Positions 1-56,812 of a stretch of 56,812 nt of DNA are shown here, in pieces. The stretch covers positions 10,109 to 66,920 of the forward strand of contig HG799476.1 of the NCBI GenBank assembly GCA_000531095.1, written 5' to 3'. Both the position numbers and the translations under genes were made by a program. A model generated the notes under the pieces. That model saw only the letters and a list, made by a program, of their open reading frames with translations, had not been told where the DNA came from and did no database searches. How positions within the stretch are numbered: position 1 is the first letter of the stretch; the number at the start of each line of letters is the position of its first letter. Source of the DNA: Gemmata massiliana (GTDB lineage Bacteria > Planctomycetota > Planctomycetia > Gemmatales > Gemmataceae).

Positions 1-1159
1 GGTTGCCCCGCACGAACCGGCGTCACACGTCGACCTCGAACTGACCGACGACCAACTGAAAATCACCGTCGACGTCACCTGGGCGGAGGAGGTGTACCGG
101 ACCGCGGTCCGCCCGCGCATGATGGGCGTCGTGAACCAGCTCAAGGGGAAGATGGCCGTGTTCTCGGCCGAATCCGGCCCCCACGTGCTCGCGCAAGCCG
201 GGCCGCGGGCGCTGGGCACGCCCCAGGGAACCCCGCGCGGCACGTGGAACCGGGCGAAGACCGATCCCGACCGGATCGGGTTGGACTACCCGCCGGTGCA
301 GCGCGTCAGCTTCTTCGCCGACCTGCTCCCGTACCTCGGGCGCGGGTCGCTGGGCTCGCAGGTGAACAAGAACGCCGCGTGGTACGCCGATAAGAACCTG
401 GAGGTGGGCGGCGCGTGGGTGCCCGAGCTGCTCGTGCCGACCTACCCGCAGTCCGCGTGGCGCGCGACCACGCCCTACGCCCCCGACGCCGTGTTCGGCG
501 CGACCAACTACGTCGGGATCTCCGGGGCCGGGCTCGATTCCGCACGGTACGACCCGAAGGATCCGGCCGTGAAGACGAAGCTGGGGATGACCGGGTACGG
601 GTGGGGCTCGAAGGCCGAAGAGGTGACCGACGGGCTGGCGAACACGATCTACCTGATGCAGACCCCACCGGGCTTGCAGCAGCCGTGGATCGCGGGCGGC
701 GGCGCGACGGTGCGCGGGCTCGACGAGAACGACCCGATGGCCGGGTTCCGCTACAACCAGGGCGGCAAACCGGGCACCTTCGCCCTGATGGGCGACGGCT
801 CGGTGCGGTTCATCCCGGCGACCATCGACAAGAAGGTGCTGCTCGGGATGAGCACCCGTGCCGGGGGCGAGGCGCTCGCCGACATCGACGTGCGCGCCCC
901 GCGCGTCGACGCACCGAAGCCCACGACGACCGACCTGAAGAGCAACCCCGTTACGCCGGTCGTGCCCGCGCCGGTCGTTACTCCCAAGGCGGACGATAAG
1001 AAGCCCGATGACAAGAAGGGCGACGACAAAAAGTCCGACGATAAGAAGCCGGAGGATAAGAAGTCGGACGACAAGAAAGCGGAGCCGATGCCGAAGGCCG
1101 AAGGTACAAAGCCGGATGACAAGAAGGGTGACGACAAGAAGCCGGACGACAAGAAGTAG
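1..1159 (+). CDS. DUF1559 domain protein, C-terminal part, with DDKK-rich tail
   Basis: The reading frame is open from base 2, so the gene starts upstream of the window and only the C-terminal 385 or so residues are seen. The DUF1559 signature near the C-terminus is clear: a GDGSVRFIP motif followed by STRAGGE, as in planctomycete prepilin-like secreted proteins. The N-terminal pilin-type segment would lie outside the window. After the domain come a proline/valine linker and a tail of about 50 residues built from repeated D-D-K-K and P-E/D-D-K-K units (from about base 990). The tail is highly charged and probably extended. Its role is unknown. It might bind wall or glycan polymers or be a low-complexity expansion. 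A strong terminator follows directly. The family assignment is good and the function is not known. Confidence 0.8.
   Translation, partial: VAPHEPASHVDLELTDDQLKITVDVTWAEEVYRTAVRPRMMGVVNQLKGKMAVFSAESGPHVLAQAGPRALGTPQGTPRGTWNRAKTDPDRIGLDYPPVQRVSFFADLLPYLGRGSLGSQVNKNAAWYADKNLEVGGAWVPELLVPTYPQSAWRATTPYAPDAVFGATNYVGISGAGLDSARYDPKDPAVKTKLGMTGYGWGSKAEEVTDGLANTIYLMQTPPGLQQPWIAGGGATVRGLDENDPMAGFRYNQGGKPGTFALMGDGSVRFIPATIDKKVLLGMSTRAGGEALADIDVRAPRVDAPKPTTTDLKSNPVTPVVPAPVVTPKADDKKPDDKKGDDKKSDDKKPEDKKSDDKKAEPMPKAEGTKPDDKKGDDKKPDDKK
993..1156 (+). repeat. in-gene tandem repeat coding for the DDKK tail
   Basis: Imperfect 12-15 base units reading roughly ga(c/t)-gac-aag-aag repeat across the 3' end of the gene. 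They stay in frame, so length changes would alter only the tail length. It is a coding microsatellite-like tract and not a CRISPR: there are no constant spacers. Confidence 0.75.
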
Positions 1160-1190
1160 TCTCGGTTCGGAAGAGTGAGCTTCCGACGAA

Positions 1191-1243
1191 GCGAGGGCGG
1201 CGGTTGTGGGTTCTACCCACAACCGCCGCCCTCGCTTTTGTTT
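1191..1243 (+). terminator. Rho-independent terminator after the DUF1559 gene
   Basis: A perfect 21-bp stem (1191-1211 paired with 1215-1235) with a 3-base loop (TCT) is followed at once by TTTTGTTT. It lies 31 bases after the stop codon. This is the cleanest intrinsic terminator in the window. A short direct repeat (gatctgcgtt units, about 1246-1275) follows it. Confidence 0.88.
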
Positions 1244-1291
1244 CCGATCTGCGTTGATCTGCGTTGATCTGCGGTTCCGGTGATTCTCACC

Positions 1292-2422
1292 TCACCACAT
1301 CGGGATCTTCACCCGGTCGCCGCTCAGCGCGCTCTCGTGGGCGCAGATGCCGACGAGGGTCCAGTTCGCGCTCGTGGGGGCGTCCGGGAACGCGGGCTGC
1401 TTGCCGGTCACCGCCATGAGGAAGTTGTGGACCAGGTGCGGGTGGCTGCCGCCGTGCCCGCCGCCCTGCACGAAGCTCAGGTGCGTCGCGTCGTGGATCG
1501 CCCCGGTAAACTTGCGGATCGGGTCCGGCAGGCGCCCGGCGAAGTCCGGCACCTTCACGCGGCGCGGGATCTGGTGCTCGGGCAGCCCGCGCATGTGCAG
1601 CACCGGGTCCTCGCCCTCCACCTGCTGCCACTCGAAGCTGACGTTGCTCGCGGTCACGTCGAAGCTCTCGCGGTACTGCCGGGCCGTGTCGTACAGGCTG
1701 CGGGTGACTTCCGCGCACACGTCCGAGTCCTTGATCTTGAACGTCGCGGTCTCGATGGCGAACGGGGAGCCGTAGATCGGGATGAACTCCTCGCGGATGC
1801 GCCCCGAGCCGTGGCACACCACGCTCTCGGCGAGCGCGAGCTTGCCCTTCGCCGGGTCCGAGAGGATCGCGAGGCACGGGCTGACGCAGTGGGTCGCGTA
1901 CCACATCGGGGGCAGGCCCGGCCAGTAGCCCGGCCACCCGTCCATGTCCTGCTGGTGGCTCCCGCGGAGGAACTGGACGCGCCCGAGCACGCCGCGGTCG
2001 TACAGATCTTTGGCGAACAGGTACTCGCGGGCGTACACGACGGTTTCCATCATCATGTACACTTTGCCCGTCTTGCGCTGCAGCTCGATGATCTCCTTGA
2101 TTTCTTCCTTCTTGGTTGCCATCGGTACGGTGCAGGCGACGTGCTTGCCGGCCTTGAGCGCCGCGATGGTCTGCGGGCCGTGGTCCGGGATCGGGCTGTT
2201 GATGTGGACCGCGTCGATGTTCGGGTCCTTGAGCATCGCCTCGAAGTCGGTGTACCGGCGCTCCTTCGGGATGCCGAACTTCGCGCCGCACGCCTCCAGC
2301 TCGGCCTTGTTGCGCCGGCAGATGGCGTACATCTCGGCGTCCGGGTGCGCCTGGTAGATGGGGATGAACTCGGACCCGAACCCGAGGCCCACGATGGCGA
2401 CGTTCACGCGCTTGTGGCTCAT
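1292..2422 (-). CDS. Gfo/Idh/MocA family oxidoreductase
   Basis: 376 residues, the usual length for this NAD(P)-dependent sugar/cyclitol dehydrogenase family. The N-terminal Rossmann fold is visible as VAIVGLGFGSEF at residues 8-19 (a GxGxxG motif). It is followed by an acidic/basic strand end (AICRRN) and the conserved INSPIPDHGPQTIAALKAGKHV region. The usual E-K-P motif is replaced by a T-V-P sequence (ACTVPMATKKEE), so the lysine that normally contacts substrate is not in its standard place. The gene has no signal peptide, so it should act in the cytoplasm. It stands alone and is convergent with the preceding DUF1559 gene. Substrate unknown; family assignment secure. Confidence 0.88.
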   Translation of the reverse strand: MSHKRVNVAIVGLGFGSEFIPIYQAHPDAEMYAICRRNKAELEACGAKFGIPKERRYTDFEAMLKDPNIDAVHINSPIPDHGPQTIAALKAGKHVACTVPMATKKEEIKEIIELQRKTGKVYMMMETVVYAREYLFAKDLYDRGVLGRVQFLRGSHQQDMDGWPGYWPGLPPMWYATHCVSPCLAILSDPAKGKLALAESVVCHGSGRIREEFIPIYGSPFAIETATFKIKDSDVCAEVTRSLYDTARQYRESFDVTASNVSFEWQQVEGEDPVLHMRGLPEHQIPRRVKVPDFAGRLPDPIRKFTGAIHDATHLSFVQGGGHGGSHPHLVHNFLMAVTGKQPAFPDAPTSANWTLVGICAHESALSGDRVKIPMW

Positions 2423-2695
2423 GGAAAGAGACTCGTCGAGTGAGAGAGTGGAACTGCCCTGAGATTACGAGTGGGCCGAATCGCGGGCAACACCGAAAGG
2501 ACGCGGTATGCGCGGGCGCCCGCGCCGGGTCGCCAACGCGCACGGCCCGCGCCCGTTATTACGGTAACCCGGAGGGCAGCGATGAACTCAAGTGGAGCGG
2601 GGTGTAAAGCGGTCGCGCGCCGCGGGTATCCTCTCGCGGTGAGGTTGCCCCGGTCGTTCCCTCGTGAACGGCGTTCCTCGTCGCCGGTTCGTGCC

Positions 2696-3412
2696 ATGCC
2701 TCGGCAGCAATTTCGCCACATCCCGGGACTGTTCCTCGACACCGATTACTTCGCGCCGGACCAGTGCTCGCAGCTCGTGCGCCAGTCACTCGCGCTGTAC
2801 GAGCGACTGGAAACCGCAGTCGGTGGTGCGGAAGGCTCGTTGGAGACGGCCCACATTCCGCAACCGGCTTACGTGCGCAGCGCGGAACACAACCTCAAGA
2901 GCGAGGAACACTTCGCGCGCGTCGCCTTGACCGAAGAGGACCAGCGCACGATCCGGTGCGAATATTTCCCGCGGTACGGTGAAGACGGGCACGCGCTCGC
3001 GTACTTCCAGCGCAACGCGAACCTCCCGGATTTCGTCGCACGCGACCTCGTGCCCGGCGTTCACGGGCTGGTCGCGAGCGAGGGGTTCGTGGCGCCCGAC
3101 CGGGAACTGGTGTGGAAGCTCACGATGAACTTCTACCAGCGCGTGAACGGCAAGGTCGCGGGGTTCCCGTTCCACGTCGACATCCCGGCGAACGGCGTCG
3201 TCACGATGATCCTCAACGTCCAGCGCGAGGTGCTGTTCCAGATCGCGAAGGACGACGCGGTGACCGACATCCCGCTCCCGGTCGGCGCGCTGCTCCTGCT
3301 CAGCGGCGAGAGCCGGTACGTGTGGAAGCACCGCGTGCTCCCCGCGGACGCGCCCGTGAGCGGCGGGGGGCACGCGATCGAGCGCGTCTCGCTCGTACTG
3401 GGGTTCCAGTAA
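2696..3412 (+). CDS. 2OG-Fe(II) oxygenase superfamily protein
   Basis: 238 residues from the ATG at 2696. The frame is open further upstream, but that stretch is arginine-rich and unlike protein-coding sequence, so I chose this start even though no strong ribosome site precedes it. The double-stranded beta-helix iron ligands are visible: H-V-D in PFHVDIP (about residues 160-162) and a distal histidine in WKHRVLP (about 211). An arginine in ERVSLVLGF (about 230) is placed to bind the 2-oxoglutarate carboxylate. The spacing resembles AlkB-like or prolyl-hydroxylase-like dioxygenases, but I cannot assign a substrate. It is divergent from the oxidoreductase upstream, with about 270 bases between the starts. 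Confidence 0.72.
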   Translation: MPRQQFRHIPGLFLDTDYFAPDQCSQLVRQSLALYERLETAVGGAEGSLETAHIPQPAYVRSAEHNLKSEEHFARVALTEEDQRTIRCEYFPRYGEDGHALAYFQRNANLPDFVARDLVPGVHGLVASEGFVAPDRELVWKLTMNFYQRVNGKVAGFPFHVDIPANGVVTMILNVQREVLFQIAKDDAVTDIPLPVGALLLLSGESRYVWKHRVLPADAPVSGGGHAIERVSLVLGFQ

Positions 3413-3553
3413 CGCGACCCGTGTGCCGGCAATTTTCTTTCGCGTATCGCGCGAACCAAGTGTTATCCGACGCCTCTATCCGGGTGAACGTCCAATTCTG
3501 CGGCTCGATCCGGGTTTGCACGTCGCGGACGCACAACACCAAGGAAGAACACC

Positions 3554-4138
3554 ATGAAGAAGCTGATTGCGCTCACGGGCGCGGGCGTCGGCGCCGCCGT
3601 TGGTACGGTCTACGCGGTGGAACCGGTCGCGGTCGCGCGGTTCCTCGACCAAGCGTTGAAAGCGGTTTCGCGCGCCGCCGACGGGATCGAATCCAACCCG
3701 GTCCCGGTGTCGGTCGCACTGGGCACGTTCCTGTTGACGGTCGTGTACCACAAGGCGCGCGGGAAGTCGTTCCGCGAGTCGGTGGAAGTGGCCGCGACGC
3801 GGGTGCAGGTGGTCGCGGTACCGGCCCCGGTTGGTGAGCCCGAGAACCAAGTTGTGAAGCGCGCGCAGGCACGGGCCACGCGCACGCAACTCGTCGCCGA
3901 CCAGATCGCGCTGGAGAACCAGATCCGGAAGCTCCCGGCCGATGTGAAACAGGCGGAGAAGGACGTCTGTTACACCGAGCAGGCGGTGATCGAGACCGAG
4001 AAATCACTCACGGCGCGGCGCCACGCGCACACGGAAGCGGTCGAGAAACTGGACGTGCTCCGTAAGGAGCTGACCGTCGGCCGATCGGAACTGTCCGCGA
4101 TCGCCGCGGAACTCAAGAAGCTCGCCGAAGTCGTGTAA
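3554..4138 (+). CDS. hypothetical membrane-associated coiled-coil protein
   Basis: 194 residues, start supported by AAGGA eight bases upstream of the ATG. The N-terminus (MKKLIALTGAGVGAAVGTV) is weakly hydrophobic. A second hydrophobic stretch lies near residues 55-72 (VSVALGTFLLTVVY). From about residue 95 to the end the sequence is rich in K, E, A, L and Q with heptad character, as in a long coiled coil. A likely topology is a short membrane anchor with a coiled-coil stalk. I do not recognise the family. It is followed by a palindromic repeat and the convergent bpt gene. Confidence 0.6.
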   Translation: MKKLIALTGAGVGAAVGTVYAVEPVAVARFLDQALKAVSRAADGIESNPVPVSVALGTFLLTVVYHKARGKSFRESVEVAATRVQVVAVPAPVGEPENQVVKRAQARATRTQLVADQIALENQIRKLPADVKQAEKDVCYTEQAVIETEKSLTARRHAHTEAVEKLDVLRKELTVGRSELSAIAAELKKLAEVV

Positions 4139-4205
4139 ATCGCGATGGTCGGATGCTGGTGAACGGTCGGTGCCTGTGGGCTGATTGATGACCTTCAGAA
4201 GATTT

Positions 4206-4283
4206 TTGACAGGATTGACAGGATCAACAAGATCAAGACCTGTATTTGGTTTTGTATCCTGTCGATCCTGTTAATCCTGTCAA
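4206..4283. repeat. inverted GACAGGAT-type repeat between convergent genes
   Basis: Repeated GACAGGATT/ACAGGATC units on the left (4206-4232) face their complement on the right (4256-4283), forming an imperfect hairpin with a loop of about 23 bases. It lies between the coiled-coil gene and the 3' end of bpt, where it could act as a bidirectional transcription stop. A related single-arm copy is at 35481-35507. Confidence 0.7.
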
Positions 4284-4294
4284 GAACTCTTCCA

Positions 4295-5011
4295 TCACGC
4301 TTCCCGAAATAGTTCCCACTCGCCCTCTGTACTCAGCGCTTCGTTCGGGCGGAACCGCGCCTTGTACTCCAGTGACCGGCACCCCTCGACGAAGTAGCCC
4401 AGGTACACGTGTGGCAGGTTCCACTGCGCCGCGGCGCGGATGATCGAGAGCACGTTGAACGTGCCCAGTGACCGGTTCCGCTCGGCCGGGTCGTGGAAGA
4501 AGTAGATCGCCGACAAACCCTCCGGGAAATTGTCCACGTACCCCACGCCGACCAGTTTTTCGCCCAGGTAGTAGCACCACTCCTGCGTGACGAACGGGTT
4601 GTCGACGAACGATTCCGCGAAGTCGCTCGCGTCCTTCGGGCCGTGGTCGGACCAGCCGACGTGTTCGTGTTGGTACGAGTGGAACCGGTCGTAGAGGTCG
4701 AGTTTTTCGTCCGTCACCTCGGGTAGCCCGATCACCAGTTTCACGTCGCCGTCGTTCGCGGCCATGCACCGGCGCTGGGACCGGTCCGGCTTGAACGTCG
4801 CCACCGGTACGCGGAGCGACCGGCACGCGGTACACGCCGGGCACGTCGGCCTGAAGAGCGAGAACCCGAACCGGCGCCAGCCCGCCTTCAATCGCTCCTG
4901 GTACTCAAGGGGGGTGAGTTGTGACACCATCTGGTACGTGAGTGACCACTGCTGGTCCGGCAAGTAGCTGCACGTGCTCGGCGGGGACGTGAAGACGAAC
5001 AATGATTCCAT
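4295..5011 (-). CDS. bpt: aspartate/glutamate leucyltransferase (bacterial ATE homologue)
   Basis: 238 residues from the ATG at 5011 (a GTG two codons earlier is possible; GGGGTGAG precedes). The product belongs to the bacterial N-end-rule transferases. These add leucine from leucyl-tRNA to proteins with N-terminal Asp or Glu and so mark them for ClpAP-type degradation. Hallmarks are the N-terminal PSTCSYLPDQQWSL segment, the CPACTACRSLRVPV cysteine cluster (about residues 60-73), the SxRxxRxxxAN-like region and the C-terminal YLGYFVEGCRSLEYKARFRPNE block. Length and motif order match the family. It acts in the cytoplasm. It stands alone, with its end facing a hairpin repeat. Confidence 0.9.
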   Translation of the reverse strand: MESLFVFTSPPSTCSYLPDQQWSLTYQMVSQLTPLEYQERLKAGWRRFGFSLFRPTCPACTACRSLRVPVATFKPDRSQRRCMAANDGDVKLVIGLPEVTDEKLDLYDRFHSYQHEHVGWSDHGPKDASDFAESFVDNPFVTQEWCYYLGEKLVGVGYVDNFPEGLSAIYFFHDPAERNRSLGTFNVLSIIRAAAQWNLPHVYLGYFVEGCRSLEYKARFRPNEALSTEGEWELFREA

Positions 5012-5176
5012 GCTCACCCCGGTTGGTGATCGCGTTTCGGGTGCGCTGCGTGTTGGGTAACCGAGCCGTTAACGGAACTCGCATCTGCGGACGGGAGAGC
5101 ACTCGACCAACATTGTATCCGCGCAATTGCCGTTCAATCACCGGAGTTCGAGAGCGAAATCCGATTGTCGGGAACC

Positions 5177-5305
5177 TCATACCGAATTGTGCTGGTGAGT
5201 GGTTTTCTGTAGCCGGCCTCTGTGAGGCCGGTGAGCCACAAGCACTGGATATCCCGGCCTCACAGAGGCCGGCTACAGAAGACAATCAAAACGAAACCGT
5301 ATCAC
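5177..5305. repeat. palindromic repeat A, copy 1 (intact)
   Basis: A perfect 27-bp inverted repeat (5205-5231 with 5254-5280; arms contain TTCTGTAGCCGGCCTC) has a 22-base loop. Outer arms are looser: TCATACCGAAT on the left and the complement of a GTGATACGG-type end on the right. A second copy is at 9323-9666. It lies just upstream of the 745-residue gene at 5394 and could affect its 5' leader. Confidence 0.85.
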
Positions 5306-5393
5306 CTGCGGTCCTGGTGCGAACGGGTGGGTGGACTGCGCCGGTGCTCCGACGCATACTACCCGCACACGTTCATCATAACGAGGGCGGCTC

Positions 5394-7631
5394 ATGTCGT
5401 TCGATCCGCAACTCTCCGTGCGTGCCGCGACCCTTGCGTATTTCGCGGACCGCGCGGAGCGGTTCCCCGGGCTCGTTGCGCGGATCGAAGAGTTCTTCTC
5501 GGCCCCGACGCTCGAAACCGGCCGGCAGGTGCTCCGCGCGTACTTTCGCAATCACAGTACCGGTGATGTGGAGTCGCTCCGGACGATCACGGCGAGTTTC
5601 GCGGACAAGCGCGTGGTGCGCGCGATCGTGGCGTCGATCCTGGCGGACGAAGAGGCACTCGCGGCCATTGCCGCGCGATCGTACCCGCACCCCATCGGGT
5701 TCGACAAACTGGTGCTCGACGACGATCGGGCGACCGGCTTCAAGTTCCGGCTCCACGTGTACTGGCGCGGGGCGAACTTCGCGTCTCTCGAACGGCTCCA
5801 CCTGCACCGGTTCGAGATGGCGTCGGCGATCGTGACCGGCGAACTCACGAACCACATCTGGCGCGTGATCGAGTTCGTGCCCGCGAGCGAACTGGTGCGC
5901 GGTATGGGCCGCTCCCCAACGATCGGGGAACAAGCCCACACTCGGCGCACCATGCCCGCCTACGCGGGCTACCGGCGCGACGCGAACGGCGACCTGCGCA
6001 AGACCCATTTGGGGACCGCGGTCCTCGAACGCGGCGCGTCGGAAACGTTCACTTCCGGCGACGCTTACGCGCAAGTGTTGGAAGACGCACACTTCGTGGA
6101 AACGAACGCGGAGACGGGTTTCGCCAACGGGGATTTCTGCTCCACGGTGTACATTCACGGTCCGTCACTGGTCGACGGGGCCGGGCGCTCGCTCCCGATC
6201 CTGTTCGAGGAAACGCTCCTCCCGGACGACAACAAACTCGTCCCGACGATACCCGCGATCCCGGTGGAAACGCTCCGGGCGTGTCTGAACCGCTACCGCG
6301 ACACGCTCGACGAAATCCTGAAGTTCTACGACTGGCTGTACCACCCCAAGCACGGGCGGAACCTCTCGGTCGGGATGATCGCGGGGTATTTGTTGTGCGA
6401 GGCGTTCAAGACCCCGCACGCGATCGACGCCTTCGAGCGCCGGTACGACGAGTGCAAGGACGTGCTGGAACGGTCCGAGCGCGCGGTGCGGGATCTGATT
6501 GAGGGCCGCACGAACCCGGCGCACCTCAACGACGACGACCGGAACACACGGTACGTTCGCTTGCTGCTCGCGAAAGCGAATTCGTACCCGAAAGGCGCAC
6601 GCATATGGGCGGAGGACTACGGCGCGCTGACGAAGGAGATGTGGCGCTACTTCGGGGCGATTCGCGGTGAGATGAATTCACGCATCACGGTGCTCAAGCC
6701 CGTCTGGGACGGCGTGGTGAAGCGGAAGCTGCCGGGCGGGATGCACTACGGGCACGTCGGGGCGATGATCGAGGCCGCGTTCGAGGCTAACGGGATCGCG
6801 ATGAAACACTTCGAGGCACATTGGGCCGGTGGCGGGCTGGTCGCAACTCACAAGGACGAGCACAACATCGCGAGCGTCGTGGACGACGAGATCGAGGGGC
6901 GCATTAGCGAGGTGCTGAAGGGGCACTTCCCATCGCACCGGTTCTATGGCGAAGAACACGGCGACCCGAACCGCGCGTTACCCGCGGTCGGGGAGCGCCG
7001 GTTCCTGGTCGACCCGCTCGACGGCACGCGCAACTTCCTGTGCCGGCGGGAGGAGTTCTGCATCGCCATTGCGTGTCAGGAGTGGAACGGTGTGGGGTGG
7101 GTGACGACGGACGGTGTGGTCGCGCACCCCGCGTCCGGGCGCATCTTCTGGGCGGAGCGAGGACAGGGAGCGTTCGTCATCGAGCGCACCGACCTCGAGC
7201 GCCGCGCGACCGTGTTCGTGCCCGCGGTCGACCCCGCGAACCCGCTCAAGCACCAGCTCATCGATTATTCCGCACGCGGACTGGATCTGGCCGCGCAAAC
7301 GGACACATTTAGCGAACTCGCACGCAGCGGAGCCGCACTACGCAACAGCGGATCGGTCGCGCTGATTCTGGCGCACATGGCCGGGCGCGGGGGAACGGGC
7401 GCGATCATCACGGCTAACGACTACGACGTGGAGGCCGGCCGGCTGATCGCACACGAGGCCGGTGCGTGGATCACACAAATCGTGTTCGTATCCGGCGAAG
7501 ACGAACGCACCTGTACCATCGTGGGCGCGGAGGAGCGCATTCACAACGCGCTCGTCGTGCTCGTGCGCGAGCAGATCCAGAAGCACGGCGGTCGACTCTT
7601 GGACGAAACGCTCACCCCGCCGGGGCTGTGA
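5394..7631 (+). CDS. two-part protein: N-terminal unknown (cupin-like?) domain and C-terminal inositol monophosphatase domain
   Basis: 745 residues; AGGG precedes the ATG. The last 265 or so residues are an inositol-monophosphatase-superfamily phosphatase. GEEHG (first metal site glutamates), DPLDGTRNF (canonical DPxDGT metal motif) and a late YDVEAG in the position of the WD-AAG motif are all present. IMPase relatives cleave phosphate from inositol phosphates, PAP or sugar phosphates using Mg2+. The first 470 or so residues are not assigned. They contain a HLHRFEMASAIVTGEL segment (about residues 142-157) and a later CSTVYIHGP segment. Together these resemble the metal-binding strands of small cupins such as cysteine dioxygenase, which is inference from pattern only. 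Ordinary IMPases are about 270 residues, so this is a fusion. It appears to stand alone, since its only close same-strand neighbour is an unrelated ankyrin-SUFU gene. Confidence 0.78.
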   Translation: MSFDPQLSVRAATLAYFADRAERFPGLVARIEEFFSAPTLETGRQVLRAYFRNHSTGDVESLRTITASFADKRVVRAIVASILADEEALAAIAARSYPHPIGFDKLVLDDDRATGFKFRLHVYWRGANFASLERLHLHRFEMASAIVTGELTNHIWRVIEFVPASELVRGMGRSPTIGEQAHTRRTMPAYAGYRRDANGDLRKTHLGTAVLERGASETFTSGDAYAQVLEDAHFVETNAETGFANGDFCSTVYIHGPSLVDGAGRSLPILFEETLLPDDNKLVPTIPAIPVETLRACLNRYRDTLDEILKFYDWLYHPKHGRNLSVGMIAGYLLCEAFKTPHAIDAFERRYDECKDVLERSERAVRDLIEGRTNPAHLNDDDRNTRYVRLLLAKANSYPKGARIWAEDYGALTKEMWRYFGAIRGEMNSRITVLKPVWDGVVKRKLPGGMHYGHVGAMIEAAFEANGIAMKHFEAHWAGGGLVATHKDEHNIASVVDDEIEGRISEVLKGHFPSHRFYGEEHGDPNRALPAVGERRFLVDPLDGTRNFLCRREEFCIAIACQEWNGVGWVTTDGVVAHPASGRIFWAERGQGAFVIERTDLERRATVFVPAVDPANPLKHQLIDYSARGLDLAAQTDTFSELARSGAALRNSGSVALILAHMAGRGGTGAIITANDYDVEAGRLIAHEAGAWITQIVFVSGEDERTCTIVGAEERIHNALVVLVREQIQKHGGRLLDETLTPPGL

Positions 7632-7756
7632 GTGCGAAGTGTGGGGCGTCAGCGCAGTCCGCGAGCGAGTGATGAACGCACAAGGCGCGGCTGGTGGGTC
7701 GATCAGGATAAGGCGAGAAAAACAGTGGGAAAATGGTTTTCCACGGAGCCCAAGTG

Positions 7757-8869
7757 ATGAGCCAACTGCCATTCCGTGATTTCTACGATGCGATTAAGAG
7801 GAACGATATTGTCAAACTCCAACAAATTTTGACTGGCCATCCCGGGTTCCTCCAAGAGGATGTGGGGGCCGAGTCGTGGCTTCAGATTGCTGCGAAATAT
7901 GCGGATATCGCAACTGTGGAGTTTTTCGTGCAGGTGGGTCTTGATGTGACCCCGGCACTTGAAGATGCCGTTCTCTACGATCGAGTGGATGTTGCGCGTT
8001 TGCTTCTCGACCACGGGGCCAAGATCCTCACAACCGATGTTGGTTGGGGAGGGGCACCGCTCCTCGCAGTCGCCATAGACTCTGTCAAAATGACACAGTT
8101 GTTGCTTGACCGCGGGGCCGATCCGAATGTTTCGTGGGGTTCTCCGCCGACGAGTGTATTAAGTAAAGCACTTGACCGTGGTCGGACTGCGGTCGCTGAA
8201 CTTCTCCTGGCTCACGGTGCAACCCCCACCGTATCTGCCCCGGAATCACCCGCTACACCGCACGAAGAAATCATTCGCCATTTCGCAGCGAGAATCGGCC
8301 CCGTTGAGCCGCTCAGCATCACGGAGATCGTGCCGGGCGAAGTCGCTGTTTCAGTGCACCTCATTCCGCCCGCACCAGGGCACAAGTACCTGCTTCTCTT
8401 TACGACAGGGATGAGTGATCGCGCGCTCACAGTTCCCGCGGGGCGGGAAGATGACCGGTACGCGGAATTGGTGCTGCTTCTGCCGAGCGATTGGAAACTC
8501 AACCCCGACTCGCTTGCAGATTCAAGAAGTGGGTGGGTAATCGAATGGCTGCGCCGGGCGGCCCATTTCTTCCACGAGCACCGAACGTGGATCGGCCCCG
8601 GGTACGGTATCCTGGCGAACGGGAGCCCACCTCAACTCCTGGCACCGGGCCTGCCTTTCGACAGCTTTCTCCTGTTCCACCCGGAGTCAGGCACCGCTCA
8701 GGTTCGCGTCGCTGATGGACGGGAGATCCGGTTTTACACCGTCTATCCACTACACCCCGATGAGCGGTTCCTTGAAACCCACCAGGGGCCGGCTGCACTC
8801 CTTGAACGACTGGCACCACAAGCCAGCTTCCCCATAATTGATGTTCACCGTCCAAGCGCTGTTGGGTGA
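7757..8869 (+). CDS. ankyrin-repeat protein with suppressor-of-fused domain
   Basis: 370 residues from the ATG at 7757. GGAG lies nine bases upstream, preferred over the in-frame ATG at 7733, which lacks a site. The N-terminal half (about residues 10-165) is ankyrin repeats, seen as repeated LLLDHGA/LLLDRGADPN/LLLAHGATP turns. The C-terminal half matches bacterial suppressor-of-fused (SUFU) domains: LPSDW, WVIEWLRRAAHFFHEHRTWIG, GPG and FYTVYPLHPDE blocks are visible. Bacterial SUFU domains occur in immunity and toxin-related proteins, usually as small cytoplasmic proteins. Codon use here is less GC-biased than its neighbours, hinting at transfer. A hairpin follows the stop. Confidence 0.82.
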   Translation: MSQLPFRDFYDAIKRNDIVKLQQILTGHPGFLQEDVGAESWLQIAAKYADIATVEFFVQVGLDVTPALEDAVLYDRVDVARLLLDHGAKILTTDVGWGGAPLLAVAIDSVKMTQLLLDRGADPNVSWGSPPTSVLSKALDRGRTAVAELLLAHGATPTVSAPESPATPHEEIIRHFAARIGPVEPLSITEIVPGEVAVSVHLIPPAPGHKYLLLFTTGMSDRALTVPAGREDDRYAELVLLLPSDWKLNPDSLADSRSGWVIEWLRRAAHFFHEHRTWIGPGYGILANGSPPQLLAPGLPFDSFLLFHPESGTAQVRVADGREIRFYTVYPLHPDERFLETHQGPAALLERLAPQASFPIIDVHRPSAVG

Positions 8870-8891
8870 TTGCCACCCTCGTGTTCGTATC

Positions 8892-8920
8892 TGGCCCGTG
8901 AGGACAGCCCTCACGGGCCA
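8892..8920. terminator. hairpin between convergent genes
   Basis: A perfect 12-bp stem (8892-8903 with 8909-8920) has a 5-base loop. No U-tract follows on either strand, so it is a terminator-like or transcript-protecting stem and not a classical intrinsic terminator. Confidence 0.55.
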
Positions 8921-8932
8921 AAGTCATTGGAG

Positions 8933-9223
8933 CTACGCTTGTGGAGAAGCGGTGGGCGGGTTTTGATTCTCTGGTGCATTCGGTATCGAGCCCGCAACAC
9001 TGCTTTGCAAGAATGTGATAAGGGCAGTCAACTGTGCGGGGTCGTGAACGACAAGGTCAAGGTGCCAGACACATCCTTCCGCTTTTCCCCCTTCAATATG
9101 AAAGGGGGCGTCCCTCAAAACGAAAGTACACCTCGCGAAGTTGCATTCAACGTAAGCGTTGCCCGAGAGATAAACGGTCTGATCTTCAAAAGTCACTCCC
9201 TTATGGAGGAGTAGGGTCGCCAT
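8933..9223 (-). CDS. small hypothetical protein
   Basis: 96 residues. The core (F-E-D-Q-T-V-Y-L-S-G-N-A-Y-V-E-C-N-F-A-R-C-T-F) has regularly spaced aromatic residues and two cysteines, like small beta-rich proteins of unknown function found scattered in bacteria. There is no signal peptide or membrane segment. The C-terminus is proline-rich. Coding potential is moderate. It is convergent with the ankyrin-SUFU gene and I assign no function. Confidence 0.5.
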   Translation of the reverse strand: MATLLLHKGVTFEDQTVYLSGNAYVECNFARCTFVLRDAPFHIEGGKAEGCVWHLDLVVHDPAQLTALITFLQSSVAGSIPNAPENQNPPTASPQA

Positions 9224-9322
9224 TTTTGCTCTCGCCTCTGTAAAAGTAGGGTCTGTTGGTATCGGTCAGTCGTCGAACGCCGACTCGATCGCGACCGGTT
9301 CGAGTGGTACCGTGCACCCCTC

Positions 9323-9666
9323 TCATACCGAATCGTGCTGATTAGTTATCTTCTGTAGCCGGCCTCTGTCAACGAATTGCAAACGTGGGTTGTAGATCGG
9401 CTTTTGGTTGTGCCCTCTCCCCTTGCGGGAGAGGGTGGTGAGGCTTTGCGAACCGGGTGAGGGGTGGGCGCCCGAGTGTGGAAGCAACACCCCTCACCCC
9501 GCCGCGAAGCGCGGCGACCCTCTCCCGCAAGGGGAGAGGGCAAAACCACCACCACGGGCGATCCACGTTTGCAATTCGTTGTGTGAGGCCGGTGAGCCAC
9601 AAACTGTGGATGTCCCGGCCTCACAGAGGCCGGCTACAGAAGACCATCAAAACGAGACGGTATCAC
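9323..9666. repeat. palindromic repeat A, copy 2, interrupted by a second element
   Basis: The outer segments (9323-9369 and 9582-9666) match copy 1 at 5177-5305, including TCATACCGAAT, TTCTGTAGCCGGCCTC and the GTGATAC-type right end. The copy is split after CCTCTGT by a 212-base insert. The right edge overlaps the stop codon of the patatin gene: the TGA at 9663-9665 (minus strand) lies in the repeat end. Confidence 0.85.
9370..9581. mobile_element. MITE-like element nested in repeat A
   Basis: A 212-base insert has perfect 19-bp terminal inverted repeats (CAACGAATTGCAAACGTGG and its complement). It is flanked by TGT on both sides (9367-9369 and 9582-9584), which occurs once in the intact copy of the host repeat, so a 3-bp target duplication. 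The interior is itself a large inverted repeat of the GCCCTCTCCCCTTGCGGGAG type. It has no coding capacity, so any movement would need a transposase acting in trans. Confidence 0.75.
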
Positions 9667-10904
9667 GGAGCCGGTGGCTGCATGGGCGGCATGGTGCGGA
9701 GCCGGAGGCCGCCGCGTGCGTAGTTACCGTCGCACGGGCTGAGGGCCGGGGGAATGTACATCCAGCTCGGCCCGTCCTGCCCGTCGTTCAACCCCTCCTG
9801 GTATAGTTGCGTCATCACCTTGCGATCGAAGCTGACGGCGGTATCGACCTGAATTTCGGTGTCCTGCCGGAGCGCGATCATGTGGTACCGCATCCCCGCG
9901 AGTTGCGACTGCCAGTACGTGTTCGCCAGTTCCGCGCGGCAGTGGGCGAACAGCATCGCCCCCGTGCTCGCGCCGAGCACGGGCAGGATGCGCCGGCGCA
10001 CGGGGCCTTCTTCCGGGTACAGCCGGCCGGACACGATCGCGTAGAAGTTGGCGCGCGTCTGCATGGGGTCCGTATTGGGTCCGAGCCGCGCCAGCTCGAA
10101 CACGCCCGGGGGCATGAACAGCGGGGCGGTGACCCCGCCGTCGGCGTGGTACTCGGTTTCGCGTTGTCCGTCGACCGCGATGCGGAAGGGCACAGGCGGG
10201 AGCACGCCGGGGATCGACGCCGACGCGAGTAACACGTCCCGGAACAGCGTGCCCCCCTCGGGGCGCGGGCGGCACGCGATCGCCCCCATGTCCCAGATCA
10301 CCGCGCGCCGGGTGCGCAGGTCGGTGGTGCCCACGTAGAGGCGCCGGCCCTTACGGTGCTCTTCCGCGATGCGGTCCAACAGCGCCGGAGTGATTTGCGA
10401 TTCGATGAGCCTCTGGAGCGGCTCCGAGGTCGCGAGCGCGTCGCGGAACGGGATCGTCACCCAGGCCCGCATGTGGAAGATGTCCGAGGTGCGCACGCCC
10501 GTGTAGAGCTTCACCGCCTGTGCGTCGTACTCGCTCCCCAGGAACGCGAACGGGGCGATCAGCGCGCCGGTGCTCGTGCCGGTCACCACGTCGAACTCGG
10601 GGCGCGTGCCGGTGCGCGTCCAGCCGTCGAGCACCCCGGCCGAGTACGCGCCGTATAGACCGCCGCTCGACAGTGCGAGTACGTGTTGTGGCTTGCGCAT
10701 CCCGACAATGAGGTCCGCCGGGGACGCGAGCACCGCACCGGGCGGCACAATGGGCGGGCCGTCTTCCGACGCGAGTACCCGGTGCGCTTTGGCGCGCGCG
10801 CGTTCCGCGGGTCGGGGTGTTTGGCACCCGACCAGGACTGCCAGGGCAATGAGCGACCCCGCGAACACCGTCCGGCTGCCGGCGCAATGGCGCAACGTGA
10901 CCAT
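9663..10904 (-). CDS. patatin-like phospholipase lipoprotein
   Basis: 413 residues. The N-terminus carries a type II signal with a lipobox ending LVGC (about residues 24-27), so the protein should be lipid-anchored. The patatin domain is clear: an oxyanion glycine-rich loop (SSGGLYGAYSAG, about residues 79-90), the GTSTG nucleophile elbow with catalytic serine (about residues 109-113) and the D-G-G catalytic aspartate motif (HADGGVTAP, about 250). Patatins use a Ser-Asp dyad to hydrolyse acyl esters of phospholipids. The C-terminal part (about residues 300-413) is less conserved. The stop codon overlaps the end of the adjacent repeat. No close operon partner. Confidence 0.85.
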   Translation of the reverse strand: MVTLRHCAGSRTVFAGSLIALAVLVGCQTPRPAERARAKAHRVLASEDGPPIVPPGAVLASPADLIVGMRKPQHVLALSSGGLYGAYSAGVLDGWTRTGTRPEFDVVTGTSTGALIAPFAFLGSEYDAQAVKLYTGVRTSDIFHMRAWVTIPFRDALATSEPLQRLIESQITPALLDRIAEEHRKGRRLYVGTTDLRTRRAVIWDMGAIACRPRPEGGTLFRDVLLASASIPGVLPPVPFRIAVDGQRETEYHADGGVTAPLFMPPGVFELARLGPNTDPMQTRANFYAIVSGRLYPEEGPVRRRILPVLGASTGAMLFAHCRAELANTYWQSQLAGMRYHMIALRQDTEIQVDTAVSFDRKVMTQLYQEGLNDGQDGPSWMYIPPALSPCDGNYARGGLRLRTMPPMQPPAP

Positions 10905-11383
10905 GCGGCGGCGTGTACCCGCACTTCACGACGGTGTCAACAGCAGTTGGGCGCGGATAACGACGAGGCAAATTTGGGGGATTCTGGTTGTGAACTTTAG
11001 TACATTGGGGTATGATTTGAGTGTTGGCGGTACTGGGGATACAGAGCCTCCCCCGCGTTGTGTTTGTCGGTTCCTTCGGCGCGAAGGCAAAATTTCAATC
11101 AAACGCTACAAGAGGCTCCCGATTTTGGCGAAAGCGTATCACGAATCGGCCGGATTTGGATGTTTTGTGGCGATTGTTAGCCCCGATTGATAACGGCTCA
11201 CGAGTGCCTTTTGCGATCCGAACATCGAATGATTTGGTGCATCGGTGTTTGCTGCGATATTCGGGCTTCGGTTCACTCCAGCAGATTGCCCCGAAGCCCA
11301 AAACGTTAGCAATTGTTAGCACTGACAGACCCGTGTTCGGATCTTAAGTTTAAACTGAATATGCAGTTGTGGACAAGAGGTGG
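10905..11383. other. intergenic stretch with no supported gene
   Basis: About 480 bases between two minus-strand genes. It is less GC-rich than its surroundings. I see a 9-bp stem (11263-11271 with 11291-11299) and a repeated ATTGTTAGC motif (about 11173 and 11312), but no credible coding frame, RNA gene or strong promoter. Confidence 0.5.
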
Positions 11384-11788
11384 CTACTTGCGTTGTAGCA
11401 CGAACCGTCCGGAATCGCGGCGACTGGTGAACGTCGCGTCGAAGTTCGCGTTCGTTGCGGTCGCGGTCGTGCGGAACGTGCCGAACGGCCCGAGTGGTTT
11501 CTCCGCGGAGAGTACAACCACGCCGTCTCCGGTTCCGACAACGTCCATCGTGGTCGTGTACCGGAACGGGATCACCTTCGCGAACCGACCGCGGTACTTC
11601 ACGCGGTACGCATCGTCGCCGAGTGGGGTGAATGTCGCGTGCAGCGGTCCGGTGTGACCGTTTTTGTCACTAACCCAATACCCGGACCACTTTCCGGTCA
11701 AAGTGGGTGCGACGGGGACGACAACCGTTTGTGCGAAGCTCACCGTCGGAATCGCGCAAAGGGCGACCAAAGCTAGGATTCGGTACAT
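11384..11788 (-). CDS. small secreted hypothetical protein
   Basis: 134 residues. The second ATG (11788) is chosen because AAGAGG lies eight bases before it. The first ATG is only two bases from that site. An N-terminal signal peptide is visible (MYRILALVALCAIPTVSFAQ, cleavage likely after SFA). The mature part is beta-rich with a TGKWSGYWVSD start and recurrent threonine/aromatic strands, like a small lipocalin-type or calycin-like beta barrel. That fold guess is inference. It should be periplasmic or exported. It is divergent from the sialidase gene. Confidence 0.65.
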   Translation of the reverse strand: MYRILALVALCAIPTVSFAQTVVVPVAPTLTGKWSGYWVSDKNGHTGPLHATFTPLGDDAYRVKYRGRFAKVIPFRYTTTMDVVGTGDGVVVLSAEKPLGPFGTFRTTATATNANFDATFTSRRDSGRFVLQRK

Positions 11789-11933
11789 CGGCATAACCTC
11801 TTAAGGATCGGGCAGGTATTCTACTTTTCCGCCGGTCGCGTGCTCGCGTCCAGAGCACTTCGGGGCGTAATTGAGGGGCTTTGGGATCGCTCTAGGAATT
11901 GCTCCGGTTGTATCGATTTGCGGAGATCGCGTC

Positions 11934-13124
11934 GTGACTCGTTTCGCTCTGGTGCTCGTACTGGCCGCGTTTTCCGTACTCGCGTTTGCTGCCGAGCCGG
12001 AGAAGATCGACCTCTTTGAAGCGGACCGAGGCGGGTACAAACAGTATCGCATTCCGGGGATCGTGGTCACCAAATCGGGTGTGGTGCTGGCGTACTGCGA
12101 GGCGCGCAAGAGCACCCGCGGAGATTGGGGCGCGATCGACATTCTGCTCCGCCGAAGTGCTGATGGGGGCAAGACCTGGGACGAGCCGAAGAAGATCGCG
12201 GACGTGCCCGGACCGAAGGAGAAGAACCCCGTTGCGCTCGCGCAGAAGCTCGCGAGCAAGGACGACGTGACGTACAACAACCCCGTCGTGATTGCGGACA
12301 AATCGGGGGCGGTTCACCTGCTCTTTTGCCTCGAATACATGCGGTGCTTTTACGCCCGATCCGATGATGACGGCAAGACTTGGACCGCGCCCACAGAGAT
12401 TACCGCGAGTGCCTTTGACCCCATCAAGAAGGGCTACGACTGGAAGGTGCTCGCCACCGGCCCCGGTCACGGGATTCAGCTCAAAAGCGGCCGATTGCTC
12501 TGCCCCGTGTGGCTCTCGCTCGGCACCGGCGGCCACGCCCACCGCCCGAGTGTTGTGACGACCATTTTCAGTGACGACGCGGGGAAAACCTGGAAGGCCG
12601 GCGAGATCGCGGTTCCGCACACGGCGGAGTACGTGAACCCCAACGAGTCGTGTGTCGCGGAGCTGTCCGATGGCACCGTTGTGCTGAACGCACGCAGCGA
12701 ATCGAAGAACAATCGCCGACTCGTCACTCAGAGCGCGGACGGCGCGACCAAGTGGAGCAAGCCCACGTTCGATGAGGCGCTCGCGGAACCCGTCTGCATG
12801 GGCAGCGTGCTTGCAGTTCCGGGCAAGAAGCCGCTGTTGCTCTTCAGCAACCCCGACAATCTGGAGAAAGCCGGCGCAAAAACTCCTCCCGCGCCGGGGA
12901 GCGGACGCGATCGCAAAAATCTGACCGTGCGTTTAAGTGAAGATGATGGCAAGACTTGGACTGCGAAGCGCAGCGTGGAGAGCGGCTTCAGTGCTTACTC
13001 GGATTTGACAGTCGCAAAAGACGGGACCGTCTTGCTCTTCTACGAGCGCGCCGGCGAAAAGGGTGCGAACTACGGGCGGCTCACTCTGGCACGATTCGGA
13101 ACGGGGTGGATCAGAGAGAAGTGA
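11934..13124 (+). CDS. exo-alpha-sialidase / BNR-repeat glycoside hydrolase, secreted
   Basis: 396 residues from the GTG at 11934 (CGGAG eight bases upstream). A signal peptide follows (VTRFALVLVLAAFSVLAFAAEP). Sialidase hallmarks are present: the YRIPGIV motif (arginine of the carboxylate-binding triad), EARKS, and four Asp-boxes of the S-x-D-x-G-x-T-W type (SADGGKTWD, SDDDGKTWT, SDDAGKTWK, SEDDGKTWT) that mark six-bladed propeller turns. The family releases terminal sialic acids or related sugars from glycans (known of family). Its substrate here is untested. The protein is exported. A repeat pair lies just after the stop, and the next gene is convergent. Confidence 0.87.
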   Translation: MTRFALVLVLAAFSVLAFAAEPEKIDLFEADRGGYKQYRIPGIVVTKSGVVLAYCEARKSTRGDWGAIDILLRRSADGGKTWDEPKKIADVPGPKEKNPVALAQKLASKDDVTYNNPVVIADKSGAVHLLFCLEYMRCFYARSDDDGKTWTAPTEITASAFDPIKKGYDWKVLATGPGHGIQLKSGRLLCPVWLSLGTGGHAHRPSVVTTIFSDDAGKTWKAGEIAVPHTAEYVNPNESCVAELSDGTVVLNARSESKNNRRLVTQSADGATKWSKPTFDEALAEPVCMGSVLAVPGKKPLLLFSNPDNLEKAGAKTPPAPGSGRDRKNLTVRLSEDDGKTWTAKRSVESGFSAYSDLTVAKDGTVLLFYERAGEKGANYGRLTLARFGTGWIREK

Positions 13125-13149
13125 CAAAGACGCGAAATTAAATACAGTG

Positions 13150-13330
13150 TGGCCACAAAAAAGCACAAAGGGCACAAAAGAAGACCGAGATCAGAACCGC
13201 GGATAACGCAGATTACGCGAATCAGACAAATGAACGATGTTTAGCTCTATCAGAGCAGAAATGAATAACCAGGGTTCATCGTTCTCTGCCTTCTGTTTTC
13301 TTTTGTGCCCTTTGTGCTTTTTTGTGGCCA
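13150..13330. repeat. 33-bp perfect inverted repeat pair
   Basis: The 33-base arm at 13150-13182 (TGGCCACAAAAAAGCACAAA...) is exactly complementary to 13298-13330, with a 115-base spacer. It sits between convergent genes (sialidase and protease). The arms are A/T-rich and purine-skewed, quite unlike the local base composition, so this looks like an inserted repeat unit. Confidence 0.8.
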
Positions 13331-13347
13331 TACTGCTTTCTGCGTAT

Positions 13348-14373
13348 TCACTCTTGCTTGCCGAGCCACTTGAGGACTGTGGGGCCGGGGACGACCATCT
13401 TTACCACCATTTGGAGGGTCGACCCCTTCGGGTTCGGGTCGGGTTTTGCGGGGTCTTTGGGCTTGTCGTCCTTCTTGTCGTCGGCACGCGACGCACCCTT
13501 TTTCGGCGTTTTCACCGCGCGAATGCGGCGCGCGGGGTTCTTGCCCTCGTCGCCCGCGTCGAGGCTGAGGGTGAGGGCCGCCATACCGACTACTGCGCCG
13601 TACTTGTTCAGCACCGGAGCACCGCTCGATCCGCTCGCGTACTCCGCGGTAATGCCCATCCACTTTTCAGTTTTGCCGTCTTCGTTAGTGTTCGTGCTGT
13701 ACCGCGTAATAGTGCCTTGCGTGTACAGATAGAACAGATCGCCGGGGTGACTGATGACTCCGACCCATGAGCCGACGTCTGCGTGTCCCGATGCTATGGG
13801 GAGCGGGGTGAGTCCCTTCGCCCCGATGCGGAACACCGCGACATCCGCCGTTTTGTTGCCCCCGAGGAAGTCGGTGAGCGGGTACACGTTCCCGTCGCGA
13901 TCGGAGACGCCGAACATTTCGCCCGGCTTCAGATCCTCGAACACGTGCCAGTTGGTGACCAGCACGCCGTCGGCGGCCGCGACCCACGCGGTCGCGTAGG
14001 TACCGCTCTCCCAGTTCCCGTCCTTGTCCGGGTACACGCTTCCGACGATGAACACGCTACGAACCGCGGACTTGTACACGTCTTCTGGTGCCAAGACCTT
14101 GTCGCCGGGCTTGGTCGTCGCGATTTTCGCGGGGCCGGCCTTCATTCGGTCGACGAGCTTGTCGTGCGCCAGCAGCTTATCGGCCTTCGCGAGTTCTTCG
14201 AGCTTGTCGTACAAGCGCTTATACACTTCGTCGTCATCGATGTACTTCGGCTCCCGTGGTGCTTCCGCGCGCGGCTGCTGGGCCGGTGCGGGTGCCGTGG
14301 ACGCAAACGCAACGAACACCGCGGCCAGGAGCGCCCGGCTCGCGGTGGGTCGGGGAAAGAGACGTGATCGCAT
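13348..14373 (-). CDS. secreted trypsin-like serine protease (S1C/Deg-type)
   Basis: 341 residues from the ATG at 14373, preferred over an upstream ATG because GAGGAG, formed by the last codons of the upstream gene, lies seven bases before it. Signal peptide MRSRLFPRPTASRALLAAVF...APAQ. A charged helical segment (about residues 40-80) precedes a trypsin fold with the catalytic triad His (TNWHVFED), Asp (TADVAVFRI) and Ser (GSSGAPVLN). There is no PDZ domain. The C-terminal 60 residues are lysine/aspartate/proline rich. The ribosome site overlaps the stop of the deoxyhypusine-synthase-like gene, so the two are probably co-translated. Confidence 0.85.
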   Translation of the reverse strand: MRSRLFPRPTASRALLAAVFVAFASTAPAPAQQPRAEAPREPKYIDDDEVYKRLYDKLEELAKADKLLAHDKLVDRMKAGPAKIATTKPGDKVLAPEDVYKSAVRSVFIVGSVYPDKDGNWESGTYATAWVAAADGVLVTNWHVFEDLKPGEMFGVSDRDGNVYPLTDFLGGNKTADVAVFRIGAKGLTPLPIASGHADVGSWVGVISHPGDLFYLYTQGTITRYSTNTNEDGKTEKWMGITAEYASGSSGAPVLNKYGAVVGMAALTLSLDAGDEGKNPARRIRAVKTPKKGASRADDKKDDKPKDPAKPDPNPKGSTLQMVVKMVVPGPTVLKWLGKQE

Positions 14374-14377
14374 TCCG

Positions 14378-15532
14378 TCACTCCTCGCGCTTGGCAACCG
14401 TCTGAGCGTACCCTTCTTCGAGTCGGCGGGTCAACTCCGGGAACTTGTCGAACAGGCGCTTCGGTACGCGTTTCTCGGTACGAGTGAGCGCATACGCGGT
14501 CAGGAGAGGGAGTGCGATCGTCGAATCGACGTAACACGTGACCGAGTCCGGCAGTTTGTCGGGGTCGACCTTGCCCCAAGTCATCGCTTCGCTCGGCGTC
14601 GCGCCGCTCAGCCCGCCGGTATCGGGGCGCGCGTCGGTGAACTGTAGGAAGTAGTCGTGCCCGGCCTCGAGCAGCCCGAGCACTTCCTGAATTTGCGGCT
14701 CCGTTTGGAGCATGAAGTTCTTCGGACTTCCGCCCCCGAGGATCAATACTGAACTATTCCCACCCGATGCTTTTGCGTCCCACACGATCGCGGCCGACTG
14801 GTTCACGTCGCGGAGCGGGTCGATTCGGAGCTTACTGCCTTCGAGCATGAGGGCAGCGAGGTTCATGCCGATCGAGCTGTCGCCGGGCGAACTGGTGAAG
14901 ATCGGCACCCCGTGACGGTACGCGGCGGCCAACAGGTTCTTCCCACGGTGCCCGGTTTGGTCCTCACGCTCCGCGAGGTACTTGCCCACGAGGTTGTGGA
15001 ACTCGGCCGTCCCCATTGTCTGCTGGAACGCCTCTCCGCGACAGAGGGTGCGGAAGAATTTGTCCGTTCCGAGCAGGTTCTCGTAGTCGAAAACGATGTC
15101 GTAAATGCGGATGACCTGGTTTTCACGCAGTTCCAGGTCCGGCAGGCTCGGTCCGGCCTGGTACAGGTCCATGCCGAGCGCGTAGTGCGTGTCGTGGTAC
15201 AGGTTCGCGCCGGTCGAAACGATCCAGTCGATGAACCCGGCTTCCACGAGTGGCACCAAGCACGACATCCCGAGTCCGGCCGGCGTGAGGGCGCCCGAGA
15301 GCGCGAGGCCGATCGTGCCGTTGTTCGCGAGCATCTTCCGCACGTACAACTGGCAGCCCTCGCGGAGCCGGCCGCCGTTGTAAGACAAGAACGCGCCGTC
15401 GATGAGATCGGCCGCGCTCGTGCCGCCCGCGACGCCCGCCGGGTCGATCCGCTCGCGGCTGATCTTGTGCAGAAACGCTTTGTTCGCGTCGGTCCCGGCG
15501 TGGCGGTCGTAGTGCGGCTTGTGTGGGTGCAT
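14378..15532 (-). CDS. deoxyhypusine synthase-like protein
   Basis: 384 residues, close to the family length of about 370. The deoxyhypusine-synthase family transfers the aminobutyl group of spermidine, to eIF-5A lysine in eukaryotes/archaea or to small amines in bacterial homologues (family knowledge). Family blocks seen are [35 protein letters not shown], and near the C-terminus [10 protein letters not shown], whose lysine corresponds to the reactive lysine of the enzyme. Bacterial members usually do not modify eIF-5A and may form homospermidine or another polyamine. It precedes the secreted protease with its stop inside that gene's ribosome site. Function in this organism is unknown. Confidence 0.85.
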
Positions 15533-15597
15533 GGCTGAAACCAGAAGTCAGGGGACGGAAACCCGAGAACCCGCCTACACGCGAGATGTGGGCTGGT

Positions 15598-16372
15598 TTA
15601 CGGGCGATTCTCGGCACCGGTTGGTAAGAGCCGCAGTGCGGCCTCGTAATCCTCCGGCGAATTCAGATTACGGAGTGACGCCAGTTCGGGGTCCGCGTCG
15701 GTCAACTCTTCGGGCTCGATCACGCGCGTCGGAACGCGGTCGAAGAGGTCCGTCGCACGAAGTCGCCCCTCCGCAAGCATCGCACGCACAGTGGGTGCGA
15801 CTTCGATGCGGTACGCCGCGGCCAACGGGTGAAGGAACCTGCCGACACGAGGAACGGCTGCGCCTAACCCCCTACCCCCCTTCCCTAAGAAGGAAGGGGG
15901 AACAGAGCCAAATACATTAGATTTCACGCGATCTTCTGTCTTAAGCCCCTCTCCGTTTAGGGGAGGGGTTGGGGAGGGGTTCTCCCCTTCCCTTCAGGGA
16001 GGGGGCAGGTTCGGCTGAGATTTCTTCCCCCAAGAACGAAACCACTCGGCTCACGAATTCCGGTTTCAGAAACGGCACGTCGCACGCGGACAGGTACACC
16101 GCATCGCACCGCCCCGCGAGTGCGGCTAAGCCCGCTGCTAAACCTGCGAGCGGGCCTTTTTCGTCGATCTCGTCGCGCACGAGGGTGACTTCAGATGGCA
16201 GCGGCGGTACGTCCTGGCCCCGCGCCGCGACCACGACAATCGGCTCAACGACTTCGCTCAGAACGCGAACCGCGCGCTGGAGCATGAATTCGCCGCCGAA
16301 CGGGAGCCACGCCTTCGGCCGCCCCATTCGCGACGATTTTCCGCCGCACAGCACGACTCCGCCGATCTTCAT
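15598..16372 (-). pseudogene. mobA: molybdenum cofactor guanylyltransferase, split by repeat insertion
   Basis: The N-terminal part (16372 to about 16013) has the MobA nucleotide-binding signature (GGVVLCGGKSSRMGRPKA), the guanine-site region and CDVPFL. After the F-L-G-E-E segment the frame runs into low-complexity repeat sequence (PSLKGRGEPLPNPSPK) and stops at 15941. The C-terminal part (AAVPRVGRFLHPLAAAYR ... NLNSPEDYEA) is in a different frame at 15863-15598. Joined, the two halves would be one normal MobA of about 200 residues. MobA adds GMP to molybdopterin. The insertion separates the domains, so the gene is probably inactive unless another copy exists. Its start lies 12 bases inside the first in-frame codon run. 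Confidence 0.78.
15863..16012. repeat. two tandem C/G-rich palindromes inserted in mobA
   Basis: The insert holds one hairpin (CCCCCTTCC facing GGAAGGGGG) and a second composite one (CCCCTCTCC facing GGGGAGGGG, then CTCCCCTTCCC facing GGGAGGGGG). About 150 bases are not part of the mobA coding sequence, as judged by the family boundaries on each side. The second unit, read through in frame, gives the repeat-derived peptide PSLKGRGEPLPNPSP. Confidence 0.65.
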
Positions 16373-16512
16373 GCCGGTTCCCAATTGTTCCGTCCGCGCA
16401 TTTGCACTCTCACATATCGCCGATAATCCCTATTGGCTGGCAGAAGGTCAATTCACGTCCTATAGGAAGTTAGCCGGCACCCCCGACACCCGACTCGACC
16501 CGTGAGCGTTCC

Positions 16513-17466
16513 ATGTTCTTCAAAGCTTTTACGCGGCTCTTTGGTCGCGAGACGCCGAATGTGTTGGCCCAGCCAGCACTCATCCGCGATCTCGGAAAGG
16601 TCGAGTCGTTCCCGACGCTCTCCGACACGACCGTGCGCGCCCTCGCGCTCGCGAACGACCAGAACGCGACGCTCGCGAACCTGGCCGAACTGGTCCGGCG
16701 GGACGGGGTGCTCGCTGTAGCGGTGCTCAAACTCGCGAACTCGGCCGCGTTCCGCGGGAAGCGCGGGACCGAAAACGTCCAACAAGCGACCGTGCGTCTG
16801 GGTATGCGCCGGTGCCAGCAGATTATCGCGGCTGTTGGGGTGGGCGGGGTCTTCAAATACAGTACGCCCCAAGTCGGTGTCATGTGCGAAGGGCTGCTCC
16901 GGCACGCTCTGTTTACCGCGACGCTGGCGTCGCGGTTGAACAACGCGGGCGGACTCGGGTTCCGCGGGGAAGAGTTCACCGCCGGGTTGCTCCATGATAT
17001 CGGCCGCGTGATCGTGTGTGTTCGGGCGCCCGATGCCTTTATGCACGCCGATCCCATGACGTTCGAGGAAGACAGCGGCATCCTGGGGCGCGAGCGCGAC
17101 ATCCTGCAACTCGATCACTGCGAGATCGGGGTCCGGTTCGCCAACGCGAACAAGCTCTCGCCGGGCGTCACGAGCGCGATTCTGAATCACCACTTCCCCA
17201 AAGCAGAACGGGATCACCCGGTGCTGGTTGCTCTGACGGCCGCGGCCGACGGGCTTGCGAACCACGTTCAGCGCGAACGGAAGTTGGCCAACTACCAGAT
17301 GGAAAAGTGCCCCGGCTTCTTGCGCCTCCACGAGTGTGCGGGCCTGGAAACGATCCGGCTGATCCGGAAATCGCTCTCCAAGACGGTTATTGAATCGCTG
17401 CGGGAAACGCGCGCGATGCTCCAGATCACTGCCCAGAAGCAACCGACTCGGGCTTCCAAGATGTAG
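16513..17466 (+). CDS. HDOD domain protein
   Basis: 317 residues. The HDOD signature is spread across residues 20-240: FPTLSDTTVRALALANDQNATLANLAELVRRDGVLAVAVLKLANSA (the typical HDOD start), then LGMRRCQQIIA, GLLRHALFTATLASRLN and FTAGLLHDIGRVIV. HDOD proteins are related to HD hydrolases but often lack metal ligands. They act as output domains in signalling and type IV pili or motility control. There are no membrane segments. It is divergent from mobA with a 140-base gap. A chemotaxis module lies about 19 kb away; no direct linkage is seen. Confidence 0.85.
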   Translation: MFFKAFTRLFGRETPNVLAQPALIRDLGKVESFPTLSDTTVRALALANDQNATLANLAELVRRDGVLAVAVLKLANSAAFRGKRGTENVQQATVRLGMRRCQQIIAAVGVGGVFKYSTPQVGVMCEGLLRHALFTATLASRLNNAGGLGFRGEEFTAGLLHDIGRVIVCVRAPDAFMHADPMTFEEDSGILGRERDILQLDHCEIGVRFANANKLSPGVTSAILNHHFPKAERDHPVLVALTAAADGLANHVQRERKLANYQMEKCPGFLRLHECAGLETIRLIRKSLSKTVIESLRETRAMLQITAQKQPTRASKM

Positions 17467-17574
17467 AGCGCGATCCGTACCACGCGACCGACCGAAAAAG
17501 TGGTCGCGAACCGGCCCGCGAACTGGTAACCTCCCGACCAATTGAGTCCGGGACCGTTTGCCAGGAGATCGCCC

Positions 17575-17690
17575 GTGGCCCGAAAATTCCGCGTTGGGAT
17601 CGTCGGATTTGGGATCGCGGGCGCAACCACTGCGTACCTGCTCGCACGCGACGGCCACGCAGTTACACTTTTGGCTCATGAGGCATCAGG
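17575..17690 (+). pseudogene. N-terminal remnant of an FAD-dependent monooxygenase
   Basis: From the GTG at 17575 the reading frame encodes ARKFRVGIVGFGIAGATTAYLLARDGHAVTLL (given here in pieces: the GxGxxG FAD/NAD-binding fold is VGIVGFGIAGATTAYLL). After about 35 residues the homology stops and an IS1595-type remnant begins. The rest of the gene is not found on the other side, so the truncation probably includes a deletion. Confidence 0.65.
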
Positions 17691-18600
17691 GGTGAATCGG
17701 GTGTTTTCAGGTCGTAGGAGCGGTTATCCTTTCTGGCCGTGCGCCCTTCTTTCTTGGAGCGTCCAGGGATGGACTTCCCGATCCGGGAGTTGATGGACAT
17801 CGATGCGTGCGACCAGTTCCTGGTCGGCACGCTACACCCCGACGGATTGCATTGCCCCGGGTGCCGGCGGGGCGATGCGTTGTCCGTTCACGACCGCCAT
17901 CGCGCGCCCGTGTTCGACTACCGGTGCCGCCACTGCGGGGCCGTGTTCAACGCGTACACGGGCACCGCGCTCCAGAAGACGCACCGCTCGCCCGTCCCGT
18001 AGGTGTTGATCCTGCGGGGCATCTGCCAGGGCACACCAACCGCACAGCTGGCTCGCGAACTCGGATGTGATCGCAAGCACCTGCTCACACTCCGGCACCG
18101 ACTTCAGGGCTTGGCTTTGCAAGCCGCGGAGCACATGGGTCCGGTGCCCGGTTCGGCAACCGAGGCCGATGAAATGTTCCAGAACGCGGGGGAAAAAAGG
18201 CATTCGCCACCCGGACCCCGATGACCCGCCTCGGCGCCGGGCCAACAAGCAACGGGGCCACGGGAACTTCGACAACGATCGCCCGCCGGTGGTCGGAGTC
18301 GTCGGCCGGGGAAGTGGCGCGGTTGCCCTCGCGGTCGTGGGTCGAACGGATCAGGAGACGCTTACCTCATTCGTCGGCTCGTCGACCGTCGCGGAGGCGA
18401 TGGTGTACACCGACGAATGGAAGGGGTACGCCCGGTTGGCGCAGAACAATCGCGGTCATGCGACGGTGAACCACACGCCCGGTCAGCGGGAGTGGGCGCG
18501 AGATGACGACGGGGACGGGATTCGCAAAGTGCATGACAACACCCTGGAAGGATAGTGGGCCGCGCCGCGAACGATCGCGAATCCGTTCAGATTTATTAGC
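17691..18600 (+). mobile_element. IS1595-type (ISXO2-like) element remnant
   Basis: The left edge (approximately GGGTGAATCGGGTGTTTTCA) abuts the truncated flavoprotein gene. The region contains a broken transposase (see next entry) and ends without a recognisable matching right terminus. Boundaries are approximate. Confidence 0.55.
17769..18555 (+). pseudogene. IS1595-family transposase, broken
   Basis: The zinc-ribbon N-terminus (CPGCRRGDALSVHDRH ... YRCRHCGAVFNAYTGTALQKT) is followed by an in-frame TAG at 18000-18002. The same frame then continues with VLILRGICQGTPTAQLAREL. A frameshift near 18195 moves the reading to another frame, which carries the DDE part (RRRANKQRGHG, VVGVVGRGSG, VYTDEWKGYARL, HATVNHTPG, ending NTLEG). 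A stop at 18553-18555 cuts the C-terminus. Three separate lesions show it is dead. Confidence 0.75.
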
Positions 18601-18703
18601 AAACACAAAATATAACAATTCGTCACCATCTTTCTGTGGTCATACAACCTCAAAGACGCGATACCCGATACGCTGAGAATTATGCTCCCGCTCACCCCTG
18701 ACG

Positions 18704-19775
18704 CGGGTAAGCGTCACATTAGTTGGTGGATGTTTGTTTCATGTGGTCGTGGACCGTCGCCAGAAGTCGGTCCGCTGGCCGCGTTCGCTGCGATACAACG
18801 CGCGGACATGGCAGACCGCATGGGAGCCCGGTTCGCTCCACCGCATTCCCGATCCCTTCATTCGCTGTCCCACCACCGTCTTGCACGCGCTCTCGACGGC
18901 ACCCGAACCGATGTACCAGCCGGCGGCTTCGTAACTCGGGTAGTCCATCCGATCCACCTGATTGCGGAAGTAACCCGGCACCTCACTCCGCACCGTCGCC
19001 AACCCTTTTCGGCTCGGCCATTCCCAACCCTCCAGCACCCCGATCATCACATGGCCCCATTCGTCTCGTAACAGGCGCGACCACGACTTCGTCTGCGCAA
19101 GTGCCGCGCCTTCGTCGGTCGGGTGTAACGCACGCGCCAACTGCGCCAGGTATTCCGCCGCGTGATAGAAGTCCAAGATCACCGCTTCCACGCGCGGGAA
19201 GTTCAAACGGACGAAGTCCTCCAAACCCTCGAAACTGTCGGCGACGGCCCCGCAGAGCGTGGCGAGTCGTTCCACCGCCGGCGAGAGACGCCCAGCGGTC
19301 AATCCGACTCGCCCGTCCCAAGGGCAGGAGCCTTTGGCGCAGAGCCCGCAGTAGTAATAGGCGCGGTTGCAGGTGACCGGCCCGCCGAGCGTTTCGACCG
19401 TTTTCTCGCGGTACCCGTGGAAGGGGGCGCGGTGGGAGCAGTGGGGGCAGTCGATGGCGCTGGTGGTGTAGCCACTTTTTGGGGGAGGTGTTCCGCGTAA
19501 GCATCGGCGACGATGCCTTGGGCTTGGTCCCGCAACGCGAACTCCGTGTCACCAAAGAGGTCGTCATCGGTGGTCGCAACGAGCCGACGTGCCATCTCCA
19601 AGATGGCGTCGGCGGATCGAGCCTTGATGCGCGCGGCCAATTCTTGGGCTTTGGCTTCGAGTGTAGGTTCAAGCGGTTCGGACATAACGACCTCCTGCCC
19701 GGGTAAATTCCCCACGACGCTCAAAGCTACACCGAACTGAACACAGTTCCCACCAACTTCCCCGATGCCTACCCG
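18704..19775 (-). mobile_element. ISKra4-family-like element with intact ends and deleted transposase
   Basis: Imperfect terminal inverted repeats of about 25 bases begin CGGGTA(A/G)GC(G/A)TC and end AGTTGGTGG at both sides (18704-18729 and the complement of 19750-19775). A 7-base direct repeat CCTGACG flanks them (18697-18703 and 19776-19782), consistent with a target-site duplication. Total length is 1072 bases. The clean ends show a real insertion, but the transposase is damaged. Confidence 0.75.
18739..19685 (-). pseudogene. ISKra4-type transposase, frameshifted and internally deleted
   Basis: It starts at the ATG at 19685 with AGGAGG five bases upstream (MSEPLEPTLEAKAQELAARI). The first part ends in another frame at the A-run near 19476. 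One base more would join it to the zinc-binding part G-Y-T-T-S-A-I-D-C-P-H-C-S-H. The rest reads CGLCAKGSCPWDGRV, then LCGAVADSFEG, LEDFVRLNFPRVEAVILDFYH, SGAVESACK. Family transposases have about 130 residues, including the first catalytic Asp, between DSFE and the LEDF region. These are missing. The product would be inactive. Confidence 0.75.
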
Positions 19776-19879
19776 CCTGACGCCTCATGAGCCGAAATTT
19801 CTTGGCATATCCCGTCACACCTGTTACAACTGTTGCGAAATCACCTCCGCTCTGCCCTCTCTCACATGCCGGTGTTTGC

Positions 19880-21046
19880 GTGTCAACAATCGTAGCCATC
19901 TGTCCGTATTGCCGTTCCGGTGGGGTTCGGGCCAAGGGCACCGCGCTGGGCGCCAGCGCCAAGTGCCCCAAGTGCAAGAGCAGTTTCACGATCGTTCCGG
20001 ACGACGATCTCCCGGATTGGGTCGCGAAAGCCAGCGCGGACGCGGTCGTGATCTCCGCGCCGTCGGCCGAGAAGCCGAAACTGAAACTGCCCGCGGTCGA
20101 AGAGACCCGCGCGATGGACGCCCTGGACGTGACCGAGCCGTCACCCGTCCTGCCCGCGGAGCCGCGCCCCCAATCACGTCCCGCGGCACAACCGGCCCCG
20201 GTGTTTACCCCCGACGCGGGCGAACCGGCCGCGCCCACCGACGCCGGTTTCTTGCTCGCGCTCGGGGCGCTCACGCTCGTGGGGCCAACGGTGCTGGCGT
20301 CCCAGCTCCCGTTCGGCCGGCTCATCGCGCTCGCTCTGGCCGCGATCGGGTTCATCGGGGGGCTACTGTGTCTCGGCGCGGAAGGGCGCGCCCGGATCGG
20401 AGGGGCGCTGGCGGCCCTGCTGCACGCGGGCGTCGCGGTGGTTGTGCTGCTCCTCCCGTCGTGGCTCAACCTGGACCCGTGGGACGCCCCGCCGGTCGAG
20501 GAGCCACAAGGCCCGGTTGTGATCGAGCACGGGACCGGCATCAGGACGATGACCACCCCCGGCGCGGTGCTCGACGCCGGGCGCAGTTCGTGGCAACTCA
20601 AGGACGTCCGCGTAACGGTCCGGTCCGTGGTGGGGCCGGTCGAGCTCCGCGGACCGGACAACGCAAAGCGCACGACGAAGGAATCGTACCTTCAAATTTC
20701 CGTGCACATCGCCAACGTCGGCTTCGAGCGCGAAGTTTCACTCTCTGGGTGGGCCGCCGGCTTGACCACGGACGGGGTGCGCGTGACTGATGGATCGGGC
20801 AAACAACTCGATCCGGCGAAATTTGAGGGCACGTTCACTCCGGACCGCGGGCGCCCCGCGCCCCGCGCGATGCCGGGGAACGTGTCAGAGGTTCGGTTCC
20901 TGTTTCCCGCTCCGCCGAAGAAGACCGATTCGGTCCAGGTACAACTCTCCGGGGTCGCATTCGGGTACCCCGAGGACATCAAGTTCCGAATCAGCGCGCT
21001 CGGGCTCCAGGTTCGCCCCCCCGGATCGCAAGACCTCCCCCGTTAG
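19880..21046 (+). CDS. zinc-ribbon (MJ0042-like) membrane protein
   Basis: 388 residues from the GTG at 19880. An upstream in-frame ATG next to the IS end is less likely because that stretch has no protein character. The N-terminus is a four-cysteine ribbon (CPYCRSG ... CPKCKSSF, residues about 9-35) as in MJ0042-type planctomycete proteins. After a proline-rich linker, two or three hydrophobic stretches follow (LLALGALTLVGPTVLA, LALAAIGFIGGLLCLG, HAGVAVVVLLLP; residues about 120-200). The C-terminal 180 residues are beta-rich with a VSEVRFLFPAPPKKTDSVQVQL segment, like an extracytoplasmic DUF4352-type domain (inference). It is followed immediately by the DUF1559 gene, four bases apart, suggesting an operon. 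Confidence 0.72.
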   Translation: MSTIVAICPYCRSGGVRAKGTALGASAKCPKCKSSFTIVPDDDLPDWVAKASADAVVISAPSAEKPKLKLPAVEETRAMDALDVTEPSPVLPAEPRPQSRPAAQPAPVFTPDAGEPAAPTDAGFLLALGALTLVGPTVLASQLPFGRLIALALAAIGFIGGLLCLGAEGRARIGGALAALLHAGVAVVVLLLPSWLNLDPWDAPPVEEPQGPVVIEHGTGIRTMTTPGAVLDAGRSSWQLKDVRVTVRSVVGPVELRGPDNAKRTTKESYLQISVHIANVGFEREVSLSGWAAGLTTDGVRVTDGSGKQLDPAKFEGTFTPDRGRPAPRAMPGNVSEVRFLFPAPPKKTDSVQVQLSGVAFGYPEDIKFRISALGLQVRPPGSQDLPR

Positions 21047-21049
21047 GAG

Positions 21050-21973
21050 ATGACCGTGTTCAAGAGAAAAGCGTTCACGCTGATCGAGCTATTGGTTGTC
21101 ATCGCCATCATCTCGATTTTGATCGGGATGTTGTTACCGGCCGTACAGAAGGCGCGAGAAGCCGCGGCGCGCATAACCTGTGCCAACAACCTGAAGCAAA
21201 TCGGGCTGGCCATGCACATGTACCACAACAACTTCGAGCGGTTGCCCCCGTCGCGCGTGTACGGGATCCACCCCATCGTCCCCCCTCCCCAAGCGGACAA
21301 CCTGGTCTACGAGGGCGGCGCAACGTGGGCGGTGCTCATTCTGCCCCATCTCGAAGAGGAAAACTTTTACCGAGAATGGAGGCCCAATTTCACCTACTAC
21401 GAACAGGGAACTATCACCCGGTACAACGTGAAGGGCTACTTCTGCCCGTCGCGCCGAACCAGCAAGGACGGCTTTAGTGTGTCCGGGGACGTCCCGCAGA
21501 TCGCTCCTGCGAACTACCCCCACCAACCCGGCGGGTTGTCCGACTACGCGGCGGTCCTTGATCCGAGCGGGAGCGACTCGGCGAGCCAGGTTTCGGTCCA
21601 GGTTAACAACGCCGTGAACGGCCCGTTCCGGATGGAGACCGGGTTCCGGTTCGCCGATTTCACTGACGGGCTGACCAACACGCTCCTTATCGGTGAAAAG
21701 CAGGTTGCGAAGGGCAATCACGGGGTCGGGTGGACGGACTGTTCCACCTACAATGGGAACTACGCACGGTGTTGGAGCCGCTCCGCTTCGCGCTCCAACC
21801 CGTTGACCACAAACCCGACCGATACAGGATGGAAGTTCGGGAGCCGGCACTCCGGAGTCGTGCAGTTCTGCTTGGCTGATGGTAGTGTGCGGGCGCTCCC
21901 GGAAACCACCGACCCGATCTTACTTGAGCGCCTCACGACGCGCAACGACGGGCAAGTGATCTCCGAATACTAA
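21050..21973 (+). CDS. DUF1559 prepilin-type secreted protein
   Basis: 307 residues. The N-terminal prepilin signal is typical: [17 protein letters not shown] with the cleavage/methylation site F-T-L-I-E. It is followed by the conserved [33 protein letters not shown] stretch. The C-terminus carries the family end pattern ([12 protein letters not shown]). DUF1559 proteins are abundant in planctomycetes and probably form pseudopilin-like surface or secretion components (family knowledge; role not proven). Preceded by the zinc-ribbon gene with the start four bases after its stop. Confidence 0.85.
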
Positions 21974-21981
21974 GGACTTTT

Positions 21982-22310
21982 GTGGAACCACTGGAAGCGT
22001 TCGGCCTCGTTGATGTGCGTGTGGGGCGCGTCCTGCGTGCCGAACCGAACGCGGGCGCGCGGAAGCCGGCATTCAAGCTGTGGATCGACTTCGGGCCGCT
22101 CGGCGTGAAACAGTCGAGCGCCCAACTCGTTGCGCTCTACACAGTAGAAGCACTCGTCGGTCGACTCGTCGTGGCCGCGGTGAACCTGGGGACGCGCAAA
22201 ATCAACGGGTTCAACTCGGAAGTGCTCGTTCTGGGCGCGCCGGACGCGGAGGGAACGTCGTGCTGCTCGCGCCCGACCGCGACGTCCCGCTCGGTGGCCG
22301 GATGTTTTGA
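21982..22310 (+). pseudogene. csaA: CsaA-type tRNA-binding protein with frameshift
   Basis: The start is GTG at 21982 (AAGGA six bases upstream). The frame gives EAFGLVDVRVGRVLRAE, the KPAFKLWIDFGPLG region, SAQLVALYT and GFNSEVLVLGAPDAEG. This is the small single-domain tRNA-binding fold (about 110 residues) of CsaA and MetG-beta. After A-P-D-A-E-G the frame breaks at the G-run 22251-22253. In the next frame the expected end NVVLLAPDRDVPLGG is followed by a stop at 22308-22310. One missing G restores a full-length protein. CsaA is a chaperone-like protein proposed to assist export. The defect could be a real mutation or a sequence error. Confidence 0.75.
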
Positions 22311-22329
22311 AATCCTGGGCCTGTTGATA

Positions 22330-23349
22330 TCACGCCTTGGCAGGAACGAGCGGGCGCGCGAGGGTCACAACCAGGCGCTCGACTTGCACCCGCTCCGGCA
22401 ATGCGTTTCCGCCCTTCAAGCCGTGGTTGATTTCGACCAACCAATCGGGGAGTTTCAACAGTCGGCGCCCGCCGAGGTGCTTCATCTGTTTCTCGAAACT
22501 GATCCGCGCCTTGTCCCACTTCGGCACGTTAGCCGCGTCCATTGCGGGGCCAAGTGACAGTTTCTCCACGAGGTGAAGCCGCCCCACAGTGGCGAGCTTG
22601 CGGAGTTGGGCCGTGAGTGGGCCGATAACGGCCATCGGGTCTTCGCCCTCGCCGAACAGTTCCTGAAGGATACTCAGGGCTTCCCCCGGGCGCCCCTCAC
22701 CGACCGCGTCCATGATGCGGAACACGTCGGCCGCCTTGCTGCGGCCTACGAGCGCGTCCACGTCTTCGGCCGAAATACCGGGCTTGGAGCTCACCGCGTT
22801 CGCGAGTTTGCCGATCTCCTGGTCGAGCAAGCCCATCGACGTGCCGACCCGTTCGACGAGCAAGTCCGCCGCGCCCGCCACGAGCTTCTTTTTGTGTGCG
22901 GTCTTCGCCCATTCGACGCACCACGCCGAGAGCTTGTATATGGGCAGGGACTTGCACGCGATCTTGGCCGCGTCGGGGAGCGCTTTCGCGAGCTTGGTGG
23001 TTTCCGGGAACGTCTTCACGTCGAGAATCAGCACCCCGACGCGGCTCGGCTTCGTGAAGTACGCCTCCAGAGCGGGCCGATTGTCCGTCACGAACTTGTC
23101 GGCATTCTCCACGATCACAACGCGACACGGCGCGAGGAACGGGAGCGTTTCGAGTTCGTTACGGGCCGTGGAGAAGTCGAGTTTGTCGCCCGCGTACACG
23201 CTGACCGCGAACGACGGGTCTTCCTCCCCGAGTACGACAGAAATGATGCGCTCGCGGGCGTGCCGCTTCAGGAAGTCTTCGTCACCGACGAGGGCGTACA
23301 CCGACTGGCGCTTGGAGTCCTTCGCCGCGAGGAATTGCAGTGCTTCCAT
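22330..23349 (-). CDS. holA: DNA polymerase III delta subunit
   Basis: 339 residues, standard length. The delta subunit opens the sliding clamp as part of the clamp-loader complex and thus takes part in chromosomal replication in the cytoplasm. Visible family marks: an N-terminal YALVGDEDFLKRHARERII block (degenerate P-loop region), DKFV...LEAYFTKP, a middle AAA-like domain with SAWCVEWAKT and GTSMGLLDQEIGKLANAV, and the C-terminal collar domain with FRIMDAVGEGRPGEAL and MKHLGGRRLLKLPDWL. The gene is convergent with csaA (20 bases between ends). Assignment secure. Confidence 0.9.
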   Translation of the reverse strand: MEALQFLAAKDSKRQSVYALVGDEDFLKRHARERIISVVLGEEDPSFAVSVYAGDKLDFSTARNELETLPFLAPCRVVIVENADKFVTDNRPALEAYFTKPSRVGVLILDVKTFPETTKLAKALPDAAKIACKSLPIYKLSAWCVEWAKTAHKKKLVAGAADLLVERVGTSMGLLDQEIGKLANAVSSKPGISAEDVDALVGRSKAADVFRIMDAVGEGRPGEALSILQELFGEGEDPMAVIGPLTAQLRKLATVGRLHLVEKLSLGPAMDAANVPKWDKARISFEKQMKHLGGRRLLKLPDWLVEINHGLKGGNALPERVQVERLVVTLARPLVPAKA

Positions 23350-23405
23350 GAATCGCGTTCCCTCACGCAGCGCGTTGTGACGATCCGTGTGATGTTACAA
23401 TCGGC

Positions 23406-24149
23406 TCACGCCGGCCGCTCGCCGGTCTTCTGTCTGTATTCATCCACAAGGACACGCGGTGCGCCAATGTCAATCACGTGAACTTCGCCGGTCCAGGGCT
23501 TCGATGCGGTGTTGAGGAATCCGCGTTTGTGGGCCACGAAGGTCGCGGTGTGCGTGGCTTGCACGGTCGGGCCGAGCGGTTCGCCCGTATCGCAATCGAG
23601 ACCGGAGGGAATATCGATCGCGAGAACCGGGTTGCGCGAGGCGTTTATTTGGGCCACTGCTTCGTCGTAAGGAGCAGCAAGTGTGCGACTCAACCCCGTG
23701 CCAAAGAATGCATCAACGACCCAAACTGGCACCTTCAACTCGTCGAAGAGATAATTCCGGAGCTCTGGGTGCGTGTCCCAAGAACGCGGGTGCATCAGGT
23801 GAACTCGACGGGCGCGAGCATTTCCCCGTTGGGTTTGTCGAAAGATCGCGAAGTTCACGGCCGCGTCTGAAGATAGTACAGGGGTGAGGTCGTTCCGAAC
23901 CTCGGCAAAGCCCCTCACCACTACTGGCCACCCGTGGTTATCCAGGTGCCGCGCGATGACGAAGCCGTCGCCGCCGTTGTTGCCCGGTCCGCACAGAATC
24001 ACGACCGGTTTGCGATCCGGGTTCAGGCGCATGAGGAGTTCGGCGCACCCGCGCCCGGCGTTCTCCATCAGCACCACGCCCGGAACGCCGAACTCGTTGA
24101 TCGCCCGGCGATCCAGTTCTCGCACCTCGTCGCGTGACAGCGTGAACAT
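23406..24149 (-). CDS. nnrE: NAD(P)H-hydrate epimerase (YjeF N-terminal domain type)
   Basis: 247 residues from the ATG at 24149 (a GGGAGGAG site lies just upstream). The enzyme epimerises R-NAD(P)HX to the S form, part of nicotinamide-dinucleotide repair (family knowledge). Visible signs: MENAGRGCAELLM, the P-loop-like VVILCGPGNNGGDGFVIARHL, the VVDAFFGTGLS block and IDIPSGLDCDTGEPLG, all classical YjeF_N motifs. Here it is single-domain, without the fused C-terminal dehydratase found in many bacteria. It is divergent from the sigma-factor fusion gene. Confidence 0.9.
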   Translation of the reverse strand: MFTLSRDEVRELDRRAINEFGVPGVVLMENAGRGCAELLMRLNPDRKPVVILCGPGNNGGDGFVIARHLDNHGWPVVVRGFAEVRNDLTPVLSSDAAVNFAIFRQTQRGNARARRVHLMHPRSWDTHPELRNYLFDELKVPVWVVDAFFGTGLSRTLAAPYDEAVAQINASRNPVLAIDIPSGLDCDTGEPLGPTVQATHTATFVAHKRGFLNTASKPWTGEVHVIDIGAPRVLVDEYRQKTGERPA

Positions 24150-24365
24150 GGCTCCTCCCATTTCCCAGCCTCGCTCCCGTTCTTTTTAGAAAAGTGCGGG
24201 TCGCAAAGAGTGATCTAGCAGGACGCGACCGTCCGGTGTCGGTCGGGTTTGCGCTTCCGCCGATCCGAAAAGTGGAAAAAATGGAGTGAGAATCGAAGGA
24301 TCGCACGCGCCGGACCCAATAAGCACGTGGACCGGCACGGTGCCGGTCCCGGAGACCGTTGCGAT

Positions 24366-26231
24366 ATGTCAACCCACACCCTGTCCGCCGTCGTCTCCCG
24401 CGTGCGCCGGGCCGCACTCGGGTCCGCGCCCGACGTCCGTACCGACGGAGGGCTACTCGGCGCGTTCCTCGCGGACCGCGACAGCGACGCCTTCGCCGAA
24501 CTGGTCGCCCGGTTCGGACCGATGGTGTTCGCGGTTTGTCGGCGACTAACCGGGCACCACCAGGACGCGGAAGACGCTTTCCAGGCGGCGTTCGTGGTCC
24601 TGGCCCGGAAAGCGGGCTCGGTGTCCCCGCGCGAGGCGGTCGGGGTCTGGCTCTACGGCGTCGCCGTTCGTACCGCTCGGGAGGCTCGCGCCGTGGCCAG
24701 CAAGCGTCGGACCCGCGAAGTTCCGACCGGCCGACTCCCGGACGTCGCCCGCACAGAACAACAGCCCGACGACACGGGAACCGTTCTGCACGAGGAACTG
24801 GCAGGATTACCCGAGAAGTTCCGTGCGCTGCTGGTTCTGTGCGACCTGGAGGGCCGCCCCCAGGTAGAGGTAGCCGACTGGCTCGAACTACCCGTCGGGA
24901 CGGTTTACAGCCGCCTCGCAACGGCGCGCCGGCTCCTGGCGGAGCGGTTGCGGCAGCGCGGGATCGCCTTGCCGGTTTGCGGGTTGTCGGTCTGGCTCGC
25001 CTCGACAGCGCGGGCCACGGTGCCGACCGAATTGTCCGCGCGGGCCGTCACCGCGGCAGTCGCTCCGAGCTCCGCTCCCGCGGCAGTCGCCGCACTGACA
25101 CTGAGAGTGCTCCAAACCATGTCCCTTCACAAGTTGAACGTCGTCGCAACCGGTGGGCTGGTGCTCGTCCTCGGCTGGGTGATCACGGAATGTCTGACCG
25201 GCGGAGGATTCGCCCAAGAACCGCCCAAACCATCCACGGCCGAGACCAAGAAGATCGACGAGACAAAGCCACAACCCGCCCCCAAGAAGGCCGGCCCCGG
25301 TACGTTACTACTCACGCGCGAAGGCCCGTTCCACGTGCTGACGCCGGACGGCAAGAAGGTGTCCGAGTTCTCCGCCCCCGAGAAAACCCACGGCAACGGG
25401 ACCGGACGCCTCTCACCGGACGGTACCCGGGTCGCCGTCGTGGTCGTCGAAGACGGCCCCCCGCGAGCCGAACCACCGGAGTCATGGCCGTTCAAGGTCG
25501 TCGTGCGAACACTGGGCAAACCCGATTCGGAGAAGACCTGGGATCTGCCCGCTCAGAGCCTGAACCTCAACTGGACCGCCGACGGGAAGAAGCTCGTCGT
25601 GGTCAAGCACCCCGAGATCGAACACGGCAAGAACGTCGAGAACCTGTTGCTCGACCCGGAAACCGGCAAGACGAGTCCGCTCGACCTTCCGGCCGGAGTT
25701 CGAGTGCTCGATTGCGGGAAGGACGGGAAGACGTTCCTGGTCGCGTTCACGGAGGAGAAGAAGAAGAAAATCGGACTGACCGCACTCGGCGATGCGACCG
25801 TGCGCGGACTGGTCGAAGTTCCGGACTGGCCCCCGGGTCGAGTAACCGGCCGACTGTCGCCGGACGGAACGAAGGTGTTGTTCTTGGCCGCTGATCCGGA
25901 ACGGAAAAATGCCCACAAATGGGGACTCAGCCACCGCCCGTACCTGCTCGATGTGAAGACCAAGAAGGCCGAGCCGGTGCCGGAGTTCCCGGAGAACGGC
26001 CGGGTGACCGGAATCGCGTGGGCACCGGACGGCCGGCACATCGCGTATGCGTGGCAGCCGTTACGCGACGAGCTGTTAAAGAAAGATCAAATTTCACCGG
26101 ACGACACGGCGATCGAGACGGAAGCGTTCCTGGTCGTTGCTGACGCGGACGGGAAGAACCCGAAGACGATCAGTTCGGACAAGGGTCCATTCGCCATGAA
26201 CATGATCTTCGGCGCGATCGACTGGCGGTGA
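24366..26231 (+). CDS. ECF sigma factor fused to a membrane-anchored WD40/TolB-like sensor region
   Basis: 621 residues from the ATG at 24366; longer starts upstream are unsupported. Residues 49-85 form sigma region 2 (GPMVFAVCRRLTGHHQDAEDAFQAAFVVLA). Residues about 150-200 form region 4 with a helix-turn-helix (QVEVADWLELPVGTVYSRLATARRLL). A hydrophobic segment (about 258-277) follows. The remaining 340 residues contain propeller-type motifs: LSPDGTRVAVVVVE, WTADGKKLVVV, LSPDGTKVLFLA, APDGRHIAYAW. The design puts the DNA-binding half in the cytoplasm and the repeats outside or in the periplasm, a planctomycete ECF layout. Sigma release by proteolysis is inference. Confidence 0.85.
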   Translation: MSTHTLSAVVSRVRRAALGSAPDVRTDGGLLGAFLADRDSDAFAELVARFGPMVFAVCRRLTGHHQDAEDAFQAAFVVLARKAGSVSPREAVGVWLYGVAVRTAREARAVASKRRTREVPTGRLPDVARTEQQPDDTGTVLHEELAGLPEKFRALLVLCDLEGRPQVEVADWLELPVGTVYSRLATARRLLAERLRQRGIALPVCGLSVWLASTARATVPTELSARAVTAAVAPSSAPAAVAALTLRVLQTMSLHKLNVVATGGLVLVLGWVITECLTGGGFAQEPPKPSTAETKKIDETKPQPAPKKAGPGTLLLTREGPFHVLTPDGKKVSEFSAPEKTHGNGTGRLSPDGTRVAVVVVEDGPPRAEPPESWPFKVVVRTLGKPDSEKTWDLPAQSLNLNWTADGKKLVVVKHPEIEHGKNVENLLLDPETGKTSPLDLPAGVRVLDCGKDGKTFLVAFTEEKKKKIGLTALGDATVRGLVEVPDWPPGRVTGRLSPDGTKVLFLAADPERKNAHKWGLSHRPYLLDVKTKKAEPVPEFPENGRVTGIAWAPDGRHIAYAWQPLRDELLKKDQISPDDTAIETEAFLVVADADGKNPKTISSDKGPFAMNMIFGAIDWR

Positions 26232-26238
26232 CAGTTCC

Positions 26239-26274
26239 ACCCGATCCTCTCTTCGATTAGAGAAGGGATCGGGT
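26239..26274. terminator. bidirectional terminator-like stem
   Basis: An imperfect stem pairs CCCGATCC with GGATCGGG, and TCTCT with AGAGA, around the tail of the sigma-factor gene and the stop of the convergent gene. It has a 2-base bulge and no U-tract of note. Confidence 0.5.
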
Positions 26275-26912
26275 TAAATCTTGTCCAAAACGAGGTCTGT
26301 GACCCAGCACCCGCGGACGTGAACCTGCTTCGGGTCGCGGCAGTGGTTCAAGACCTCGTTGCTGTCGCACCCGGCATCCTGAAGCGCATCGGCCAGAATC
26401 GGCATCGCGCTGAAGTCACGCGACTCGTACATCTGGGACGCAAGTGTGACTGCGGTGGAAGTGCGCCACGAAGGGGAGAAGGCAACGGGGCGGAACGGGT
26501 TAGCAAAAATATCGCGAGCGTAATCAGATAACGCAGACAGAAGAAAATAATCAACAGTCTCACCGGGATCAAAATCCCAGACACCGAAGGCGACTACTCG
26601 CAGGAACGAATAATGTTCCCGCGCCTCTCTCGTCCGCGAATCGTCGCGGGCCATATCGATGTCAAAATCCAGCGCGTCCTGCTCGCTCCGCGTTAATCCC
26701 CGCCCCGTTTCCTCGAACACGCGCTCGTTCTCCGCGATCTGTGCCGCCCACTCTTTTCGGAGTTGAAATCTCCAGTGGCGGCACGCGGCAAAAGTGAACA
26801 GCAATTCTTTCCGCGGTAGTGAATCGTCTTCACCGCGCAGGACGTGTTGCGGACAGACCTCGCGAAGCAGTTGGCAAGGGTTCGTCGATCTCAGCCATTC
26901 CGATTCTGTCAT
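26274..26912 (-). CDS. Gemmata-type hypothetical protein
   Basis: 212 residues from the ATG at 26912 (GGAGG upstream at about 11 bases, so the site is not ideal). The opening MTESEWLRSTNPCQLL and the C-terminal block (ANPFRPVAFSPSWRTSTAVTLASQMYESRDFSAMPILADALQDAGC, ending CRDPKQVHVRGCWVTDLVLDK) match a family found in multiple copies in Gemmataceae, mostly of unknown function and often with tRNA-like or SMI1-neighbour contexts. It has no signal peptide. It is separated from rho by about 100 bases. Confidence 0.7.
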   Translation of the reverse strand: MTESEWLRSTNPCQLLREVCPQHVLRGEDDSLPRKELLFTFAACRHWRFQLRKEWAAQIAENERVFEETGRGLTRSEQDALDFDIDMARDDSRTREAREHYSFLRVVAFGVWDFDPGETVDYFLLSALSDYARDIFANPFRPVAFSPSWRTSTAVTLASQMYESRDFSAMPILADALQDAGCDSNEVLNHCRDPKQVHVRGCWVTDLVLDKI

Positions 26913-27016
26913 CGCGGATCTCGCCTCCAAACGCAAACACCCTCGATCACGGCGAACCGCGGTCGAGGGTGCCTTACGCTTCAACCCGCCGGCCATGTGG
27001 CCGGGGGTTGCTGAAG

Positions 27017-28492
27017 TTAGCCCAGGTTCATCGAGAGGAGGAATTCCATGTTGGATTTCGTCTTCCGCGACTTGTTCAAGAGCATTTCCATCGCTTCCAC
27101 CGGGTGCATGTCGGCCAGCACGCGGCGCAGGATGCGCACCTTGTCGTACTCCTCGGGGTGCATCAGGAGCTCTTCCTTCCGCGTGCCGCTCTTCACCGCG
27201 TCGATGGCGGGGTAGACCCGCTTCTCGACGAGCCGGCGGTCGAGGTGGAGCTCGCTGTTACCCGTGCCCTTGAACTCCTCGAAGATGACCTCGTCCATGC
27301 GCGAGCCGGTGTCCACCAGCGCCGTCGCCAGGATGGTAAGCGAACCGCCCTCTTCGACGTTACGCGCGGCGCCGAAGAATCGCTTCGGCTTCTGCATCGC
27401 GTTGGAGTCGAGACCACCGGAGAGCAGCTTCCCGCCGCCCGGGGCCTCGGTGTTGTGGGCGCGGGCCAACCGCGTGATCGAGTCGAGAAGGATGATGACG
27501 TCCTTCTTCATCTCCACCATCCGCTTGGCCTTCTCCAGCACGATTTCGGAGACGTGGATGTGTTCTTCCGGCGGCTCGTCGAAGGTGCTCGCGACCACCT
27601 CGGCGTTCGGGCTGTTCACCAGCCGCTGCATTTCGGTCACTTCTTCCGGGCGCTCGTCCACGAGCAGCACGAACACGTAGGACTCGGGGTGGTTGCGGAT
27701 GATCGCGTTGGCCATCTTCGCGAGCAAGATGGTCTTCCCGGTCCGCGGCGGGGCGACGATCAGCCCGCGCTGGCCCTTGCCCACGGGGGTGATGAGGTCC
27801 ACGATCCGCATCGAGAGCTCGTCGGGCGCGCTCTCGAGCCGGAGGCGCTCGTTCGGGTGCAGCGGCGTGAGGTCTTCAAAGCTGGTGACGCCCGTCCCCT
27901 CGTCGGGGTGCTTGTTGTTCACCAGCTCGATCTGCATCAGGGCGAAGTTGTCCTGGTTCTCGATCGGGAGCCGGATCGGGCCTTCCACTACGAGCCCGGT
28001 GCGGAGGCTCATGCGGCGGATCTGCGACGGCGAAACGTAGATGTCTTCCGGGCTGGCGAGGTAGTTGTGCGCCTGGCTGCGGAGGAACCCGTAGCCGTCG
28101 GGGAGCACTTCCAGGGTGCCGGACCCGCGCACCACTTCGCCGCGCTCGATCTGCCGGCGCACGACGCCGACGATGAGTTGCGCCCGGCTCATCCCGGTGT
28201 GTTCGCGGATGCCCTCTTTCTCCGCGAGCGCGAAGAGTTCCGGCATCGGCATGCGGTAGAGGTCGTCGAGCCGGGAGCCGGTGTGGACGGGGCGCGGCCG
28301 TTCGACGCGCTCGGGCCGCTCGCGCTCGACGCGCTCGGGGGGCGGAGCAACGGGGGCCGGGGCCGGCGGGGCGCCGGTAGCGGGACCAGCGGGGCCATCG
28401 GTCGGCTTGCGGAAGGGCCGCTTGGCGGCTGCGGCACGGAGAAGTGAGGGGCGCGGCAGTGGCGACCCTTCGACGCCCTTGGCGTCGGGCAT
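27017..28492 (-). CDS. rho: transcription termination factor Rho
   Basis: 491 residues from the ATG at 28492 (GAGGA seven bases upstream). Rho is the hexameric RNA helicase that ends transcription. Family blocks in order: a proline/arginine/glutamate-rich N-terminal extension (about residues 1-75), the RNA-binding domain ([18 protein letters not shown] ... [11 protein letters not shown], with the YVSPSQIRR motif), the Walker A P-loop ([16 protein letters not shown]), Walker B ([14 protein letters not shown]) and the C-terminal [10 protein letters not shown] region. The ordinary Rho body lacks such an extension in E. coli; GC-rich bacteria often carry one. The start region is preceded by a long leader with a possible promoter (see below). 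Confidence 0.93.
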
Positions 28493-28865
28493 AGCAGATC
28501 CTCGGTCAGAAGGGAAAAGGGGACTGGTGGCGGTCAACCGCCTCCCGGTCAGACGTGGCACGGGTGCCACCAAAAACGAGTTACGCGGGACCACTTCCCC
28601 GTAACGCTACTCAACAAAAACTCGGGTAGAGGATTCGCACAGACTTCCCCACACGGGGCGAGCACTATATTTGCAGTTCGATCGCCAATCGTCCGGTTTT
28701 AGCATTTCGTCCAAAACATCGGGCGAGGTGACCTACAGTGCCAAATAACAGGGGGGGAAGTCAAGACGCGTTATGAGCCGTAATTCTTCTCGGCTAACCA
28801 CGCTAGTAAAGTGCGGGCTCCCAACTTACCGGCAGTCTACGCTATTCGCGTGCGACGTCAACCAG

Positions 28866-28871
28866 ATTATA
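28866..28871 (-). promoter_or_regulatory. possible rho promoter -10 element
   Basis: On the minus strand the hexamer TATAAT lies at 28871-28866. The -35 region is weak (TGGATT at 17-base spacing). If used, it gives a leader of about 365 nucleotides before the rho start, long enough for the autoregulation known for Rho in other bacteria. Prediction only. Confidence 0.35.
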
Positions 28872-29060
28872 GGCAGTACACGACAAAAAATCCAGGTTTC
28901 CACCTGCGGAGTGTGAAGAGAACCGCAACGTACTGATTAAGCCATCAGTTACGGTCTTTTGGCGCGACTCAAAACGGCCCAATTTCAGACGTGGGCGTCC
29001 ACGTCTGAACGTTATCAGACTAAAGGCCAGTTTCCCTACCAGGACGTGACTTGCGCAGTA

Positions 29061-29110
29061 CAAACTGAATCACACAAACTGTATCGCACACATTCAAATT
29101 CTGATACAAT
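29061..29110 (+). promoter_or_regulatory. 14-base direct repeat next to a -10 box
   Basis: Two copies of a CAAACTG-A/T-ATC-A/G-CA unit (29061-29074, 29075-29088) lie in tandem, immediately upstream of a TACAAT -10-like box (29105-29110) with no good -35. Such phased repeats are typical binding sites of an activator or repressor. The lipoprotein ATG is about 100 bases downstream. Confidence 0.4.
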
Positions 29111-29210
29111 ATTCGCCCGGTCTTCATCTTCACAGGCCACCCCACCGTTACCGTAATGTTCGCGGATTTTTCCGCGCAACGCTTCGTCGGCCCGACGGGG
29201 GATCTGTTCC

Positions 29211-29672
29211 ATGTCCTGTCTCTATTATCGCTCACTGGCAGGTGCGATTTTCGCCGCGTGCCTGATCGTGCTGGCCGGGTGCTCGTCCCGGTCGAACAAA
29301 ATCCCCATTACCGGCGCGTTGACGGTCGACGGCGAGCCGGGGTCGCTGGCCACGCTCACGTTCTGGCCCGGCGACCCCAACGGCGAGGGCGCGGGGACGG
29401 TGTTCACGGACGACAAGGGCAACTTCGTGAGCGGGGACGCCAAAACTGGCACCGGCTTCGCGCCCGGTGAGTACAAGGTCACCGTGTCCCGGTTCCTCGA
29501 CCGCCACGGCAAGCCCGCCCAGGTGAGCGGGAAGAAGTCCGAAGCGTCGATGGAAACGCCCGCCAAAGAGTCCATCCCCGCGCCCTACCGCGACCGCAAC
29601 AACACCCCACTGTCGATCAACGTCACCCACGATTCGGCGACGTTCACGCTGGAAGTCAAAGCGAAGAAGTGA
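29211..29672 (+). CDS. planctomycete lipoprotein paired with DUF1559 gene
   Basis: 153 residues. The signal peptide ends in a lipobox (CLIVLAGC, cysteine about residue 24), so the protein is lipid-anchored. The mature protein is a small beta-sandwich with a TGALTVDGEPGSLATLTFWPGD and GEYKVTVSRFLD pattern, as in carboxypeptidase-regulatory-like domains. It is followed by a DUF1559 gene 85 bases downstream; such pairs recur in planctomycetes, and a second one occurs at 48854-50400. Co-expression is likely. Its role is unknown. Confidence 0.75.
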   Translation: MSCLYYRSLAGAIFAACLIVLAGCSSRSNKIPITGALTVDGEPGSLATLTFWPGDPNGEGAGTVFTDDKGNFVSGDAKTGTGFAPGEYKVTVSRFLDRHGKPAQVSGKKSEASMETPAKESIPAPYRDRNNTPLSINVTHDSATFTLEVKAKK

Positions 29673-29756
29673 CCCCGCTCCCGATAGTCCCGCCGCTGCC
29701 ACAACCCGCACCGTGTCGTTGTCGTTCCTTTTTCCCACCCCATGATTGGTGAGCCA

Positions 29757-30803
29757 ATGTCAACTCCGCGTCGCACCGGTTTCACCCTGATCGAACTGTT
29801 GGTCGTGATCGCGATCATTGCGATCCTCATCGGGCTGTTGCTCCCGGCCGTGCAAAAGGTCCGCGAGGCCGCGGCCCGCATGAAGTGCACGAACAACCTG
29901 AAGCAGATCGGGCTGGCGTTCCACAACATCCACACGACCGAAGAACGGTTCCCGCCCGGCGCCCTGGACAACGGGGCCATGTGGTCGGCGTGGCTCATGC
30001 CGTACCTCGAACAAACGGCCGTCTACCAGGCGATCTGGGTGATCCCGGAGAGCGGGCACAACGACGACGGGCTCGTCGGGCCGTCGGGCTCGAACGGGAA
30101 CTGGGCCGTCGGCGGCGGGTCCGGGGCGGCCCTCGCGAACGCCTCGATCACCGGCGCGAGCATCAACGAGCGCAACATCGCGGCGTGCGAGCTGCTGATC
30201 CCCGGGCTCCGGTGCCCGTCGTCCACGATCCCCGAACACTCGTTCAGCCCGAGCTACGAGAACTGGTTCGTCGCCAAGCGCACCCCGATCAGCTACGCGG
30301 TGTGCGGGTCCGGCACGCGGACGCAGCTCTACGTCCACACCGACGTTCAAAACCTCGACGGCGCGTTCCAAAGCATCCGCCGGACGACGTGGGGCGGGCG
30401 CCTGCGGATGCGGGACTTCACCGACGGTCTCTCGAACACGGTTTTCGTTGGCGAAGAAGAGTACGCGCTCAAGGCATCGTACACCGACGCGGAACTCGAC
30501 CTCCAGGGCGCCGCGCGCCGTAAGGCGTGCTGGCAGTTCGGCTCCGACAGCATCGACTGCGACTACGGGTTCAACGAAGCGTTCGGCTCGACCGGCGTGC
30601 GGCTCAACTACCCGAAGAAGACCATCTCGGACCCGACCGCCGACCTGGAAGCCTACATCGCCAGCTTCGGCAGCCGCCACACCGGTGGGGCCAACTTCAT
30701 GCTGGGCGACGGGTCCGTCCGGTTCATCCGCGACGGCATCGACCCGGCCACATACAGCGGCCTGGGCACCCGCGCCGGGGGTGAAGTTCTCGGCGACTAC
30801 TAA
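29757..30803 (+). CDS. DUF1559 prepilin-type secreted protein
   Basis: 348 residues from the ATG at 29757 (the ATG five codons earlier lacks support). Prepilin N-terminus [20 protein letters not shown], followed by [29 protein letters not shown]. The C-terminal end carries the family motif [13 protein letters not shown] ... TRAGGE. This is one of four DUF1559 genes in the window and follows a lipoprotein gene. The first 60 residues are nearly identical to the copy at 48854, while the bodies diverge, as expected where the N-terminus is conserved by the pilin machinery. Confidence 0.85.
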   Translation: MSTPRRTGFTLIELLVVIAIIAILIGLLLPAVQKVREAAARMKCTNNLKQIGLAFHNIHTTEERFPPGALDNGAMWSAWLMPYLEQTAVYQAIWVIPESGHNDDGLVGPSGSNGNWAVGGGSGAALANASITGASINERNIAACELLIPGLRCPSSTIPEHSFSPSYENWFVAKRTPISYAVCGSGTRTQLYVHTDVQNLDGAFQSIRRTTWGGRLRMRDFTDGLSNTVFVGEEEYALKASYTDAELDLQGAARRKACWQFGSDSIDCDYGFNEAFGSTGVRLNYPKKTISDPTADLEAYIASFGSRHTGGANFMLGDGSVRFIRDGIDPATYSGLGTRAGGEVLGDY

Positions 30804-30820
30804 CGTTCTCGCGCCGCTCG

Positions 30821-30896
30821 TCTTAATTTCGTGGCACAGGCCTCTGGCCTGTGTGAATGACTCCACAGGCCAGAGGCCTGTGCCACGAAATTAAGA
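30821..30896. repeat. palindromic repeat B, copy 1
   Basis: Perfect 33-bp inverted repeat (30821-30853 with 30864-30896), loop of 10 bases, centred on CACAGGCCTCTGGCCTGTG units. It lies just downstream of the DUF1559 gene and can act as a transcript end. A second copy is at 52315-52370. Confidence 0.85.
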
Positions 30897-31014
30897 CCGA
30901 AGCGCATCTCAACAAATCGCAGCCCGCGGTGATGTCGGCTGTAGAAATCGTGGCAACGCGATCAACAGTTCCACTTGTCAATCACCTCCGTGTGCCCATC
31001 GAACCGGTGCCCCC

Positions 31015-32949
31015 ATGCGTCGATTCGCGAATTGGAAGTTCGCCCTCCCCGTCCTCGGGTTGCTCGCGATCGGCGGAAGCGCATGGTACTTCCTGTTCGC
31101 GAAGGGCACCCGGTACGCACTGCCCGAAGCTACCGACTTGCGCCCGTTCGTTCGTGCCAATCCGCCGGTGCCGATCGTCTTTACGTCCCGGTCCGAGCCG
31201 GCAAGTTTTAAGGCCGCGGCCCCGGAAGCCGAGGGCTTCACGTACCCGGGAACGATCCCGTGGACAGCACAAGAAGGGCGCCTGCGGTTACTCGACACGA
31301 ACGGCAAAGTGTACGAGTTGACGTGGGGCCGCGTGCTCCCGGACGGCGGCACGCTAATCGACGTGATGAGCCCGTCCGTTACGCTCGACGGCACGCGAAT
31401 CCTGTTTGCCGGGCGGAAGGCGTCCCCCGATGCGGGGCGCTGGCGGATCTATCAGGTCAACGTCGACGGGAGCGACCTCAAACCGCTGACCGGCGGGCCG
31501 GACGATCCCGGGTGCCCCTCCCTTCCTCCACTACGGTTCGCGCTGGACGGCACGCGCATCCCGGACACCGAGCGCCGACACCTCGACTTCGACGACGTGG
31601 ACCCGACCGACCTCGGGCCGGCCGGGATCGCGTTCGCGTCGAGTCGCGTGCCGGACTTGGGGCGCGATCACACGCGGCGCTCCACGCAAATCTGGGTGAT
31701 GCCGGTCGGCGGAACCCCGACCCTGCGGTCCGCGAACCGCAACAACGACCGCTGGCCCGTCCTCGTCTCCCAGGACATGATCGTGTTCAGCTTGTGGAGC
31801 CGGAATCGAGAAGTGGTAACCGCGGACCTTTCGGACGTGCGCCCGGTGTCCGCGGGAGGCACATTCGCGACCCGGCCCCCGGACCACTGGATGGCCGCGC
31901 GGGTCACGCCCAACGGGGCCGATTTCGGCTACGCGGTCAAGTGCCCGGAACCGGTCTGGCGCCCGCGCCCGCTCTTTAACGGGCGCATCGTGTTCATGAC
32001 AGAAGCCTCTGCCGGGCGCCTGCGCGTCGCTCAGGCCGATTGGGGGCACCTCCGCTCGGCTCCGAGTTCGCTCAGTGCGAGCGCGGAAATGCCGAGCACG
32101 GGCGGCGAACTCTCGTTCGGCCCCACACGCGACGCGGACGGGCGCGAGTTGTCCGCCGGGTGCCCATCCGCGTGCCCCGGTGGGGCGGTCCTCTTCGCCG
32201 CGTCCCCGGTCGAAGCGCTTCCGAGTGCCTTCGGACTCTACACCGCTTCGGACGACTGGACCGGCGCCCCACCAATCCCGGAACTCGTATTCGACGACCC
32301 CGCGCTCGCGGACGCCGAACCGGTCGCCGTTTATGCACGAGCGCTGACGCCCGAACCGGTCGTTCGCGCGGAACCGGCCGCGACCGGGTTCGCCCGCCCC
32401 GCGAAACTCAAGCTCGTCGACGGGCGGGAACACACCGGGCCGAGCGGATACATCGAGAACGCCTCGGTCCTCGACGCCATGTACATCGATCCGCCGGACG
32501 CGCCGGACCCGATTCGCTCGCCGATCCCGGACCCGCGTGCGACCAACAAACCGACGGGCTACCGGGCCCCGGCCATCTTACCGCCGCCCGATGTGCGTTC
32601 GGTCGCGTTCTATGCGTCGTACCGGGACCGGTTCGACGACCCGGCCCAACCGCGAATCACCGGCTCGTGGGAGAAATTGACGGTCGCGCCGCTCAACGAC
32701 GAGGGGAAGTTGTACACCTGGGTTCCGGCCGATCCCTCGACCCCGACCGTCGTGGTCGGGCTGAACGCGGACGGCAAAGTTGCGAAATGGACCGCACCAA
32801 CGAAGAGCGCGAACGGACGCGCGCCCACGTTCTACGCCATCGCTGGCGACCATTACAGCGGCATCCGCGCGAACGGCTACCACTACTGCACCGGGTGCCA
32901 CACCGGGCACACGTTCGCGGCCGCGGACATCCGCGAACGACAGAAATAG
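31015..32949 (+). CDS. PD40-type propeller protein with C-terminal CxxCH haem c motif
   Basis: 644 residues. An N-terminal signal/anchor (WKFALPVLGLLAIGGSAWYFLF) is followed by propeller-type repeats: SVTLDGTRILFAGR, NVDGSDLKPLTGG, TQIWVMPVGGT. The C-terminus ends with GYHYCTGCHTGHTF, a single C-x-x-C-H cytochrome c site. The overall plan resembles the hydrazine-synthase-alpha-type mid-domain/PD40 proteins of planctomycetes (family comparison is inference). The protein should be exported, and the haem site suggests electron transfer or a redox role. It is convergent with the DUF255 gene, with a large palindrome between. Confidence 0.75.
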   Translation: MRRFANWKFALPVLGLLAIGGSAWYFLFAKGTRYALPEATDLRPFVRANPPVPIVFTSRSEPASFKAAAPEAEGFTYPGTIPWTAQEGRLRLLDTNGKVYELTWGRVLPDGGTLIDVMSPSVTLDGTRILFAGRKASPDAGRWRIYQVNVDGSDLKPLTGGPDDPGCPSLPPLRFALDGTRIPDTERRHLDFDDVDPTDLGPAGIAFASSRVPDLGRDHTRRSTQIWVMPVGGTPTLRSANRNNDRWPVLVSQDMIVFSLWSRNREVVTADLSDVRPVSAGGTFATRPPDHWMAARVTPNGADFGYAVKCPEPVWRPRPLFNGRIVFMTEASAGRLRVAQADWGHLRSAPSSLSASAEMPSTGGELSFGPTRDADGRELSAGCPSACPGGAVLFAASPVEALPSAFGLYTASDDWTGAPPIPELVFDDPALADAEPVAVYARALTPEPVVRAEPAATGFARPAKLKLVDGREHTGPSGYIENASVLDAMYIDPPDAPDPIRSPIPDPRATNKPTGYRAPAILPPPDVRSVAFYASYRDRFDDPAQPRITGSWEKLTVAPLNDEGKLYTWVPADPSTPTVVVGLNADGKVAKWTAPTKSANGRAPTFYAIAGDHYSGIRANGYHYCTGCHTGHTFAAADIRERQK

Positions 32950-32985
32950 GGCCGACGATTGCCACACACGAGCTACCCACTCACC

Positions 32986-33055
32986 GCTACCCACCGCCCT
33001 TGCGGGCGGGTTCGCCAAGCAACCGTGAACCCCGCCCGCAAGGGCGGTGGGTAGC
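32986..33055. terminator. 25-bp perfect inverted repeat between convergent genes
   Basis: The arms 32986-33010 and 33031-33055 are exact complements (GCTACCCACCGCCCTTGC... and its inverse), with a 20-base loop. It is placed exactly between the ends of two convergent genes, so a bidirectional terminator or transcript-stabilising stem. It contains no U-tract. Confidence 0.7.
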
Positions 33056-33083
33056 AACGGACCACACGTGCTAACCGCGCCCC

Positions 33084-35456
33084 TCACTTCAACTTCAATT
33101 CGCTTGGGGGGAGGCACAATCCCTCTTTGCAGGCGTTCAGTTTCACCCGAACCTCGACTTCTCCTTCCCCGGCAGCAAACGTTCCCCGAATCGTCGCCGT
33201 GCCCTCGTACACGAGGTATTTCGAGCCGGTCGAATCGGTGATCTCTTTCCCCCTGGGGTAATCCACCTTAGTCTCGACCTTCTTGCCACCGATGTAAACG
33301 ACCACTTCCGTCTGAGAATCGACCAGCATTTCCGAGCCGACCGGGTTCGCGTACAGGTGCCACGGGGCTTCGACCGTCAGCGCGAGTGCGAACGTTCGCT
33401 TCCCGTCCTTCGGCGCATCCAGTGTGAGCTTGGGCGCGACGACGTCGGCCGATTCCTTCGGCTTCTTCGGCTTCGGGGCGTCCTTCGGCGCGGGTTTGTC
33501 GGGGTCGCCCGCGGCGTCGAGCAACTCGTCGAGCGTGCGGAGCATGAGCGGCATGCTCGTGGGGTTGGTGCTCAGCGCCAGTGAGAACGACTTGACCGTG
33601 CGAATCCCGCGGTCGCGGTAGCTGTCGTCCTTCGTCTTCGCGCCGAGCCGGAGCAGGTTGCGCGCCATCTGCGAGTTGCCCGACGGCTGCACGCCGTCGT
33701 AACTGTCCTTCGACCGCGCGAAGAGCTTTTCACTATCCGCCGCGGTGAAGAAGAACCCGCCGCCGACCGCGTCGCCGTAGTGCTTCACCGCGAGGTCGGT
33801 GAGCTGCTTCGCCGCGTCGAGCCACTTCTGTTCACCGGTCGCGTCGTGCAGGTTCAGCAAGCCGTGAATCAAATAGGCGTAGTCGTCGATGAACGCGGTG
33901 CCCTTCGGGGTCGGCTTCTCGCCCGGCGCCGCGGCGAAGATGCGGAACAGGCGCCCGTCCTTGTCGCGCATCCGCGTGAGAACGAAGGTCGCCGCGTCCG
34001 CTGCCGTTTGCGTGTACGCCTTCTCTTTGAAGACCTCCCCGGCCTTCGCGTACCCAGCAATCATTTGCCCGTTCCAAGCCGTGATGATCTTCGTGTCGAG
34101 GAACGGACGCTCGCGCTTCGCGCGCACGTCGAACAGTTTCTTCTTCAATGGTTCGAGTTTGGCGAACAGTTCCGCTTCGGTCAGCTTCTGTTCCTTCGCG
34201 ATCTCCGAGAACGCTTTCGGCAACCGCAGGATGTGGAACTTCTCCTCGAAGTTCGGGCTCGTGACGCCGTACACGGCCTTGAACAACGCGACATCGGCCT
34301 CGGCACCGAGAACCTTCTTGATCTCGTCCGCGGTCCAGACGTAGAACTCGCCTTCCTTCTCGTTGCTGTCCGCGTCAAGTGCGGAGTAAAAGCCCCGCTC
34401 CGGCGCCGTCATTTCGCGCTTGATGAACGCGAGCGTCTCGGCCACCACGCGCTTGTACTCCGGGCGCGGGTCGAGCGCGTGGGCTTCGCTGTACAGTTCG
34501 ACCAACTGCCCGTTGTCGTAGAGCATCTTCTCGAAGTGCGGCACGGTCCACGTGCGCTCGGTGCTGTAGCGGTGGAACCCGCCACCGAGGTGGTCGTAGA
34601 TGCCCCCTTCGAGCATCTTCGCGAGCGTGGTGCTGGTCAGCTTCGCGAGCCGCTCGTTGCCCGGCTTTTTGCTCTGCGCGAGCAGGAACCCCCACACGGG
34701 CGGGCGCGGGAATTTCGTACCGCGGAAGTCGCGCCGCTTGTTCCCGGTGCCGCCGTGCTCCGGGTCGATGTCGAACGCATCCACCCCGCCGGTCACCAGT
34801 TCGCGCTTGATCGGCACGAGCGCGACGATGCGACTGTTCGCGTCGAGCATCTCGATCGTGCGCTTCGCGATGCGCTCGGCCTGAGCTTCCAGATCGGCGC
34901 GGTCCTTGTCGAACTCGATGACCTTACCCAGCACCGTCTTGAACCCGGGGATCGTGTCCTCACCGACCTTCTTGTCGTCGGGCGGGAAGTAGGTCGCGCC
35001 GAAGATCGGTTTGCCCTCGGGCGTGAGGAACATGCTCAGCGGCCACCCGCCCTGCTGGTCGCTCGCTTGCAGCGCGGTCATGTAAATCTCGTCGACGTCC
35101 GGGCGCTCTTCGCGGTCCACCTTGATGCACACGAAGTTCGAGTTGAGGATCTTCGCGATTTCGGCGTTGGAGAACGATTCGCGCTCCATCACGTGGCACC
35201 AGTGACACGCACTGTAGCCGATCGAGAGGAAGATCAGCTTCTTCTCTTTCTTCGCGCGCTCGAATGCTTCTGTCCCCCACGGGTACCACTCGACCGGGTT
35301 GTAAGCGTGCTGGAGTAAGTACGGGCTGCTCTCTTTCGCGAGCTTGTTCGGCTTCCCTTTCTCTTTCGATTTCTCCTTGGGCTGCGCAGCGCCCGAAGCG
35401 GAAAACGCGAGCGCACACACCGCACACAGCAGGAAGGCGAACAGGCGGCATCGCAT
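33084..35456 (-). CDS. DUF255 thioredoxin-fold protein with DsbD-alpha-like C-terminus
   Basis: 790 residues with a signal peptide ([16 protein letters not shown], then GAAQ). The N-terminal third is the DUF255/YyaL (spermatogenesis-associated-20-like) domain with a thioredoxin fold and the redox motif [14 protein letters not shown] (C-x-x-C near residue 80). The middle is a helical six-hairpin-type domain ([20 protein letters not shown]). The last 110 residues ([17 protein letters not shown] ... [10 protein letters not shown]) look like the DsbD N-terminal alpha domain with two cysteines. Family members are linked to disulfide chemistry and thiol-dependent folding, here exported. Fusion with a DsbD-alpha-like tail is unusual. 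Confidence 0.82.
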
Positions 35457-35480
35457 GGCCGGGCCTCCGAAGAAGACGTT

Positions 35481-35507
35481 CGACAGGATTAACAGGATAG
35501 ACAGGAT
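35481..35507. repeat. GACAGGAT-type repeat, single arm
   Basis: Three ACAGGAT units match the arm of the palindrome at 4206-4283. A short complementary piece (TTCTGTCAAGA, about 35549) is all that remains of the other arm. The TGA stop of the following minus gene falls inside that piece. Confidence 0.6.
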
Positions 35508-35552
35508 GAACGCAAGAAGCCCGTCTTCAATCCCGAAGGCACGGGAATTCTG

Positions 35553-35942
35553 TCAAGAATCTCGGCCCGATCCGCCCGCGAGTGGCCACCGGTCACCGGT
35601 TCGCGCGCCCGCGGGAGCGGGGATGCTCGTGTAGTACGCCCACACCGATTCGTACCCGGGGATCTCGACGAGGTCACGCACGAACAAGTTCGGCACGTCC
35701 TCGAATTCGTCCAGTTCCGCGAGTCCGCGTGCGTCCACGGCGAACAGTTCCCCGTGAACCGCGAGGCCATTCGTCGCGTCGCGAATCAGCCCGGGGTACG
35801 GCCCGAGATCGACCACTCGATACCGGGCCGCGGTCGCTACTTCCGCAACGAACTCTTGGTCCGCGATCCGGGGATAATTGCGCCCGCCGCGTTTTAGTGT
35901 GCCATATACGAATAGGAGCGTTATTGCTGACGCCACAATCAC
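35553..35942 (-). CDS. gamma-glutamylcyclotransferase-like (AIG2/GGCT fold) protein
   Basis: 129 residues, starting at a GTG (35942), with a second GTG two codons on. Both are plausible. The N-terminal LLFVYGTLKRGGRNYP is the classical YGTL loop of the GGCT-like fold. GELFAVDARGLAELDEFEDV carries the acidic residue region of the active site. The fold cyclises gamma-glutamyl or related substrates in the cytoplasm. Substrate untested. The stop codon overlaps a repeat remnant. The 370-base region from here to cheW holds no supported gene. Confidence 0.75.
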   Translation of the reverse strand: MIVASAITLLFVYGTLKRGGRNYPRIADQEFVAEVATAARYRVVDLGPYPGLIRDATNGLAVHGELFAVDARGLAELDEFEDVPNLFVRDLVEIPGYESVWAYYTSIPAPAGARTGDRWPLAGGSGRDS

Positions 35943-36312
35943 TTACCTCGCTCGAGAAAATTATTCGCGGGCCTAAAAAATAAGGGATCACGGCAATCCG
36001 GGCACGAGTGTTTGATGGTGCAGCAATAGAACTCGCGCGGCACCAAATCGGGCGCGGCGCGAACCGTCGAGACGAGAAGTGTCGACCGCCCCACGAACCG
36101 ATGGCGATGATCCTACCAGGTGCCCCCGGATCGGTGCCCGCCCCTGTGCGGCCCAAGTGAGCGAACGGGTAGAAATTTTCTCCGTCGTCATTCGATAAGA
36201 GCAATAAGTAGCGGGTCCGCATACGACGGGGACGGTGCGCCGATCGGAAGGCGCGCCCGGTCCGGTGGCACCGCTACGTTTCGTCAGACCCGCGCCCCCG
36301 TTGAGAGATCCT
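35943..36312. other. intergenic region upstream of cheW
   Basis: 370 bases between divergent genes. It should carry both promoters, but I see no clear -10/-35 pair, no structured element and no gene. Confidence 0.5.
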
Positions 36313-36798
36313 GTGAGCACTGCCAACACGAGCGACCTGACCGGTTCCCCGGACGTGAGCCAGTTCCTGACGTTCCGCTTGGGGGACGAGGAATACGGTC
36401 TGGGCATCCTGCGCGTGCAGGAAATCAAAGGGTACTCGAAAATCACCCCGCTGCCCAACACCCCCCGAGAAGTCAAGGGGGTTATGAACTTGCGCGGGGC
36501 CGTGGTCCCGATCATCGACCTGCGCGCCCGGCTCGGGCTGCGCGAGGCCGAGTACACCGTGTTCACGGTCATCGTCGTGGTCACCGTGGGCACCAAGATC
36601 GTGGGCCTGGTCGTGGACGCCGTGTCCGACGTACTCAACGTCGGCGCGAACGAGATGGTCCCGACCCCGGACCTCGGTTCGGGCGTGGACACCTCGTTCC
36701 TCAACGGGATCGCGCGCACCGGCGAGCGCCTCGTCTCGCTCCTCAACATCGACAAACTGGTCGGCGCGTCGGACGTGGGCGCAACCGCTCTCGCGTAA
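36313..36798 (+). CDS. cheW: chemotaxis coupling protein CheW
   Basis: 161 residues from the GTG at 36313. CheW links chemoreceptors to the CheA kinase in the cytoplasm. The CheW fold is visible as FLTFRLGDEEYGLGILRVQEI (first strands), the NTPREVKGVMNLRGAVVPIIDLRARLGL block (typical CheW motif) and the C-terminal AVSDVLNV, ending in a short GERLVSLLNIDKLVG tail. It is followed at about 100 bases by the first of two receptor genes, with which it forms a module. No cheA, cheR or cheB is found in the window. Confidence 0.88.
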   Translation: MSTANTSDLTGSPDVSQFLTFRLGDEEYGLGILRVQEIKGYSKITPLPNTPREVKGVMNLRGAVVPIIDLRARLGLREAEYTVFTVIVVVTVGTKIVGLVVDAVSDVLNVGANEMVPTPDLGSGVDTSFLNGIARTGERLVSLLNIDKLVGASDVGATALA

Positions 36799-36894
36799 CC
36801 GCGCCGTGAAACAGAATCGCCCATTATCTCCCCGCTCGGCCGGTGTACGGCCCGAGGGTACCGTTTAATGTCTTCTTCAACGTGGAACTAACTC

Positions 36895-39219
36895 ATGGCC
36901 AAGTTTAACGACCTCGGGATCGGCACCCGCCTCATCGGGGGATTCTTGCTACTAGCAGTCGCGTGCGCCGCGGTCGGGTTCTGGGGCATCCGGTCCATGA
37001 CCGAGATCAACGCCGCTCTGGAGAACTCGAACGGGAACCTGCTCCCGTCGGTCCGGGCCATCACCGACCTGCGGAGCTCGTTCAGCGCGGTCCAGCGGGC
37101 CGAGCGCGCCATGCTCGTAGCCGCGGGGAACAAGGACGAGGCGACCCGAAGCCAGGCCGCGGGCGCACAAGAAACCGCCTGGACCAAAGCGCGCGAGTCG
37201 CAGAAGCGCTACGAGTCGTTCCCCATGACCGACAAAGAGAAAAAGATCTGGAGCGACTACCTGCCGCGCCTGGAAGAGTTCCGGCGGGACCACGAAGCGA
37301 CGATGGCGGCCCTCAAATCCGGCGACCTCGAAAAGGCCGAGAAGTTATCTCTCGCTTCAGGCCCCAACGCGGCGAAGCTGAGCGCGCTGTTGAACGACCT
37401 CTGCGATCTCCAGGGCGAGATCGCGGAGAGCGAATCCAAGGAAGCCAAGGAGCAGTTCGCGTCGGCCAAAACGACCATGTACGCGGTGATCGGGGGCGCG
37501 GTCCTCCTGGCCGTGGGGCTCGGGATCTTCTTCCGCAACCTGATCGTGAACCCGCTGAACGCGACCGTGAAAGTGCTACAAGCCGTGGCCTCGGGCGACC
37601 TGACTCAAAAAGCAACGGTGACCTCGGTCGACGAGTTCGGGCAGATGGGCGCGGCCCTCAACGCGACCGTCCAGGGCATTCACACCGCGCTCCAACAGGA
37701 CAAGGTGAACTGGGAAGCCGTGGGCAAACAGCGCGCGGAGAACGCGGACTACATCGGCCAGATCATGGCCATCGGGCGCGCCCAGGCGGTGATCGAGTTC
37801 AAGCTCGACGGGACCGTCGTGAGTGCCAACGATAACTTCCTCGCGCTCGCGGGGTACTCGCTCTCCGAGATCCAGGGCCGGCACCACAGTACGCTCGTGG
37901 ACCAGGCCTACGCTTCGAGTTCCGAGCACCGCGATTTCTGGAGCCGGCTGAACCGCGGGGAGTACATCGCGGGCGACTTCAAGCGGATCGGCAAGGGTGG
38001 CAAGGAGGTCTGGTTGCAGGCCTCGTACAACCCGATCCTGGACCTCAATGGCAAACCCTACAAGGTCGTCATGTTCGGCTCCGACGTTACGGCCGCCAAG
38101 AACATGGAACAGAAGGTGAAAGAGGACGCGGCCGAGTTGCAACAGAAGGTCGCGGCGATCACCGTCTCGGTGAGCGCACTGGCCGCGGGCGACTTCACCC
38201 AAGAGGCCCCGGACCTGGGCAACGATACCGTGGGCCAGATGGCCGCCGCACTCAACAAGGCCGTGGTCTCGGTCCGCACCGCGCTCGAAGGGGTGCGCGA
38301 GGTGTCCGAGCAGCTCGCCGACGCTTCGGGCCAACTGTCCGCGGCCAGTGACGAGATTTCGACGGGCGCTCAGGAGCAGGCGAGCAGCCTCGAAGAAACG
38401 GCCAGCACCCTCGAAGAGATCACCGCGACCGTGCGCCAGAACGCGGACAGCGCGCAGCAGGCCCGCCAACTCGCGAGTAGCTCCCGGGACGTCGCCGAGA
38501 AGGGCGGCCAGGTCGTGGGCAACGCGGTCGAAGCGATGAGCGAAATCAATCAGTCGTCGAAGAAGATCGCGGACATCATCACCACGATCGACGAGATCGC
38601 GTTCCAGACCAACCTGCTCGCCCTCAACGCCGCCGTGGAGGCGGCCCGAGCCGGCGAACAGGGCCGCGGGTTCGCGGTGGTGGCGAGCGAAGTTCGGAAC
38701 CTGGCCCAACGGTCGGCCACATCCGCGAAGGAAATTAAGTCGCTGATCGAGGATTCGGTCAAGAAGGTCGATGCGGGCACCGAACTCGTGAACCAGTCCG
38801 GCTCGACGCTGGGCGAGATCGTAACGAGCGTGAAGCGCGTCACCGACATCATCACCGAAATTGCGGCGGCCGGTAAGGAGCAATCGGTAGGGATCGAGCA
38901 GGTCAACAAGGCCGTCACTCAGATGGACACCGTGACCCAGAAGAACGCCTCGCAGACCGAAGAGATGTCGGCGACCGCTCAAACCCTCACGGACCAGGCC
39001 GGACAGCTCCGCGACCTCGTCGCCCGGTTCAAGCTCAGTGAGAACGGGCGCTCCGTTCCGCGCCCGGCGTCCCGGCCCGCTCGCGCGAAGGCCCCGGCGT
39101 CCAAGCCCCGGCCCGCGGTAGCCCGTGCGATGAGCAACGGGCACTCCAACGGTAACGGGAAAGGCCACGCCCACGAACTCGACCGCCTCGGCGGTGACGA
39201 CGGGTTCACCGAGTTCTAA
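36895..39219 (+). CDS. methyl-accepting chemotaxis protein with PAS domain (receptor 1)
   Basis: 774 residues. The N-terminus has a first transmembrane helix ([20 protein letters not shown], about residues 12-31), a periplasmic four-helix-bundle-type domain (30-190), a second helix ([19 protein letters not shown], about 193-211) and HAMP (about 212-275). A PAS fold follows (about 291-400: [28 protein letters not shown]), then a second HAMP-like segment (415-465), then the signalling domain. The hairpin tip is fully conserved ([43 protein letters not shown] in pieces, about 565-608). The C-terminus ends GFTEF. Signals to CheW/CheA from the membrane. Confidence 0.9.
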
Positions 39220-39480
39220 AAAGTTCCCGCTCGCCTCGTGGTCCGCCAGGAGGCGAGCAGTTCACCTCTCACGTCTCTCTCAGATCGATTCAAAATTCCG
39301 GCGCCGGCACAGATATCTCATTGCATACTTGGATTGTTCGCCCGACGTCCAACCCATGTCCACCTCCGACATTGAATGGTCCGATCGGGCTCCCCGCCCC
39401 TGCACCAACACTTGCTGTGTGACCGGTGAGCGGCCCAGCTCTCATCGCCCCACACGGCGCCTCTCCCAGAGTGCCATGTC

Positions 39481-41838
39481 ATGAACTGGTTTCGCAATCA
39501 AACCGTAATGGCCAAACTCCTCCTCGGGTTCTCGGCCGTTTGTGGGATCGTCGCGGCGAGCGGCGCGCTCGGGTACCGCGGCCTCTCGACGTCGCGCGAG
39601 GGAATGCGGGTTCTGTACGCCGACTACACGGTCGCGGGCACGGACCTGGCCAAAGCGTCCGTCAACCTGGCCCGGTTCCGGAACAACATGGTTTTCGCCG
39701 TGAGCGCGCGCGACCAACAGACGGTGGACCGGATCCTCGGAACCCAGCGCGGCCTGCGCGAGCAGATCACGAGCGGCCTGGACGCCTATGCCGCAACGGA
39801 GCTCCGCGTCTCGCACAGCGGGCGCGACGAGAGGAAAGACCTGGACAAGGTCCGCGCCGGCGTCAAGGCGTACTTCGAGGCCGCGGACCAAACGGCCCAG
39901 GCCCTCCAAAATTACTGGCGCGCCGACACCGACAAGGAGCGCGAGGGCCACAAACAAAAGATGACCGCGGCCATGTTCGCCGCCGGTCCCAGGTTTGAAA
40001 CCGCGACGGCCGCCATCGACGAGCTCGTGCAAACCGTGACCGAAGTGGCCCGGGACATCAACGAGGACGGGAACGCGGCCGCCCGGTCCGCCCAGCAGAC
40101 GCTCATCGGGGGCACGACGTGCGCCGGGCTCGCGAGCATGTTTATCGGGCTCGCACTCGCGCGCGCGATCACCCGGCCCCTCGTTCAGACGGTCGCCGTG
40201 CTGGAAGCGGTCGCGAACGGCGACCTGACCCCGAAGGTCGAGGCCCACAGCCGGGACGAGCTCGGCCGGATGGCCGCGGCCCTGAACGCCACGACGAGCG
40301 GGATCCGAACCGCGCTGGGCCAGGACCGGGTCGACTGGCAGCAGGTCGGTAAGCAGCGCGAGCTGAACGCGGACTACGCGGTCCAGATCGCGGCCATCAG
40401 CCGGTCCCAGGTGGTGATCGAGTTCAAGATGGACGGGACCATCACAAACGCCAACGAGAACTTCCTGCGCACCACCGGCTACGGCCTGTCCGAGATCCAG
40501 GGCCGGCACCACAGCATGTTCGTGGACCGGGGGTACGCGGCCGGCCCCGAGTACCGCGAATTTTGGGCGAAGCTGAACCGGGGCGAACCGATCACGACCG
40601 AGTTCAAGCGGACCAGTAAGGACGGCAAGGAGGTCTGGATCCAGGCCTCGTATAATCCGATCCTGGACCTCAACGGCAAGCCCTACAAGGTCGTCAAATA
40701 CGCCACCGACGTGACCGCGGCCAAGAAGCTCGAACAAAAAGTCAAGAACGACGCGGCCGAGTTGCAGCACAAGGTCGCGGCGATCACCGTCTCGGTGAGC
40801 GCACTGGCCGCGGGCGACTTCACCCAAGAGGCCCCGGACCTGGGCAACGATACCGTGGGCCAGATGGCCGCCGCGCTCAACAAGGCCGTGGTCTCGGTCC
40901 GCACCGCGCTCGAAGGGGTGCGCGAGGTGTCCGAGCAACTCGCCGACGCCTCGGGCCAACTGGCGTCCGCGAGCAACGAGATCTCGACGGGCGCCCAAGA
41001 GCAGGCCTCGAGCCTCGAAGAAACGGCCAGCACCCTCGAAGAGATCACCGCGACCGTGCGCCAGAACTCCGACAGCGCGCAGCAGGCCCGGCAACTCGCG
41101 AGCAACTCCAAGGACATCGCCGAGCGCGGGGGCCAAGTGGTGGGCAACGCGGTCGACGCGATGAGCGAGATCAACCACTCGTCGAAGAAAATTTCCGAAA
41201 TCATCACGACGATCGACGAGATCGCGTTCCAGACGAACCTGCTCGCTCTGAACGCCGCGGTCGAAGCCGCCCGGGCCGGGGAACAGGGGCGCGGGTTCGC
41301 GGTCGTCGCGTCCGAAGTTCGGAACCTCGCTCAGCGCTCCGCGACCGCAGCGAAGGAAATCAAGGCACTGATCGAAGACTCGGTCAAGAAGGTGGACGCG
41401 GGAACCGAACTCGTGAACCGCTCCGGGGCCACGCTCGGTGACATCGTAACGAGCGTGAAGCGCGTGACGGATATCGTCACCGAGATCGCTGCGGCCAGTA
41501 AGGAGCAGTCCACGGGCATCGACCAGGTGAACAAGGCCGTCTCCCAAATGGACTCGGTCACGCAGCGCAACGCCTCCCAAACCGAAGAAGTGTCCGCCAC
41601 GGCCGAGTCCCTCACGGACCAGGCCGGCCAGCTCCGTGACCTCGTCGCCCGGTTCAAACTCGGCGACGAACGCGCCGCGCCGCGCCCGGGGGCCAAACCC
41701 ACTCGGGCCAAGGCCCCCGCAACGAAGCCGCGGTCTGCGGTCACCCGCGCGTTAAACAAGGCGAATTCTAGCGGGACCGGGCGCTCCCACGAACTCGATC
41801 GCCTGGGTAACAACGATGGTGGGTTCACCGAGTTCTAA
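39481..41838 (+). CDS. methyl-accepting chemotaxis protein with PAS domain (receptor 2)
   Basis: 785 residues, a paralogue of the preceding gene with the same order: first helix ([20 protein letters not shown], about residues 10-29), a different periplasmic region (about 30-205), second helix ([20 protein letters not shown], about 209-228), HAMP (229-280), PAS (about 303-405), second HAMP-like segment, signalling domain with the identical tip motif, and a C-terminus ending GGFTEF. Periplasmic domains differ, suggesting different ligands, while the cytoplasmic parts are near-identical. The gap between receptors is 261 bases. A 24-bp palindrome follows the stop. Confidence 0.9.
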
Positions 41839-41844
41839 GCCCGC

Positions 41845-41906
41845 GGTGCGACTAAACGCCGCGAGCGGTCGGGTACCCCCGGCCGCTCGCGGCGTTTAGT
41901 CGCACC
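41845..41906. terminator. 24-bp perfect inverted repeat after receptor 2
   Basis: The arms 41845-41868 and 41883-41906 are exact complements (GGTGCGACTAAACGCCGCGA...), loop 14 bases containing GGGTACCC. It starts seven bases after the stop codon and could end or protect the receptor transcript; no U-tract is present. Confidence 0.65.
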
Positions 41907-42085
41907 CGGCACCGCGCACGAGATCGCGCAACCGAGTGCGCGGTGCGGTAAGAGGAACGCGCCCCGGTAAACCGGGCAACCCGCTCGCCCTGGCAATCTT
42001 ACATTCTGGCGCTTTTCCCAGTCGCGGGCGCGGCGGTTGCGAAGAGTCATGCGGTTCGGATCACGTCCCGGTAAGGAGACCGATC

Positions 42086-42625
42086 ATGTCCCTGGCACAA
42101 ACGCTGCTCGCCCCGGTCGTTGCGATAGCCGTTTCTCTCGGCGGCGCGGCAACCGCGAACCCCGTCGATGAGCACATCCCGGCGCCCGCAATCGGAACCA
42201 CGCAAACGCTCCCGGTATTGTCCCTGTCGCTCGCGGTCGGCGGAACCGGGCGCGAGTCCCAGCGCGCGGTCTACTCACCGCCCCCGGGCTGGTACGTGCG
42301 AAGCCACCGCGTCGTCGCCACCAACCGCTACGGCACGGTGACCTTCGCCGTGAGCACCGTACCCGCGGGGTGGGACTGGCGGTCCGACGAGCAGGCCGCG
42401 TTCGCGGGCAAGTCGAGCGCGAGCGGCGCGGTGAGCGCGTACAAGATCGCCGGAGGCGGTCAGCTCGCCAGCGCACGCGACGCTACGACCACCGACCACC
42501 GCACGGTGGCGTCGAGTCACCACATCCTCGTTCTCGACGCGACCGCACGCGGGTCCGGGTTCCTTCAGAGCGGCAGCGGCGCGGATCTGACCGTGGTGGC
42601 GGAACTCGTTTACTTGGGCAAATGA
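42086..42625 (+). CDS. secreted hypothetical protein
   Basis: 179 residues from the ATG at 42086 (AGGAG seven bases upstream). A signal peptide (MSLAQTLLAPVVAIAVSLGG, likely cleaved after A-T-A) is followed by a beta-rich, serine- and threonine-rich mature part with aromatic strands (PPPGWYVRSHRVV, FAVSTVPAGWDWRS). I recognise no family. Next to the DMFase-beta-like gene, 85 bases downstream, but no shared function can be claimed. Confidence 0.65.
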   Translation: MSLAQTLLAPVVAIAVSLGGAATANPVDEHIPAPAIGTTQTLPVLSLSLAVGGTGRESQRAVYSPPPGWYVRSHRVVATNRYGTVTFAVSTVPAGWDWRSDEQAAFAGKSSASGAVSAYKIAGGGQLASARDATTTDHRTVASSHHILVLDATARGSGFLQSGSGADLTVVAELVYLGK

Positions 42626-42710
42626 GCGCGGCCCCAGAATCGTTTTGCCCAGCGTTCACACTCGTTGGTACACTGCGGTTCTCCCCCCGCTGCCCTTTGG
42701 ACCCACTGCC

Positions 42711-44132
42711 ATGAACGAACCCGTCTCCCGTCGGACCGCGCTGCAAGCCGGTGCCGCGGTCGCGCTCGGTAACTCGCTGCCACGAAAGGCCCGCGCCGCG
42801 CAACCGCCGAAGCGCCCGCTCGTCGAAGCCTACGCGATGCCTCAAAGCTACGTTGCGGGCGAGGACGTGAAGGTGCGGCTCTCGTGTTCCGAAGGGGGGT
42901 ACTGGTACAAGGTCTACCGCCACGGGGCGACGAAAGAGGAGGTCGAGGGCGGGTGCGTCGAGAACCCGCGAGCGCACGACGTCCCCAAGGACGCCTCGTC
43001 CCACGGGTGCCGCTGGCCGGTCGGCCTGACCGTCCGCACCGCGGGGTGGAAGACCGGTTACTACTCCGTGGCGTTCGGGAGCGTGGCGGACCCGGCCGGC
43101 GAACTCGCGAGTGCGTTCTTCGTCCTCCGCCCGAAGCACCCGGGGCGCGACGCGAACATTCTCATCCAGCTCTCGACCAACACCTATAACGCATACACGA
43201 ACTGGAACGGCTACAGCCTCTACTCCTACCACGGCCGGCACAAGGTCCAGGGGCGGCGCGTGTCGTTCGACCGGCCCCAGCACTCGCAATTCCCGCAGTG
43301 GGAAGAGCCGTTCGTGAAGTGGGCCGAGAAAGCCGGCTACGCGCTCGACTACTGCACGAACCTCGATCTCGAGTTCCACCCCGAGTTGCTCAAGAGCTAC
43401 AAGCTCGTGCTCAGCGTCGGGCACGATGAATATTGGTCCGCGCCGATGCGCGACAACCTGGAAGCGTTCATCGGCACCGGCGGGAACGTCGCGTTCTTTA
43501 GTGGGAACACGTGCTGCTGGCAGGTGCGAACGGAAGAAGAGGGGCGCGCGCTCGCGTGCTGGAAGCAGGCCTTCGGCGACGACCCCGTCTACAAGTCGGG
43601 CGACCACAAAACGCTCACGTCGCTCTGGAGCCACTACCTCGTGAACCGCCCGGAGAACCAGCTCACCGGCGTCGGGTTCCTCTGGGGCGGGTACCACCGC
43701 AGTCACGACCAGCTCATGGACGGCAGCGGCGCGTTCACGGCCCACCGGCCCGACCACTGGCTCTTCGCGGGCACGAACCTCAAGCGGGGCGACACGTTCG
43801 GCGCGAAGCTGCCCGGGTACAAGGTCGTGGGCTACGAGTGCGACGGGTGCGAACTCGTTTGGAAAGACGGGCTCCCCTTCCCCACTCACACCGACGGCAC
43901 GCCGAAGAACTTCGAGGTGCTCGCGACCGCCCCCGCCCGCTGGCACCCGGACGACTGCGAGTGGTACGAGAAGTGGCAGAAGGGTCGCGCCGGGAACGCG
44001 GTCGTCGGCACCTACACGCGCGGCGGAACGGTTGTGACCGTCGGCACCACGGATTGGAGTTTCGGGCTGCGCGGGAACGACGCGAACGTCGTCCGCATCA
44101 CCAAAAACGTGTTGGACAAGTTGGGGAAGTGA
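42711..44132 (+). CDS. N,N-dimethylformamidase beta-subunit-like exported protein
   Basis: 473 residues from the ATG at 42711, preferred over an ATG 22 codons earlier. A Tat-type signal (SRRTALQAGAAVALG) leads the sequence, so export is of a folded protein. The family look is given by the segment STNTYNAYTNWNGYSLYSYH, the HDEYWSAPMRD block, the GGNVAFFSGNTCCWQVR block and NVVRITKNVL near the end. Large-subunit DMFases hydrolyse N-alkyl amides. This protein is DMFase-beta-like by pattern only and the substrate is unknown. It is convergent with the flagellar gene. Confidence 0.72.
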   Translation: MNEPVSRRTALQAGAAVALGNSLPRKARAAQPPKRPLVEAYAMPQSYVAGEDVKVRLSCSEGGYWYKVYRHGATKEEVEGGCVENPRAHDVPKDASSHGCRWPVGLTVRTAGWKTGYYSVAFGSVADPAGELASAFFVLRPKHPGRDANILIQLSTNTYNAYTNWNGYSLYSYHGRHKVQGRRVSFDRPQHSQFPQWEEPFVKWAEKAGYALDYCTNLDLEFHPELLKSYKLVLSVGHDEYWSAPMRDNLEAFIGTGGNVAFFSGNTCCWQVRTEEEGRALACWKQAFGDDPVYKSGDHKTLTSLWSHYLVNRPENQLTGVGFLWGGYHRSHDQLMDGSGAFTAHRPDHWLFAGTNLKRGDTFGAKLPGYKVVGYECDGCELVWKDGLPFPTHTDGTPKNFEVLATAPARWHPDDCEWYEKWQKGRAGNAVVGTYTRGGTVVTVGTTDWSFGLRGNDANVVRITKNVLDKLGK

Positions 44133-44140
44133 AAGTTGCG

Positions 44141-44164
44141 CGGGGCGGCGATCACACCGCCCCG
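44141..44164. terminator. short hairpin between convergent genes
   Basis: An 8-bp perfect stem (CGGGGCGG with CCGCCCCG, 44141-44148 and 44157-44164) lies between the ends of the DMFase-beta-like and flagellar genes. Terminator-like, no U-tract. Confidence 0.5.
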
Positions 44165-44177
44165 GTCCTACTGAACA

Positions 44178-44960
44178 CTACTGGATCAGGTCCGCGGTCG
44201 TCTGGAGCACCTGGCTCTCGACCTGGAGCGACTGCGTGTTGAACTGGAACGCTTGCTGGGCGATGACCAGGTTCACGAGTTCCGAGGTGACGTCCACGTT
44301 CGACTGTTCCAGGGAGCCCGAGGTCAGGGTGCCCAGCCCGTTCGTGGTCGGGACGTCGGTCACGCCGTTCCCGGACGCGGGGGTCGCGGTAAAGGTGTTA
44401 TCCCCGAGCCGCAGCAGCCCGCCCGGATTGAGGAACCGCGTGAGCGTGAGCTGCCCAACGACCTGCGTGCTGCCGTTCTCGTTGACCGCGGTCACAACCC
44501 CGTTGGGCGCCACCGAAATGGAGTCGGTGCCTGCCGGGAGCAAAATGCCACCCGCTAACCGGAACCCGTCCGGTGTGACCAACTGACCGGTGTTGTCGAC
44601 GATGAAGTCGCCCGCGCGCGTGTACCCGGTGGTCCCGTCCGGGAGAACCACGGAGAAGAAGCCTTCCCCGTTGATCGCGATATCGAAATTGCCCCTCGAC
44701 TGCTCCAGCCCGCCCTGAGTGAACTGCCCCGTGACCGAATCGACCACGACGCCGTTCCCGATCTGGATGCCCCCGGGCGGCGTGATTCCCGCCGTGCTCG
44801 CCCCGGCCGGCGCCCCAACGTAAAGGAGATCCTGAAACGTGATCTGCGCCGTCTTGTACCCGGGCGTGTTCGAGTTCGCGACGTTGTTGCTGGTCACGTC
44901 GAGGAAACTGGACGCGGCCTGGATGCCGGTACTGCTGGACGAGATGGCGCTGTAAAGCAT
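44178..44960 (-). CDS. flgG: flagellar basal-body rod/hook protein, FlgG family
   Basis: 260 residues. The N-terminus (LYSAISSSSTGIQAASSFLDVTSNNVANSNTPGYKTAQI) is the conserved rod/hook family motif. The middle has the NFDIAINGEGFFSVVLPDG and YTRAGDFIVDNTGQLVTPDGF blocks typical of FlgF/FlgG. The C-terminus has SNVDVTSELVNLVIAQQAFQFNTQSLQV. FlgG is a distal rod protein, FlgE a hook protein; the length favours FlgG. It is a single gene here, with no other flagellar genes nearby, and is divergent from the oxidoreductase gene. It acts in the periplasm/outer envelope. Confidence 0.85.
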   Translation of the reverse strand: MLYSAISSSSTGIQAASSFLDVTSNNVANSNTPGYKTAQITFQDLLYVGAPAGASTAGITPPGGIQIGNGVVVDSVTGQFTQGGLEQSRGNFDIAINGEGFFSVVLPDGTTGYTRAGDFIVDNTGQLVTPDGFRLAGGILLPAGTDSISVAPNGVVTAVNENGSTQVVGQLTLTRFLNPGGLLRLGDNTFTATPASGNGVTDVPTTNGLGTLTSGSLEQSNVDVTSELVNLVIAQQAFQFNTQSLQVESQVLQTTADLIQ

Positions 44961-45149
44961 GGTATCGCTTTGTGTGTTGTGGGACCGCGGCGCCCGTTTC
45001 TGACAGTTTCGGTTCCGCCCGGCCCGAAGCGAAACCCGTTCGCCCCTCGATCCCGCGAACTCGGGCGGTCACGAGCCGACGACCCGAGCAACCGCCCCGA
45101 CTGCTAGAACCCGCCGTTTGGATTTTACCCTCTCTCTCGGAGTCCCGCC

Positions 45150-46460
45150 ATGAACTCCCGCCGCACGTTTCTCAAATCCTCCGCCGTCGCGATAACTTGT
45201 GCCAACGGCACGGGTACCGCGGAAGAACCGGCCCGGAAGGTCGGCCCCGACAAACTCACCATCGCACTCATCGGGTGCGGCGGGATGGGGACGCACCACC
45301 TCAACCTGCTCGCGAAGCACAAGCAACTGAACATCGCCTACGTGTGCGACGTGGACGATACCCGGCAGCGGGCCGCGGCCAAGATCGCCACCGACGCGGG
45401 CCACGCGGTGAAGGCCGAGCGCGACCTGCGCGCGGTCCTCGCGGACAAGGCCGTGAACGCGGTCTGGATCGCCACCCCGGACCACTGGCACGCACCCGGC
45501 GCGATCCTCGCGGCCGACGCGGGCAAGCACGTGTACGTCGAGAAGCCGTGCTCGCACAACGTGCGCGAGGGCCGGCTCCTCGTCGACGCGGCGCAGGGCA
45601 ACAAGGTCCACATTCAGGTGGGCACGCAGTCGCGCAGCACCCCGACCTGCGCCGAAGCGATGAAGCGCCTCCACGACGGCGCGATCGGCGAGGTGCTGGT
45701 CGCAAAGGCGTGGAACAGCCAGTTGCGGCGCAGCCTGGGCAAGGTGAAGCCGACCGAGCCGCCCAAGCACCTCGACTACGAGGCATGGCAGGGACCGGTG
45801 CCGGAAGCGCCGTTCTACTCCAACCGCGTTCACGGTTCCTGGCGGTTCTTCCGGGACTACGGGGCCGGCGACATCGGGAACGACGGCGTCCACGACATTG
45901 ATGTGGGCGTGTGGGGGATGAAGTTCGGCGCGCTCCCGAACCGGGTCGCCGCGCTCGGCGGCAAGTTCTTCTTCGACGACGACCAGGAGTGGCCCGACAC
46001 GCAGTACGTCGTGTGCGAGTACGACGCCGGGAACGGCGGGCCGAAGCCGCGCCAGTTCATCTTCGAGCAGCGCATCTGGTCGCCCTACGTGCAGGAAGAC
46101 TACGAAAACGGGTGCGCGTTCTACGGCACGAAGGGCATGCTAATCATCGGCCACGGGGTCGGCTGGAAGCTGTTCGGCGAGCGCAACAAGCCGCTCGAAG
46201 AAATGAAGGGCCGCGCCGACCTGTCGGCCCACCACCAGAACTTCATTGACGCCTGTCTGAAGGGCGAGAAGCTCGCGGCCCCGGCGAGCGTGGGGCACGT
46301 CTCCGCGGGCATCTGCCACCTCGCGAACATCAGTACCCGGCTCCGGAAGACGATCGAGTTCGACCCGGTGAAAGAGGTCGTCACCAACAGCCCGGACGCG
46401 AACGCCCTGGTCCGGCGTCAGTACCGCCCGAACCACTGGGCCGTACCGAAGGGCGTGTGA
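45150..46460 (+). CDS. Gfo/Idh/MocA family oxidoreductase with Tat signal
   Basis: 436 residues. The start MNSRRTFLKSSAVAI is a twin-arginine signal, so this enzyme is exported in folded form. GxGxxG fold IALIGCGGMGTHHLNLL (about residues 35-51), and the E-K-P motif is intact (YVEKPCSHNVREG). It is about 60 residues longer than the cytoplasmic family member at 1292, due to the signal. Exported family members are abundant in planctomycetes and thought to act on sugars or cyclitols in the periplasm. Substrate unknown. Start chosen by the Tat signal. Confidence 0.88.
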   Translation: MNSRRTFLKSSAVAITCANGTGTAEEPARKVGPDKLTIALIGCGGMGTHHLNLLAKHKQLNIAYVCDVDDTRQRAAAKIATDAGHAVKAERDLRAVLADKAVNAVWIATPDHWHAPGAILAADAGKHVYVEKPCSHNVREGRLLVDAAQGNKVHIQVGTQSRSTPTCAEAMKRLHDGAIGEVLVAKAWNSQLRRSLGKVKPTEPPKHLDYEAWQGPVPEAPFYSNRVHGSWRFFRDYGAGDIGNDGVHDIDVGVWGMKFGALPNRVAALGGKFFFDDDQEWPDTQYVVCEYDAGNGGPKPRQFIFEQRIWSPYVQEDYENGCAFYGTKGMLIIGHGVGWKLFGERNKPLEEMKGRADLSAHHQNFIDACLKGEKLAAPASVGHVSAGICHLANISTRLRKTIEFDPVKEVVTNSPDANALVRRQYRPNHWAVPKGV

Positions 46461-46518
46461 CCGGGCGCGGTGCGCCGGGCGGTTCGAGACAAACGATCCC
46501 GAACCGTCCGCGCGACGT

Positions 46519-47547
46519 TCAGAGCTTTACCCCTTTGCCGAACCGTTTCTTGAGCGTGCGAATTGTACCTTCCGGGATCTGGCACTTTCTCACGTCGAGG
46601 TGCTCCAGTTTCGCGCCCGCGGGCACGGCCGCGAGTAACTTCGCGCCGGGTGCACGGAGGGGGTTCTGGGAAAGGTCTAGCGACTTCACCTGCGTGAACA
46701 CGGGTGCCGCCACGAGCGCTCGAACCGCGTCCGCAGTGAGCGCGTTTCCGCACAGCGAGAGGTGTTCGAGCGCGGGCAAATTTTTGACCTTCGCGAGCGC
46801 CTCCGCACCCGCGGAACCGAGTTCGGTGCGCGCCAGGTGGAGCGACTTGAGGTTCCCCAAGTGCTTCGATTTCGCGAGCGCGAGCACTCCGGTCGCGCCC
46901 AGTGGGTTATCAGAAACGTCGAGCACCGTGAGCCGCGCGAGGGCCGCAGATGCAGCGAGGGACTTCGCGCCCGCGGCGTCCATTCGGTCGCCCGCGATGT
47001 TGAGCGCGGTCAGGTTCTGAGTGTGCTTCGAGCCGAACAGCGCGCGGAGGTCGTTCTCGATCCGGCAGTAACCGCACGAGCACATATCGCGAATGTCCAC
47101 CGACGCGAGCCGTGCGAGGAACGGGCACCGCGCGAGCCTGGTGACCTCGTTCGATGCGTCCGGGAACGTGGCCGTGCGGACCGTGGGCGCGATCTCGAAG
47201 AGGCGCTCGGCCTTTTGCGCGAACGTGGTCGCGGACATGCTGACCCCGTCCAGGAACCCGCGCCGGAACGTCCAGGAACGACAGATCTTGGCGCCGGCAA
47301 GCTCCTGCGCCCACCGTTCCCCGTGTTCCTTCAAAATCGCTTTCGCGGCCCGTTCGAGCACCCGCCGCGCAGCGCTCCCGGGCGCGAGGTGCTCCAACGG
47401 GCACTGTGCCCGAATGAGCGCGGCCCGCGCCGCGTCATCGTTCTGGCCGCGCTCGTCGAGCCAGTCCGCGAAGACCAACCGCGGCGTGTCGTCGTCCGGG
47501 GTCGCGAGAATGGCGTCGAAAAACGGGCGTTCGTCCTGGGCGACCAT
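46519..47547 (-). CDS. TIGR02996-domain protein with leucine-rich repeats
   Basis: 342 residues from the ATG at 47547 (AGGAGG seven bases upstream, the best site in the window). The first 50 residues (FFDAILATPDDDTPRLVFADWLDERG) are the TIGR02996 repeat-companion domain known from Gemmata. A mixed middle region is followed by ribonuclease-inhibitor-type leucine-rich repeats of about 28 residues (LTALNIAGDRMDAAGAKSL, LTVLDVSDNPLGATGVLAL, LKSLHLARTELGSAGAEAL, LEHLSLCGNALTADAVRAL, VKSLDLSQNPLRAPGAKLL). The protein is likely a cytoplasmic protein-binding scaffold. Function unknown. Confidence 0.85.
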   Translation of the reverse strand: MVAQDERPFFDAILATPDDDTPRLVFADWLDERGQNDDAARAALIRAQCPLEHLAPGSAARRVLERAAKAILKEHGERWAQELAGAKICRSWTFRRGFLDGVSMSATTFAQKAERLFEIAPTVRTATFPDASNEVTRLARCPFLARLASVDIRDMCSCGYCRIENDLRALFGSKHTQNLTALNIAGDRMDAAGAKSLAASAALARLTVLDVSDNPLGATGVLALAKSKHLGNLKSLHLARTELGSAGAEALAKVKNLPALEHLSLCGNALTADAVRALVAAPVFTQVKSLDLSQNPLRAPGAKLLAAVPAGAKLEHLDVRKCQIPEGTIRTLKKRFGKGVKL

Positions 47548-47811
47548 GAAAGCACCTCCTAATCCGCGATCCGGCCCGCGCACTCTGTTTTCACTGCCGA
47601 CGAACCGCGGCATGTAACACCGACTCACACGCTAACAAATCAAGCGCTTGAAGCCAACATTCCCCGCCAAATCTTAGCGTGCGTCCACACGTCGCCAAAG
47701 CCGGTTGGGACGTTGGCACACGATCCCTTGCGCGTGGCGCGATCTGCTTTGCGGCCGTTTGACTTACCCGGTAAACTGCTCGCGGTACGGTTCCCGATTA
47801 TGGGGGTACTC

Positions 47812-48594
47812 ATGATCCGCTTCACACTGCTCGCGGTCGGTGCGCTGTTGGCCGGCGCACCAAACTCGGTACGGGCACAGGACGACGTTAAAGACGTCCC
47901 CTCGGAAGACCTGAAGGTCGGTACGGACGAGAAGAAGAGGTACTTCCTCATCGGCCCGGCGAAGGACGCAAAAGCGCCGAAGCAGGGGTACGGACTCGTG
48001 GTGATTATGCCCGGCGGCCCCGGCTCTGCGGACTTTCACCCGTTCGTCAAGCGCATCTACCAGAACGCGATCCCGGAGGGTTACTTGGCCGCCCAGCCCG
48101 TCGCGGTAAAGTGGACCGATAAGCAGCAAATCGTCTGGCCAACCGAGGCGAACAAGAAAGACGTTGAAGGCTCGAAGTTCACGACCGAGGCGTTCGTCAC
48201 AGCGGTGATCGACGACGTCGCGGCCAAGCACAAACTCGACCCGCAAAAGGTGTTCACGCTGTCGTGGTCGTCGAGCGGCCCGGCCGCTTACTCGGTCGCC
48301 CTCACCAGCCCCAAGGTAACAGGGTCACTGATCGCGATGTCGGTGTTCAAGCCGGATCAGTTGCCGGAACTGAAATCCGCGAAGGGGAAGCCGTTCTACC
48401 TGTACCACTCCCCCGACGACCGCGTGTGCCCGTACCGCATGGCCGAGCAAGCGGAAAAGGATTTGACCAAGGCCGGGGCCAAAGTCAAGCTCGTCGATTA
48501 CGATGGCGGACACGGGTGGCGTGGACCACTGTACGACGACATCAAATCTGGGATCGAGTGGCTGGAAAAGAACGCCGCGGCTCCGGGCAAGTGA
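47812..48594 (+). CDS. secreted alpha/beta-hydrolase (esterase-like)
   Basis: 260 residues from the ATG at 47812 (GGGGGT ribosome site). Signal peptide IRFTLLAVGALLAGAPNSVRAQ. The alpha/beta-hydrolase fold is seen in YGLVVIMPGGPGSADFHPF (oxyanion loop region), a nucleophile elbow with the sequence LSWSSSGPAAYS, HSPDDRVCPY (Asp) and DGGHGWRG (His). In place of the usual G-x-S-x-G the first glycine is serine (S-W-S-S-S-G), so the elbow is atypical. Family members act as polyhydroxyalkanoate depolymerases or feruloyl-esterase-like enzymes, but the substrate is unknown here. Divergent from the LRR gene. Confidence 0.72.
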   Translation: MIRFTLLAVGALLAGAPNSVRAQDDVKDVPSEDLKVGTDEKKRYFLIGPAKDAKAPKQGYGLVVIMPGGPGSADFHPFVKRIYQNAIPEGYLAAQPVAVKWTDKQQIVWPTEANKKDVEGSKFTTEAFVTAVIDDVAAKHKLDPQKVFTLSWSSSGPAAYSVALTSPKVTGSLIAMSVFKPDQLPELKSAKGKPFYLYHSPDDRVCPYRMAEQAEKDLTKAGAKVKLVDYDGGHGWRGPLYDDIKSGIEWLEKNAAAPGK

Positions 48595-48620
48595 GGAGCA
48601 GACGTATCGGCGACAATCTC

Positions 48621-48649
48621 TTTATAAACCTGCGTGCAATTGATATGAT
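48621..48649 (+). promoter_or_regulatory. possible promoter of the DUF1559-lipoprotein pair
   Basis: TTTATA at 48621-48626 and TATGAT at 48644-48649 with a 17-base spacer. The surroundings are A/T-rich compared with the rest of the window. The DUF1559 ATG is about 205 bases downstream. Prediction only. Confidence 0.35.
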
Positions 48650-48853
48650 TTGTGAAATCAAGAAGATGAATTCGTGAAAATTTCGTGTTGCACTTCGTTT
48701 TGCGTTTCGATAACTTTGGCACGAGCGTGATCGGACCGTTCGGCCCAACGGTGTCGAACGGCCCGCTCGCGACATATCTCCCCGGCAACAAGTTTTATTC
48801 CAATTGGCCGCCGTCACGAACGGTCGGCTGCGCCCCACTTTGCAAGGCCCAAC

Positions 48854-49900
48854 ATGTCCCGCCGTCGCAAAGGCTTTACCCTCATTGAACTCCTGGTCGT
48901 AATTGCGATCATCGCGATCCTCATCGGGTTGTTGCTCCCGGCCGTGCAAAAGGTACGCGAGGCCGCGGCCCGAATCCGGTGTGCCAACAACCTGAAGCAG
49001 CTCGGGCTCGCGCTCCACAATCACCACGATTCCTACAACGCCCTGCCGAAGATCGACGGGTTCAACCTGGGTTGGGGGCACCTGCCGCGCCTCCTGCCGT
49101 ACATCGAGCAGGACAACTTGTACAAGCAGATCCGGTTCGACGTGAACGTGACGTGCGAGGCGATGGCAGTCATCCGGCAAGCCAAAGTGCCCGTACTGCT
49201 TTGCCCCAGCGACCCGCGGTCCTCGACCATCAGTGACAACCGCACGATGCCCGTCGCGGGGTGCCCGCAGTTGGGTACATCGGGTGCCCCGGACGGGACC
49301 GGGAGCTTCTTCCGCGGTTGGCACAGCAACTACGTCGGGAGCTACGGCGACGGGTTCAACAACATCGCGTCGCCCGCGATCGACCCCTACGGCGGGGACG
49401 GCGCCCGGGTCACTTACGGGTGCGGCGGGTGCGGGAGTAACAACACCGTCACCCCGACCACCCCGTGCCCACAACCGGGCCAGGGGTACGGAGGCGGGGC
49501 CAACCACCGCGGGCTTTTCGACTACACCGGGACCACCCCGGCGATCAACTTTTCGTCCATCACCGACGGGTTGAGCAACACCATCGCCTTCGGGCACACC
49601 GATTGGTCCACTTCGTCGAACAGTTCCATTTGGATGAGCAGCACCGGCTCGGTTCACGGCACGAGCATCCCGCCGAACTGGAAGCTGCGTGTTTGTCAGT
49701 CGACGGCCGGGATGTCGGTCGATGCGTGCGGCGGGGTCACGTCGAGTTGGATGGGCCGCGGGTTCGCGAGCCGGCACACGGGCGGGATCATGGTGACGCT
49801 GGGGGACGGCTCCGTGCGCTTCATCCCGGACTCCATTAACCAGTTCACTTACAACGCTCTGGGCAGTCGGGCCGGGGGCGAGGTCGTTGGGGACTACTGA
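48854..49900 (+). CDS. DUF1559 prepilin-type secreted protein
   Basis: 348 residues. Prepilin N-terminus [21 protein letters not shown] and [30 protein letters not shown] Cys/Gly-rich segment occurs mid-protein ([19 protein letters not shown]). The end motif is [12 protein letters not shown] ... [11 protein letters not shown]. It is followed at 20 bases by the lipoprotein gene, the reverse order of the pair at 29211-30803. Confidence 0.85.
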
Positions 49901-49920
49901 TCCCTATCAAGGAACCGTCA

Positions 49921-50400
49921 ATGAGTTTCGGCTCTCTTCGTGGTAGCGCGCCGGTTGTCGGCGCCGCTCTGGTGGTCGCGTTGCTGATCGGCTGCGGCTC
50001 CTCGAACGGCGTACCGGTCGCGAAGGCCCGCGGAACGATTACGTACAAGGGGAAACCGGTCGCGAAAGCGGCCGTGTCCTTCATTCCCGAAACGCCGGGC
50101 ACGGTCCCAGCGCTGGCAACGACCGACGAGAATGGCTCTTACACGCTGTCCACCTACGGCAACGGCGACGGTGCCCCGGTCGGCCGGTGCCGCGTGGCGA
50201 TCTCGCTGACCGGTCCGTCCCCGCCGCTCCCAGAACACCTGGCTAAGGCCGAGGCCGCGGCGGAAACGCTCCGGATGCCGGGCAAACCACTGATCCCGAA
50301 GAAATACTTCTCGCCGGAAACGTCCCGCCTCACGGCCGACGTCGTGGCCAAGACCGACAACGTCTTCGATTTCCCTCTGGATGGCGACCTGACGCCGTGA
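49921..50400 (+). CDS. planctomycete lipoprotein paired with DUF1559 gene
   Basis: 159 residues. N-terminal signal with lipobox ALLIGC (cysteine about residue 25). The mature part is a beta-sandwich with GTITYKGKPVAKAAVSFIPETPG and GSYTLSTYGNGDGAPVGRCRVAI, like carboxypeptidase-regulatory-like domains, with a helical insertion (PEHLAKAEAAAETLR). Start 20 bases after the DUF1559 stop, so the pair is an operon. It is the same pairing as at 29211-30803 but in reverse order. Confidence 0.75.
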   Translation: MSFGSLRGSAPVVGAALVVALLIGCGSSNGVPVAKARGTITYKGKPVAKAAVSFIPETPGTVPALATTDENGSYTLSTYGNGDGAPVGRCRVAISLTGPSPPLPEHLAKAEAAAETLRMPGKPLIPKKYFSPETSRLTADVVAKTDNVFDFPLDGDLTP

Positions 50401-50623
50401 CGTGAGGTCACCAAAAGAACGGGGTCATTTCCCGTTCGGTATCGACGTGCGGAGTATTCCCGAGCCGGTCACCTGCATGGTGCCTTCGCTCGGCGAATGG
50501 GTGTTACTCACGATAGCGGCAAGTTCGTAGTCGAAGTGTGTGAACCTCGGCGCTCGTGAGTGCCCTCAATGATCGCGCGTCCGGCCCACCCGCGGAAACA
50601 ACCAGCGGTAACACCTAACCGGG

Positions 50624-51100
50624 TTGACCGCGACCGTGTTCGATGCGCTGGCCCGGGACGTGGTTCCGGTGATCGAAGCGGCACACCGCCAGGGCTTGAG
50701 CGCCCGGGGCCGGCAGCGAGCCGTGGGCGCGGGTGATAACTTCGATCTGAACACCCCGGATCAACGGCGGCTGGCGGTGGTCTGGCGCAGCCGGTACCCG
50801 ACCAACGAGGCCCTCGGGTACTTATTCGGGGTGTCCGACTCGACCGCCAGCCGGGTTCGGAACCGATGCTCGCCGGTTCCGAGCTCTCGCCCACGCGAAC
50901 CGGCACCGGCGCGGTGGGCATACCGTCCGGGTCCGGGCGGTTACCTGGTTGGTCAACCGCATGCTCGACCACCGGGCCGATGCCGTTTGAACACCTGTTG
51001 GGAGGGATACCGCACCCACACGCGCTATCGTGAATCAGGTCCAATCGATGATGCGCGGGCAAAAACCGTCGTGATTGTAGCACCCACCTCCCGGCGGTGA
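50624..51100 (+). pseudogene. IS5-type transposase remnant
   Basis: The first 85 or so residues (TATVFDALARDVVPVIEAAHRQGLSARGRQ, then NFDLNTPDQRR, ALGYLFGVSDSTASRVRNRC) match the N-terminal helix-turn-helix region of IS5/ISL2-type transposases. After that the frame turns to arginine/proline-rich nonsense and no DDE domain follows. About 480 bases, dead. The region from 50401 to here has no other gene. Confidence 0.6.
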
Positions 51101-51103
51101 GCG

Positions 51104-52249
51104 TTACGCGGCACTCGCGAACGGGCGCTGCGCGAACGTGTGAAGCCCCCATACCGCATCGAGCGCGGCAAAGAATCGTTCGCGCGAGTGGACCGCGGGG
51201 ACTTGGGCCGCCCGCGCGCCCAGGGCCTTCCGCCAACCGGGGGCCGCGAGCAGTTCGCGAATCACTGCGGCCGTGCCACTCGGGTCGGTTCGCATATCGA
51301 TCGAAATGGCCGCGTCGCCGGTCGCGTTGAGTGTACGCAGGCCGAGCGGCGTGGTAACGACTGCGCGCCCGGCAGCCATCGCGTCCATCGCGGAAACGTA
51401 TGGCCCCGTGGCAGAGTGCGCCGGCGCAACGATCACGCGCGACGCCTCGTACGCGCCGGTTGTTGAAGGGAGTTTGGTAACCCGGAGATCGGCCACCGGG
51501 AACCGGTCCGCGACCGAACCCGCCACCGTGAGCCGAACGCCGCACGCACGCAGGTGGGGCAGGTACACGTGTCGGTAGAACCATTCGAGGTCCGCGAGAT
51601 CGCCGTTACACGCGCTGCCGCAAATGGTTATGTCGTGTTCTTCGTGTGCTTGTGAAGGTGCCCCGTGCGCCGAACACACCCAGAGGGGAACGTGGCGCGC
51701 GGACTTCACGCCGTGCTTGCGGGCCGCGTTCGCGTCGGCTTCGGTGGGGAACAGGACGTGGGTGAACAGGCGGTACAGTTCCGCTTCCACGCGGCCGAAC
51801 GCGAACTTGTACTCGGCTTCGCGCACCGCTTGCGGCACTAGCTCGGAAGTGGCCGCTCGGCGCGCGTAGCTGTCACCGACCGCGAGCACCTTTCGCGTGG
51901 TGTGCGGGAGCGCGTGAGCGAACGGGGCCGCGCACACGTCCGTGGTGAAGAACACGTCCCACGGCTCGGCCGCAAGTGCGCGGAACGCGCGATCATTTGC
52001 GGCCCGTTCGCTCGCGTAGAGCAACTGGCTAAGTGCGGTTCCCAGTTCGTGTGCGGATTCCGGCGTGCAGTCGAGCGTGATGGTGCGCTCGCCTTCCTGC
52101 GCCGTGACACCCCAAGCGGGGATTTGCTGCGTGACGCAATGAACGTCCCAACCGTGCGCGCGGAAGTAGTCGCGGTGCGCGAGCGCGGTGTGGCTCGCGC
52201 CGCACGCGGAATCGAACCGCCCCCAGGGGTGATAGAGCAGTACACGCAC
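51104..52249 (-). CDS. glycosyltransferase, GT-B fold (GT4-like)
   Basis: 381 residues from the GTG at 52249, chosen because GGAGGG lies eight bases upstream. N-terminal Rossmann half starts VRVLLYHPWGRFDSACGASH, and the C-terminal half includes the donor-site pattern YVSAMDAMAAGRAVVTTPLGLRTL, which is the typical GT-B E/D-x7-E-like region (acidic position Asp). Family members use nucleotide sugars to extend surface glycans. Lies fourth in a minus-strand cluster, 145 bases after the preceding glycosyltransferase, with a palindromic repeat between. Donor and acceptor not known. Confidence 0.75.
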   Translation of the reverse strand: MRVLLYHPWGRFDSACGASHTALAHRDYFRAHGWDVHCVTQQIPAWGVTAQEGERTITLDCTPESAHELGTALSQLLYASERAANDRAFRALAAEPWDVFFTTDVCAAPFAHALPHTTRKVLAVGDSYARRAATSELVPQAVREAEYKFAFGRVEAELYRLFTHVLFPTEADANAARKHGVKSARHVPLWVCSAHGAPSQAHEEHDITICGSACNGDLADLEWFYRHVYLPHLRACGVRLTVAGSVADRFPVADLRVTKLPSTTGAYEASRVIVAPAHSATGPYVSAMDAMAAGRAVVTTPLGLRTLNATGDAAISIDMRTDPSGTAAVIRELLAAPGWRKALGARAAQVPAVHSRERFFAALDAVWGLHTFAQRPFASAA

Positions 52250-52314
52250 TCGGGCGCCCTCCGTGGCCGTCACTTGTTCGTCGTGTTGAATTGGTGCGCT
52301 TGATTTTGTGTTTG

Positions 52315-52370
52315 GTGGCACAGGCCTCTGGCCTGTGGAGGCGCTTACACAGGCCTGAGGCCTGTGCCAC
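52315..52370. repeat. palindromic repeat B, copy 2
   Basis: 23-bp arms (52315-52337 with 52348-52370), one mismatch, same CACAGGCCTCTGGCCTGTG core as copy 1 at 30821-30896. It sits between two genes of the same cluster on the minus strand and so may attenuate or stabilise the transcript. Confidence 0.8.
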
Positions 52371-52393
52371 GAGCACAAAAGCCGCACCGACTG

Positions 52394-54010
52394 TCAAACT
52401 GCGGCTCGCGCGCCGACTTTCGAGGTCGCGATGTTCGTTGGCTTCGTGCCGATCAACTGCGCGAGCAGGTTTTCCGGCGAGTGGTGGCTCAACCAGCGGG
52501 TGCGCGCTTCCGACGCGGCCGCACGATAGCTCGGGTAATCGGCGACAACGTCCCGCAACGCGCGGAGTAGTTCGTGCTCGTCGCGCACAACTTCGCCGCT
52601 GCCGGCCAGTTGTTCGGAAGCCATCCACGTGCCGGCCGAAACGATGGTCGGCTTTCCGGCCGCGACCGCCTCGGCGAAGATGCCAGAACTGCGTGCGCGA
52701 TAGGCTTTCGCGTCGTAAAAGCACAGCACGACGTCGGCCGAACTGAGCAGCCGGTAGTAATCATCGGCGGGCACGAAACCGTCGCGGTACGGGCGCTCGA
52801 CGACCGACTCCGGGTGCGATTCCAGCTCTGCGAGGGCGCTGAGCATCGCGGGTTCGCGCTCTTCGGGGTGGATCGCACCGGGAATGACGAACTGCACGCG
52901 GTTCTTCTCGCCCGTGCTCATCGCACGCACGAGGGCGGGCAGTTTCGTGAAGCCCTTTTCCTTCCGCAAGTCGCCGAGGAACAGCACGCGGAGCGGCCCC
53001 ATTGTGTTCCGCGGAGAGGAAGGGGGGATCAGGTCGGCGCGAAATGCGTATGGGAGCACGCCAAACGAGAACCCCGCGAGTGCGGTGTAATCGGCCGCGA
53101 GTTCGGCGGTGTCCGTGTAGAAGCGCGCGTTGCCGGTTTCGGGGTACGCGCGGCACGCATCGAAGTACGCGCGGTGCGTGCGCGTGTGGAACGCCTCGAC
53201 GGGCGACGGTTCGCGCTCCAGTTCGGAGGGCGAGAGCATTGTGTGCCGGTATTCGAGGTGGAACGTGGGCAGGCGTTCGGCGCCGACGCGCTGCACGAGC
53301 GCGAGTACCGCGAGCGCGTCGCGCCCGTAAGCCGTCGGGAAGTAGACGTGGTCGTTCGGCCCGGTCCCGCTGAGCGTGAGGAACCGTTCGAGGTCGGCCG
53401 CGAACATTTGGTAGTGAACGAACTCGTTGTGCTCGGGAGGAATGCGCCCGAGTGCCCGGCGGAGCAGCCCTTCGGCGTCCGTTGGGAGCGGGCCGAAGTG
53501 GTCGGCGCCGAAAGTCGGCACCGGGGGAAGTCCGCGGCGCTTGCGTGCAGTGGCGCGAACGTGGTCGAATGCGACCGGCGGCACCAGTGCCCGGAACACC
53601 CCGCTCACAACCGGCGGGAGCGTGCGCGTCGCGAAGTGAGCGAGTTTCGCCTTCAGATTGCGTTTCGGTTGGGGCGGGGGAGCGAGTCGCGCATCGAGCA
53701 GTTCGCGCAGCGTCGCGTGGCCGTCAAGCACGGCTTCGATCGGGGTATCGCAGAGCGGACCGAGTTCTCCGCGAAGGGGAATCACCGACGGCTGAACTTC
53801 GTCGACGATGTGGCCCCAGTGGTCGACGCGGAACAGCGGGAGCGTCGGCAGATCGGCCGGGAGCCCGCGCCCGGTGCAGCGCGCGTGAACGCCCATCAGT
53901 ACATCGACCCCGCGGCGCCGGGCGGCCCGGGCGATCGCGACCCCCGTTTCCACGAAATGCCCGCGCGCTTCGGTCATTCCGTTGTTCACGATCAGGAACT
54001 TGGCCGCCAT
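52394..54010 (-). CDS. glycosyltransferase with GT4-type C-terminal domain
   Basis: 538 residues from the ATG at 54010 (GAGGA upstream). The first segment (AAKFLIVNNGMTEARGHFVETGVAIARAARRRG) is a GT-B N-terminal fold with an aminoacyl-like loop, then a long unusual middle, then a C-terminal donor domain: PLRVLFLGDLRKEKGFTKLP, RVQFVIPGAIHPEER, PYRDGFVPADDYYRLLSSADVVLCFYD, and SSGIFAEAVAAGKPTIVSAG. It probably adds a sugar to a surface polymer. It is the third gene of the cluster and follows gmhB by 44 bases. Confidence 0.77.
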   Translation of the reverse strand: MAAKFLIVNNGMTEARGHFVETGVAIARAARRRGVDVLMGVHARCTGRGLPADLPTLPLFRVDHWGHIVDEVQPSVIPLRGELGPLCDTPIEAVLDGHATLRELLDARLAPPPQPKRNLKAKLAHFATRTLPPVVSGVFRALVPPVAFDHVRATARKRRGLPPVPTFGADHFGPLPTDAEGLLRRALGRIPPEHNEFVHYQMFAADLERFLTLSGTGPNDHVYFPTAYGRDALAVLALVQRVGAERLPTFHLEYRHTMLSPSELEREPSPVEAFHTRTHRAYFDACRAYPETGNARFYTDTAELAADYTALAGFSFGVLPYAFRADLIPPSSPRNTMGPLRVLFLGDLRKEKGFTKLPALVRAMSTGEKNRVQFVIPGAIHPEEREPAMLSALAELESHPESVVERPYRDGFVPADDYYRLLSSADVVLCFYDAKAYRARSSGIFAEAVAAGKPTIVSAGTWMASEQLAGSGEVVRDEHELLRALRDVVADYPSYRAAASEARTRWLSHHSPENLLAQLIGTKPTNIATSKVGARAAV

Positions 54011-54054
54011 GCCGTGTCCTCGTGTGTCGGTGGTGAGCGCAACGGTAGGGGCGA

Positions 54055-54591
54055 CTATCTCGAAGTCGCCCACAATTCGATTGCGGCGGTGAGGTCCGCG
54101 ACCGCGTTCGGCAACTCGCGCCCGTGGCCCGTGCGCACCAGGACCGATCGGCACCCGGCCGCGTCACCGGCGCCCGAATCGCAGACCTTGTCGCCGACCA
54201 TCCACGAGCGCGCGAGGTCGATGCCGAAGTCGCGTGCGGCCGCGAGCAGCATTCCCGGTTTCGGTTTGCGGCACGCGCAGGTTACGCGGTACGCGCCTAT
54301 GCCCTCGGTGGGGTGGTGAGGGCAGTAGTAGTAGGCGTCGACCTTCGCGCCGTGTGCTGCCAGGAGTTCCGATACGCGGTCGTGGACGGCGCTCAACCGG
54401 CTCTCCGGGAAGTACCCGCGTGCGACGCCGGACTGGTTCGTGATGACGATGACGAGTACGCCCGCGTCGTTCAGCTGCCGAACGGCTTCTGCTGCGCCCG
54501 GGATAAGGCGCACTTGGTCCGGCGACGAGAGGTGGTTGACCTCTTCGATCAGCGTGCCGTCGCGGTCGAGGAACATGGCTTCACGCGACAT
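54055..54591 (-). CDS. gmhB: D-glycero-D-manno-heptose-1,7-bisphosphate 7-phosphatase
   Basis: 178 residues from the ATG at 54591. The HAD-type motif I DRDGT (MFLDRDGTLIEEV) is present. Motif II is ITNQSG, and the C-terminal motif is MVGDKVCDSGAGDAAGC, preceded by the zinc-site cysteine/histidine cluster (YYYCPHHPTEG ... TCACRKPKPG). These are the hallmarks of GmhB, which removes the 7-phosphate from heptose bisphosphate in the activated-heptose pathway. It overlaps hddC by 11 bases (start inside the end of hddC), so it is translationally coupled. No gmhA or hddA is in the window. Confidence 0.88.
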   Translation of the reverse strand: MSREAMFLDRDGTLIEEVNHLSSPDQVRLIPGAAEAVRQLNDAGVLVIVITNQSGVARGYFPESRLSAVHDRVSELLAAHGAKVDAYYYCPHHPTEGIGAYRVTCACRKPKPGMLLAAARDFGIDLARSWMVGDKVCDSGAGDAAGCRSVLVRTGHGRELPNAVADLTAAIELWATSR

Positions 54592-55318
54592 GGATCGTTT
54601 CCCGCTGCGCGACGAACCCGCGGAAGTCGTCCGGCGTGCCAATGTCGTGGAACCCCGCGTCTTGTGAGAACGCAGCGAGCGTTAAACCGTCGCGGAGCGC
54701 GGCCGGGAACACGTCGCGTTCCAGCGACACGACTTCGTCCGCGGGGATGCGCGCGAGGAGATCGCGTTCGATGACATAAACGCCCGCGTTAACCCATCCG
54801 CTTTGCGCGGCACCAGTTTCTTTCTCGCGGAACGCTCTCACGCGAGTGCCGTCCGTGTCGATGCTCCCGTAGCGGCTGGCGTCCGGCATGCGCGCCAGTG
54901 TGAGCGTCGCTCCTGTATCGTGCCAACGGGTGCGCGCCGATGCGTGTGTGTGAGCGAGCTGGTGCAGATCGACGTCAATGTAAGTGTCGCCGTTCACCAC
55001 AACGGCTGCGGGCGCGAAGAACCGCTCCGCGCGCTTCAGGGCGCCACCGGTGCCGAGCAGCTTCTCGCCATCGTGGGAATAGTCGATGCGAACGCCGAAA
55101 CGCGAGCCGTCTCCGAATTCGGCCTCGATCTGGTCCGCCATGTGCCCGACGCACAGCACGAATCGCCGCGCCCCGCGCTGACGGAGGAGATCGAGTTGCA
55201 CCGCGAGGAACGGTTCATTGCCGACGGGGGCGAGTGCTTTGGGGCGATCACTGACCGCGGACCGCAGCCGCGTTCCGAGTCCGCCGCAAAGCACAACAAC
55301 CGGAAGATCGATCGTCAC
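54581..55318 (-). CDS. hddC: nucleotidyltransferase, heptose-1-phosphate guanylyltransferase-like
   Basis: 245 residues. The N-terminal GGLGTRLRSAVSDRPKALAPVGNEPFL is the nucleotide-sugar pyrophosphorylase signature (GGxGTRL, then PK-L). A later metal/substrate motif VVVNGDTYIDVDL and the WVNAGVYVIERDLL block follow. Neighbouring gmhB suggests the substrate D-glycero-alpha-D-manno-heptose-1-phosphate, giving GDP-heptose for an S-layer, capsule or exopolysaccharide glycan. It is the first gene of the cluster. The symbol is given on the basis of context; the fold itself is generic for such enzymes. Confidence 0.78.
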   Translation of the reverse strand: MTIDLPVVVLCGGLGTRLRSAVSDRPKALAPVGNEPFLAVQLDLLRQRGARRFVLCVGHMADQIEAEFGDGSRFGVRIDYSHDGEKLLGTGGALKRAERFFAPAAVVVNGDTYIDVDLHQLAHTHASARTRWHDTGATLTLARMPDASRYGSIDTDGTRVRAFREKETGAAQSGWVNAGVYVIERDLLARIPADEVVSLERDVFPAALRDGLTLAAFSQDAGFHDIGTPDDFRGFVAQRETIHVA

Positions 55319-55928
55319 GCCAGCTCCTGCGCTGTTCTGTGGGCACTTGAGGGCGTCGCCGCTCTCGGTGAGATTAAATCCGAGCGGGGCAAGAAATTTT
55401 TAGAGCGCCCACGTAATGGCCACCAGTGGTACAGCGCCGCGAACGGACCTGTCAACGCGAACAACGGCACGGGGTGCCCCTGTAAATTTTGACCGCCCGC
55501 AGTTGTCAGTGGTTGACCACTTCGATCGGAGCGGGTCTCATCGAAAATGCCCGCCCCTTGGCGCCGGGTCCGGTTCTCATCCCCGCACTCGGGCAAGCAC
55601 ACGTCGGCGTCCAGTAGCGCCTGGAACGCTCCCCCGGCCATGAGAGGTCGTTCGAGTCGGCGGTAACGAGGAGCTCCTGGAGTGGGCGCACGCGGGTCAA
55701 CGCGACGGGCTCGGCACTCTTGCGCGGCAGGTCGGGAAGCAACTCGCGGCTGTAGGTGTTGAAGTGGGCGGCCGTCCGCTTCCGCAAGAAGCCCTCGGAA
55801 CCGCCGCGAGCGCCGGGCCCAGGGCCGCGATTTCTTGCTCCGTCATCGGCACCCCTCCCGATGACTCGACTTACGAAACCCGGGGGCACCCGCGCGGTAC
55901 TGTTGGCCGGTGTTGCCGGGCGGATCGC
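55319..55928 (-). pseudogene. IS701/IS4-type transposase remnant
   Basis: The minus strand from 55850 to about 55500 carries family fragments: MTEQEIAALGPALAA near 55844, then after a shift FLRKRTAAHFNTYSRELLPDLPRKSAEPVAL, then PLQELLVTADSND. These belong to the N-terminal region of IS701-type DDE transposases, with at least one frameshift and no DDE catalytic core. The rest of the stretch holds no gene. No terminal inverted repeat was identified. Confidence 0.6.
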
Positions 55929-56812
55929 TCACCCCGCGCGGCGCGAGAACACGCGGTCCGCGATCCGGCTCAGCAGCCCCCGCTGCGCCTGGAACTCGTA
56001 GGCGCGGATGTGTACGTTCAGTTCCGCGACGCGGTCCCGCAGGGCCTTGTTCTCGCGCACGTGGGCCTCGATTTGTGCGTCCTGGCCGTTGATTCGGAGC
56101 CAAAACGCGGCGCTCGATTCGCGGAGCTGGGTCTGCAACTGGTCGCACGCCGCGTGCAGTTGCTGAACCTGGGCCTCTTTCTCCTGAAATTCGGAGCGCG
56201 CGGTCCCGAACTGCAACTCCAGTCCGCGGCGCCGGTACCCCAGCACGGCCTCGCACAAGTTTGCAGCTCCGGCCACGTCGGACACACCAAGCGCGTCCGC
56301 ATCCAGGTGCAGTGCCTCACTGTCGGCCCCGGGTCGCGCCGAACGCAACTGAACCGGAGCCGGTGCGCGGTACGGCGTCGCAGCGAATTCCGCGTCGAAC
56401 CACGCCTGGAGCGCCGGGTCGTCCGCGAGCGACGAGCGAACGAGTGCCAGCGCCGCAGACCAATCGTCCGCGGAGACTCGCGCACCGGTCACGCACGCGG
56501 CCACGAGCGCGCGGCGATCCAGGTCCGCGTCGAGGTCCGGGAACAGAACCCGTTTCGCGAACACGAACGTGTCGGCGACCGGGACGTGGGGGAACACGGG
56601 CAGGTCCGGCACCGTCGGCTCGGACCGCAGCCCGTCGCGGGCGTTGAGCGCGTGGAACTCGCGGTCGATTTCATTGCGCCCACGGTTGAACAGGGTCGCG
56701 ATTCCGTTACTCGCCGCGGACTGGCCCGAAACCGACATCGGGGCCGTGATCGAAAGGAACTGCCCGGCCGCGTGCGCGACGGCGAACCCGGAGTACACGT
56801 CCGGGACCGGGT
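55929..56812 (-). CDS. glycosyltransferase (GT2-like) C-terminal part with coiled-coil tail, partial
   Basis: About 294 residues, open to the window edge on the 5' side. The visible first residues (PVPDVYSGFAVAHAAGQFLSITAPMSVSGQSAASNG) match the acceptor end of GT2-type glycosyltransferases. A middle part with conserved hydrophobic and acidic residues follows. From about residue 200 to the C-terminus there is a long helical segment rich in E, Q, A and L (EFQEKEAQVQQLHAACDQLQTQLRESSA), likely a coiled coil, and a basic tail. The assignment rests on pattern; the catalytic N-terminal half lies beyond the window. It is the same strand as the heptose cluster. Confidence 0.55.
   Translation of the reverse strand, partial: PVPDVYSGFAVAHAAGQFLSITAPMSVSGQSAASNGIATLFNRGRNEIDREFHALNARDGLRSEPTVPDLPVFPHVPVADTFVFAKRVLFPDLDADLDRRALVAACVTGARVSADDWSAALALVRSSLADDPALQAWFDAEFAATPYRAPAPVQLRSARPGADSEALHLDADALGVSDVAGAANLCEAVLGYRRRGLELQFGTARSEFQEKEAQVQQLHAACDQLQTQLRESSAAFWLRINGQDAQIEAHVRENKALRDRVAELNVHIRAYEFQAQRGLLSRIADRVFSRRAG

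Follow-up and report, generated by a model that had tools for sequence, protein, structure and literature searches.

The window, the whole stretch of 56,812 nucleotides of the Gemmata massiliana genome (9.27 Mb in 22 contigs) that we analysed, encodes a protein of 745 amino acids that combines a likely cupin domain with an inositol monophosphatase (IMPase) domain (Table 1). The open reading frame starts with M-S-F-D-P, is preceded by the purine-rich GAGGGCGG and contains no internal stop. An earlier note on this DNA had read it as a fusion in a single polypeptide, and the uninterrupted frame, together with nine complete copies in the genus, bears this out. Around the gene we found no promoter-like sites, and terminator-like sites did not exceed the level of shuffled sequence; PADLOC defence models gave no match at E values up to 0.1. 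Upstream, at 5202-5283, lies a 30-nt inverted repeat (97% complementary, 22 nt spacing) that may be a REP-like element, since its 23-nt core has five exact copies in the genome.

Table 1. The fusion gene, its parts and its divergent neighbour (positions in the window)
Feature	Position	Strand	Basis
Fusion ORF, 745 aa (helical - cupin - helical - IMPase)	5394..7631	+	ORF, Pfam, alignment, AlphaFold2
N-terminal helical part, residues 1-95	5394..5678	+	AlphaFold2 helices; no Pfam match
Predicted cupin domain, residues ~96-270	5679..6203	+	hhalign, shuffles, predicted barrel, fold searches
HPIGF motif, H99-F103	5688..5702	+	H99 invariant in 28/28 rows; low-pLDDT stretch of the model
Cupin motif 1, residues 136-151, with G149 and two proposed metal ligands, H136 and H138	5799..5846	+	Invariant in 28/28 rows
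Cupin motif 2, H233 (DAHFVETN), proposed third metal ligand	6090..6092	+	Invariant in 28/28 rows
Helical connector, residues ~291-452, with conserved RITVLKP...RKLPGGMH at its end	6264..6749	+	Low-confidence full-length model; conservation; no Pfam match
IMPase domain (PF00459), residues 459-717; GEE 519-521, DPLDGT 540-545, D678 of YDVEAG	6768..7544	+	Pfam, alignment
Arginyl-tRNA-protein transferase family gene (ATE_N + ATE_C), divergent neighbour	4295..5017	-	

Judged from its sequence, the C-terminal domain is a member of the IMPase superfamily with its metal motifs intact, as had been proposed earlier. PF00459 (Inositol_P) matches it with an E value of 2.4e-28 and 99.9 bits against a cut-off of 27, and SuhB-type inositol-1-monophosphatases head its PDB sequence matches, aligning with it at the GEE, DPLDGT and YDVEAG motifs; E520, E521, D540, D543 and D678 are invariant in all nine complete copies. 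With the full-length AlphaFold2 model, VIA-align retrieved mostly SuhB, IMPase, HisN and CysQ structures, the best at Z 8.4 over 96 residues. The domain and its motifs (GEE, DPLDGT and the late Asp) are thus shared with SuhB/IMPA, HisN and CysQ, all of PF00459. Unlike these enzymes, however, the phosphatase of the window is joined to a cupin, and its divergent sequence falls far below the NCBIfam equivalog cut-offs for HisN (67 of 275 bits), inositol-1-monophosphatase (65 of 332) and CysQ (49 of 229). The host genome encodes three further IMPases, and across the 95 genomes of the family the IMPase matches outside the fusion (E <= 1e-12) are at most 35% identical.

For the N-terminal half, the lack of a familiar family remarked upon earlier held up, as residues 1-452 gave no match in Pfam, NCBIfam or PDB sequence searches. 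Pfam cupin models matched neither the genus proteins nor the window domain at E values up to 10, nor the 18 relatives described below at E values up to 1. The same was true of the Pfam models for cysteine dioxygenase, for RmlC and for the other thiol dioxygenases, so that the profile comparison with the first two families, which the earlier note had recommended, came out empty. A PDB sequence search returned no match for the N-terminal profile and two, at chance level, for a profile of phage and plasmid relatives.

Distribution and gene neighbourhood

The fusion gene occurs in 10 of the 19 genomes of the genus, as a complete ORF in nine of them and split over two contigs in the tenth (G318); the other eight complete copies are 72-98% identical to the protein of the window. 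Matches to residues 1-452 were confined to these ten among the 95 family genomes, and precisely these ten also carry this IMPase subfamily, at 65-100% identity; the remaining 85 have neither (E <= 0.001 for the N-terminal half). In a sample of 397 genomes of the planctomycete class, 26 gave matches to residues 1-452 at E <= 1. Ten of these were clear and all belonged to the genus, while the other 16 covered short segments at E values of 0.017-0.56 and were treated as chance. A phylum sample yielded one match in 294, the host's own genome, and a scan of genome contigs, a method sensitive to close relatives only, found six loci, all planctomycete. Searches of plasmids (E 1e-5) and phages (E 1) with residues 1-452 returned nothing. 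Hence the same architecture, which the earlier note suggested seeking in other Planctomycetes, was found within the genus, and none was clear outside it in the class sample. We saw the fusion in one planctomycete genus only; its parts are of known kinds, and their combination had no precedent in the libraries searched. None of the published titles that we found concerned a cupin-IMPase fusion.

The conserved fused copies, together with dN/dS values below 0.3 in all four segments, argue for a real gene under selection and exclude an artefact. These values, taken from the five pairs printed of the 36 computed, indicate that purifying selection acts on each of the four segments. A joining of two frames during assembly, the possibility raised against the fusion at the outset, is ruled out by the presence of this ORF in independent assemblies.

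The ATE-type transferase gene is the divergent neighbour of the fusion in six of the ten genomes. Nevertheless, the ATE family is present in 18 of the 19 genus genomes, whether or not they carry the fusion, so the adjacency is weak evidence of partnership and the case for the transferase as a functional partner is weakened. Moreover, in a tree that left out G318, the five ATE-adjacent genomes formed one group and the four with other neighbours formed the second; a single event therefore suffices to explain the arrangement.

Conserved neighbours, another check proposed earlier, did not include any metabolic gene. We did not observe a conserved metabolic operon partner in nine loci of 11-18.5 kb each (16 kb in the window), the extent being limited by contig ends, and the only clusters besides the fusion common to at least four of these loci were ATE (five) and a patatin (four). 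About 100 bp downstream of the fusion gene, at 7733-8869, lies a gene for an ankyrin and SUFU protein whose GC3 is 0.59, the fusion gene itself having 0.85. It may have been inserted recently, and none of the eight other neighbourhoods, that of the closest relative (L036) among them, had a gene called as its homologue. Two further genes were noted: a deoxyhypusine-synthase-family protein at 14378-15532, which scores 566 bits against a cut-off of 450 for the NCBIfam 'homospermidine biosynthesis protein', and, at 2471-3412, a protein that the 2OG-Fe(II) oxygenase model PF13532 matches weakly and below its cut-off (E 2.2e-4).

The predicted cupin and its phage and plasmid relatives

The earlier note had described the whole N-terminal half, some 470 residues, as cupin-like. 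This is supported for residues ~96-270, on the grounds of homology to phage and plasmid proteins, a predicted barrel and its fold neighbours; both ends are instead predicted to be helical. The half is thus predicted to consist of three parts, with helices at 1-95 and ~291-450 on either side of the cupin. In the full-length AlphaFold2 model, built on nine close rows, the overall pLDDT is 55.7, and blocks of the N-terminal helices reach 87-92 (residues 11-50) and 91 (residues 81-90). The fold prediction that had been called for returned a cupin barrel for residues 85-290, modelled with 28 rows (pLDDT 67.5, pTM 0.66), and helices at both ends. Within the barrel model, pLDDT blocks range from 68 to 91 at residues 135-244 and from about 47 to 62 at residues 85-134, and are low before and after the core.

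Fold searches with this model point to a likely cupin fold for residues ~96-270. The best Foldseek match in the PDB was a mercaptosuccinate dioxygenase, a weak one (E 2.6e-3, TMq 0.36), and no PDB match reached E <= 0.001. It was followed by ADO, a sugar isomerase, a Pseudomonas thiol dioxygenase, a hydroquinone dioxygenase and JMJD7; cysteine dioxygenase was within the best 50 rows, of which at least one is not a cupin (4xup, a carbohydrate-binding module). VIA-align, in which models that lack a clear match usually get to Z 7-8, gave Z 8.3-10.1 for its best 50 rows, and these are, we presume, nearly all cupin-fold proteins, though few titles say so. Since such scores are spread over many different cupins, no single chemistry is singled out. 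In BFVD, three viral proteins matched at E <= 0.001 (best 2.5e-7), the only titled one being an uncharacterised Caulobacter phage protein.

The homology to phage and plasmid proteins emerged from profile comparison. Permissive tblastn searches with residues 91-289 gave one weak plasmid match (Rhodococcus opacus, E 0.6) and one weak phage match (Sphingomonas phage Carli, E 1.0), and phrog_8313 matched the genus proteins at E 0.047-0.063; these are leads and no evidence by themselves. With hhalign, the genus profile matched the Rhodococcus plasmid protein at E 1.3e-5, and the outward search added a Methylobacterium plasmid protein as well as Pbunavirus ORF11-type and phrog_8313-type proteins. 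Scans of viral contigs found 32 loci with L042 as the query and six with L075, and no relative with A2, P0003 or P0005. Eighteen comparison proteins were then picked by eye for diversity, namely seven of the 32 loci from the L042 scan, all six from the L075 scan, and L042, L075, P0003, P0005 and L041 themselves.

The genus profile (10 rows) matched the profile of these 18 proteins at 96.9% (E 1.4e-10, score 69.8 over 119 columns). As controls, the best of 200 column shuffles scored 25.4 and reversed columns 11.2, and the other segments of the fusion protein scored 13.9, 15.3 and 26.7, the last being the IMPase segment. Most of the signal lies in residues 85-170 (58.8); residues 171-290 alone, which include H233, scored 21.9 (5%), within background. 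Omitting P0003, P0005 and L041 lowered the match to 63% (E 6.8e-5, score 36.3), and the genus profile reached 68% (E 4.8e-5) against the Pbunavirus type alone, 49% (E 1.8e-4) against the phrog_8313 type alone and 16% (E 0.0016) against L041 alone. The Pbunavirus-type and phrog_8313-type groups matched each other at 95.9% (E 5.3e-9). It follows from the subset and segment scores that the homology rests heavily on bridging proteins and on motif 1. At the level of sequence, we consider the homology of residues ~96-270 to these phage and plasmid proteins well supported.

The relatives, which include phrog_4784 and phrog_8313, have in common with the window cupin the His pattern, G149 and H233. Examples are ORF11 of Pseudomonas phage 14-1, the Rhodococcus plasmid protein WP_242324488.1 and WLJ71165.1 of Sphingomonas phage Carli. 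Unlike the fusion, they are stand-alone proteins of roughly 190-220 amino acids without a phosphatase, and they are 18-26% identical to the window domain. Two of them, L041 (2.8e-6) and P0005 (0.0012), match phrog_4786, 'cysteine dioxygenase', and a third does so at 0.041; the genus proteins tested did not match this family. No title among the literature matches listed for phage cupins contained the word 'cupin'.

A stand-alone phrog_8313 protein (E 4.7e-49) is also encoded amid small ORFs of another planctomycete genome (L075:1462-2076), one of the 397 in the class sample, and this stretch is perhaps a prophage. The Rhodococcus and Methylobacterium plasmids (L039:1998-4545 and L041:1501-4054) have a common gene layout around the small cupin. 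In both, its gene is overlapped by that of a protein of about 300 amino acids (22% identical over 168 residues, pairwise E 2.4e-4), and a recombinase gene (33% identical) lies about 400 bp downstream; this plasmid stretch gave no PADLOC match.

The H-x-H-R-F...G-E-L pattern that first suggested a cupin corresponds to residues 136-151 (HLHRFEMASAIVTGEL), and its H136, H138, R139, F140, G149, E150 and L151 are indeed invariant in all nine complete copies. Over the 28-row alignment (10 rows from the genus, 18 from outside), H99, H136, H138, R139, G149 and H233 are invariant; once the plasmid proteins and phage Carli were added, the His and Gly residues were kept and R139 was lost. A test for the cupin motifs found H-x-H...G and the His of motif 2, and no Glu at the classical position of motif 1. 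At what we take to be this position, the genus has Met and the relatives shown have other hydrophobic residues, which suggests a three-His metal centre. A Glu ligand is conceivable all the same, since E141, which lies three residues beyond H138, does not vary among the genus proteins, although it does outside the genus. On the residue pattern, a three-His metal site is probable.

Possible functions of the fusion protein

Our leading, still tentative, reading is a single-chain bifunctional enzyme in which an oxygenase-like metal cupin and a Mg2+-dependent phosphatase act on one metabolite. In the cupin, H136, H138 and H233 would coordinate a single divalent metal ion, probably Fe(II), and the domain would carry out metal-assisted chemistry on a small molecule, most likely an O2-dependent oxidation. 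The IMPase domain would hydrolyse a phosphate monoester by a two-metal (Mg2+) mechanism involving E520/E521, D540, D543 and D678. The helical segments 1-95 and ~291-452 would cap and connect the two domains, and the fusion would hold two steps of what may be a shared pathway together. The two-step conversion of a phosphorylated compound, proposed in the earlier note, is plausible. The data themselves establish the fusion, its conservation, the IMPase motifs and the kinship of the cupin with a wider family, whereas the metal, the oxygenase chemistry and the shared pathway are inferred. Points that count against this reading are the weak Foldseek values, the moderate quality of the domain model, the want of any Pfam cupin match or conserved metabolic neighbour, and the three further IMPases of the genome. 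Thiol dioxygenases (cysteine, 3-mercaptopropionate, mercaptosuccinate and ADO/PCO), which lead the Foldseek PDB rows, are cupins with H-x-H plus a late His, and the window cupin has a similar pattern. On the other hand, visual inspection of the window cupin did not reveal the Ser-His-Tyr triad of cysteine dioxygenase, and the domain also differs from these enzymes in being joined to a phosphatase and in matching none of their Pfam models.

It is conceivable, if rather doubtful, that the phosphatase is the sole catalyst, regulated or placed by the cupin and the helical segments, which would bind a ligand or a partner. CENP-C cupin domains, which are binding domains, are among the VIA-align rows (Z 9.6-10.0), and large helical segments flank the cupin on both sides; yet even distant phage proteins keep the three cupin His residues and H99 without exception, as one expects of a metal site. 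We regard it as unlikely that the cupin is a sugar or sugar-phosphate isomerase akin to D-lyxose or phosphomannose isomerase, with the IMPase domain supplying a coupled dephosphorylation. An isomerase and a phosphatase are a sensible pairing, 3kmh ('novel sugar isomerase') and the D-lyxose isomerases 7nzo, 7nzp and 7nzq appear in the Foldseek top 20, a phosphomannose isomerase reached Z 8.4 in VIA-align, and E141 is invariant in the genus. However, the D-lyxose isomerase type has a His-His-Glu-His centre with Glu five residues after the second His, where the window has A143; Glu occurs there in L044, L046 and L080, and other residues in most relatives.

That the cupin likeness is due to chance and the N-terminal half has another fold seems improbable to us. 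The empty Pfam, NCBIfam and PDB sequence searches, the modest model confidence and the concentration of the profile signal in residues 85-170 would agree with it, but the profile comparison, the shuffles and the fold searches all point to cupins. Least credible of all is an N-degron-like pathway in which the cupin would oxidise N-terminal cysteines as the partner of the divergent ATE-type transferase. Plant cysteine oxidases reportedly enable arginylation (PMC5376641), which counts for this reading, as do the thiol dioxygenases among the fold matches and the frequent ATE adjacency. It would, however, leave the IMPase domain without a role, and both the presence of ATE irrespective of the fusion and the restriction of the adjacency to one tree group speak against it.

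Returning to the bifunctional enzyme, a more far-reaching version, about which we have clear reservations, would be a genus-specific oxygenase-phosphatase. In it a three-His cupin, belonging to a family not yet described and perhaps taken over from a phage, would be combined with a divergent IMPase and two new helical modules to perform an undescribed metabolic step. If our analysis is right, it delineates a scattered family of small phage and plasmid cupins for which no Pfam model gave a match here. The permanent tie to a phosphatase in one bacterial genus would then be the first functional handle on these proteins, and the substrate of the fusion, once found, would hint at the role of the phage proteins.
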